DNA of 34,973 nucleotides, from assembly GCA_003702465.1 (NCBI GenBank), contig REGF01000004.1, positions 1-34,973 of the forward strand, written 5' to 3'. The DNA comes from Candidatus Nitrosomarinus sp. GTDB lineage: Archaea; Thermoproteota; Nitrososphaeria; Nitrososphaerales; Nitrosopumilaceae. The notes beneath the pieces are model-generated. The model was given only the letters and a program-made list of their open reading frames with translations, was not told the DNA's origin and did not search any database. The position numbers and the translations under genes are program-made. Of the stretch, positions 1 through 34,973 are shown one piece after another. Each line of letters starts with the position of its first letter. Positions within the stretch are counted from its first letter, which is position 1.

Positions 1-1238
1 GTTTTGATAAATCTCATTGTGTGTGTTGTAACTGGTTCTGTAAAGTCACCACCAGATGGTGAAACAGCACCAATCAAAGTTACAGAACCGTCACGGTCTG
101 GACTTCCAGCTGCTCTAACACGGCCTGCTCTTTCATAAAATTCTGCTAATCTTGATGCAAGATAAGATGGATATCCTTCTTCTGCTGGCATTTCTTCTAA
201 TCTACCACTCATTTCTCTTAATGCTTCAGCCCATCTACTTGTAGAATCTGCTACAAGAACGACGTCTTTACCCATGTCTCTATAATATTCTGCAATTGTA
301 ACTCCAGTGTAGATACTTGCTTCTCTTGCTGCTACTGGCATGTTACTAGTATTTGCAACAAGTACAGTTCTATCCATGAGAGGTTTTCCACTACGTGGAT
401 CTTTTAGGTGTGGGAATTCAACTAATACTTCAGTCATTTCATTTCCTCTTTCACCACAACCAATGTAAACAACAACTTGTGAATTTGCCCATTTTGCAAT
501 TTGGTGTAATGTAACGGTTTTTCCAGTTCCAAATGCTCCAGGAATTGAACCAGTTCCTCCTTTAGCAATTGGGAAGAATGTATCAATTACACGTTGTCCA
601 GTTAGTAATGGAACTGTTGCATCATATCTGGTGTTATATGGACGTGGTTTTCGTACAGGCCATTTATGATACCTTTTGAGTGGTACATTTTCACCATCTT
701 TTTCAACAGTTGCTAATTCAGTTTCTAAATTATAATCTCCTTCAGATACAAGGTTTGAAATTTTTCCGCCAGGATGATTTGGTGGAACCATAATAGAGTG
801 TTCAATAAGATCAGTTTCTTGAACAGTTCCAATTACATTACCTGGTAAAACTTCATCACCATTGCTTGCAACTGGAACAAAGTGGTATGTCTTCTCCATA
901 TCAACTGGAGTAGTGGTAATACCTCTGCCAATGAATGATCCAGATGCTTTTGATAATTCTTTTAGTGGTCTTTGAATTCCGTCATAAAGTTGTCCAATAA
1001 TTCCTGGACCTAATAATACACTAAGTGGGTTTCCGGTTCCAATTACTGGTTCACCTGGTTTTAATCCACTGGTTGATTCATAAACTTGAATAAATGCAAC
1101 ATCACCAGTTAATCTAATTACTTCACCGACTAATTTTGAATCTCCTACTGTGACAGTTTCATACATTTTGGCGTCAGCCATTCCATCAGCTCTTACTGCT
1201 GGACCGCTTACCCATACAATTCTGCCTTGTGCTGTCAT
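1..1238 (-). CDS. atpA: A-type ATP synthase catalytic subunit A (3' part missing)
   Basis: Catalytic nucleotide-binding subunit of the archaeal A1Ao ATP synthase, which makes ATP on the cytoplasmic face using the ion gradient. I translated this frame by hand because the ORF track omits it (it runs off the left edge). It starts at ATG 1238 as [12 protein letters not shown]-loop GAFGTGKT lies at about residues 234-241, followed by the GCGERGNE catalytic-glutamate motif and the [10 protein letters not shown] segment typical of A subunits. 412 codons are present; the family is near 590 residues, so roughly the last 180 residues lie outside the window. It begins one nucleotide after the stop of subunit E, so the two are co-transcribed and probably translationally coupled. 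Other ATPase subunits presumably follow past the edge. Confidence 0.97.
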
Positions 1239-1239
1239 C

Positions 1240-1854
1240 TTATTCTTTTACCCCGAATTTTGATGCAATTTCTTTCCTAATTAAAGGCTTTAATCGATCG
1301 ATCTTTGCATCAATAGTGTTATCGAATTTCATAGCTCCGTCTTTGGACTGAATTTTAACACCGCCAATGCATTCAATTGTTTCAGATGATAGTTCAGAAC
1401 CAGCAAAATTTGCTAATGTTGATTGAACTACATCACGATCTTTAGAGTTTGTAAATACTATAACTTCAGATGTTCCTAAAACTTGAGTGGATTCATCTAA
1501 TAATGACTTAATGAGATTTGCATAATCGCCACTGCGATCAGAATTGGAAATTTCATCTACTGCTTTTGTAAAAACTCGAGAAACAGCATCTTCTACTGCT
1601 AAAAGTTGCTTGTTTCTTGCTTCAATATCAGAACTTCCTACAATTTGTTTTTCTAGTTTATCTGCCTCTTTTCGTCCATCTGCAACAATTTTGTCATATT
1701 CTTCTTCTAATTTAGTCACAGAATTGTCAAGAGTTTGATGGGAATCGCTTAGTGCGCCATCTAAATTGGCCAATACGTCTTGTTCAGTTTGATCGAGTAT
1801 CTTATCAATTGTTTTTTCAAGAGAAGAATTTGCCAATATCACGCGTTTTACCAT
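1240..1854 (-). CDS. atpE: A-type ATP synthase subunit E (peripheral stalk)
   Basis: Peripheral-stalk subunit that helps hold the A1 head static against the membrane sector. The 204-residue protein has the expected form: a long charged helical N-terminal half (coiled-coil-like, Glu/Asp/Lys rich, about residues 10-100) and a compact C-terminal domain containing [14 protein letters not shown], the family's usual GG strand-turn region. Length is normal (about 190-210). It is first in the minus-strand unit E-A and divergent from subunit I, with about 76 nt between the start codons. The start is ATG 1854; a slightly later start (for example near the LEKTIDKI segment) cannot be excluded because no clear Shine-Dalgarno is visible. 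Confidence 0.92.
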
Positions 1855-1896
1855 AATAGATTTTAATGTTTGGAAAAGAAAATTCTGTTGAGAAAG

Positions 1897-1906
1897 ATAT
1901 TAAAAA
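1897..1906 (+). promoter_or_regulatory. TATA-like box for atpI
   Basis: AT-rich element ATATTAAAAA centred about 30 nt before the TTG start of subunit I. The distance matches an archaeal TATA box feeding a leaderless or near-leaderless transcript. It lies in the short gap shared with divergent atpE. Confidence 0.5.
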
Positions 1907-1930
1907 CTAAGAAATTTTCACAGGATTAAC

Positions 1931-4030
1931 TTGGCTATAGCTGATCTGAAACTTGGAAGTATAATTTTACCAAGATCTGAGTCGCCAAAGGCCATTTCTA
2001 GATTGACTGAGTTTGAATGGTTTCATAAAATTGATACAGATAACGATACAGTAACTCCAGAAATTGATGATTTGTTATTAGAAGCCCAAAAGACCTACCA
2101 ATCCATTGATGATGTTGTCAAAGGTCTAGGAGTACCTCCAATGGTAGGAATTATGGAGATTATGTTCAAAGGAACTATGATCAAAAAGAAGGACTACGAA
2201 GTTGGCGAAATTGAAGATATGGTCAAAGACTTGATTCAAAGAACACCATCAATTATTGATGAACCTGCTAAACTTTTAGAAGAACAAGCTGATACAAAAC
2301 GCTCACTTGAAGAATATACATCACTTAAAGAAACACTCGAAGTTGCAAAAAAGCTAAACATTGATCTTTCAGGATTTGGATTAATGAAATATTTTTACAC
2401 AAATCTCTTTGTTATTGATTCAAAAGACTATGAGGAAATTAGTAGAGCATTAGATGGAATTACATATTACAAATATGATTTAGCCCTTAAAGAAAAATCA
2501 GCAATTTTAGTAATTGCTAGTGTGGAGGATTCTGATAAAGCACTAAAAGTGCTCAGAGGTTTCAATGCAAATCCATTTTCCATTCCTGAAGGAATTCCTC
2601 AAATTCCAGCTGAGGCATATGCAATGGCTGAGGCTAAAATTAAAGAATTAACTTCAAAGCAATCAACAATTACAAAACAAATTGCAAAAATTACAAAGAA
2701 AATTAGACGTGATATTTTAGCAATTCATGAGGAAGCTCAAGTTGCAAAAGACGTTCTTGAAACACTAAGAAAACCAGGTGGAACCAAGAACTTTGCAGTT
2801 ATTCAAGGATTCATTCCATCAAAGATGGAAGAGAAATTTAAGAATGCAACTAAAGAATGGATGTCAGTTTCTGAAGACGTTACAGATCCTAAATTAAAAG
2901 AACAAGTTCCAACTTTATTTGATAACAAAAAATTTGTTAGAACATTTGAAGTAATTACAGAAAGTCAGGGAATTCCAAGAAAAGGAGAAGCTGACCCAAC
3001 ACCTATGATTGCTTTGATGTGGCCAATTTTCTACGGATTGATGTTTGCAGACGTTGGTCACGGATTATTGTTAATGGGAATGGGATTATTATTCAAATTC
3101 AAAGGACAAGGAAATCTTTCAAGATGGGGAATGCTAATTGCAATTTCCGGAGCATCTGCAGCTATAGCGGGTGTTGGAGCAGGTGAAGCGTTTGGATTCC
3201 ACCTTGAGTACTTGGGACCATTAGGAGGAATGTTAGAGAAAGGAGGAATTTTACATTCAGTAAGCTGGCTTGTAGGAATTATCAGTGTTGCAGAATTAAC
3301 ATTTGAACAAGTAATCAACATCCTCAAAGTATCATTATTCATTGGAATTGTTCATTTAGTTTGGGCAATGATTCTACATGTTAAGAAATTAGCTCAAGAG
3401 GGCAAAAAATTTGTAATGTTCATGGAAGCAATTCCAAGCATCACACTATACGGCGGAATTGTCGTTATCATGATGTGTGCAATTGGTGCAAACTATGATG
3501 TCATGAATATGTATTCTAAAGTGCATACAGAAGCAGTTCCTTGGGTAACAGTATTCTTAGGTGATTGGGCACAAGTTTGGATTGTTACTAGAATTGCAGT
3601 AATTATTGTAATTGCATCAATGGTTATGATGATGATTGGAGGAATTATGCATGCAAAGAAGCATCCAGAAGATGGAGGTTCGGCAGCAAATGTTGTGATG
3701 GAAGTATTCTTAGGTAAAACAGTAGAAGCGCTAGCTCACACAATCAGTTATGCCAGACTTGGAATTATGCTGCTGGTGCATGCTGCGCTATTAATGACAG
3801 TTAACAATGCATTCAAATCACTAGGTGGTGCTGAATCAGGTGCTGCAATGGCAATGATCATTGGAGGTAACTTGGGAATTATGATGATTGAAGGATTAAT
3901 TGTATACATCCAGTCTCTCAGATTGCACTTGTATGAATTCTTTACAAAATGGTACAGTGGTGGTTCAGAACCATTTAGACAAATTAGACCAGAACTAATT
4001 TACAATCAGTTCATCTGGAAGAAAAAATAA
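1931..4030 (+). CDS. atpI: A-type ATP synthase subunit I (membrane stator, a-subunit)
   Basis: Membrane stator subunit that forms the ion path against the rotor ring. The 699-residue length is normal for the family. The N-terminal half (to about residue 350) is soluble with helical hairpins, such as the region around KQSTITKQIAKITKKI. The C-terminal half holds about seven or eight membrane segments beginning near MIALMWPIFYGLMFADVGHG, a highly conserved entry motif. The late segment HTISYARLGIMLLVHAAL carries the Arg expected in the proton channel. The start codon is TTG at 1931. It is divergent from atpE-atpA rather than in the same operon. Convergent with the rhodanese gene, separated by 73 AT-rich nucleotides. 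Confidence 0.97.
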   Translation: MAIADLKLGSIILPRSESPKAISRLTEFEWFHKIDTDNDTVTPEIDDLLLEAQKTYQSIDDVVKGLGVPPMVGIMEIMFKGTMIKKKDYEVGEIEDMVKDLIQRTPSIIDEPAKLLEEQADTKRSLEEYTSLKETLEVAKKLNIDLSGFGLMKYFYTNLFVIDSKDYEEISRALDGITYYKYDLALKEKSAILVIASVEDSDKALKVLRGFNANPFSIPEGIPQIPAEAYAMAEAKIKELTSKQSTITKQIAKITKKIRRDILAIHEEAQVAKDVLETLRKPGGTKNFAVIQGFIPSKMEEKFKNATKEWMSVSEDVTDPKLKEQVPTLFDNKKFVRTFEVITESQGIPRKGEADPTPMIALMWPIFYGLMFADVGHGLLLMGMGLLFKFKGQGNLSRWGMLIAISGASAAIAGVGAGEAFGFHLEYLGPLGGMLEKGGILHSVSWLVGIISVAELTFEQVINILKVSLFIGIVHLVWAMILHVKKLAQEGKKFVMFMEAIPSITLYGGIVVIMMCAIGANYDVMNMYSKVHTEAVPWVTVFLGDWAQVWIVTRIAVIIVIASMVMMMIGGIMHAKKHPEDGGSAANVVMEVFLGKTVEALAHTISYARLGIMLLVHAALLMTVNNAFKSLGGAESGAAMAMIIGGNLGIMMIEGLIVYIQSLRLHLYEFFTKWYSGGSEPFRQIRPELIYNQFIWKKK

Positions 4031-4103
4031 ATTTTAAAATTATTTTATTGCTTTTACTAAACTTGAAATTTTTCTACCGATAATTTTTTCTCAATACTTT
4101 AAT

Positions 4104-4877
4104 TCATTCTATAGGCAATTTGAGATTATTTCCCCATTCGCCCCAAGATCCCAAATACACTTTGACATTTTGGAATCCAAGTTTTTTTAAAACTAAAAAT
4201 GAATTGGCAGCTCTATATGCTCCCTGACAATAAGTGACGATTTCAGAGTCCTTTGGAATGTCATACATTTTAGATAATTCATCATCATTTTTGAAGGTGC
4301 CATCTTCAGAGATATTTTGATTCCAATCAATATTGATAGAATTAGGGATATGTCCAGTTTGAGCAGCTCTTACTATAGTTCCGTCATACTCACCAGTAGA
4401 ACGAGCATCAATTATTTTCAAATTATCTAAATTATCTCTAATATGTTCAAATCCAGAAATTATTTCAGGATTGATTTTTCCTAAAAAATTTGATGGTTTG
4501 AAATTATTTGCTTTTGTTTCAGTAGGGAGATTTTCTTTTTTCCATTTTGTAATTCCTCCATCTAACATTGAGACATTTTGATGTGAAAAATACATCAACA
4601 TCCAAACACCTCTTGCTGCAAGCATACCAGATACAGAATCATAAAAGATGACTTTTTTTTCTGGTGTAACACCAAGAAATGAAAATAGTTTTCTTGTTTG
4701 ATCATTGAAATTATCAATTCCATTTTTTGTTGTATCAATCCAATGAAATGCAAATAAGTCTAAATGAACTGCTCCGGGAATATGACCCTCAGAATATTCT
4801 TTGAATGAACGAGTATCAGCAATTATTACATCAGAATTATCAATGATTGAATTTAATTCGGATGTTGAAATTAACAT
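4104..4877 (-). CDS. Two-domain rhodanese (thiosulfate / 3-mercaptopyruvate sulfurtransferase)
   Basis: Sulfurtransferase predicted to carry a persulfide on a catalytic cysteine. Two tandem rhodanese domains are visible. The N-terminal one has the EGHIPGAVHLDL motif and, at the position of the active-site loop, YDSVSGMLAAR, so it lacks the Cys and is the usual inactive copy. The C-terminal domain has IDARSTGEY and the loop CQGAYR (C-x4-R) with the nucleophile at about Cys217. Length 257 is slightly shorter than bacterial SseA (about 280). The loop sequence does not let me decide between thiosulfate and mercaptopyruvate. It stands alone between atpI and amt. A TATA-like TTTATTTATC sits about 27 nt before the ATG. 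Confidence 0.92.
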   Translation of the reverse strand: MLISTSELNSIIDNSDVIIADTRSFKEYSEGHIPGAVHLDLFAFHWIDTTKNGIDNFNDQTRKLFSFLGVTPEKKVIFYDSVSGMLAARGVWMLMYFSHQNVSMLDGGITKWKKENLPTETKANNFKPSNFLGKINPEIISGFEHIRDNLDNLKIIDARSTGEYDGTIVRAAQTGHIPNSINIDWNQNISEDGTFKNDDELSKMYDIPKDSEIVTYCQGAYRAANSFLVLKKLGFQNVKVYLGSWGEWGNNLKLPIE

Positions 4878-4898
4878 ATTTTTGATAAAAAATTCAAT

Positions 4899-4908
4899 GA
4901 TAAATAAA
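4899..4908 (-). promoter_or_regulatory. TATA-like box for the rhodanese gene
   Basis: Minus-strand TTTATTTATC centred about 27 nt upstream of the ATG at 4877, consistent with a leaderless transcript. Confidence 0.45.
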
Positions 4909-4979
4909 TTACATTAGTGTCCAAAATAGTCCAAGATAATTTTTATGAAAATTCCTTACACATAGTGTAAGAGAGAATT

Positions 4980-5008
4980 AAATAAAAAGAAGAAAAAAGG
5001 GTTTTTTT
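4980..5008 (-). terminator. T-tract terminator after amt
   Basis: Directly after the amt stop (minus strand) come successive thymidine runs (CCCTTTTTTCTTCTTTTTATTT). Oligo-T tracts without a hairpin are the normal archaeal termination signal, so this probably ends the amt transcript. Confidence 0.6.
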
Positions 5009-6574
5009 CTATTCGTTTACGTATGCTCTTTCGCCATGTTGTGCCAAATCGAGACCAATCTCCTCTTCTTTTGGAGTTACTCTGATTCCGCCTGGCCATA
5101 CTGCGTCCATTACCTTTAGGATTACAATGGTTACACCAAATGCATATCCAATTGAGATAACTGCTGCTGCAATACTGATTGCTTGGGTCTCCATTCCTTC
5201 TGGAGTTCCAGTCCATGCACCAATACCGTCTCCGGTATCCCAGATGTGTGGACTTGCTAATGTACCTGTCAAAATTGCACCTGTAAGACCACCCATTCCG
5301 TGTATTCCCCATACATCTAATGCATCGTCCCATTTGCGTGCGTTCTTGAATGCTACACAAGCATAACAAACTGTACCAGCGGCAATTCCCATAATAATTG
5401 CAGCCATTGGACCTACCCAACCTGAAGCTGGAGTGATTGTTACCAATCCTGCTACTGCACCTGATGCTGCACCAACAATACTTGGTTTTCCTGTATGTGC
5501 CCATGACATCAAGACCCAAGTAACTGCGGCCATACCAGTTGCGGTATTAGTTACAGTCCATGCGCTGACGGTAATGCCGTCTACCATTGCTTCACTACCT
5601 GCGTTAAAGCCGAACCAACCGAACCAGAGGAGACTTGTACCAAGTACTACCATTGGAATGTTGTGTGGCTCCATTGGAACTTTGCCATATCCAAGTCTTC
5701 TGCCAAGGACTAAGGCTCCGGCCAATGCTGCAAATCCTGAAGAAATGTGTACTACAGTACCACCAGCAAAGTCTAATGCATGTGATGGCGATAGGTCTGG
5801 ATCAAAGTCTAATCCACCTCCTCCTATGAAACCGCCTCCCCAGACCCAGTGTGCTATTGGATCATAAACGAAGGTTCCCCATAAGAGTACGAATATCATC
5901 AATGCGCTGAATTTGATTCTGTCAATCAAACCACCAATAATTAGAATTGGTGTGATGATGGCAAATGTTCCTTGGAACATTGCAAACATTTGGTGAGGAA
6001 TAGTTCCAGGCCAGCCTTGACTACAATAGTCGCCATCCTTAAACTCCTGCATCTGGTAAGCATTTGACCATGTATCTGCACAAGGACCCACTTCACCTAA
6101 TGGTGCATAGTGAGAAACCATGTTAAATCCTGCATAGTCTAGACTTCCCATGTACATGTTTGCGCCTTCATCGGCATTTGGTGCAAATGCTAGTGAGTAA
6201 CCCCATAGTACCCATTGAACTGACATGAGTCCCATAACAATGAGAGTCATACCAAGAACGTTGACGATGTTCTTTGATCTGGCTAAACCGCCATAAAAGA
6301 AACCGACTCCAGGTGACATAAGAAGTACTAATGATGTTGCGGTAAGCATCCATGCTGTATCACCAGTGTCTATAAGACATGGTAGATATCCACCGTCGCC
6401 ATCATCGTACCAGCATTCGTTAGGGTTACCAGTGTAAATTCCACTAGTTCCCTTAACATATCCGTCCATACCATCATCAACACTTTGTGCATATGCTGTT
6501 GACATAGCACCAGTTGCTGTGATTGATACTGCGGCTACAAGTAATAGAGCATACTTGTAGTTTCTAGAATTCAT
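5009..6574 (-). CDS. amt: Ammonium transporter Amt
   Basis: Membrane channel/transporter for ammonium, the energy substrate of ammonia-oxidizing archaea. The 521-residue protein starts with a signal-peptide-like segment (LLLVAAVSITATGAMSTAYAQ), followed by eleven or so hydrophobic segments. The Amt twin-histidine pair is present: His276 in GGTVVHISSGFAAL and His425 in WGIHGMGGLTGAIL. The motif FFYGGLARSKN is also typical. The gene is visibly more GC-rich than its neighbours, which suggests codon bias for high expression. Transcribed alone, with a TATA-like box 27 nt before the ATG and a T-tract terminator after the stop. The ORFs listed inside it on the plus strand are shadows. Cultured marine relatives carry two Amt genes; which one this is cannot be told from the window. 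Confidence 0.98.
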   Translation of the reverse strand: MNSRNYKYALLLVAAVSITATGAMSTAYAQSVDDGMDGYVKGTSGIYTGNPNECWYDDGDGGYLPCLIDTGDTAWMLTATSLVLLMSPGVGFFYGGLARSKNIVNVLGMTLIVMGLMSVQWVLWGYSLAFAPNADEGANMYMGSLDYAGFNMVSHYAPLGEVGPCADTWSNAYQMQEFKDGDYCSQGWPGTIPHQMFAMFQGTFAIITPILIIGGLIDRIKFSALMIFVLLWGTFVYDPIAHWVWGGGFIGGGGLDFDPDLSPSHALDFAGGTVVHISSGFAALAGALVLGRRLGYGKVPMEPHNIPMVVLGTSLLWFGWFGFNAGSEAMVDGITVSAWTVTNTATGMAAVTWVLMSWAHTGKPSIVGAASGAVAGLVTITPASGWVGPMAAIIMGIAAGTVCYACVAFKNARKWDDALDVWGIHGMGGLTGAILTGTLASPHIWDTGDGIGAWTGTPEGMETQAISIAAAVISIGYAFGVTIVILKVMDAVWPGGIRVTPKEEEIGLDLAQHGERAYVNE

Positions 6575-6595
6575 TAGATTTTAACGAAATTGAAT

Positions 6596-6605
6596 CTTAT
6601 TAAAG
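6596..6605 (-). promoter_or_regulatory. TATA-like box for amt
   Basis: Minus-strand CTTTAATAAG is centred 26-27 nt before the amt ATG, placing the transcription start at or next to the start codon (leaderless). Confidence 0.55.
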
Positions 6606-6693
6606 CACTGAGGACACTAAAATCAATCTAAAAGTAAGTTATTATATTATAAAATATTATGATAGTAACATAGAAAATGAAATTTATGTTAAG

Positions 6694-6699
6694 GGTGAT
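6694..6699 (+). promoter_or_regulatory. Shine-Dalgarno GGTGAT deciding the start at 6703
   Basis: GGTGAT, complementary to the conserved 3' end of archaeal 16S rRNA, lies 3 nt before ATG 6703. It supports this start and implies a 5' leader, unlike the leaderless genes around it. An AT-rich TATA-like stretch (ATTATAAAAT, about 6646-6655) would give a leader of about 25 nt. Confidence 0.55.
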
Positions 6700-6702
6700 T
6701 AA

Positions 6703-7371
6703 ATGAAAGGAAAGTCAAAAGGGAAGTTAGCAATTTTTGATACATTCAAGACTAAAGATAACGATCTTACTGGAGAAGCAAAAAGACAAAGAGCAATCAT
6801 TACAATTCTTGGAACTGGGGGTAATCCTGCAGAAAGAACAAGAACTGGCATTTCACAAAAAATTGCAAAAAAACAAAAAATAGCATGGAAGAATATCTAC
6901 TCTGGAATTTTTAGAGATCTAGATGAAATTTTACTTCCAATGGAGATCGCTGAAGAAGATGGAAGATTACCATTACAGAGGGGTCCAAAAGCTCTTCAAG
7001 AGAAAGGAATTCCGTATTATCATTTAACAAAAAAAGGAATTCTTGTTGGATTGGCAATTAATGGAATTGAAAACATGGAATTGCAGTTAAAAGAATTTTT
7101 TTCAAAATCAGATTCAGAAGATAAGGAATTTGAGAAAATATTGATGAAATTTATGACTAGTAGCCCTAATTTCACTTATTCAATTTTTCAGAAATATGTA
7201 AAGGCATTTTGTGAAGATAAAATTAGTGAATTATTACCATTTGATCTAACAAAATTAAAGGATCTATCTGATGAAAATCTTATAATTCAAAAAGAAATTC
7301 TTACAGCATTTCTGAAATTTACAAATCCAGAAAAAAAGGAAGCAACTGCATTTTTAGAGAAAATTGGTTAA
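6703..7371 (+). CDS. Unknown protein, possible winged-helix domain
   Basis: I do not recognise this 222-residue protein. It has a basic N-terminus and no membrane segment or signal peptide. Residues about 45-130 look like a winged helix: RTGISQKIAKKQKIAWKNIY could be the recognition helix region, followed by YYHLTKKGILVGLAI, which resembles the last strand and wing of many transcription regulators. The C-terminal half is helical and charged (EFFSKSDSEDKEFEKILMKF and after). The start is supported by GGTGAT just upstream. It is divergent from amt with about 128 nt between the starts and is followed 58 nt later by atpC, so a regulatory role near ammonium transport is possible but only inferred. 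Confidence 0.75.
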   Translation: MKGKSKGKLAIFDTFKTKDNDLTGEAKRQRAIITILGTGGNPAERTRTGISQKIAKKQKIAWKNIYSGIFRDLDEILLPMEIAEEDGRLPLQRGPKALQEKGIPYYHLTKKGILVGLAINGIENMELQLKEFFSKSDSEDKEFEKILMKFMTSSPNFTYSIFQKYVKAFCEDKISELLPFDLTKLKDLSDENLIIQKEILTAFLKFTNPEKKEATAFLEKIG

Positions 7372-7397
7372 AAATTCAAGATAATTTAGATCGCCAA

Positions 7398-7407
7398 ACA
7401 TTAAAAT
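7398..7407 (+). promoter_or_regulatory. TATA-like box for atpC
   Basis: ACATTAAAAT centred about 28 nt before ATG 7430. It suggests atpC has its own leaderless promoter despite following 6703-7371 closely. Confidence 0.5.
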
Positions 7408-7429
7408 CCGTAATTCATGACGCATCAAT

Positions 7430-8464
7430 ATGGGCAAAAACGTCTATGCATCAGTAAAATCATACAGTCAGAGAGGAAAATTACTAAACAGATCCGATTT
7501 TCAGACTTTAGCAGAATCAAGAGATCTTGAAGAATTAATGACTAGAATTAAAAATACAATTTATGGTGATGCAGTTTCAGATGTTCAAAAACCATATACA
7601 TCACAAGGAATAGAATCAGGTCTACGTGGACATTTAGCAGATGTACATTATTCAATCGCAAAAACAGCTGGAGATTCACCAATTCTAGATGCATATTACA
7701 TGAAATTTATCATATCAAATTTGAAATTAATTTTGAAAGGAAAAGTGTTAGATAAATCACAAGAAGAAATTGAAACTCACATTAATTTGCATGCAGAAGA
7801 ACTAATCAAACAAAGAGATATCATTATCAAAGCACTTGTTTCAAAGGACCTAGAAGAAACAGTTGCTAGTTTGAATTCAGTTCAATTTGGTGAAGAAATT
7901 TCAAAAGCTGCAGCATTATACAATGAACAAAAAAATCTCCAGATTTTTGATACATATTTTGATAAAATTTTGTATCTCCAATTAGGTCGTGCCTTAAAAA
8001 ATACCAGAGACAGAGATGTCATTAAATTAGTTGGAATGGATGTTGATTTCTATAATCTTCTAAGTGTAATTAGAGGAAAATTGTGGGGTTTAGAAGAAGC
8101 ACAAATTCAAGATTTGATTGTTGCACAAACAGCAACAATTACAAGAGAATTATTAGGAAGAATGATTTCTGCAGCATCAATTAGAGATGCATTTGCTGAA
8201 TTAACTAACACAAAATACAAAAATTTGATTTCTCAAAATGAAAATGAATTAGATGCAGTAGCTGAATTTGAGAGATCATTTGAAATGGCACTTTATACCG
8301 CATCAACTAGATCATTTTCAAAAATGTTTAGTTTTGCCACAATTGTGGGAATTACAAAATTGACATCATTTGAAGTTAGAAACCTAGCAGCAATTGCATA
8401 TGCAGTAGAGCAAAAAATTCCTACAGAAATAACAATGTCGAAATTAATCGTACAAGAAGAATAA
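7430..8464 (+). CDS. atpC: A-type ATP synthase subunit C (rotor-coupling)
   Basis: Central subunit linking the rotating stalk to the membrane ring (eukaryotic d/AC39 family). The 344-residue, almost all-helical protein opens with YASVKSYSQRGKLLNRSDFQTLAESRDLEEL, the usual family start, and ends with the FEVRNLAAIAYAVEQKIP helix typical of the C-terminal repeat. Length matches the family (about 340-360). It is separated from the other ATPase genes in the window by atpI, rhodanese, amt and 6703-7371, so the ATPase is encoded by several transcription units. A small membrane-protein gene follows after 8 nt and is probably co-transcribed. Confidence 0.94.
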   Translation: MGKNVYASVKSYSQRGKLLNRSDFQTLAESRDLEELMTRIKNTIYGDAVSDVQKPYTSQGIESGLRGHLADVHYSIAKTAGDSPILDAYYMKFIISNLKLILKGKVLDKSQEEIETHINLHAEELIKQRDIIIKALVSKDLEETVASLNSVQFGEEISKAAALYNEQKNLQIFDTYFDKILYLQLGRALKNTRDRDVIKLVGMDVDFYNLLSVIRGKLWGLEEAQIQDLIVAQTATITRELLGRMISAASIRDAFAELTNTKYKNLISQNENELDAVAEFERSFEMALYTASTRSFSKMFSFATIVGITKLTSFEVRNLAAIAYAVEQKIPTEITMSKLIVQEE

Positions 8465-8472
8465 TTTGTAAA

Positions 8473-8709
8473 ATGATTAGATTCCCAAAAAAGAAAAACG
8501 ATATTTCAACAGAGACCATGATTAATACAATCTGGGTTAGTACATTCATGGCCATGATTTTCTCATTGCCGCCATTAGGAATTTTCTTGGGGATTTACTT
8601 TGGAACAGGAAATTTAGTAATTGGAGCAGTTTTAGGATTCGGAGTTCATTTTGTGACATTAGCATTTTCAAGCAAAATCTCAAAATTTTTAACTCAAATA
8701 ATGAGCTAA
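8473..8709 (+). CDS. Small two-helix membrane protein
   Basis: Unrecognised 78-residue protein with a basic N-terminus (RFPKKKND) and two hydrophobic segments, about residues 20-45 (FMAMIFSLPPLGIFLGIYFG) and 47-65 (LVIGAVLGFGVHFVTLAF), so likely a helical hairpin with cytoplasmic ends. It begins 8 nt after the atpC stop and is followed 33 nt later by the Cas4-like gene. Position suggests a role with the ATPase, perhaps in assembly as proposed for the small bacterial AtpI/UncI proteins, but it lacks a carboxylate within a helix and is not the c-ring subunit. That role is inference only. Confidence 0.75.
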   Translation: MIRFPKKKNDISTETMINTIWVSTFMAMIFSLPPLGIFLGIYFGTGNLVIGAVLGFGVHFVTLAFSSKISKFLTQIMS

Positions 8710-8742
8710 AGTATAAGTGGGCATAAAACGAGGTAATTTATC

Positions 8743-9399
8743 ATGATGGGAGATCGAGATTATAGGTCAACTATTAAAAATGCACTTGATTCAATCGGAA
8801 CAGAACTAGAATTAAACATTGATTCAAAAAATTTTCAAACTATTCATTTACAAGAAGTAGTTCAATGTTTAAGACGTTCATATTATGACAGAATTGACTC
8901 TATAGAAATAGAAAGAAGAGGTTTCAATGAACTTCTCTCAGGATTATTAAGAAAATTACAATACGGAAGTGAACCAAAAGAATTTGAAATTGAAGATATC
9001 AAACTAAAAGGACAAACAGACATGCTTGTTGACGATATTGTCTTATTATTCAGATCAGCATCTAAAGAATTAGAAAATCCACTTGCAAACGATGTCCTAT
9101 ATCTTAATGCATGTTTATGGATATATGATAAACACGAGGGAATGATTGTTTATATCAGTGGGGATAGAAAAGAGACAACGTTTTCTGTTACACGAAATAA
9201 GAAAATGTTTGAAGAAGTGATCCGAAGAGTAAGAGTACTAAACAATCTTCTCAAAGAACAAAAAGCACCAATTTTAGAACCATCAACAGAATGTACTGAT
9301 TGTCAATATTTTGAAAGATGTTTTATGAAAAAGAAGAATAGTAAACAGATCGACATTGGAGAAATGTTAGGTTTAGGAAAATTCGGCAGCAAAGATTAG
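8743..9399 (+). CDS. Cas4/RecB-like Fe-S protein with altered nuclease motif
   Basis: 218 residues with the layout of the Cas4/PD-(D/E)XK Fe-S family. One N-terminal cysteine (Cys42 in VQCLRRSYYDR) and three C-terminal ones (Cys184, Cys187, Cys193 in CTDCQYFERC) match the four ligands of the Cas4/AddB-type [4Fe-4S] cluster. Asp93 in GQTDMLVDD fits the first catalytic acid, but where the E-x-K pair should follow (about residues 101-104) the sequence reads VLLFRSASK, so the Glu is missing and Lys is replaced by Arg or displaced. It may be a DNA-binding protein without nuclease activity. No CRISPR array or cas gene is nearby. It is third after atpC and the small membrane protein. The start could be either of two adjacent Met codons; GAGGT lies about 9 nt upstream. 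Confidence 0.8.
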   Translation: MMGDRDYRSTIKNALDSIGTELELNIDSKNFQTIHLQEVVQCLRRSYYDRIDSIEIERRGFNELLSGLLRKLQYGSEPKEFEIEDIKLKGQTDMLVDDIVLLFRSASKELENPLANDVLYLNACLWIYDKHEGMIVYISGDRKETTFSVTRNKKMFEEVIRRVRVLNNLLKEQKAPILEPSTECTDCQYFERCFMKKKNSKQIDIGEMLGLGKFGSKD

Positions 9400-9419
9400 C
9401 TAAAGAAATTAAAAATATT

Positions 9420-9443
9420 GCAAAGGAAAATTCCTTTGTTGGA
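9420..9443. terminator. Bidirectional hairpin between convergent genes
   Basis: CAAAGGAA-AA-TTCCTTTG is an 8-bp inverted repeat between the convergent Cas4-like gene and the 36-aa ORF. T-rich sequence (ATATTTTTAATTTCTTT) follows on the minus strand. It probably ends the microprotein transcript and could act in both directions. Confidence 0.55.
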
Positions 9444-9554
9444 TTAATCTAGTGGTTCAGGGTGTCCTTTACCACGAAGAGCGAAACACACTACTGCTAG
9501 TGCGATTGCTACACCTGCTGCGGCGCCATAAGCTGCCATACTTGCTTCTGCCAT
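9444..9554 (-). CDS. 36-aa single-helix membrane microprotein
   Basis: Too short for the ORF track; translated by hand from ATG 9554 to TAA 9444. The N-terminal MAEASMAAYG leads into a single hydrophobic Ala/Val-rich helix (about residues 8-26), then a basic-polar tail (RGKGHPEPLD) that should stay in the cytoplasm. Evidence for a real gene: a canonical TATA box (CTATAAAAGG) 27 nt upstream, giving a leaderless start; a hairpin just after the stop; and GC-rich codons unlike the surrounding AT-rich non-coding sequence but like amt. Function unknown. One-helix proteins of this size are often accessory subunits of membrane complexes. It is not ATPase subunit c: there is only one helix and no buried carboxylate. 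Confidence 0.75.
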   Translation of the reverse strand: MAEASMAAYGAAAGVAIALAVVCFALRGKGHPEPLD

Positions 9555-9576
9555 TTGATAAAAAATAACAATACGT

Positions 9577-9586
9577 CCTTTTATAG
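9577..9586 (-). promoter_or_regulatory. Strong TATA box for the 36-aa ORF
   Basis: Minus-strand CTATAAAAGG is the closest match to a consensus archaeal TATA box that I found in the window. Its centre is 27 nt before ATG 9554, predicting a leaderless, well-expressed transcript. Confidence 0.7.
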
Positions 9587-9644
9587 CATATATCAATAAT
9601 TTTTTTCTAAAAACATATTATCATAATTATAAAATTTTATGATA

Positions 9645-10211
9645 CTATCTGAAGAATTCAAAAGGAACAGTATTTTCTTGCCCACTGGTCATAGAACTGA
9701 GATTAAAGTAAACTGTTCCATAAACCCACCATTGTGCACTACCTGATTCACCAAGATCATATTCAGACTGTAATGATTTCCATAGTTCACTAGAAGATGA
9801 AGTATTCTGTATTGTCATTTTCTTTTTTAGAACAATTGAATTATCACCTAATAGTGTATAATAATTTGAACCAAATTCAACCATTCCTTCAGGTCTACTA
9901 CCAATTGTTCCACCAGCTAATTGTTCAGAACTAGAAAAGCCAGTTTCAAACAGATTATAATCCATTGTTTGTACAATTACTGCACGTGGATTAGGATTAA
10001 AAATTTCAAATGCAATTTCAATAGTTGCTGAACGCTCATTAATTTTTGTAACAGAAATATCTACCAAATCAACTTCAAGTAATTCAATAGTTGGGGCGGC
10101 ATTGGTATTTTCAGAAGTTGGAGCCACCATTGTTGGTCCTGAAAGAAGAATTCCACCTAAAATTGCACCAAGTGCTAAAACTGCAACAAAAACAAAGATT
10201 TTAGGATTCAT
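9645..10211 (-). CDS. Membrane-anchored LEA14-like (WHy-domain) protein
   Basis: The track ORF starts at 10331, but its first 40 residues overlap the upstream region and start of the divergent gene and look non-coding. I place the start at the in-frame ATG 10211 (MNPKIFVF), giving 188 residues. Residues 4-25 form one hydrophobic anchor, then an acidic Ser/Thr/Asn linker, then a beta-rich domain (about residues 42-185) containing the FNPNPRAVIVQTMDYNLF motif of the LEA type 2 / WHy fold, known in archaea as anchored extracellular domains of unclear role. The C-terminal region (YGTVYFNLSS) also fits. Transcribed alone, divergent from the 116-aa protein. A desiccation role should not be assumed from the family name. 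Confidence 0.82.
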   Translation of the reverse strand: MNPKIFVFVAVLALGAILGGILLSGPTMVAPTSENTNAAPTIELLEVDLVDISVTKINERSATIEIAFEIFNPNPRAVIVQTMDYNLFETGFSSSEQLAGGTIGSRPEGMVEFGSNYYTLLGDNSIVLKKKMTIQNTSSSSELWKSLQSEYDLGESGSAQWWVYGTVYFNLSSMTSGQENTVPFEFFR

Positions 10212-10277
10212 ACTTAATCTAACCTCAAATATATCAAATATTAGATAGTTATTATACCATTCCAGAGGGTGAAAATC

Positions 10278-10628
10278 ATGCAATATTTTCAAGCTGTTCA
10301 AAAAGGAAAGGAAAGAGCAAGTAAATCTCAAATGAAAATGTTCAATGTTGCTGGATTTTCCATGTTGACTTTAACAACTAAAAAAATTGATGGGAAATTC
10401 TTTCCTGTAGGAGAAGAAGAATTTACAGCAGTAATTGAATCTGAAGATGGACATGTTGCTGTAATTGTAGATAATGATGGATTTACCAAAGCTCAATCAA
10501 AAGCAGTAGAAAAAGAAGAAGCCATTTCAATATTTAAAAAACTCATGGATTCAGGAATTGCAGAATATTCAAAAAATGAGATACAGATTTGGTCTCAAAC
10601 TAGACCCACAATACAAAATCAAAGTTAA
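10278..10628 (+). CDS. Unknown 116-aa soluble protein
   Basis: Not recognised. The track begins at GTG 10269, but ATG 10278 is preceded by GAGGGTGA with a normal 6-7 nt spacing, and that GTG is itself part of this Shine-Dalgarno, so I choose 10278. The protein is soluble and alpha/beta: a basic N-terminal helix (QAVQKGKERASKSQ), then strands (FSMLTLTTKK, FTAVIESEDGHVAVIVDND) and a helix (EKEEAISIFKKLMDSG). No cysteine or catalytic motif stands out. Its stop codon abuts the pyrH stop on the other strand with no gap. Divergent from the LEA14-like gene. Confidence 0.72.
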   Translation: MQYFQAVQKGKERASKSQMKMFNVAGFSMLTLTTKKIDGKFFPVGEEEFTAVIESEDGHVAVIVDNDGFTKAQSKAVEKEEAISIFKKLMDSGIAEYSKNEIQIWSQTRPTIQNQS

Positions 10629-11315
10629 TTATTTTTTAGAGGGTAAGATAATTTCAGTTCCTACTTTTCCACCTTTAATGGCTTTTTCAATAATTTTTGG
10701 CTCTGCTTTTAAAATTCTAGTTTTAATTTTAGAACGTTCTATAATTTTTAGAGCAACAATATCCATTAAATCATATCCTCCTGCTACAGAATCTTCATGA
10801 ACTAAAATGTTTTTTAGATTTTTTAGTTCAATGCTTTTGAATTTTTTTGCTTTTTTGAATTTATTTGGATCCATATCATAAACACCATCAACATCAGTTG
10901 CATTAAGAAATTGTTCTGCTTTTATTTTTTCAGCTATTAATGCTGCTGTACCATTAGTACTCTGACCAGGGTGCAAACCTCCAGCTACAACAATTAATCC
11001 ATCATTGACTGCATGTTTGACTTCTGGTAAAGTAGTTGGTGGATGTGAATATGCTTTATTTTTTAGTGCATAAATTAACAACTTTGCATTTAGTCTTGAA
11101 ATTTCGATTCCTAATTCATCTAATGTTGATTCATCAGCATCAAAATTTCTAGCATGGGAAATGTAATGTCTAGCAATTACTCCACCACCTGCAATCACAA
11201 CAGGTTGACAAAATTTACTAATTTTAATAAGAAAATCAGCATATTTTTGGATAATTTTGGCATTATCCATTCCAAAAACTTTTCCAGATAGTTTTATCAC
11301 AATTTTTTTCTTCAT
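10629..11315 (-). CDS. pyrH: UMP kinase (archaeal type)
   Basis: Amino-acid-kinase-fold enzyme that phosphorylates UMP to UDP in pyrimidine nucleotide synthesis. The 228-residue length matches archaeal UMP kinases. Signature segments are [10 protein letters not shown] near the N-terminus (phosphate-binding), [13 protein letters not shown] (glycine loop), [20 protein letters not shown], and [16 protein letters not shown] (nucleotide pocket). Last gene of tmk-HD-pyrH: its ATG overlaps the HD gene stop as ATGA, so translation is coupled. Isopentenyl phosphate kinase has a related fold, but the TDVDGVY and GQSTNGTAA segments fit PyrH better. Confidence 0.94.
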
Positions 11316-12547
11316 TCTAAATTACCTAGTATCGATTTTGCTGCAATTTCAACTTTTTTCCTGTATTTATCATGGGTATAGACTCTTAGTATGTTCATAA
11401 AGCCTGAAATGGCTGAAACTACAGGTATTTCAGAAATTGGGAGTTCTTTTGCGGATACTTTGCCATTTTCTGTAGAAATTAATGTTATTGACTTTGATTC
11501 ATTTTTTGACGGAGCTAATGGAATAGAAGGAGTCACAGAACTATCAACAAATATTTCATTTTCATCAACATGTGATTTTTTAGAGATTTCAAAACGTAAT
11601 TCGTCTGTTCTAGTTTTTTTTAGATTTTTTTGACTTGTTAGAATTCTCTCAAATACACATTTTAGCAATTTCCTATTTTGATAATCATTAGCTAATTTTC
11701 TTGCTTGCTTAAGTTTTGAAGATTGTGATGAAATAATTGATGATAAAACAAATTCATCAGTTAATTCAACATATTCATTTAGATTAAAAGTGGTGAAACC
11801 AAATTCATCATCAGATAATCTTAATGCTTGAATTAACATGACTTCTGCAGCTCGAACTGTTTTATGAAAATATACAGCTTTAAACATTTGATATCTTGAG
11901 TGCATCATAGATTCAAAAGAATACAATGCTGAACGCTCTAATGCAATTTTTTTCTTATGTACATTAAGTGATTGAGTAATTCGTTTATGATCAACTTTAG
12001 CATGTTCTGCGCCAGTAAAATAACCATCTCTAAGTAAATAATCCATCATATCTGCACTTAATGCACCAGAAACAATTTCATTTAGATATTGAAATTTTGA
12101 TTCTCCAAATGCAATTTGTGCAATTAATTTTTTATCGAATCCAGTTTTAGATAAAATATCACCAATTTCAGATTTTAAGATGATATTTTTACCAAAATCT
12201 TCATGTGAAATTTTTTTTTCTTGAATTATTTCTTCAAATAAATGAGAAAAAGGTCCGTGACCTATGTCATGTAATAGACTTGCTAGGCGTAAAATCTGAA
12301 CATCATCAGAATTCAGAAATTCTTTTTCATTTAATGCAAATCCTGCTTCTGTAGCAATATGCATTACACCAAGTGAGTGTTCAAATCGACTATGTTGTGC
12401 AGATGGATAAGTCAAATGTGCACCAGAAAGTTGTTTAATTCGTCTAAGTCTTTGAAAAATAGGACTATCAATTATAGGAAGTTCATAATCATATACACGA
12501 ATAAAATCATGAATTGGATCAATTATATCTAAATAATTTTTTTTCAT
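11312..12547 (-). CDS. HD-domain phosphohydrolase (possible dNTPase)
   Basis: 411-residue HD-superfamily hydrolase of the SAMHD1/YwfO-like group. Metal ligands are visible: His56 in RFEHSLGV, His93-Asp94 in LLHDIGHG, and an Asp in [12 protein letters not shown]. The N-terminal DPIHDFIRV and [16 protein letters not shown] are also characteristic of this group, whose studied members hydrolyse dNTPs. The C-terminal quarter is less conserved, ending in a helical tail. It overlaps tmk upstream and pyrH downstream by 4 nt each (ATGA), so it is translated with two nucleotide kinases. This supports a role in dNTP pool control, but substrate cannot be read from sequence. Confidence 0.92.
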
Positions 12548-13146
12548 ATTCCCAGTTTCTTTGAAAATGCTTTTACAATTTCTTCATGAATTTCTAATTT
12601 TGATTTAGATGCATCAATAATTTTCCAGTGTTTTTTCTTTGCAGTAGTACGATAAATTTTAGATATTTTTCTTGAAAATTGTTCATTTTTTTCAAACTTG
12701 TCTCTTTTCATAATTTTGCCTTTTTCATTTTGAGGAGAGCGTGAAAAAGATTCTTTTTGAGTTACATCGAGTAGTATTACAAGATCTGCTTTTGGCAAAC
12801 CACTATCAAGACTTTCAAGCCAGTTCTGTTTTAATCCATTTGCTAATCCATAAACTAAGTTAGATTGATAATATCTATTCATTATTAAAACAGAATTTTT
12901 TTCTTTTGATTTTATTATTTCATCAAGTTTTTCCCATCGATTTGCTGCTAGAAGACAATGAATTACTTGTGGAGGAAATTTACGTTTTCCATCAAGATAT
13001 TTTCTAATTTCTTTACCAATTGGAGTTTCATAATCAGGAAAATGAAATAATTTTGTTTTGATTTTTTGTTTTCTAAGAAATTTTTGTAATAAAACTGATT
13101 GAGTTAGTTTTCCTGCTTGATCTCCACCTTCAATAACAATTATCAT
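12544..13146 (-). CDS. tmk: Thymidylate kinase-like protein with altered P-loop
   Basis: Resembles dTMP kinase (dTMP to dTDP): 200 residues, P-loop at the extreme N-terminus, FPDYETPIGKEIRKYL (dTMP-site segment), LLAANRWEK, and a C-terminal WKIIDASKS. Two key positions differ from the enzymes I know. The P-loop reads GGDQAGKLTQ, with Leu14 where the Mg-binding Ser/Thr of GKS/T should be, and the DR(Y/H) motif reads MNRYYQSN, with Asn for Asp. I checked both codons (CTA and AAT). It may be active in a modified way, have another substrate, or have lost activity. It leads the overlapping tmk-HD-pyrH operon. Confidence 0.85.
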   Translation of the reverse strand: MIIVIEGGDQAGKLTQSVLLQKFLRKQKIKTKLFHFPDYETPIGKEIRKYLDGKRKFPPQVIHCLLAANRWEKLDEIIKSKEKNSVLIMNRYYQSNLVYGLANGLKQNWLESLDSGLPKADLVILLDVTQKESFSRSPQNEKGKIMKRDKFEKNEQFSRKISKIYRTTAKKKHWKIIDASKSKLEIHEEIVKAFSKKLGI

Positions 13147-13282
13147 AAGATATCCAATTAGAGGAATTAATTGATTAAAAATCTATCAAGGGAATAGTAG
13201 AATGAATATATCAATACATGAATTTACCAAAATTATTAGGCATGAATTCAAGACTTAAAACAAATGAATCAAAAATCAATCT

Positions 13283-13453
13283 ATGACCTGTATACACACT
13301 TTCAAAAATAAAGAGAATCATATGGTTTGTTCAAAATGTGGACATATTCGTGAATTTACAAAACCTTCAGTAAAACCCAAAATTTTACTTATTGGATTAT
13401 TAATCTCTGTAATGATTGTGGGTGGAATTGTTACACTATCATTTTTTTCCTAA
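13283..13453 (+). CDS. 56-aa zinc-ribbon membrane microprotein
   Basis: Too short for the ORF track; translated from ATG 13283 to TAA 13451-13453. The N-terminal part has Cys3-x-His5 and Cys16-x2-Cys19-Gly-His21 (CIHTF ... VCSKCGH), which together look like a small zinc-binding knuckle. A single hydrophobic helix follows (about residues 33-54, ILLIGLLISVMIVGGIVTLSF) to the C-terminus. This zinc-finger plus one-helix layout recurs in small archaeal membrane proteins. Function unknown. An in-frame TGA lies just upstream, so the start is confined to this ATG. Hsp20 follows after 62 nt with its own TATA box. Confidence 0.62.
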   Translation: MTCIHTFKNKENHMVCSKCGHIREFTKPSVKPKILLIGLLISVMIVGGIVTLSFFS

Positions 13454-13482
13454 AAATTGATTTTAATAAAATGTCAGTCAAG

Positions 13483-13492
13483 GTTTATATCT
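13483..13492 (+). promoter_or_regulatory. TATA box for hsp20
   Basis: GTTTATATCT centred about 28 nt before ATG 13516, predicting a leaderless transcript. Confidence 0.55.
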
Positions 13493-13515
13493 AAAAATTT
13501 ACCACTTATGACAAA

Positions 13516-13896
13516 ATGGGATTAATGAAAGAAATGATGAAAGAAATTGGAAATAAATCTAGGGAATTTTACGAATTTGTATTACCACCAATAGATATGC
13601 ATCTAACAGATGAAAATCTAAAAGTACTAATCGATATTCCAGGATTTGTAAAAGAAGATATCAAATTAACTTTATGCGGCAATATCCTTTCGATAAAAGC
13701 TAAAAAAATCATGAATGAAGAAGATTCAAAAACATTAATTTCAAATCAGCGACCAAATATGATTAATAAAAAGATTAGATTACCAATTGAAATTAAAGAA
13801 GGCGAAGAAAAAATTGAATCAGCAAAATATGAAAATGGGGTTTTGGTCCTAATAGTTCCAGTTACCAAAAAATCAAAAAATATTACAATAGAATAA
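13516..13896 (+). CDS. hsp20: Small heat-shock protein, Hsp20/alpha-crystallin family
   Basis: Cytosolic ATP-independent holdase chaperone. 126 residues with a short N-terminal arm and an alpha-crystallin domain from about residue 24 (PPIDMHLTDENLKVLIDIPGFVKEDIKL) to the conserved ENGVLVLIVP near residue 110. The family's C-terminal I-x-I anchor may be represented by NITIE. A nearby ATG at 13508 is out of frame; 13516 is chosen from the TATA distance. Its stop lies 1 nt from the stop of the convergent UbiB-like gene. Confidence 0.95.
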   Translation: MGLMKEMMKEIGNKSREFYEFVLPPIDMHLTDENLKVLIDIPGFVKEDIKLTLCGNILSIKAKKIMNEEDSKTLISNQRPNMINKKIRLPIEIKEGEEKIESAKYENGVLVLIVPVTKKSKNITIE

Positions 13897-13897
13897 T

Positions 13898-15442
13898 CTA
13901 ATATTTTCTTAATAGTGCAGATATTGCCATTACAATACCAGAACTAATCATTCCTAATGTTCCTAGATATTCATTTGATTGAAATAATAATACTGATCCA
14001 ATGAAAATAGCAGAAGAAAAAATACTACCACTAATCAATACAACAGGTTTACGTTTTTTCATATACACTTCTACTTCATTCATTAATTTCTCCATGTCTG
14101 AACCTACTCTCAAAGTAGAATTAATGGATTTAAGAAAACTATCAAACGAAAGTTTTACTTCTTCAATATATGCACCAGTGATTAAATTTTCTTGTTGTAA
14201 AATATTTTTTAAAACTTTTAAAAATTTAAAATCAACATCATGTGTTTTGTAAATTCCTTCTATTATTGATGCCATCCTCAAATATAACGCCAAATTTTTT
14301 GGTAAAATAAATGGAAACTTACTCATAGTTTTATTTGCTAATTCCATCAAGTTTTCTACTTCCATTTCATCAGGTTTATCGCCATGCATAGAACGAATTG
14401 ATAATTCTATTCCTTTTTCAATAACTGATCTATTGTAATCAGGAGTTAGCATTTTTAGATCATCCATTGCTGAAACAACTCTAGAAGGATTTTTTTCTAC
14501 TAATGCGAGATATAATCGGATTAGGTTAATTCTTGTTTTATTATTTATTCTTCCAACCATTCCATAGTCATATAGAATTAATTTTCCTTCATCAGTGACT
14601 GAAATATTTCCTGGGTGAGGATCTGCATGAAAAATAGAATGTTTCAAAAGCATTGTAAAGAAAATTTGGTGAACATCAATGACTAATTGTTGTCTATCAA
14701 TATTTTTTTTATTTAGGGCATCTACATTTGTTACCTTAATTCCAGGCAAATACTCCATAGTCAGTACATTTTTTGAAGAAAAATCATCATAAACTGAGGG
14801 TACAATTACCTTAGAATTACTTGCCATATCATTTTTGATTTCTTTGAGATTTTTGGATTCATTGGTATAATCCAATTCTTCATGAATAGTTTCAATAAAT
14901 TGCGAAAGCATGGTTTTTGCAGAATATCTTAGATTAGAATCAACGAATCTCAATGCCAAAGGTAAAATTTTTTTTAGAATTTTAAGATCTTTTTCAACAA
15001 CTTTTTCAATTCCAGGTCTTTTTACTTTAATGACTATTTGTTGGCCAGAAATTGAACCCCTATAGACTTGACCTAATGATGCACCAGAAATAGATGTAGT
15101 ATCAATATTATCAAATTTTTCACTTATCAATCCAATATCTTTTTCAATAATTGGTTTGATTTGTTCAAATGGAGCAGCAGGAACACTATCTTGTAATTTT
15201 GATAATTCTTGTAAATATGGTTGTGGTAAAATATCAGCTCTAGATGATAACCACTGACCTAATTTTATATAGACTGGTCCTAATGAAAGAAAAGTTTGAA
15301 GAACTTTAGATGCATTTTTTTGAAATTGATTTAAATCAATATTATCTTTATTTTGATTAATCCATTTTTTTCGATCTTTACGTAATGCCAAAATAGATGG
15401 TAAAAGTTTTATCAAAATTTTTACTGTTCTGACTGTATACAA
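13898..15442 (-). CDS. UbiB/ABC1/ADCK-family atypical kinase
   Basis: 514-residue atypical protein-kinase-like ATPase of the AarF/UbiB/COQ8 family, associated with quinone or isoprenoid-lipid metabolism at membranes. The family hallmark K-x-G-Q motif is at Lys60-Gln63 (IKLGQWLSSRADILP), the modified glycine-rich loop appears as GASLGQVYRG, and the catalytic and metal motifs as FHADPHPGNI and LYDYGMVG. Two hydrophobic segments at the extreme C-terminus anchor it (about residues 465-511). The start is TTG 15442; GGAGTGA just upstream is a good Shine-Dalgarno that overlaps the preceding gene's stop. It is coupled to the 127-aa membrane protein. Target is not known; menaquinone or archaeal lipids are plausible. 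Confidence 0.94.
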   Translation of the reverse strand: MYTVRTVKILIKLLPSILALRKDRKKWINQNKDNIDLNQFQKNASKVLQTFLSLGPVYIKLGQWLSSRADILPQPYLQELSKLQDSVPAAPFEQIKPIIEKDIGLISEKFDNIDTTSISGASLGQVYRGSISGQQIVIKVKRPGIEKVVEKDLKILKKILPLALRFVDSNLRYSAKTMLSQFIETIHEELDYTNESKNLKEIKNDMASNSKVIVPSVYDDFSSKNVLTMEYLPGIKVTNVDALNKKNIDRQQLVIDVHQIFFTMLLKHSIFHADPHPGNISVTDEGKLILYDYGMVGRINNKTRINLIRLYLALVEKNPSRVVSAMDDLKMLTPDYNRSVIEKGIELSIRSMHGDKPDEMEVENLMELANKTMSKFPFILPKNLALYLRMASIIEGIYKTHDVDFKFLKVLKNILQQENLITGAYIEEVKLSFDSFLKSINSTLRVGSDMEKLMNEVEVYMKKRKPVVLISGSIFSSAIFIGSVLLFQSNEYLGTLGMISSGIVMAISALLRKY

Positions 15443-15446
15443 AAAA

Positions 15447-15830
15447 TCACTCCAAATGTTTTTTCATTTTTTTAGTTAGATCATAAGCTAAATAGCCGGA
15501 CATTAGAGAAGATGCTAATACATTAGCTATGAAATTTTTATTTGAATTTTTATTTGAATTTTTTGTTGCAGTTGTTAATCCAGTAAATATTCCACATGCA
15601 ATTCCAATTAATACCTCTGGTGCATCATAAACTAAATGACCAATTGGATTTACTCTTGGATCAACTTTATCAGTATGAACTAAAAATTTATCATCGTATT
15701 CTCTAATATGCAAATTACCATAACGATATTGTTTTAGAGCTCCATTTTTTTGGCCAAGAATTGTTTCTTCAGCTTCTTCAAACATAAATTCACGTAACTC
15801 TTTTGGAACTTCAATTTCATCTCCAGGCAT
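15447..15830 (-). CDS. Unknown 127-aa protein upstream of UbiB-like kinase
   Basis: Not recognised. The N-terminal 70 residues are charged and soluble (EVPKELREFMFEEAEETILGQ, then a probable beta region HIREYDDKFLVHTDKVDP). Residues about 72-88 (VLIGIACGIFTGLTTAT) and 102-117 (FIANVLASSLMSGYLAY) are hydrophobic and may form a membrane hairpin, separated by an Asn/Lys/Ser linker NSNKNSNKNF encoded by a short 12-bp repeat. The UbiB-like gene begins 4 nt after its stop, so the pair is likely an operon and possibly a functional pair. A TATA-like box 27 nt upstream supports this start. Confidence 0.75.
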   Translation of the reverse strand: MPGDEIEVPKELREFMFEEAEETILGQKNGALKQYRYGNLHIREYDDKFLVHTDKVDPRVNPIGHLVYDAPEVLIGIACGIFTGLTTATKNSNKNSNKNFIANVLASSLMSGYLAYDLTKKMKKHLE

Positions 15831-15850
15831 ATTATCAATACAGAATAATT

Positions 15851-15860
15851 GCTTATAATC
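15851..15860 (-). promoter_or_regulatory. TATA-like box for the 127-aa/UbiB operon
   Basis: Minus-strand GATTATAAGC centred about 27 nt before ATG 15830, just after the hairpin terminator of the upstream operon. Confidence 0.5.
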
Positions 15861-15864
15861 CTAG

Positions 15865-15897
15865 ATCAAAAAATTATTGTGCCTAATTTAGCACAAT
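15865..15897 (-). terminator. Hairpin-plus-T-tract terminator of the ABC operon
   Basis: On the minus strand ATTGTGC-TAAATTAG-GCACAAT is a perfect 7-bp stem with an 8-nt loop, followed at once by AATTTTTTG. It lies 14 nt after the stop of the 62-aa gene, so it closes the minus-strand operon that begins at 19729. The form resembles a bacterial intrinsic terminator, which is uncommon in archaea. Confidence 0.6.
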
Positions 15898-15911
15898 TGA
15901 TTCAAAATGAA

Positions 15912-16100
15912 TTAATTTTTTAAATTATCTTTAGTAAATAAAATAAAACTAGCACCAAATGAAATTAACATTATAATTCCTGAAACATATGCGAAGTTAA
16001 ATCCATCACCAGGGTGATTTTCTTCATGATAATGATTTATCAAAAAAGTTAATATCAAAAAAGCCACTCCAATAAAAGTTAATTTTCTATGGTTTAACAA
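15912..16100 (-). CDS. Small two-helix membrane protein
   Basis: 62-residue protein starting at TTG 16100. Two hydrophobic segments (LTFIGVAFLILTFLI, about residues 7-21; AYVSGIIMLISFGASFILF, about 37-55) flank a short polar loop rich in His, Glu and Asp (HYHEENHPGDG), which could bind a metal. Last gene before the hairpin terminator, so probably the tail of the ABC operon. Function unknown; the TTG start lacks a strong Shine-Dalgarno, so the exact start is uncertain. Confidence 0.6.
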   Translation of the reverse strand: MLNHRKLTFIGVAFLILTFLINHYHEENHPGDGFNFAYVSGIIMLISFGASFILFTKDNLKN

Positions 16101-16146
16101 TAATTATCAAATAATTAATTACTATATGAATTTAGAAAATTCAACA

Positions 16147-16485
16147 TTACGGATTCTTTTCCATTTGAGACAATTTTACAATAATTTGTTCTAATTCTGA
16201 TTTATTTTCATCAATTACTCGCTTTAAAACTTCAATCTCATTATTTATCTGATTAATGTTTACATCATCAGAATTTTTTATTTCATTTTCTAATTCATTT
16301 AAAATATTTTCATTATATTGATTTATTTTTTCTAATTCATTTTTATATTTTAATAAATTATCATATTGATTAGAAATTTTAGGCATCTCCACCAAATTAG
16401 AATTTGAAATAAACCCTGTTGCAATTATTATACTGCCTATAGATACTACCACAATTAAAACAATTATTGTTAATCTAAGTTTCAT
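16147..16485 (-). CDS. Membrane-anchored coiled-coil protein
   Basis: 112 residues. Residues 5-26 form one hydrophobic segment (signal anchor). The rest is a long, highly charged helix with heptad-like spacing of Leu/Ile (YKNELEKINQYNENILNEL; IEVLKRVIDENKSELEQII), predicted to be an extracytoplasmic coiled coil. It follows the CARDB-like surface protein by 49 nt and the ABC transporter genes. By analogy with FtsEX partners such as EnvC or PcsB, which are extracytoplasmic coiled-coil proteins, it could contact the permease's outer domain. That analogy is inference; no sequence similarity to EnvC is claimed. Confidence 0.72.
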   Translation of the reverse strand: MKLRLTIIVLIVVVSIGSIIIATGFISNSNLVEMPKISNQYDNLLKYKNELEKINQYNENILNELENEIKNSDDVNINQINNEIEVLKRVIDENKSELEQIIVKLSQMEKNP

Positions 16486-16534
16486 TTTTTTATCATATTT
16501 TTTTTCAGATTTAAGATTAATGATTATAATTCAA

Positions 16535-17842
16535 TTATTTTTGGTTTTTACGCCTACGAATCATAAATACTGCAATAGCAATTACCACAATTATTGGAAT
16601 TGCAACATATCCAAGATTAAATTCAGTTTCTTCTTCAACAGAAATTTCATTTACTATAATCGTGGTTTCATATGGTAAGAAAATTTCATCTCTTACACTA
16701 TCCTTGTATCTTACAGTAATTGTTACATCATGTTCACCATATTGTGGTTCACCTTCAAATTCTATTGGAATGTTAAATGGTACTGGAGCATCAGTTTCTA
16801 TTTCATCTATAAATTGAGTATTTGATTTTATATTGGAATTACCATTTGCTTCAAGAGTAACAAATCCAAATAATCCATCTTCATTTCCCTCATTAATTAT
16901 TTCACCAATAACCATTTGAGTACCAGATAATTCAATGACTTTTACATTAAAAATAGTAAGATCAATCAAACCTCTAATGTAAAAATCAAGTATTTTTGAG
17001 ATTGTTTCTTTATCACCATGTGTGTTAAAATATGAAATAGATAACGGAATTCGTAAAGTCTCACCCTTTAATGATTCTGGAACATATACATCTGCAACAA
17101 ATGAATTAAATGATTTGGCTTTAATATTGCCTAGATCCCAACTGGATTCTAAAATTAAAACATTTTCAACATTAGTAATTGATGCAGTATTTGATGATAG
17201 AGATGTTTGAGCATTATCTATAATTACATCTACAGCAGAAATTGGTGCAGTTCCATCATTTACAATATCAATTACAATGTTATTTGATTTCAATGAGGTA
17301 AGAAATGTTTCAGATGCCCTAACGTTAATGGTACTGTCTCCAGTTACTTTAAAATCAAAAGTAGAAAATGATGATCTGACACCAGATTCTCTTAATCTTG
17401 AATAATCTACTTTAACAGTTCCAGAATATTGTTTTATCTCAATATTGTCATCAATATTTACATAAAATGTTAAATGGAAATTTTTTCCTGCTAATGAATT
17501 TGCACTAGTGTTTGCATCAATAGTTGCTCCTGGGCCATCTGAAGCTGAAAATCCAAATGGTAATGAGAGTTGTCCTTCAATTCCAGTAATATCTTGGGTT
17601 CCCACGTTTGCAAATTCAATTGTAAATGGAACATTGTTATCTCCACTTTCAACTTCTATTTTATTATCAAGTGTACCAAAATATGCATCTAATAATTTTA
17701 CATCACCAAAATCTCTCTCAAATGCAGAATCACCAAAATTTCCTGATTGTATAGGTCCATCTTTCCAATCAGCAAATGAAGATGAAACTAACAATGGGAA
17801 AAATCCAATTAAAAATAAAACTGTAAATAATTTCAAATTCAT
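16535..17842 (-). CDS. Surface protein with CARDB-like repeats and C-terminal anchor
   Basis: 435 residues. N-terminal signal peptide (LFTVLFLIGFFPLLVSSSFA), then all-beta extracellular domains in the COG1361/CARDB (NEW3) style: repeated segments such as VPFTIEFANVGTQDITGIEG, NIVIDIVNDGTAPISAVDV and QMVIGEIINEGNEDG share the pattern of strand, N-x-G-turn, strand. A C-terminal hydrophobic helix (LGYVAIPIIVVIAIAVFMI) with a basic RRRKNQK tail anchors it with its body outside. Its ATG overlaps the ABC ATPase stop (TAATG), so it is made together with the transporter. Such proteins are frequent next to MacB-like ABC genes in archaea. Likely an outer partner or substrate-contact protein; the function is not established. 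Confidence 0.87.
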   Translation of the reverse strand: MNLKLFTVLFLIGFFPLLVSSSFADWKDGPIQSGNFGDSAFERDFGDVKLLDAYFGTLDNKIEVESGDNNVPFTIEFANVGTQDITGIEGQLSLPFGFSASDGPGATIDANTSANSLAGKNFHLTFYVNIDDNIEIKQYSGTVKVDYSRLRESGVRSSFSTFDFKVTGDSTINVRASETFLTSLKSNNIVIDIVNDGTAPISAVDVIIDNAQTSLSSNTASITNVENVLILESSWDLGNIKAKSFNSFVADVYVPESLKGETLRIPLSISYFNTHGDKETISKILDFYIRGLIDLTIFNVKVIELSGTQMVIGEIINEGNEDGLFGFVTLEANGNSNIKSNTQFIDEIETDAPVPFNIPIEFEGEPQYGEHDVTITVRYKDSVRDEIFLPYETTIIVNEISVEEETEFNLGYVAIPIIVVIAIAVFMIRRRKNQK

Positions 17843-18549
17843 TATGCTATTAACTCCATTGTTGAAGAAGGTTGTTCACCCTCAAATGCCTTTCCATCTT
17901 TAATTGTGATAATTTTATCAACATTGCCAAAATGTTGTCTATCGTGAGTTACAATTACAAAAGTTTGGTTTAATTTTTTGGCCATAGATTTCATCAAATC
18001 TACAATGATTTGCGATGTTACAGAATCAAGATTTCCTGTAGGTTCATCAGCTAAAACTATTGAAGGTCTATTGATTAAACCTCTTGCAATTGCTACTCTT
18101 TGAGCTTGTCCACCAGAAATTTTATTTGCACGTTTTTTAATTTGATCTTCTAAACCAACTGCTTTAAGTAAATCTCGAGCTTCTTTTTCTGAAGCTGTGT
18201 TAGTTCCAGCAATTTGTCTTGGCAACAAAATATTTTCTAATACTGAAAGATCTGATAAGAGATTAGAAAATTGGAAAATAAATCCTAATTTTTTATTTCT
18301 AAATGAAGATATTTGGTCATCATTAAGAGTTGTAGTGTTAATTCCATCAATGAATACATTTCCAGTAGTAGGTCTATCTAACAATCCAATCATATTTAGT
18401 AATGTAGATTTGCCTGAACCTGACCCACCTACAATTAGAACAACTTGACCTTGTTCAATTGAAAAAGATACATCATCAAGAGCTTTTACTTCAGTATCAC
18501 CATCTCCAAAAATTTTGGTTAAATGATTAACTTCTAAAACTCTAGACAT
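17842..18549 (-). CDS. ABC transporter ATPase, LolD/MacB/FtsE type
   Basis: Cytoplasmic ATPase of a MacB/Lol-type ABC system. 235 residues with Walker A (GGSGSGKST), Q-loop (FIFQFSNLLSDLSVLEN), signature ISGGQAQRVAIARGL, Walker B plus catalytic Glu (IVLADEPTGNLD) and H-loop (IVTHDRQHF). The tight NMIGLLDRPTTG segment is typical of the LolD/MacB/FtsE subgroup. It overlaps the permease gene upstream by 8 nt and the CARDB-like gene downstream by 1 nt. Confidence 0.97.
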   Translation of the reverse strand: MSRVLEVNHLTKIFGDGDTEVKALDDVSFSIEQGQVVLIVGGSGSGKSTLLNMIGLLDRPTTGNVFIDGINTTTLNDDQISSFRNKKLGFIFQFSNLLSDLSVLENILLPRQIAGTNTASEKEARDLLKAVGLEDQIKKRANKISGGQAQRVAIARGLINRPSIVLADEPTGNLDSVTSQIIVDLMKSMAKKLNQTFVIVTHDRQHFGNVDKIITIKDGKAFEGEQPSSTMELIA

Positions 18550-19729
18550 TTCTCATTGCCTCCACAGGTTGTAATTTTGTAGCTCTGTAAGATGGGTATA
18601 ACGACGCAATTATAGCCAAAATAAATGAGGCTAAGGCTGTTTGAATAATTTTTTCCCAATTATAGCTAACCTCAAGTGGCAAACTGTTATTGAATGACAT
18701 TTTGGTTTCTTTTGCGTAGAAAGTATATCCTAATCCAGCTGCAGTTCCTACCCCTGCACCAATTGCTCCAATTAACATTCCCTGGAAAATAAAAATTATC
18801 AAAATATCTTTTCTTTTAGCACCAATTGCTCTCATTACACCAATTTCTTTAGTTTTTCCGTTAACTAACATCATTTGAATTGTAACAATTGCAAATGCGG
18901 ATGACATCATTCCGAAATATCCAATCATGTTAATCATAGCTATACCAGATCTAAAACCAGCAAGTTGTTCTTCTGCAGATTCCTCTATAGTCTCTGCAAG
19001 AAAATCATCATTTGGAAATGATAACAAAAAGAATTCTTTTACTTCAAATGCTTTAGATGGATCATTTAGTTTTACCATAATGGAACCAGTTTGATCTTCT
19101 CTATTTGTCATATCACGTAAAGTATCAATGTGTATAACAGAACTATAATCAAATCCTTGACCTCCTGGAGATTTTGCAATTCCAGATACTGTGAATCTTT
19201 TTGTTTGTTCTTCACCCCATCTATCAATAATTGTGACTTTAACATTATCTCCAACAGCTGCTCCTCCAAGATCTTCTGAAACGCTATTTCCTAATACAAT
19301 TGAATTTCTTGAAAAAACGTAAGTTCCTTCTGCAACGGTTTCATGAACAGTTGATGCTCTAATATCATTAAATGGATCTACACCAACTACAGGGATTCTT
19401 GTTTTTTCAATTAATTGACCATTTTTTGTTATTTCCATTTCAGCAGTGGCCGAAAGCCGCGGTGTCGCCGCTTCAACATATGAAATTCTTTCAAACCAAC
19501 TAACTATTGATGAATCAGATTTTTCAATATAATCATCTTCATTGGTAACAAGAATGTCACCATTACGATATTCACTAATATCTCTGACAATTGCATCAAA
19601 GAGTCCTTGAAAAATTACAAAATTAACATGAATTACTAAAATTCCAATAGTTACAGCTAAAACTGCACCAATCAAACTACCTTTTTTGTTAAATAGCATT
19701 CTTTTGGCTAATTTCATTCGGTAATCCAT
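18542..19729 (-). CDS. FtsX/MacB-type ABC permease
   Basis: 395-residue permease with the FtsX/MacB layout: one N-terminal membrane segment (about 15-40, LIGAVLAVTIGILVIHV), a large extracytoplasmic domain (about 45-255), and three C-terminal segments (IGYFGMMSSAFAIVTIQ; FIFQGMLIGAIGAGVG; ALASFILAIIASLYPS). The conserved KEIGVMRAIGAKRKDIL coupling segment and C-terminal PSYRATKLQPVEAMRNV are family signatures. These systems move lipids or peptides or transmit force across the membrane rather than importing solutes. First gene of a five-gene operon; a TATA-like box lies 27 nt upstream. Substrate unknown. Confidence 0.95.
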   Translation of the reverse strand: MDYRMKLAKRMLFNKKGSLIGAVLAVTIGILVIHVNFVIFQGLFDAIVRDISEYRNGDILVTNEDDYIEKSDSSIVSWFERISYVEAATPRLSATAEMEITKNGQLIEKTRIPVVGVDPFNDIRASTVHETVAEGTYVFSRNSIVLGNSVSEDLGGAAVGDNVKVTIIDRWGEEQTKRFTVSGIAKSPGGQGFDYSSVIHIDTLRDMTNREDQTGSIMVKLNDPSKAFEVKEFFLLSFPNDDFLAETIEESAEEQLAGFRSGIAMINMIGYFGMMSSAFAIVTIQMMLVNGKTKEIGVMRAIGAKRKDILIIFIFQGMLIGAIGAGVGTAAGLGYTFYAKETKMSFNNSLPLEVSYNWEKIIQTALASFILAIIASLYPSYRATKLQPVEAMRNV

Positions 19730-19750
19730 ATAATTACAGAAAAAGTCTGA

Positions 19751-19760
19751 TATTTAACAC
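19751..19760 (-). promoter_or_regulatory. TATA-like box for the ABC operon
   Basis: Minus-strand TGTTAAATAT centred about 27 nt before ATG 19729, within the gap shared with the divergent regulator gene. Confidence 0.5.
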
Positions 19761-19773
19761 ATTTTATTCCTAG

Positions 19774-19784
19774 TGCTAAATTAC
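19774..19784. promoter_or_regulatory. Possible operator GTGCTAAATTA
   Basis: This 11-mer lies between the divergent ABC permease and two-HTH regulator genes. The same 11 bases occur in the loop and stem of the hairpin that ends the ABC operon (minus strand, 15885-15895). It might be a regulator site, or coincidence in AT-rich DNA. Confidence 0.25.
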
Positions 19785-19844
19785 AGACAATTTTATATCA
19801 TATTAGTTATTTCTATATTTTGTGGAGGCACAATAAGTGACATA

Positions 19845-20747
19845 ATGGACAATTTTGACATACAAATTCTTAGTAAATTATTAAACAATTGCAGAGAATC
19901 TGACAGACAAATTGGAATAGAATTAGGAATGTCGGGAGGAGCAGTTAACTCACGTATACGTAAAATGCAGAAACTTGAGATAATTGAAAAATTCTTTGTA
20001 AAAGTTGAGCCACCTGTATTAGGATATGGTATTTTGTATTTTGTTGTATCAGGAGAAAATATGAAAGAAGTACTTGAGCAAGTTAGTTTAGTAGGAGAAC
20101 CCAATTTTGTAGTCCCCTGTGTTGGAGGCATTACAGTTTGTAGCATAATTGTTAAAGAAAATTTAGAACAAAAAATTGAACTTGCAAAAAAATTAATGAA
20201 AGATTTCAAAGTATTATCAATCTTTGAAGCAGAAAATCCTGGATTCAAAAAAAATCTTACAAAAACAGATTTACAGATTTTGGATGAATTAATAAAAAAT
20301 CCAAGACAAAAAATTGAAACTGTTGCAAAAAATACAAAAATGTCAACAAAAACAATCACAAGATGTATTGAAAAATTGCAAAAAAATGAAGGAATTCAGT
20401 TTACTACATTATATGATCCTAAAAAAATAAAAAAATACATTCCATACGCAATAATTACATGGGTAGAAGGAGATTTGAAAGAAACATTAGAAAAAATGAA
20501 TAAAGAATTTTCTAATACATATTTACAAATTCCATTTATTGCAAAAAATCAAATTGTATTATTTATGTATAGTAATGATATCTATAAAATGGATGAATTA
20601 ACACAAAAAGTTAGAAATCTTAAGAATGTTAAATCAGCAGATCTGTTTATTCCGAAAAAAATTTCATTTTATGATGAATGGATAAAAACAGCAATAGTAG
20701 ATTTAAAAAAATCATCTAAATTACATTTAACATACCAAATAAATTAA
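19845..20747 (+). CDS. Lrp/AsnC-type regulator with two HTH domains
   Basis: DNA-binding transcription regulator. The track start (19773) adds 24 hydrophobic residues unlike the family; ATG 19845 (MDNFDIQIL) gives the normal AsnC-family start and 300 residues. The first winged helix spans about residues 2-55 (DRQIGIELGMSGGAVNSRIRKMQ). A second, at about 141-195 (KTDLQILDELIKNPRQKIETVAKN), repeats the same pattern, each followed by an alpha/beta segment. Proteins that duplicate the Lrp unit are common in archaea. It is divergent from the ABC operon with 115 nt between the starts, so control of that operon is a reasonable inference. Confidence 0.85.
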   Translation: MDNFDIQILSKLLNNCRESDRQIGIELGMSGGAVNSRIRKMQKLEIIEKFFVKVEPPVLGYGILYFVVSGENMKEVLEQVSLVGEPNFVVPCVGGITVCSIIVKENLEQKIELAKKLMKDFKVLSIFEAENPGFKKNLTKTDLQILDELIKNPRQKIETVAKNTKMSTKTITRCIEKLQKNEGIQFTTLYDPKKIKKYIPYAIITWVEGDLKETLEKMNKEFSNTYLQIPFIAKNQIVLFMYSNDIYKMDELTQKVRNLKNVKSADLFIPKKISFYDEWIKTAIVDLKKSSKLHLTYQIN

Positions 20748-20759
20748 ATAATAATATTA

Positions 20760-21287
20760 TTGAAAACTATTGTGAAAAAACAAAAAATCTATGAGGGGAA
20801 AATTTTAGGTCTTAGTATTTACACTGGTAAGATAGAAGGAAGAAAAGTAAAACGTGAAGTTATAGAACATAGAGGTGCAGCAGCTATACTTGCTTTTGAT
20901 GAAGATGATAAAGTCATTTTAGTTAAACAACACAGATTTCCACATGGATATGTTTTAGAAATACCAGCAGGAACATTAGAAAAAAAAGAGGCTCCAATTA
21001 AGTGCGCATTTAGGGAATTAGAAGAAGAAACAGGTTATAGTGCAAAAAAAATGAGTCCACTGATAACATATTACCCATCAATTGGCTATAATGCAGAGGT
21101 AATTCATTGCTTTTTAGCCTCAGGCCTAAAGAAAAGAGGAGAATTACAATTAGATGATGATGAAATTTTATCAGTAGTTAAAATGAATTTAAAAAAAGTG
21201 ATTAGAATGATTAAGACTGGAGAAATTCAAGATTCAAAAACAATATGTGCAATTTTGACATATGCATCAAAAAAGAAACTAAATTAG
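20760..21287 (+). CDS. Nudix hydrolase, ADP-ribose pyrophosphatase-like
   Basis: Hydrolyses a nucleoside diphosphate linked to another group, probably ADP-ribose to AMP and ribose-5-phosphate. The complete Nudix box runs from Gly71 (GTLEKKEAPIKCAFRELEEE, then TG). The preceding EHRGAAAIL, VKQHRFPHG and LEIPAG segments are typical of the ADP-ribose subgroup. 175 residues is normal. The start is TTG 20760 in the track; an in-frame GTG at 20772 is equally possible. It follows the two-HTH regulator by 12 nt, so the two may be co-transcribed. Its stop abuts that of the convergent AbrB-PhoU gene with no gap. Confidence 0.93.
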   Translation: MKTIVKKQKIYEGKILGLSIYTGKIEGRKVKREVIEHRGAAAILAFDEDDKVILVKQHRFPHGYVLEIPAGTLEKKEAPIKCAFRELEEETGYSAKKMSPLITYYPSIGYNAEVIHCFLASGLKKRGELQLDDDEILSVVKMNLKKVIRMIKTGEIQDSKTICAILTYASKKKLN

Positions 21288-22268
21288 TTATTCATTATAG
21301 ATTGGTTGCACAAGGTCAGCAAGATCACCCCACGATTGCGCAATTCTCTCAAACATATAGATAAGATCTAAAAAATCAATTGGAATTTGTTTTTTATTTT
21401 CTAAATTTGTTCTAAATAGACTAAGTTTTTTTTCATATTCTTTATGTAAAGATATAGATTCTATAGCTAAAAGTCGATCAGGTTTTGTAAATGCATCAAT
21501 AGATTTTTCAGCTATTGAATTAAATCCTCTAACAACATCATACATTTTTGTTGAATAATCTTTTGGTAAGGATGAATTATAAATCAAAGTTGATAATTCT
21601 ACAATGATATCACCAGCATTTTCAAGAATATTTGCTGCAACTCTATAATCAAGAATATCGATATTTTCTAAATTAAATGTGTTAGCTAATCTTCTATCAA
21701 CAAGTGTACTACGAATTAAACGAACTAGTAAAAAGTATTGGCGATTTACTTCTATATCACGGTTAGATAATGATTTCAAATTTGATTTATCATCAGAAAT
21801 TAATGCATTAGTAACATCATCATACATTCCTAGTGCAATAGAACTCATTCGTTTGAGAATTTTTTCAGGATTTAATGTAGTAGAATCTAAAAGAAATTGC
21901 ATGTTAATGTGAGATGCATCTTCTTCAATTATCTCCATTCCAACTAAGCGTCTCATTGAATTACGAATTTGTTCTCTATCTTCACCAGATATCATTGATT
22001 TTGAATTTATTTCAATTACATCATAACCCAATAGATATGCACCAGTAATATCAGCTACAATATTTTCTTCTTTATGTAAAGGATATGAAATTACAAGTTC
22101 TTTAGTTGGTCGAATTTCTTTATTTGTAGAAATTGAAATATTATCATTACCGGTTTCAATTTCAACTTGAGCACCTTTATCCAAATTATTTGCATCAATC
22201 CATTCTTTTGGTAAAGAAACTAAGATGCTACTTCCAATTTTTTGTAGGCGTCGAATGAATTTAGTCAA
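21288..22268 (-). CDS. AbrB-PhoU fusion regulator (phosphate-uptake type)
   Basis: 326 residues combining an N-terminal SpoVT/AbrB-like DNA-binding domain (about 1-45, LQKIGSSILVSLPKEWIDANNL) with helical PhoU-type bundles (about 110-320). This fusion is an archaeal form of PhoU, thought to link phosphate status to transcription or transport. Starts at TTG 22268; no ATG occurs near the N-terminus. No phosphate-transport genes are in the window, so what it controls is unknown. Upstream AT-rich DNA contains a repeated CTAATTT/ACTAATTT that could be an operator but may only reflect base composition. Divergent from the CoA operon. Confidence 0.9.
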   Translation of the reverse strand: MTKFIRRLQKIGSSILVSLPKEWIDANNLDKGAQVEIETGNDNISISTNKEIRPTKELVISYPLHKEENIVADITGAYLLGYDVIEINSKSMISGEDREQIRNSMRRLVGMEIIEEDASHINMQFLLDSTTLNPEKILKRMSSIALGMYDDVTNALISDDKSNLKSLSNRDIEVNRQYFLLVRLIRSTLVDRRLANTFNLENIDILDYRVAANILENAGDIIVELSTLIYNSSLPKDYSTKMYDVVRGFNSIAEKSIDAFTKPDRLLAIESISLHKEYEKKLSLFRTNLENKKQIPIDFLDLIYMFERIAQSWGDLADLVQPIYNE

Positions 22269-22300
22269 TTTATACTAATTTAACTAATTTAAGCCATATT

Positions 22301-22310
22301 CTTATATTTT
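22301..22310 (+). promoter_or_regulatory. TATA-like box for the CoA operon
   Basis: CTTATATTTT centred about 28 nt before ATG 22334, predicting a leaderless transcript for pantoate kinase and the genes after it. Confidence 0.5.
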
Positions 22311-22333
22311 GTCTAAAATTTAAACTCAAAATA

Positions 22334-23245
22334 ATGGAAGCTGTAGCATTTTGTCCTGCACACATAACTGGATTTTTCAAAGCTCATGTTAATCAAGATG
22401 AAAGAATTTTAGAAAATTTAGGTTCAACTGGAGCAGGATTTTCAATAAAACAAGGAGTTACTACATCAGTTAAAATCAATATTAAAAATAATGACAAAGA
22501 AAATTTTCAAATTATTACAAAAGGATACAAACCTGATAAAACAAATATTTCAGAATATGTCATAAAAGAATTTTTGAAACTAGGAGAATTTTCAAACTTA
22601 TTTTTTAATATCGAACATGAAATAACAATTCCTGTAGGATATGGACTTGGTTCAAGTAGTGCAGTTGCTTTATCACTTGCATTTGCATTAGATCAGGCTC
22701 TTAAAACAAATTTAGATAAAAAAATTATTGGACAAATTGCACATAATGCAGAAGTTAATTGTAAAACAGGCTTAGGAGATGTATTGGCATCATATTATGG
22801 TGGTTTTGAAATTAGAGATAAACCAGGAGCACCAGGAATTGGTCATGTTGAAAAAATTAATTTAGAAAAAATTTCTATCATTATGATATGTTTTTCTCCA
22901 ATTTCTACAAATAAATTCATCAAAGAAAGATTACCACAAATAAATGGTCTAGGTGGAAAAATGGTTAATCAATTATTAAAATCAAAAGACTATGAACACT
23001 TTCAAGATATGTCATTAGAATTTGCAAAATATGTTGATGTAATGACACCAAGAATGCAAAAAGTTGTTGATGAATTATCTCAAAATAATATTAAATGTGG
23101 AATTGCATTATTTGGTGAAACAATTTTTTCCATGGTTCCAAAAGAAAAAGAAGATACAGTTGTAAGAATTTTAGAAAAATTTTCTGAGGGAGAGATAATT
23201 AAATCAGAATTAGATCAAGTAGGTGCTCGAATTCTTAATAATTAA
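22334..23245 (+). CDS. Pantoate kinase (archaeal CoA pathway)
   Basis: GHMP-family kinase converting pantoate to 4-phosphopantoate, the archaeal replacement for the pantothenate-first route. 303 residues. N-terminal CPAHITGFFKAH, the phosphate loop IPVGYGLGSSSAVALSLAFALD, and a late GIALFGETIF segment are as in archaeal pantoate kinases. Assignment is strongly supported by the next gene, phosphopantothenate synthetase (starts 3 nt after this stop), then panB and coaBC. Other GHMP kinases (homoserine, mevalonate) are unlikely given this context. Confidence 0.95.
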   Translation: MEAVAFCPAHITGFFKAHVNQDERILENLGSTGAGFSIKQGVTTSVKINIKNNDKENFQIITKGYKPDKTNISEYVIKEFLKLGEFSNLFFNIEHEITIPVGYGLGSSSAVALSLAFALDQALKTNLDKKIIGQIAHNAEVNCKTGLGDVLASYYGGFEIRDKPGAPGIGHVEKINLEKISIIMICFSPISTNKFIKERLPQINGLGGKMVNQLLKSKDYEHFQDMSLEFAKYVDVMTPRMQKVVDELSQNNIKCGIALFGETIFSMVPKEKEDTVVRILEKFSEGEIIKSELDQVGARILNN

Positions 23246-23247
23246 AA

Positions 23248-23988
23248 ATGACATTGATTCCTAAATCACATCCTAGGTTAGATTCTCTCTTAATTCGTGA
23301 AAAATTAGTGAAAGGATTTGATAATAATTTAGTAGCCAAAGAAGGTCTATTAGCTCATGGTAGAGGAGAAACATTTGATTATCTATTAGGTGAAAAAACC
23401 TCAAAATCAGCTAAAGAAGCGATAAAAGCTGCTGCATTTATGCTCACAAATGCACAAAATTCTGTAATTTCAGTGAATGGTAATTTTGCTGCTTTATGCC
23501 CACAAGAAATAATTCAATTAGCAAACTATACGAATTCAAAAATTGAAGTAAATTTATTCTATTCAACTGAAAAACGTAAAAAAGCAATTACTAAAATTTT
23601 AAAAAAATCAGGGGCGAAAGAAATTTTTGGCTTAAATAAAAAATCATCTGTAAAATTATCAGGAATCGATAGTAATAGGAGAATTGTGGATAAAAATGGA
23701 ATATTTTCAGCAGATGTTGTATTAGTTCCATTAGAAGATGGAGATAGAACAATTGCATTAAAAAAAGCAAAAAAGAAAATTATTACATTTGATTTGAATC
23801 CACTTTCAAGAACTGCTCAAACGGCAGATATTACAATAGTGGATAATGTAATACGTGCAATGAAGTTACTAGTAATAGAATCAAAAAAGAAAACACAAAA
23901 AATGTCAAATTATGATAATAAAAAAAATCTTCAAGTATCAATTTTAGAAATTAAAAAAAATTTAGAGAGACGAGCAAAAAATGCATAA
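23248..23988 (+). CDS. 4-phosphopantoate-beta-alanine ligase (phosphopantothenate synthetase)
   Basis: Joins 4-phosphopantoate and beta-alanine using ATP to give 4-phosphopantothenate. 246 residues of the DUF137 family. Family motifs: HPRLDSLLIREKLVKGF, GLLAHGRGETFDYLLGE, SVISVNGNFAAL and FDLNPLSRTAQTADI. Length matches the family (about 250-260). It sits between pantoate kinase (2-nt gap) and panB, whose start it overlaps by 8 nt, so the unit is translated together. The Lys-rich C-terminal tail (SKKKTQKMSNYDNKKN) is less conserved. Confidence 0.96.
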   Translation: MTLIPKSHPRLDSLLIREKLVKGFDNNLVAKEGLLAHGRGETFDYLLGEKTSKSAKEAIKAAAFMLTNAQNSVISVNGNFAALCPQEIIQLANYTNSKIEVNLFYSTEKRKKAITKILKKSGAKEIFGLNKKSSVKLSGIDSNRRIVDKNGIFSADVVLVPLEDGDRTIALKKAKKKIITFDLNPLSRTAQTADITIVDNVIRAMKLLVIESKKKTQKMSNYDNKKNLQVSILEIKKNLERRAKNA

Positions 23989-24796
23989 AAATTTTAAAAA
24001 TATTTTAGAAATGAAAGGTAAAGAAAAAATTACTGTTTTAACTGGATATGATTCCACTATGGTGACACTATGTGATCAAGTTGATGTGATTTTAGTAGGC
24101 GATAGTGCAGGAATGGTCATGTTAGGATATGAAAATACATCTTCAGTAACTATGGAAGACATGATTAGATTTACAACTGCTGCAAAGAATGGAAGAAAAA
24201 ATTCATTGATTGTTTCAGATTTACCAATTAATTCATACAATACAAAAAAAGATGCAGTTGAAAATTCATTGAAATTAATTGAAGCTGGTGCTGATGCTGT
24301 AAAATTGGAAGGAGGTAAAGAAGTTGCAGAAATAATTAAATCAATTACAGAAGCCAAAATTCCTGTAATGGGTCATTTAGGGCTATTACCACAAACTGCT
24401 CAAAAATATACAGTTCAAGGAAAAACAAAAGATAGTGCGTTGGAATTAATTGAAGATGCAGAAATAATAACAAAATCAGGCGTATTTAGCATAGTTTTAG
24501 AGATGGTTTCAAGTCAAGTTGCTAAAATAATTACGGAAAAAATTTCTGTACCTACAATAGGAATTGGATCTGGTAAATTTTGTGATGGACAGGTTCTAGT
24601 TGTTCATGACATGTTGGGACTATTTGAAAAAATTAAACCTAAATTTGCAAAAAGATATCTATCTTTAGCTGATGAAATAAGAAATGCTGTGAAATCATAT
24701 ACAATAGAAGTTAAAGAACAAAAATTTCCAGATATTGAAAATGAATTTCAAATGGAAGAATCAGAATACAATAAACTGAGGAAAGAAATTGAATAA
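23981..24796 (+). CDS. panB: Ketopantoate hydroxymethyltransferase
   Basis: Makes ketopantoate from 2-ketoisovalerate and methylene-folate (or a one-carbon carrier analogue), the first step toward CoA. 271 residues of the PanB TIM barrel. Motifs: TVLTGYDSTMV, VDVILVGDSAGMVMLGYENT (metal-binding Asp), the acidic SDLP strand, VKLEGG, MGHLGLLPQ and GIGSGKFCDGQVLVVHD. Overlaps the upstream synthetase and the downstream coaBC by 8 nt each. The remaining ketopantoate reductase is not in the window. Confidence 0.97.
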   Translation: MHKNFKNILEMKGKEKITVLTGYDSTMVTLCDQVDVILVGDSAGMVMLGYENTSSVTMEDMIRFTTAAKNGRKNSLIVSDLPINSYNTKKDAVENSLKLIEAGADAVKLEGGKEVAEIIKSITEAKIPVMGHLGLLPQTAQKYTVQGKTKDSALELIEDAEIITKSGVFSIVLEMVSSQVAKIITEKISVPTIGIGSGKFCDGQVLVVHDMLGLFEKIKPKFAKRYLSLADEIRNAVKSYTIEVKEQKFPDIENEFQMEESEYNKLRKEIE

Positions 24797-26030
24797 AAAA
24801 GAACTAGATCACCCATCATTAGACATAGTAGAATCAAAGGGAACTGGACTTTCTGGGAAAAAAATTGTTTTATGTGTTGCTGGAAGTGTTGCAGCTTACA
24901 AATCAATTGAACTAGCAAGATTACTAATGAGACATGGTGCAAAAGTAACATGCGTAATGAGTAATGCTTCAACGAAAATGATTCAACCTGATTATATGAA
25001 ATGGGCTACAGGAAATGATGTAATTACAAAATTAACAGGTAAGTTAGAGCACATCAATATTGCAGATTATAAAAAATCAGATCTCATTATTGTTTATCCT
25101 GCAACTGCAAATACTTTAGGAAAACTTGCAAATGGTATTGATGATACACCAATTTCAACAGTATTAACAGTGGGATTTGGTTCTAAAACACCAATTCTAA
25201 TGGCTTTAGCAATGCATGCATCAATGTATGAAAATGCTGCTGTTAAAAAAAATATTTCATTTTTAAAAAATAAAATTGATTTTATTTCACCAAATATGAT
25301 AGAAGGAAAAGCCAAAGCTTCAGAACCAGAAGAAGTTCTAGAATATGTTTTAAAGAAATTTGGATTATCACCAAAATTACATGGCAAAAAAATATTGATG
25401 ACAGCAGGACCTACTATTGAACAAATTGATCCAATTAGAGCCATTACAAATCTAAGTTCAGGTAAAACAGGAGTGAGTTTAGCAAAAGAATTAGTTTCTG
25501 CAGGTGCAAAAGTTACATTTGTCTACGGACCAGGAAGTGAAAAACCACCAAAAGGAGCAAAAATAATCAATGTAATGACAAGTAAAGAAATGTACAATTC
25601 TGTCAAAAAAGAATTAAAAAATAAATTTGATGTCGTAATTATGGCTGCTGCAATATCAGATTATATTCCAACAAATCCTAGTAAAAAGAAAATAAAAAGC
25701 TCAAAATCAAGTATTACAATTAACCTCAAAAAATCACCAAAGATTATTGACGAAGTTAAAAAGTTGCAAAAAGATGTTATTCTTATCGGTTTTAAAGCTG
25801 AAACAAATGTTACAAATGCTCAATTAATTAAATCAGCAAAAAGAAAATTAAAAGAATCGTCATCAGATTTAATCATAGCAAACGATATTGGAAAAGAGCG
25901 ATACAAAAAAAATTCTAATAATAATCAAATCATAATAGTTGATTCAAAAAAAAGTATTACCTCAGGTTGGATGAAAAAAGAAAAAATTGCAAAAATTATA
26001 AAAAAACAGATTGAATTAAGATTAGAATGA
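24789..26030 (+). CDS. coaBC: Bifunctional phosphopantothenoylcysteine decarboxylase / synthetase
   Basis: Condenses 4-phosphopantothenate with cysteine and decarboxylates the product to 4-phosphopantetheine. 413 residues. N-terminal flavin decarboxylase domain (about 20-190): IVLCVAGSVAAYKSIELARLL, the catalytic His in EHINIAD, and YPATANTLGKLANGIDDTP. The region where bacteria have PAMN reads ALAMHASMYEN. C-terminal synthetase domain (about 195-410): ILMTAGPTIEQIDPIRAITN with SSGKTG, and GFKAET. Start is TTG 24789, overlapping panB by 8 nt; the methyltransferase gene overlaps its stop by 4 nt. Confidence 0.96.
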   Translation: MNKKELDHPSLDIVESKGTGLSGKKIVLCVAGSVAAYKSIELARLLMRHGAKVTCVMSNASTKMIQPDYMKWATGNDVITKLTGKLEHINIADYKKSDLIIVYPATANTLGKLANGIDDTPISTVLTVGFGSKTPILMALAMHASMYENAAVKKNISFLKNKIDFISPNMIEGKAKASEPEEVLEYVLKKFGLSPKLHGKKILMTAGPTIEQIDPIRAITNLSSGKTGVSLAKELVSAGAKVTFVYGPGSEKPPKGAKIINVMTSKEMYNSVKKELKNKFDVVIMAAAISDYIPTNPSKKKIKSSKSSITINLKKSPKIIDEVKKLQKDVILIGFKAETNVTNAQLIKSAKRKLKESSSDLIIANDIGKERYKKNSNNNQIIIVDSKKSITSGWMKKEKIAKIIKKQIELRLE

Positions 26031-26872
26031 AATTGATTAATTCAAATTATAAACAAAGAAATATGAAAATTTGGAATGAGGTTGCTCCAAGATATCATAA
26101 AAGATGGGCAAGTGTGAATAAGGGTCCATTTCAAAGTACAAAAAAATTAATTAATTTAGTAAATATTGAAAAAGAAAATTTTGTATTAGATGTTGCATGT
26201 GGAACAGGAGTAGTAACAAAACAAATTCAAAAAAAAATTGGTAAATCTGGATATGTTGTAGGAATTGATACATCAACAACTGCAATAAAAATTGCAAAAA
26301 AATGGAATGAAAAAAATATTAATTTAGATTTCATTAATACAGATGCAGAAAACTTTACTTTTTCAAAAAAATTTGATATAATTACTTGTCAATATGCATT
26401 ATTTTTTTTTCCCAATGCACAAAAAGCATTAAAAAATATGAGAAATAGTCTCAAAAAATCTGGAAAAATAGGAATTTCAGTTCACGGTAGTAAAGACAAT
26501 GTACCTTTTTTTAGTAGCATTTTAGATTCTGCTGTCAAATATATTCCAGATTATGTTCCTCCAGGAACACCAAATATGGATAGATTTGGAAATAAATCAG
26601 CATTAAAATCGATAGTTAAAAAAGCAGGATTTTCAAATATTGTTGTAAAGGAATTCATTTTTAATTATAATCCTGGAAAATTTGAAGACTATTGGAAAAA
26701 TTATATCAAATACATTGCAAAACCTCTAAAAGAAAAAATAAATGCTTTAGGTTATTCTAAACGCAAAGAATTTAGAAATTCAGTTAGAGAGAGTACATTA
26801 CAATATACAAAAAAGAATGGTGAGATTATTTTTCCTTGGCAAGTATTAATTTTGACTGCAAAAAATAATTAA
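26027..26872 (+). CDS. Class I SAM-dependent methyltransferase
   Basis: 281-residue methyltransferase with a Rossmann SAM-binding core. Motif I is VLDVACGTGVVTK (about residues 54-66), then VVGIDTSTTAIKIAKKW and TCQYALFFFPNAQKALKNM; the general look is UbiE/MenG-like. The acceptor cannot be read from the sequence; quinone or a small metabolite are possible. It overlaps coaBC by 4 nt (ATGA) and ends the CoA operon, but no role in CoA synthesis is known for this family. T-rich sequence after its stop probably terminates the operon. Confidence 0.88.
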   Translation: MKLINSNYKQRNMKIWNEVAPRYHKRWASVNKGPFQSTKKLINLVNIEKENFVLDVACGTGVVTKQIQKKIGKSGYVVGIDTSTTAIKIAKKWNEKNINLDFINTDAENFTFSKKFDIITCQYALFFFPNAQKALKNMRNSLKKSGKIGISVHGSKDNVPFFSSILDSAVKYIPDYVPPGTPNMDRFGNKSALKSIVKKAGFSNIVVKEFIFNYNPGKFEDYWKNYIKYIAKPLKEKINALGYSKRKEFRNSVRESTLQYTKKNGEIIFPWQVLILTAKNN

Positions 26873-26890
26873 TTTTTTAAAAAAAATCTA
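26873..26890 (+). terminator. T-tract after the CoA operon
   Basis: AATTTTTTAAAAAAAATC directly after the methyltransferase stop contains a T6 run and a weak T/A dyad, a plausible archaeal terminator. Confidence 0.35.
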
Positions 26891-27019
26891 GTTTATTTAT
26901 AGAATGTACCAATTTCCTATTATCTTAATTTGATTTAATTTAGATAACCGATCATATTGGTAAGAAGAGCAGGAGTCATTTTAGTACCTTTATCTCTTCT
27001 TATCACTTCCCTTTCATTA

Positions 27020-27211
27020 TTAATTGGAATTAATAAAAACAGTAGAATTAGATATTGTAATCATTTCTACTGCTTTGACAGACATGTTTTCGGTTTTTGA
27101 AATTTCTTTGATTTCCAATTCATGTACATCTTGTAAATGTTTGAGAAATTCTTTTTCTTCAATATTATTTTGTTTAAAATTACATGAAGAAAAAATACAA
27201 TTAAAATTCAA
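27020..27211 (-). CDS. Putative 63-aa zinc-finger-like protein
   Basis: Uncertain gene. The 63-residue ORF starts at TTG 27211. It has Cys5-x4-Cys10 and His25-x4-His30 (CIFSSC ... HLQDVH), a C2H2-like spacing that makes a chance ORF less likely. The same layout (two Cys, then H-x4-H) occurs in the divergent 58-aa protein, so the two may be distant relatives. The overlapping plus-strand ORF 27024-27236 looks like its shadow. If this gene is not real, 26873-27342 is a 470-nt stretch in which I see only AT-rich sequence and the CoA-operon terminator. Confidence 0.5.
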   Translation of the reverse strand: MNFNCIFSSCNFKQNNIEEKEFLKHLQDVHELEIKEISKTENMSVKAVEMITISNSTVFINSN

Positions 27212-27313
27212 TAATTATAGTAATTGTTACTACTAAAAAAATTCTGCATGGTAACAATATTTGAAAAAATTGAAGAATTTTTTTAAAATCTAGGCATGAA
27301 ATTAAGCGAATTT

Positions 27314-27323
27314 GCTAAATAAC
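27314..27323 (+). promoter_or_regulatory. TATA-like box for the 58-aa ORF
   Basis: GCTAAATAAC centred about 25 nt before ATG 27343; fits a leaderless transcript. Confidence 0.4.
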
Positions 27324-27342
27324 CGAAAAAAAGCATCTAATT

Positions 27343-27519
27343 ATGACAAAATCGATAAGTTGTAAAGATGCTGGAAAAGATTGTAGCTGGTCAGCATCAG
27401 CAGAAAGTGAAGAAGAATTAATGAATCAAGTTACAGAACATGTTTTAGCAGAACATAAAGAAATTGAACTAAATTCTGACAGTATTGCAAGTATCAAATC
27501 ATTAATCAAAGATAATTAA
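27343..27519 (+). CDS. DUF1059-like small protein (58 aa)
   Basis: Too short for the ORF track; translated from ATG 27343 to TAA 27517-27519. It matches the small DUF1059-type pattern: MTKSISCKDAGKDCSWSASA with two cysteines (Cys7, Cys14), an acidic helix (ESEEELMNQV) and HVLAEH (His33, His38). The Cys/Cys/His/His set could bind zinc. Function of the family is unknown to me. It stands alone with its own TATA-like box, divergent from the putative 63-aa zinc-finger ORF. Confidence 0.78.
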   Translation: MTKSISCKDAGKDCSWSASAESEEELMNQVTEHVLAEHKEIELNSDSIASIKSLIKDN

Positions 27520-27598
27520 AACAACATATTTGCAGCGTCAGAATAATGAGTTTAGTTAATAATAACTTTAGATTTATGATTACATATAGGAGTCAAAG

Positions 27599-28093
27599 TT
27601 GGTAAAAAAGGATAAAAAAAATAAAAAAGAAGAGGAAAAACCAAAAAAGAATAATTTCAAAGCTTTTCTTAAAAAAAGAGCTCCACTATATCTTGCAGGA
27701 ATTGCATTAATTGTTATTAGTGTAAATGGTGTTCTGTCGGAAAAAAATCTGGATGATTTTTTAATTGATCTTTCAGAGGAAGAGCAAATTGTAGTAGACA
27801 TGTTAATGCAATATAATGGTCCTAATGAATCAGGATTAAATGTAAAAGATGCGATTGAAAACAAAATAAATGAAGAATTTCCTAATATGAAAATATTTGA
27901 TGATAGAAATACTAGAATACATGTAGTCGTAACAAATATCAATTTACAAGAATATCAAGTTATATTAAATTTCAAATCGGATAAGGGTAATGATATTAAT
28001 TTTGATTGGAATGTAAATATAGATTCTAAAGAAATTAAATCAAATAACCCCGAATCAAAACATATCATAAACACAGTAGACTTTTACGATTAG
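27599..28093 (+). CDS. Membrane-anchored protein of unknown function
   Basis: 164 residues from TTG 27599, which follows AGGAG with a 6-nt spacing, a good Shine-Dalgarno that decides the start. The N-terminal 28 residues are extremely Lys-rich and cytoplasmic (KKDKKNKKEEEKPKKNN). One membrane helix spans about residues 31-47 (YLAGIALIVISVNGVL), and the remaining 115 residues form an acidic outer domain with predicted strands (IHVVVTNINLQEYQVILNFKS). Not recognised. Ends 2 nt from the stop of the convergent M24 peptidase. Confidence 0.75.
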   Translation: MVKKDKKNKKEEEKPKKNNFKAFLKKRAPLYLAGIALIVISVNGVLSEKNLDDFLIDLSEEEQIVVDMLMQYNGPNESGLNVKDAIENKINEEFPNMKIFDDRNTRIHVVVTNINLQEYQVILNFKSDKGNDINFDWNVNIDSKEIKSNNPESKHIINTVDFYD

Positions 28094-28095
28094 GC

Positions 28096-29160
28096 TCAGA
28101 TTGTTAGTAGATCTTTTGTAAATTTATGCATTATAATTGGTCTATCCTTTACAATAAGTGAATCTTCTATTCTAATTCCAAATTTATTTTCAATGTAGAT
28201 TCCAGGTTCTACAGTAATTGCCATATTTTCTTTTAATTTTGTTGTACTTCGATAAGAGACAGTTGGAAATTCATGTACTTCTAATCCTATTCCATGTCCA
28301 GTAGAATGAATAAAATATTTTCCATAATTTTTTTCTTCAATGTATTTTCTACATGCATCATCAACATCTTTACAATCAACATTTGGTTTTACAGATTTTA
28401 GACCAAGTTTTTGAGATTCTTTAACAATTTCATATGCTTCATTAGCTTGTGAAGAAATTTTTCCCAGTGCAAAAGTTCTAGTTGCATCTGAAACATATCC
28501 TTTGTATCTTAATGTTAGATCAGTAACAACAAGATCACCCTTTTTGAATTTACGTTGACTTACTTGTGCATGCGGTAATGCACCATTTGGACCACCAGCA
28601 ATAATTAATGGATTAAGTGTTGATTTGTAACCAGTGTCAAACATTTCTTGTTCCATTGCATATGTCATCAAAATTGTTTGTAATTCTGATTCTTTTTGTC
28701 CAACTTTCATTTTTTTAGAGCAAATTTCAAACATTTCATCAATAATTTTTGAGGCTTTTTTCAAGATTTTGACTTCTTTTTCATCTTTTATTATTCGAGC
28801 ATTGTAAAATGGCTCTGTTGAAGATGTAATGTGAGAAATTGATTTTTTCAAGCTAATCATAGTAGAAAAATCCTTACAATCAGTACATACATGATTTTTC
28901 TTAATTTTGTCAATTAGAGTAGAAATTAGTCCAGAACCTCTTTCGGCAGTAATAACATCACAATCTTCAGACTCATCTTTTGCTCTTCCAACTTCTAGTT
29001 CGGGAGCAATAATGGTTGTTTTTCCATTTTTTTCCAATAATCCTATAGCCTCACCCCAAAAACCAGTCATATAGAAGAGATTTTCAGGCTCAAATGTTAC
29101 TAATGTGTCACAATCTATCTTTTTAGCATATTTTAGAAGATTTTTTCTACGTTGTTTCAT
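28096..29160 (-). CDS. M24-family metallopeptidase (Xaa-Pro aminopeptidase/prolidase-like)
   Basis: 354-residue pita-bread-fold peptidase, cleaving the bond before proline in peptides. The N-terminal domain (about 1-125) is the creatinase-like domain. The catalytic domain has the two-metal ligands: two Asp in VVTDLTLRYKGYVSDATRTF, His in STGHGIGLEVHEFP, Glu in VEPGIYIE and Glu in GIRIEDSLIV. Length is normal for Xaa-Pro dipeptidase (about 350-360); prolidase and aminopeptidase P activities cannot be separated by sequence alone. Divergent from the PP-loop gene. Confidence 0.95.
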   Translation of the reverse strand: MKQRRKNLLKYAKKIDCDTLVTFEPENLFYMTGFWGEAIGLLEKNGKTTIIAPELEVGRAKDESEDCDVITAERGSGLISTLIDKIKKNHVCTDCKDFSTMISLKKSISHITSSTEPFYNARIIKDEKEVKILKKASKIIDEMFEICSKKMKVGQKESELQTILMTYAMEQEMFDTGYKSTLNPLIIAGGPNGALPHAQVSQRKFKKGDLVVTDLTLRYKGYVSDATRTFALGKISSQANEAYEIVKESQKLGLKSVKPNVDCKDVDDACRKYIEEKNYGKYFIHSTGHGIGLEVHEFPTVSYRSTTKLKENMAITVEPGIYIENKFGIRIEDSLIVKDRPIIMHKFTKDLLTI

Positions 29161-29180
29161 ATCATAAGATTGTATTTTCT

Positions 29181-29189
29181 TAATTTATG
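29181..29189 (-). promoter_or_regulatory. TATA-like box for the M24 peptidase gene
   Basis: Minus-strand CATAAATTA centred about 25 nt before ATG 29160. Confidence 0.4.
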
Positions 29190-29203
29190 TATGATGCAAA
29201 GTT

Positions 29204-29212
29204 TGTATAAGG
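29204..29212 (+). promoter_or_regulatory. TATA-like box for the PP-loop gene
   Basis: TGTATAAGG centred about 25 nt before GTG 29233; supports the GTG start of a leaderless transcript. Confidence 0.45.
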
Positions 29213-29232
29213 AAATTTGAAAAATAATTACC

Positions 29233-30243
29233 GTGACTGAAGAAAAGAAAAAGAAAGTAGTAGCATTACTTTCTGGTGGCTTAGACAGTCAACTTGCAAT
29301 AAAGATGATGCAAGAACAAGGTTTTGATGTTTCTGCAGTTGCAATCAAAACTCCATTTTGTGATTTTGATTGTGGAAGAGGATGTGGTTTTGAAATTAGA
29401 GAAAGAGCAGATGATCTTGATGTAAATCTAAAAACAGTTTATCTAGGTGATGAGTATATTGAAATGTTAAAAAAACCAAAACATGGAATTGGTGCAGGAT
29501 TTAATCCCTGCATTGATTGTAGATCTATGATGTTTGATGCTGCAAAAAAACACATGGAGGAAATTGGTGCAGAGTTTATAATTTCTGGTGAAGTATTAGG
29601 ACAAAGACCAATGAGTCAACATGCACCTGCATTACATACAATTGAAAAAGAATCAGATTTAGTTGGAAAAATTGTAAGACCACTATCTGCTGCATTGTTA
29701 CCTGAAACAGATCCTGAAAAAGATGGTTTAATCAAAAGAGAGAATCTTGGAATGATTAGAGGTAGAACAAGAAAAAATCAATTAGAAATGGCAAAAAAAT
29801 ATGGAATTGAAAATCCACCAAATGCTGGAGGGGGTTGTTTGTTAACAGAACCACATTTTGGAATTAAAGCAAAAGATTTGTTTGAACATACAAAAAATCC
29901 AACAATAAATGATATCGATTTATTAAAAATTGGTAGACATTTTAGATTAGATGAAGAAACAAAATTTGTTGTTGGAAGAAATAAAGATGAAAATGAAATG
30001 ATAAAAGCAATTGCATTACCAGATGATATTTTACTTGAAGCAAAAGATTTTTTTGGTCCAGTTTCAATTTTACGGGGAACTGATTTAAAAAAACATCTGA
30101 AATTTGCAGCATCTGTTACTTTAAGATATTCAGATGCACCAAATGATAAAACAGCAATTGTTTTGATAAAAAATAATGATTCTGATGAAGAAATTTTTTC
30201 AGAGAGTGCAAAAGAGGAATCATACATTCAATTTAGAATGTAG
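29233..30243 (+). CDS. PP-loop ATPase, tRNA thiouridine synthesis-like
   Basis: 336-residue adenylating enzyme resembling MnmA/ThiI tRNA thiolation proteins. The PP-loop SGGLDS is at residues 14-19. Cysteine-rich motifs follow: Cys43-x3-Cys47-x3-Cys51 (FCDFDCGRGCGF) and Cys93-x2-Cys96 in NPCIDCRSMMFDAA, the latter like the MnmA NPC motif; another Cys lies near 202 in GGGCLL. ISGEVLGQRPMSQ is a typical substrate-loop segment. The C-terminal 100 residues form a separate domain (VVGRNKDENEMI). The cysteines could bind an Fe-S cluster or carry sulfur. Start is GTG 29233. Exact tRNA position and nucleoside are unknown. Confidence 0.85.
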   Translation: MTEEKKKKVVALLSGGLDSQLAIKMMQEQGFDVSAVAIKTPFCDFDCGRGCGFEIRERADDLDVNLKTVYLGDEYIEMLKKPKHGIGAGFNPCIDCRSMMFDAAKKHMEEIGAEFIISGEVLGQRPMSQHAPALHTIEKESDLVGKIVRPLSAALLPETDPEKDGLIKRENLGMIRGRTRKNQLEMAKKYGIENPPNAGGGCLLTEPHFGIKAKDLFEHTKNPTINDIDLLKIGRHFRLDEETKFVVGRNKDENEMIKAIALPDDILLEAKDFFGPVSILRGTDLKKHLKFAASVTLRYSDAPNDKTAIVLIKNNDSDEEIFSESAKEESYIQFRM

Positions 30244-30316
30244 GCGTGAAAAATCTGAAAAATTAGTTAAAACTAAGGAAGAGTTTTTGAGGAAGTAGAT
30301 CTCATTTTTAATCATA

Positions 30317-30595
30317 ATGCAAAAGCAAGAAAACCCTACATATCTCAAGGCAATTACAATTAGAGATAGTAGTGATGTACATTCTATCAAAGAAGATATC
30401 AAAAAAGGAATTATTTTGATTCTCAGAGTTACTCCATTGGCACAAAAGGATGTAGATCAATTGCGCAAAGTTGTTGAAGAATTGTATTCAATTGCTAAAA
30501 CAGCTGATGCAGATATTGCAAGATTAGGTGAAGAAAGAATAATTGTTACTCCATCTAGTATAAAGATCTGGAAACCAGAATACGATTTAAAATAA
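30317..30595 (+). CDS. sepF: SepF-like cell division protein
   Basis: 92-residue SepF core domain (DUF552). Diagnostic segments: TYLKAITIRDSSDVHSIKED, IILILRVTPLAQKD and the C-terminal DIARLGEERIIVTPSSIKIW. SepF anchors FtsZ at the membrane in bacteria and in FtsZ-dividing archaea. The usual N-terminal amphipathic membrane-targeting helix is short or missing here (the protein begins only about 8 residues before the core). Ammonia-oxidizing archaea are thought to divide with the ESCRT-like Cdv system while keeping an FtsZ homologue, so the role here is open. The 3' end overlaps the convergent aCPSF1 gene by 9 nt. Confidence 0.92.
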   Translation: MQKQENPTYLKAITIRDSSDVHSIKEDIKKGIILILRVTPLAQKDVDQLRKVVEELYSIAKTADADIARLGEERIIVTPSSIKIWKPEYDLK

Positions 30596-32527
30596 TTTTA
30601 TAGCTTCTTGTACTTGAGGATAATGAGCAGGAAGTTTGAACGTTCTTCTAATATTCATTGCAAGGTTTTCTGATTTTGAACGTTCACCGTGATTAACTAA
30701 TACACGACGTAGTTTTGGTCTTAATCTTTGTACAAATGACATTAATTGGTTGTAATCACTATGTCCACTAAATCCATCTAATTTTTCAACACCACAGTTT
30801 ACAGAAACAACTTCAACTTTGCCTTCTTTACCTAACATTGAAACTTGTTTAGAACCATCTAGTACACGTCTTCCTAAAGTTCCATTGACTTGATATGAAA
30901 CGAATACAACTTTATTTTTTGGATCAGGAGCAATATTTTTGAAATATTCTAAAACAGGTCCACCCTCTAACATTCCAGATGTTGCCAATATTATACATGG
31001 AGAATCTTCTCTCATTGGTTCCTCTCTAGCATCAGCATGTTCAATATTTGTAAAGTATTCAGAATCAAATGGATTATCATCAGTTTCTAAAATTTTTTGT
31101 TTTAATTCTCTTGCAAGATATTCAGGATATGACTCATGGATTGCGGATGCTTCAGAGATCATACCTTCAGTAAAAACTGGAGCTTCAACCATTTCACCAG
31201 ATTTCATATAATGATCAATTACCATCATGATTTCTTGTGCACGACCAACTGCTGGAATTGGGATTAAGACTTTGCCCCCATCTGCTAAAGTATTGTTAAC
31301 TGCATTGATAAAAGAAGATTCTACTTGTTGTCTTGTAGGTTGTACATCTTCTCTAAGACCATATGTACTTTCAATTAGTAAAGTCTCAACTCTGGGAAAA
31401 TTCCAACTTGCAGCTTCAAATAAAATACTTTTTCCAAATTTGATATCACCAGAATATACAAAATTGTGATCACCATTACCAATATGAAAATGACATAATG
31501 CAGAACCAAGAATATGTCCTGCATTAGCAAGTACTAATTTAATGTCAGGGGAAATATCAGTTACAGTTCCATATGGTAAAGTAATTGTTTGTCTCATTAC
31601 TTGTTTAACATCTCTTTCAGCATACATTGGAGTTCTACCTTGTGCTGCTGCAACTTTAATTGCGTCTAGTTGAATTAAATTCATCATAGGTAATGTCGGT
31701 TCACTGCAGTAAATTGGACCTTTGTAACCATATTTGCATAATGCTGGTAAAAATCCAGTGTGATCTAAATGAGCATGTCCAATTACTACAGCATCAAGTT
31801 CGTCTAATGTAATATCTAGGGAATCAAGTCGTGGATAGGAATCCATAGGAGAACGAGCACCAGGATTTATTCCGCAGTCAACCAAAATTTTACTTTCTGG
31901 TGTTGATAATAGCATTGAAGATCTTCCAACTTGACCAAAACCACCAAGAGTATGAAGAGATACTTCAGTTCTCTGTGATAAACGAGGTCTAAAAATGTCA
32001 TCCCCAACTTGCTTCATTTGTTTACTTCTTTCAGCAGATGCTTGTTTTAGAGTCGAATTGATTGTTTGGATAGTTCGTGATGGGACTGTAGTAGCTTTTC
32101 TAATTCTTAATCTCCATCCAATTTTTTCTGTTAAATCAGCATGATTGAACTCTTTAGCATTTCTTTGTAACAACCAAGGTCTTTTTGCCTCAATTGATAC
32201 TTCACCAGTTGAAGTGTCAAACAGTGTAGCTTGTAAATTAGCTTCTTCAGGTACATGTTCAGCAATAATTTTTCTACATTCATCTTCTGGTTTTCTTATT
32301 GATTCATCAGTACGAATAACAATTCGTTTTTTAATTATGTTAACAAGTTTTGAAATTGTTTCATTATTTTCTAAAAGATATCTAGGCGAATTTGTGTAAA
32401 GTGCAATCCTTGGTCCTTCATATTCTATCTTTGTTATACTAGCTTCTTTTGGCATACTTTGCAGTATGGTTGCCATTATATTCTGGCTGCTAGGAGGTAA
32501 TTCTTTTGGAGGTTGTTTTTTTTGCAT
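30587..32527 (-). CDS. aCPSF1: aCPSF1/FttA, KH-domain beta-CASP ribonuclease and termination factor
   Basis: RNA endonuclease that cuts nascent transcripts after U-rich tracts and ends transcription in archaea. N-terminal KH domains (to about residue 145), then a metallo-beta-lactamase fold with HAHLDH and NAGHILGSALCHF, and a beta-CASP domain with late histidine motifs GFSGHSDYNQL and VNHGERSKSE. The track start (32566) overlaps proteasome beta by 32 nt and adds MNKRKQLSNFSDL; I prefer the in-frame ATG 32527, 7 nt after the psmB stop, giving 646 residues. The overlap and the low similarity of the extra segment to the family favour the shorter form, but this is not certain. Co-transcribed with psmB. 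Confidence 0.93.
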   Translation of the reverse strand: MQKKQPPKELPPSSQNIMATILQSMPKEASITKIEYEGPRIALYTNSPRYLLENNETISKLVNIIKKRIVIRTDESIRKPEDECRKIIAEHVPEEANLQATLFDTSTGEVSIEAKRPWLLQRNAKEFNHADLTEKIGWRLRIRKATTVPSRTIQTINSTLKQASAERSKQMKQVGDDIFRPRLSQRTEVSLHTLGGFGQVGRSSMLLSTPESKILVDCGINPGARSPMDSYPRLDSLDITLDELDAVVIGHAHLDHTGFLPALCKYGYKGPIYCSEPTLPMMNLIQLDAIKVAAAQGRTPMYAERDVKQVMRQTITLPYGTVTDISPDIKLVLANAGHILGSALCHFHIGNGDHNFVYSGDIKFGKSILFEAASWNFPRVETLLIESTYGLREDVQPTRQQVESSFINAVNNTLADGGKVLIPIPAVGRAQEIMMVIDHYMKSGEMVEAPVFTEGMISEASAIHESYPEYLARELKQKILETDDNPFDSEYFTNIEHADAREEPMREDSPCIILATSGMLEGGPVLEYFKNIAPDPKNKVVFVSYQVNGTLGRRVLDGSKQVSMLGKEGKVEVVSVNCGVEKLDGFSGHSDYNQLMSFVQRLRPKLRRVLVNHGERSKSENLAMNIRRTFKLPAHYPQVQEAIKLF

Positions 32528-32534
32528 TAAATCA

Positions 32535-33167
32535 CTAAAGTTCGATAACTGCTTTCTTTTGTTCATCGGTTAATAGACGGAATCCATCTTTGTCCATTAC
32601 TGCGATGTTTATTCCATCACCAGTACCAATGTTTCTAACGATTGCAGCTTTAACAGCTCTTAAAGCTATTTTTTTTGCCTCTTCAACTGTGAGGTCATTT
32701 CTATATTCTTCTTCCAATAAACCATAAGCTACTGGAGAACCACTTCCAGTTGTAACATAAGATTTCTCTTCAACAGAACCAAACATATCAACATTAAACA
32801 ATGCAGGACCACTTGAATCATAACCACCTAGTAAGATATCAGCCATGAAAGGATATCCTCTGTTTTGATGGAAGATCAATGAACATAATCTTGCCAAGGA
32901 ATGAATAGATATTGAATTTTGTTTGTCTACTCTGTGTAAATTAGAATGATATCGTAAAACATCTACAATATTTTGTGCATCTGCAACACCACCTGCTAAA
33001 GTTAAACCTGCGTGTTTGTCAATTTGTTGAATTTTCATTGTATTGTTATTTGCAATAAAATATCCAGCGCTAGCCCTCATATCTGCGCATAAAACAACAC
33101 CATCTTTTGCCTTAATACCTACAGTGGTAGTCCCATGCAAAATTTTTTCTTCAACGTTTGTAGACAA
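32535..33167 (-). CDS. psmB: Proteasome beta subunit (catalytic)
   Basis: Threonine protease of the 20S proteasome core. 210 residues; a 12-residue propeptide ends at Gly12 and the mature chain starts at Thr13 (ILHG/TTTVGIKA). The catalytic set is present: Thr1, Asp17 (CADMRASAG) and Lys33 (NNNTMKI) in mature numbering. GSGSPVAYGLLEEEY is the typical late motif. Starts at TTG 33167 preceded by AAAGGGA. It is upstream of aCPSF1 in one operon and divergent from egsA. Many ammonia-oxidizing archaea carry more than one beta gene; the presence of another is unknown here. Confidence 0.97.
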   Translation of the reverse strand: MSTNVEEKILHGTTTVGIKAKDGVVLCADMRASAGYFIANNNTMKIQQIDKHAGLTLAGGVADAQNIVDVLRYHSNLHRVDKQNSISIHSLARLCSLIFHQNRGYPFMADILLGGYDSSGPALFNVDMFGSVEEKSYVTTGSGSPVAYGLLEEEYRNDLTVEEAKKIALRAVKAAIVRNIGTGDGINIAVMDKDGFRLLTDEQKKAVIEL

Positions 33168-33205
33168 AATATTCCCTTTAAGATAAAGTAAATGTCATTC
33201 CACCC

Positions 33206-33215
33206 TTTTAAATAA
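33206..33215 (+). promoter_or_regulatory. TATA-like box for egsA
   Basis: TTTTAAATAA centred about 52 nt before ATG 33263, so the transcript should begin near 33237 and carry a leader of about 25 nt with the Shine-Dalgarno. Its reverse complement TTATTTAAAA could also serve psmB on the other strand. Confidence 0.45.
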
Positions 33216-33250
33216 CTTTTTGATCATTGAAATCATAAATAATGAAGAAA

Positions 33251-33257
33251 AAGGAGG
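33251..33257 (+). promoter_or_regulatory. Strong Shine-Dalgarno AAGGAGG deciding the egsA start
   Basis: AAGGAGG with 5 nt spacing to ATG 33263 is the best ribosome-binding site seen in the window. It argues that translation starts at 33263, not at the upstream in-frame ATG 33242. Confidence 0.7.
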
Positions 33258-33262
33258 ATCGC

Positions 33263-34306
33263 ATGCAATCACACACAATGGAATTACCTAGGCTAATAGA
33301 GATCGGGGAGAAAAATATTGGAGACTTTGGAAAATTCCTATTTTCATTAAATAGGCCAAAAAAAGTTTCATTGATTAGTGGAACTAATGTTCAAAATGTT
33401 TTAAAATCTAAAATAGAAAAATCACTAAAAAATAAAAAAATTCGATATATTTGGCATACGTCTATTGATAATCAAATAAAATCAATTGATAAAATCCAAA
33501 AATCAGTTAAGAAGGATAATTCAGATTTAATTGTAGGAATTGGAGGAGGTCGTTCTGTTGATACTGCAAAACTAATTTCATATAATTTATCTATTCCATT
33601 TGTAAGTTTACCAACTGCGGCATCACATGATGGAATGGCAAGTCCATTTGTTTCTGTAAAAAGTGATAAACCTCATTCAATTGTAGCATCAGCGCCACTA
33701 GGTGTGTTTGTAGATATAGATGTAATCAAAAAAGCTCCATCTAAATTATTGGCAAGTGGCTGTGGAGATCTGATTGCAAATATTATAGCTGTAAAAGATT
33801 GGCAGTTAGGTCATAAAAAGAAAAAAGAATACTATGGAAGATATGCTGCAGACTTGGCAATGATGAGTGCAAAAATTGTTATGGAAAATTCTTCAGAATT
33901 TTCACGAAAAGGAGTAGATCATCGTGTAGTTGTTGAGGGATTAATTAGTGCAGGAGTTGCATCTTGTATTGCTGGAAGTAGTAGACCATGTTCTGGTGCA
34001 GAACATCTATTTTCACATGCACTTGATAAAATATCTCCAGGAATTGGACTGCACGGAGAAAAATGTGGAATTGGTTCTATTATGATGGCAAAATTACAAG
34101 GGCAAGATTGGAAAAAAATTATTAAAACATTAAAGGACGTAGGTGCACCAACAACAGCAAAACAAATTGGAATAGAATCAGATAAAATAATTGAAGCTTT
34201 GATTATTGCACAAGGATTAAGACCTGAGCGTTATACAATTTTAAAAGAAAAAATTATGACTAAAAAAACGGCATTAAATCTTGCAAAATCAACTAAAGTA
34301 ATTTAA
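33263..34306 (+). CDS. egsA: sn-Glycerol-1-phosphate dehydrogenase
   Basis: Reduces dihydroxyacetone phosphate to sn-glycerol-1-phosphate, the step that sets archaeal lipid stereochemistry. Motifs: IVGIGGGRSVDTAKLISY (NAD(P) glycine-rich loop), LPTAASHDGMASPFVSV, and metal ligands Asp in SGCGDLIAN and His in SGAEHLFSHAL and GLHGEKCGIGS. The track ORF starts at 33242; I place the start at ATG 33263 (MQSHTMELPR), 347 residues, because a strong AAGGAGG precedes it and a TATA box predicts a short leader. Divergent from psmB. Its stop lies 1 nt from that of the convergent FKBP gene. Confidence 0.96.
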   Translation: MQSHTMELPRLIEIGEKNIGDFGKFLFSLNRPKKVSLISGTNVQNVLKSKIEKSLKNKKIRYIWHTSIDNQIKSIDKIQKSVKKDNSDLIVGIGGGRSVDTAKLISYNLSIPFVSLPTAASHDGMASPFVSVKSDKPHSIVASAPLGVFVDIDVIKKAPSKLLASGCGDLIANIIAVKDWQLGHKKKKEYYGRYAADLAMMSAKIVMENSSEFSRKGVDHRVVVEGLISAGVASCIAGSSRPCSGAEHLFSHALDKISPGIGLHGEKCGIGSIMMAKLQGQDWKKIIKTLKDVGAPTTAKQIGIESDKIIEALIIAQGLRPERYTILKEKIMTKKTALNLAKSTKVI

Positions 34307-34307
34307 T

Positions 34308-34973
34308 CTAAGAAGTTTTTTCTTTTGTTTCAGGTTTCTTGGTTTGTGCTTGTTTGTTGATATGAGTTTCAACAAAACTAATTTTTTCTAATGTATTTAC
34401 AAACTTGAAAATATCCATTTGTATGAAATGTTTCATTATTTGTAATCCATCAGCACGTAAAATATCTTCAGGAATTGTAATACTTGCTTCTTTATCTTTT
34501 AAATCAAAAGCAATTTTACTATCTTCAACAGGAAGTCTTTCTTTTAGAATTGCATCAACTTTATCATTTGGTGTATCTAAAGCTTTGAGTACATTAACAT
34601 CATAAAGAATTGTTTTTCCTGCATATCTATGATTATAATCAATTTGAACTCGACCTGAACCAATAAAACGAATTATTCCTCTTTTATTATCAACTTCAAT
34701 TGTGTCACCAACTGAAACTTTTTCTGCATCTTCACCTAATTTTCTTAGTGGAATCATTCTAACTTTAGTAGAATCTCTTGCACCAAAACCCTTGTCAGGT
34801 GTAACTTCAATTGTCAGCTTATCTCCAACTGATGTTTTTGCTAATGCTTCATCAAATCCCTTTAACACAGGATAAGATGTTTCGCCAACTGAAACTAGTT
34901 TAGGATGATATTTTGCATTTTCCTCATGAAGTGAATATTTTTTTGCATCTGCTTCTAGAGTGGTATCAAATAC
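34308..34973 (-). CDS. FKBP/SlyD-type peptidyl-prolyl isomerase (5' end missing)
   Basis: Peptidyl-prolyl cis-trans isomerase and chaperone. The track starts it at GTG 34868, but the same frame is open to the window edge and reads VFDTTLEADAKKYSLHEENA then YHPKLVSVGETSYPVLKGFDEAL, the conserved FKBP core, so the gene begins beyond the right edge. The VTPDKGFGARDSTKV flap and later insert-domain region fit SlyD-like archaeal FKBPs; the C-terminal part (about the last 85 residues of the track ORF) is a longer extension ending in a Lys/Glu/Thr-rich tail (TKKPETKEKTS). At least 221 residues are present. Cytosolic, with no signal peptide seen in this part. Confidence 0.92.
   Translation of the reverse strand, partial: VFDTTLEADAKKYSLHEENAKYHPKLVSVGETSYPVLKGFDEALAKTSVGDKLTIEVTPDKGFGARDSTKVRMIPLRKLGEDAEKVSVGDTIEVDNKRGIIRFIGSGRVQIDYNHRYAGKTILYDVNVLKALDTPNDKVDAILKERLPVEDSKIAFDLKDKEASITIPEDILRADGLQIMKHFIQMDIFKFVNTLEKISFVETHINKQAQTKKPETKEKTS

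Follow-up and report, generated by a model that had tools for sequence, protein, structure and literature searches.

A 36-residue membrane protein under purifying selection

The window analysed here, 34,973 nucleotides of a genome closely related to Nitrosopumilus, contains on its minus strand a frame of just 36 codons (9444..9554, with the ATG at 9554 and the stop codon TAA at 9444-9446) that poses two questions: is it a gene, and if so, with which partner does its product work? The encoded protein, MAEASMAAYGAAAGVAIALAVVCFALRGKGHPEPLD, has an N-terminal end, one transmembrane helix and a basic C-terminal tail (RGKGH), and most of its length is that one short helix, as seen both in an AlphaFold2 model (helix at residues 2-28, mean pLDDT 84) and in its hydropathy (best 19-residue Kyte-Doolittle mean of 2.23). 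A preliminary description of this DNA had proposed just such a 36-codon frame with a single membrane helix and a basic tail, had considered it unlikely as a random ORF, and had suggested conservation and Ka/Ks in close relatives as the check. All of these expectations are borne out: the microprotein is encoded in 35 of 37 same-genus genomes at 83-100% identity, the median dN/dS of the frame is 0.13, and chance is far exceeded. In an alignment of 30 genomes 24 of the 36 columns are invariant, G10 and G14 within the helix do not vary, and diversity lies at third rather than second codon positions (0.34 versus 0.05). The frame has evolved under strong purifying selection.

Only the small size of the ORF speaks for there being no translated gene at this position, only a chance frame or an RNA gene, but we give this reading practically no credence, as it is contradicted by the low dN/dS, the third-position variation and protein-level homologues in four families; the codon pattern refutes it. 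A genuine single-helix membrane microprotein is thus confirmed at 9444-9554. As a small hydrophobic membrane protein it recalls ATP-synthase subunit c/K, but the latter is a two-helix hairpin with a buried carboxylate, whereas the microprotein has one helix, its E3 is at an N-terminal position, and it matches no Pfam or NCBIfam family above the curated cut-off; that identity, which had already been discounted from the letters, is ruled out. The PDB contains no entry matching the microprotein, and also no archaeal AmoA entry.

Transcription signals

A TATA box, TATAAAAG, lies upstream of the gene at 9578..9585 (minus strand) and occurs only once on both strands of the 35-kb window. It had been described as lying 27 nt before the ATG, which is correct for the centre of the box (∼27 nt) and incorrect for its first T, which is 31 nt away; the 31-nt spacing is repeated in 76 distinct type-1 upstream regions of related copies. 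The position of the box implies a leaderless or nearly leaderless transcript, and from the TATA box we infer that the promoter may be strong and the microprotein highly expressed. The hairpin reported after the stop codon is present at 9421..9438 (minus strand) as CAAAGGAA-TT-TTCCTTTG, followed by a T-rich run; with a similar palindrome 3′ of the ORF in most same-genus copies, it is a probable terminator.

DNA matches to this locus also occur elsewhere in its own genome. In L002 only the promoter region matches (L002:1501-1577, 79% over 77 bp), and downstream of this promoter-like segment is an 86-residue ORF with TGRGTG repeats (L002:1222-1482, minus strand); the match in L003 appears to lie inside a coding gene.

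Distribution of the microprotein and of AmoA

A scan of named genomes turned up 150 relatives, spread over Nitrosopumilus, Nitrosarchaeum, Nitrosopelagicus, Cenarchaeum and others, and the microprotein is near-universal in the Nitrosopumilaceae. For diverged homologues we built stepwise profiles (A1, A2 and A3), and with these recovered copies, 35-68 residues long, from all the AmoA-positive families in the sample (f1, f2, f3 and f8), of which we take f1 to be Nitrosopumilaceae, f2 probably Nitrosocaldaceae, and f8 Nitrososphaeraceae. What the homologues share is M-A/S-E/D, a single helix, F, R and a basic tail. Weak matches inside long ORFs (such as L146 and L150, E ≥ 0.01) were dropped as chance once their frames were read. 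Two complete Nitrososphaera-like genomes (G290 and G268) have a copy in the same gene slot as in the window, with the Cas4-like gene on one side and the WHy-like, orf10269, pyrH and HD genes on the other, and in G292 the neighbours of the copy are window-like as far as pyrH; the divergent f8 sequences are therefore members of the same gene family, not look-alikes. The Cas4-like PD-(D/E)XK protein gene (8743..9399, plus strand; PF01930), which is convergent with the microprotein gene in the window, adjoins it in Nitrosopumilaceae, Nitrosocaldaceae-like and Nitrososphaera genomes alike. The microprotein gene itself shows that AOA genomes contain conserved small genes beyond the main protein-family libraries.

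In a survey of 300 genomes of the order, AmoA and the microprotein are both present in 165, AmoA alone in 25, and the microprotein alone in 13 (Fisher test 6e-40, with relatedness ignored). Twelve of these 13 are from AOA families, and the other is a weak match (E 0.0019) that is the sole one in the non-AOA families of the order; a phylum control outside the order gave chance-level matches only (E ∼1e-3 or worse). Among the 25 AmoA-positive genomes without the microprotein, 18 belong to three f8 genera (g8, g44 and g59) that resemble Nitrosocosmicus and organisms related to it. Their lack of the gene could in principle reflect divergence past detection, the f8 copies being short and diverged. 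The Cas4-like gene was likewise not found in the genomes of these three groups that were tested, so that this neighbour gave no lead to an alternative g8 copy.

Because these AmoA-positive genomes are without the gene, the microprotein is not an obligatory subunit of AMO or of a respiratory complex. The suggestion that it is a small subunit of a membrane complex of either sort thus stands in so far as this is a single-helix membrane protein confined to AOA, and falls as regards an obligatory subunit. Oxidases often have tiny single-helix subunits, such as CydX, and the microprotein might be a small subunit of a respiratory complex, or some other membrane protein unrelated to ammonium. CcoM has the same length of 36 aa (PMC10433244). 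We nevertheless regard this as very improbable: the microprotein is missing in relatives without AmoA and in Nitrosocosmicus-like AOA, which respire too, and among the neighbours compared no linkage to respiratory genes is seen except for the ATP-synthase subunit C gene (vATP-synt_AC39) near the microprotein in the window.

Association with the long ammonium transporter

The Amts of AOA are of two types, a short one and a long one with a signal-like N-terminus and a Cys-containing extension. The Amt encoded in the window (5009..6574, minus strand; 521 aa; TIGR00836 amt) has the signal-like N-terminus and the short Cys-containing N-terminal extension that the short type lacks, and is the Amt-2-like transporter that we propose as the partner of the microprotein. 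Long Amts form one clade in the Amt tree (22/22, support 100/98). The g8, g44 and g59 genomes have the short Amt only, in agreement with the published finding that Nitrosocosmicus encodes Amt-1 and is missing the high-affinity Amt-2 (PMC11559005, PMC8692354), and for this reason we equate the long Amt with Amt-2. Co-absence of the microprotein and Amt-2 in this lineage is not specific, because Nitrosocosmicus is also without S-layer genes and the Cas4-like gene.

Across 31 genomes the long Amt and the microprotein occur together in 18, are both lacking in 11, and are discordant in two that have the microprotein alone; the transporter alone was never seen (Fisher test 9e-7, with relatedness ignored in a phylogenetically non-independent set picked to contrast microprotein-positive with microprotein-negative AOA). 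The Amt hypothesis arose after the first cases of linkage and the published Nitrosocosmicus gap, so in part the table tests an association that was suspected beforehand. The 11 double-negative genomes include one non-AOA control, two incomplete genomes (G387 and G391) and two of g29 (G178 and G154); for these two pairs the joint absence may come from missing neighbouring DNA, lost as one block in the g29 pair. The two exceptions are G038 (f3, 97% complete), in which the short Amt only was found, and G310, a MAG of 520 contigs in which no Amt was found.

Physical linkage of the two genes takes several forms. In g26, g28 and g29 the microprotein and the long Amt are divergently oriented, 92-186 bp separating their frames, in G260 the two are convergent and 83 bp apart, in G037 the distances are 509 and 855 bp, and in the remaining linked lineages they are 1.4-3.5 kb. 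For 62 named Nitrosopumilaceae-type loci, the Amt closest by is of the long type, on the same strand and 1.9-4.5 kb downstream; in the Nitrosopumilaceae this linkage is a single inherited gene block. Another 18 loci are without an amt match; 12 of them stop too early downstream, and the other six include at least two extra copies (L098 and L119) from a genome that also holds an amt-linked copy. Copies in Nitrososphaera-like genomes adjoin no Amt, one being directly after amoA and another by the Cas4-like gene, and the copy numbers of microprotein and Amt do not strictly match.

A further kind of evidence is the correspondence of subtypes. The long Amts split into subclades a, b and c, of which subclade b (support 100/100) joins members from f2, f8 (g20 and g57) and f1 (g26 and g29), and so cuts across the species families. 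The tail ERAYRYKR...GTYGFxYE is carried by microproteins of the subclade-b lineages and of g28, where the Amt shares 78% identity with the g29 subclade-b Amt. The microproteins of subclade-b genomes form one clade (97/100), with three label changes versus 18.4 when labels are shuffled, in a tree of 53 columns whose deep splits are weak; this match was spotted after the Amt hypothesis had been formed, and was then checked by the tree. Within a single genome, G037, both a subclade a and a subclade b Amt are present, and each is adjoined by the matching microprotein subtype.

Linkage to amo genes

The main alternative is that the microprotein is a facultative single-helix subunit of AMO whose function would resemble that of the short helix chains in bacterial AMO and pMMO, and which has been lost in Nitrosocosmicus-like AOA. 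Confinement to AmoA-positive families is what such a subunit would show, and in the Nitrososphaera-like G290 a 44-residue paralogue (L236:4532-4663, minus strand) directly follows amoA in the order amoX-amoA-microprotein; paralogues near amoA are also present in G292, G268 and G344. Linkage to amoABCX is seen in g51, g26 and g29; in the last two the copy is flanked by amt and the Cas4-like gene within an extended amo locus, the g29 order being amoC-amoB-amt-microprotein-Cas4-like-amoY-amoZ. Yet within these amo-linked arrangements the direct neighbour is amt, the genus of the window keeps the microprotein apart from amo, which in the window's own genome lies on another contig (C26), and the microprotein subtypes track the Amt subclades. 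The 18 AmoA-positive g8, g44 and g59 genomes are without the gene, and in G043 no microprotein-like ORF comes after amoA. A published complexome search for AMO subunits gave AmoX, AmoY and AmoZ, which co-migrate with AMO and are described as conserved in all AOA (PMC10030591). These too are small membrane proteins confined to AOA, with genes close by in some lineages, but they are 89-120 aa long in the window's genome (by our assignment, L252) and, unlike them, the 36-aa microprotein is missing in Nitrosocosmicus-like AOA. The bacterial AmoD helix chain (PDB 9leg chain E, 45 aa) is likewise short, and its profile match to the microprotein is non-significant (E = 0.61). On balance a facultative AMO subunit seems unlikely. 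The highest-expressed one-helix protein of that complexome study, NVIE_013530 (PMC10030591), was considered as the N. viennensis homologue and could not be confirmed; the three matches in G290, at 2.29, 2.34 and (weakly) 1.02 Mb, do not clearly fit its locus tag.

Linkage both to amt and to amo genes would also be expected of a scaffold helix in an ammonium-capture assembly that joins Amt-2, AMO and the S-layer or pseudo-periplasm. Amt-2 and S-layer genes are jointly missing in Nitrosocosmicus (PMC11559005), and native gels of N. cavascurensis have been reported to show Amt correlating with AmoA and AmoB (PMC10030591, Table 1). The f3 AOA, for their part, would need a separate explanation, and we consider such a scaffold improbable.

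A candidate subunit of Amt-2

The best-supported partner of the microprotein is the long ammonium transporter, and we put at roughly 60% the probability that it serves the long, high-affinity Amt-2 of AOA as a dedicated accessory subunit with a single helix. A connection to AMO is possible in light of the amoA-adjoining Nitrososphaera copy, which would be explained either by a facultative AMO helix or by a link between Amt-2 and AMO. As an accessory subunit of Amt-2, the helix would span the membrane with its N-terminal end, short and acidic, facing outwards and the RGKGHPEPLD tail reaching into the cytoplasm. Its small-residue face, with the invariant G10 and G14, could pack onto the outside or rim of the Amt trimer. 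Such a permanently bound helix might stabilise Amt-2, or tune its affinity or gating. More tentatively, and here we would place the odds somewhat below even, the Amt-2 of AOA may be a hetero-oligomer whose single-helix subunit, obligatory and matched to the lineage, escaped notice for its size. This subunit would be, to our knowledge, the first integral accessory subunit known for Amt/Mep/Rh transporters, and may also connect Amt-2 to AMO.

KdpF and CydX of E. coli are very small single-helix proteins that tune or stabilise a bigger membrane partner, and together with AcrZ they are the closest working parallels to the proposed role. AcrZ, of 49 aa, is a tiny single helix on the AcrB pump of E. 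coli that stabilises or tunes this larger membrane protein (PMC10710835). The likeness of the microprotein to all three is one of size and architecture, and it differs in that its putative partner is an Amt/Mep/Rh transporter. The closest biological parallel is sP36 of Methanosarcina mazei, a 61-aa protein that regulates AmtB1 with GlnK1, is without a transmembrane helix, and goes to the membrane upon ammonium upshift (PMC10714827). It would share with the microprotein the role of an archaeal small protein on an ammonium transporter; the microprotein differs in being a predicted membrane helix and in its restriction to AOA. Amt-2 and the S-layer are the suspects for the ammonium affinities of AOA, and a near-universal protein tied to Amt-2 adds a testable component. 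If it is indeed a subunit of Amt-2, expression and structural work on Amt-2 alone would miss a subunit.

Additional copies

Viral copies are known for amoC, and no microprotein copies were found on viral contigs with search patterns from Nitrosopumilus-type sequences. Cellular genomes may hold several: the Nitrosopumilus genome G022 (OX638319) has four clear copies (L034, L035, L036 and L037), three of which are not at the usual locus. The second copy in G036 (L040:2559-2732, plus strand) has a His/Asp-rich tail, GHSDGTHNHDYDKITTDDAHVHQE, that looks metal-binding.

Follow-up and report, generated by a model that had tools for sequence, protein, structure and literature searches.

SepF has been described as the general archaeal anchor of FtsZ (PMC12583498; PMC7617429), and the task of FtsZ in Nitrososphaeria has been posed as a question in the literature (PMC3684127; PMC11082331). 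The sepF gene of a Candidatus Nitrosomarinus contig raises the question whether its product can be such an anchor at all, and what it might do otherwise. A first-pass annotation of the window (the whole analysed stretch of 34,973 nucleotides of contig REGF01000004.1) had described a clear SepF core preceded by about 8 residues, too few for the usual helix, and had proposed that the protein has another role or uses another anchor. The following features concern the gene and its start:

30317 to 30595, plus strand: sepF, encoding a core-only SepF of 92 aa (open reading frame with ATG start, PF04472, SepF fold).
30317 to 30340, plus strand: codons 1 to 8, MQKQENPT, hydrophilic, where a membrane-targeting helix and linker are expected (sequence; compared with 29 other Thermoproteota SepFs).
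30341 to 30574, plus strand: SepF core, residues 9 to 86, with the invariant DxxRLGxxR and TP positions (alignment and model).
30296 to 30298, plus strand: in-frame TAG stop closing the upstream frame (sequence; frames closed in 80/80 relatives).

The core is as clear as had been described: PF04472 matches residues 12 to 84 over profile positions 3 to 72 of 72 (48 bits, E 1.5e-12, Pfam; curated cut-off 27 bits), and the AlphaFold model (pLDDT 86) has the SepF fold, its nearest PDB entries being the archaeal SepF-like 3zie and 3zig (TM 0.80-0.81). Identical SepF proteins are present in named Nitrosopumilus records. According to the profile matches, the Nitrosopumilus-like genome holding the window (1.13 Mb, 111 contigs, 90% complete) encodes one SepF, one FtsZ-like protein, one CdvA, and three Snf7/CdvB proteins; a second, anchored SepF was not found in the profile search of this assembly, which is about 90% complete.

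Concerning the N-terminus, MQKQENPT is all that stands before the first strand, in agreement with the earlier count, and the amphipathic membrane-targeting helix and linker are absent (eight hydrophilic residues, closed upstream frame). A misplaced start, with the helix supplied by an upstream extension, has next to no probability: The TAG stop lies 18 bases 5' of the ATG and none of the six codons in between (ISFLII) is ATG, GTG, or TTG, such that an N-terminal extension is impossible in the sepF frame, and in 80/80 named Nitrosopumilaceae relatives the position of the ATG is identical, with a stop ending the upstream frame within 0 to 22 codons. The upstream start that the first-pass annotation had considered is excluded by the TAG, and the sequence rules out an upstream extension, barring recoding or a non-standard start. 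Core and fold make the protein a SepF, but in the defining feature that was tested it does not qualify as an FtsZ membrane anchor; both the conserved core and the missing anchor are direct observations.

Among 200 Nitrososphaeria genomes, PF04472 was found in 178, and in 163/169 of those at least 90% complete. In the 71 Nitrososphaeria loci read, SepF is core-only, the median distance between the core and the most upstream start codon possible being 10 residues (in L065-L070 the core was assigned too far upstream by the script, and by eye about 10 to 20 residues precede it). The one longer frame, L063, contains ambiguous bases and is an artefact; its sister L064 is short. Some lineages of the class possess 12 to 23 residues ahead of the core, within which there may be a weak membrane peptide. 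In other Thermoproteota the corresponding median is 37 residues (29 loci), and most SepFs there carry 27 to 159 extra N-terminal residues, many opening with a basic amphipathic helix (e.g., MSSFSKALEKLFRKQKK and MPKFNRFIGKMFGKRGRG). Short forms outside the class are found in f21, f23, f31, f34, and one genus of f40, so that shortness is not unique to Nitrososphaeria. In a tree of the SepF core alone, a single, weakly supported branch (76) separates the Nitrososphaeria SepFs from the others. Since the loci of the class are core-only and most sister Thermoproteota are extended, the anchor appears to be absent from Nitrososphaeria or to have been lost early in the class. A published account of a missing SepF anchor in ammonia-oxidizing archaea was not found in open-access full text.

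A protein that has lost its anchor, whose partner FtsZ is degenerate and whose lineage is held to divide by Cdv (PMC3684127), might be a functionless, decaying remnant of an FtsZ division system. Strong purifying selection on the sepF codons is, however, directly observed (pN/pS 0.079), the frames are intact, and the gene is retained across the class at the frequencies given above; selection and retention disfavour a relic, and the remnant reading is improbable.

The FtsZ-like protein of the window's genome (L002) possesses a degenerate nucleotide motif, NLAGKAGSA instead of GGGTG(S/T)G, and scores 47.6 bits against the NCBIfam ftsZ cut-off of 295, but its model (pLDDT 81) has only FtsZs as best structural matches (E 2.5e-18), such that the FtsZ fold is kept. 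FtsZ of N. maritimus is non-polymerising (PMC3684127) and gives a diffuse cellular signal (Pelve 2011, cited in PMC7613921); together with the Cdv genes of the genome, this agrees with the earlier characterization of a lineage that has an FtsZ homologue and is thought to use Cdv.

The C-terminal end of this FtsZ is SIDCKLDLYQLE, and the tail is flexible in the model (residues 306 to 315 below pLDDT 50). It is conserved (...LDWETPDCSIDCKLDLYQLE), and this conservation is directly observed. A profile built from the last 22 FtsZ residues in ten representatives of the window's family was run over 2,759 ORFs. It matched the extreme C-termini of sister-class FtsZs, with L293 ranked first, L292 second, and both L297 and L295 among the best eight (LDIKLNLYQME, ELNLYQLE, and DLGLYQLE or IDLGLYQLE). 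The scores are singly weak (best E 0.044, short motifs), and the placement of the matches at the very ends of FtsZ proteins would not be expected by chance. In archaea, an FtsZ tail with a GID motif at its centre binds the SepF groove (Pende and colleagues, PMC8178401), which the S/P-ID of the present tails seems to resemble. The genomes with the matched tails (G200, G321, G301, G254) encode an N-terminally extended SepF; because the FtsZ of the window's genome has a tail like that of FtsZs from such genomes, it is more likely here that the link to the membrane was lost than the link to FtsZ. Outside the class, LYQLE-type FtsZ was found in 0/8 genomes with short SepF vs. 8/15 with long SepF (Fisher 0.019), a comparison counted by hand on few, partly draft genomes. 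The tail is less alike in deeper Nitrososphaeria families, where the strict motif was found in 13/27 (shuffled mean 0.18).

Some Nitrososphaeria lineages also carry a canonical FtsZ, the end of which is often basic-aromatic (KPKRRWWG, KKKRFFSFLH, RKKRFLGMF). One FtsZ type of sister classes ends similarly (RLGPIRLW, GRFKLPWK); L034-L039 and L298-L302 are the canonical FtsZ loci of the class and its sisters with such ends. Judging by composition, as a guess, these tails may bind membranes directly. A canonical FtsZ with such an end was not found in the window's genome by profile search.

SepF and the FtsZ-like protein go together across the class: 165 of the 200 genomes have both, 13 SepF only, 4 FtsZ only, and 18 neither, with genomes absent from the match tables assigned by elimination as being without a match. 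This co-occurrence is directly observed (Fisher 6e-14, relatedness not fully corrected for) and persists without family f12 (1.3e-5) and among genomes at least 90% complete (2e-4). In f12, neither SepF nor FtsZ was found in the profile tabulation of the 200 class genomes. Two genomes, G082 (98% complete) and G190, are without SepF and FtsZ and have kept CdvA and a Snf7 match, so the SepF-FtsZ pair can be lost while the Cdv system stays.

The neighbours of sepF on either side are the following:

30587 to 32566, minus strand: FttA/aCPSF1 (KH, beta-lactamase, beta-CASP, RMMBL; Pfam), convergent with sepF.
30587 to 30595, no strand: tail-to-tail overlap of the sepF and FttA frames, 9 bases, with the same layout across the phylum.
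29233 to 30243, plus strand: ThiI-like / NFACT-R_2 protein, upstream neighbour (Pfam; 39/71 class loci, 0/33 outside).

FttA adjoins sepF in 58/71 class loci and in 32/33 other Thermoproteota loci. Across loci L001-L148 the overlap usually comprises 4 to 14 bases, with 9 in the window's family and 14 in many others, and probably because of it the last six sepF codons are nearly free of amino-acid change (pN/pS 0.004). The arrangement pairs a division gene with a transcription termination factor, and this pairing is conserved; for archaeal sepF in general, the context has been described as variable (Pende and colleagues). A published connection between sepF and FttA was not found in the literature searched, where both words occurred together only in a review.

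With such a neighbour, SepF might act independently of FtsZ, possibly in connection with FttA/aCPSF1 or with nucleic acid. The two genes are convergent neighbours in 98/100 loci having both (71 of the class, 27 outside; many class loci from close relatives), and the SepF model bears a distant likeness to the RNA-binding domain of IF3 (1tig, E 0.01), a likeness that is, however, expected of any SepF core. Furthermore, near-complete genomes with SepF and without detected FtsZ exist both in the class (G008, one contig, 99% complete; G012) and in another class (G237, 100% complete; G223); they go against a published claim that genomes without FtsZ have no SepF either, and from G008 and G237 it follows that SepF may in part work without FtsZ. 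An independent role is nevertheless quite unlikely, given how strongly SepF and FtsZ occur together or are missing together, and given the conserved FtsZ tail. Nor does the synteny explain the missing anchor, since it is found also in sister classes with extended SepF and FtsZ.

Upstream of sepF, an inverted repeat (TTAGTT-AA-AACTAA, 30263-30276) is present in many, but not all, relatives, and is followed by a conserved GAAGAGTTTTTGAGG block; both together are a possible regulatory site. Elsewhere in the window, positions 22334-26030 hold a cluster that resembles, by eye from the translations, archaeal coenzyme A synthesis (pantoate kinase, phosphopantothenate synthetase, PanB, CoaBC).

The main competitor of an unanchored SepF is a borrowed anchor, in which the SepF core would bind a PRC-barrel protein, for instance the N-terminal CdvA domain or a PRC protein standing alone, and so tie the FtsZ remnant to the Cdv machinery. 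It takes this place because SepF of Haloferax is found in a complex with PRC-barrel proteins and CdvA itself has a PRC barrel as its N-terminal domain (PMC10936438); the window's genome has both CdvA and a tandem PRC protein. The latter (155 aa, L181:979-1446) has relatives in the same family and is a possible counterpart of the Haloferax CdpB proteins. One PRC protein examined is a zinc-ribbon protein and not CdvA. The distribution of the proteins does not fit well: Short SepF occurs where CdvA is undetected (f11, f13, f14, most of f15; G067, G096, G196, G197), CdvA exists without SepF and FtsZ in G082 and G190, and PRC matches are nearly limited to the window's family and f12 (61 sampled genomes), Pfam detection of CdvA and PRC possibly being insensitive. 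A borrowed anchor is on this evidence unlikely, if somewhat less so than an FtsZ-independent role. As judged from the sequences, the lack of the SepF anchor is class-wide and is seen also in the absence of detectable CdvA and alongside canonical FtsZ, such that shortness of SepF as a direct result of Cdv is not supported.

The preferred reading, to which we give about an even chance, is that of a true SepF core without helix and linker, most likely binding the degenerate FtsZ, the unanchored pair being a separate conserved module beside Cdv. SepF would still dimerise and clasp the C-terminal tail of a degenerate, probably non-polymerising FtsZ; the complex would not be held at the membrane by SepF and would reside in the cytosol; constriction would be the task of a Cdv ring, apart from the FtsZ-SepF module. 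As no membrane anchor is recognisable in either protein and polymerisation of this FtsZ is unlikely, a soluble complex is the simplest assumption, and it would fit the diffuse FtsZ signal in N. maritimus for which PMC7613921 cites Pelve 2011. The missing membrane part and the conserved FtsZ-binding part together suggest that the pair is used for something besides an ordinary division ring, most plausibly, at low confidence, as a cytosolic regulatory or scaffolding complex. That the pair, throughout a whole class of archaea, has abandoned filaments as well as the membrane anchor and now serves in soluble form for signalling or scaffolding, beside Cdv division or controlling it, is a more tentative proposal. 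From the earlier suggestion of another role or another anchor, the short N-terminus and the Cdv setting have stood, and the choice between role and anchor is itself a matter of interpretation. A class-wide anchor-less SepF with kept FtsZ tail and pairing turns the task of an unanchored FtsZ-SepF pair in Cdv-dividing cells into a testable question.

Despite the general similarity of the cores, there are clear differences from the known systems. The SepFs of the sister Thermoproteota f18, f27, f36, f50, and f54 have the same core, sepF is situated tail-to-tail with FttA there too, and several of these families share the FtsZ tail motif with the FtsZ of the window's genome, but their extra N-terminal residues are without counterpart in the window SepF. 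The Nitrosopumilus FtsZ-like Nmar_1262 shares the variant motif AGKAGSA with the FtsZ of the window's genome, and the work describing it (PMC3684127) is silent on SepF and on the conserved FtsZ tail. With the archaeal SepF anchors of Methanobrevibacter smithii, Haloferax volcanii, and Odinarchaeota, the window SepF has core and fold in common, and these are likewise paired with an FtsZ bearing a conserved C-terminal tail; however, M. smithii SepF possesses an amphipathic helix (residues 1 to 12) and a linker up to residue 54 (PMC8178401), both lacking here, and the N-terminal helix of H. volcanii SepF, MGIMSKILGGGG (PMC8187382), has no counterpart either. Unlike in these anchor systems, the partner FtsZ of the window SepF is degenerate. 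SepF-domain proteins with roles besides that of the main Z-ring anchor exist in Streptomyces (SflA and SflB); these are bacterial paralogues accompanying a full SepF, whereas the short SepF is the only one in the window's genome.
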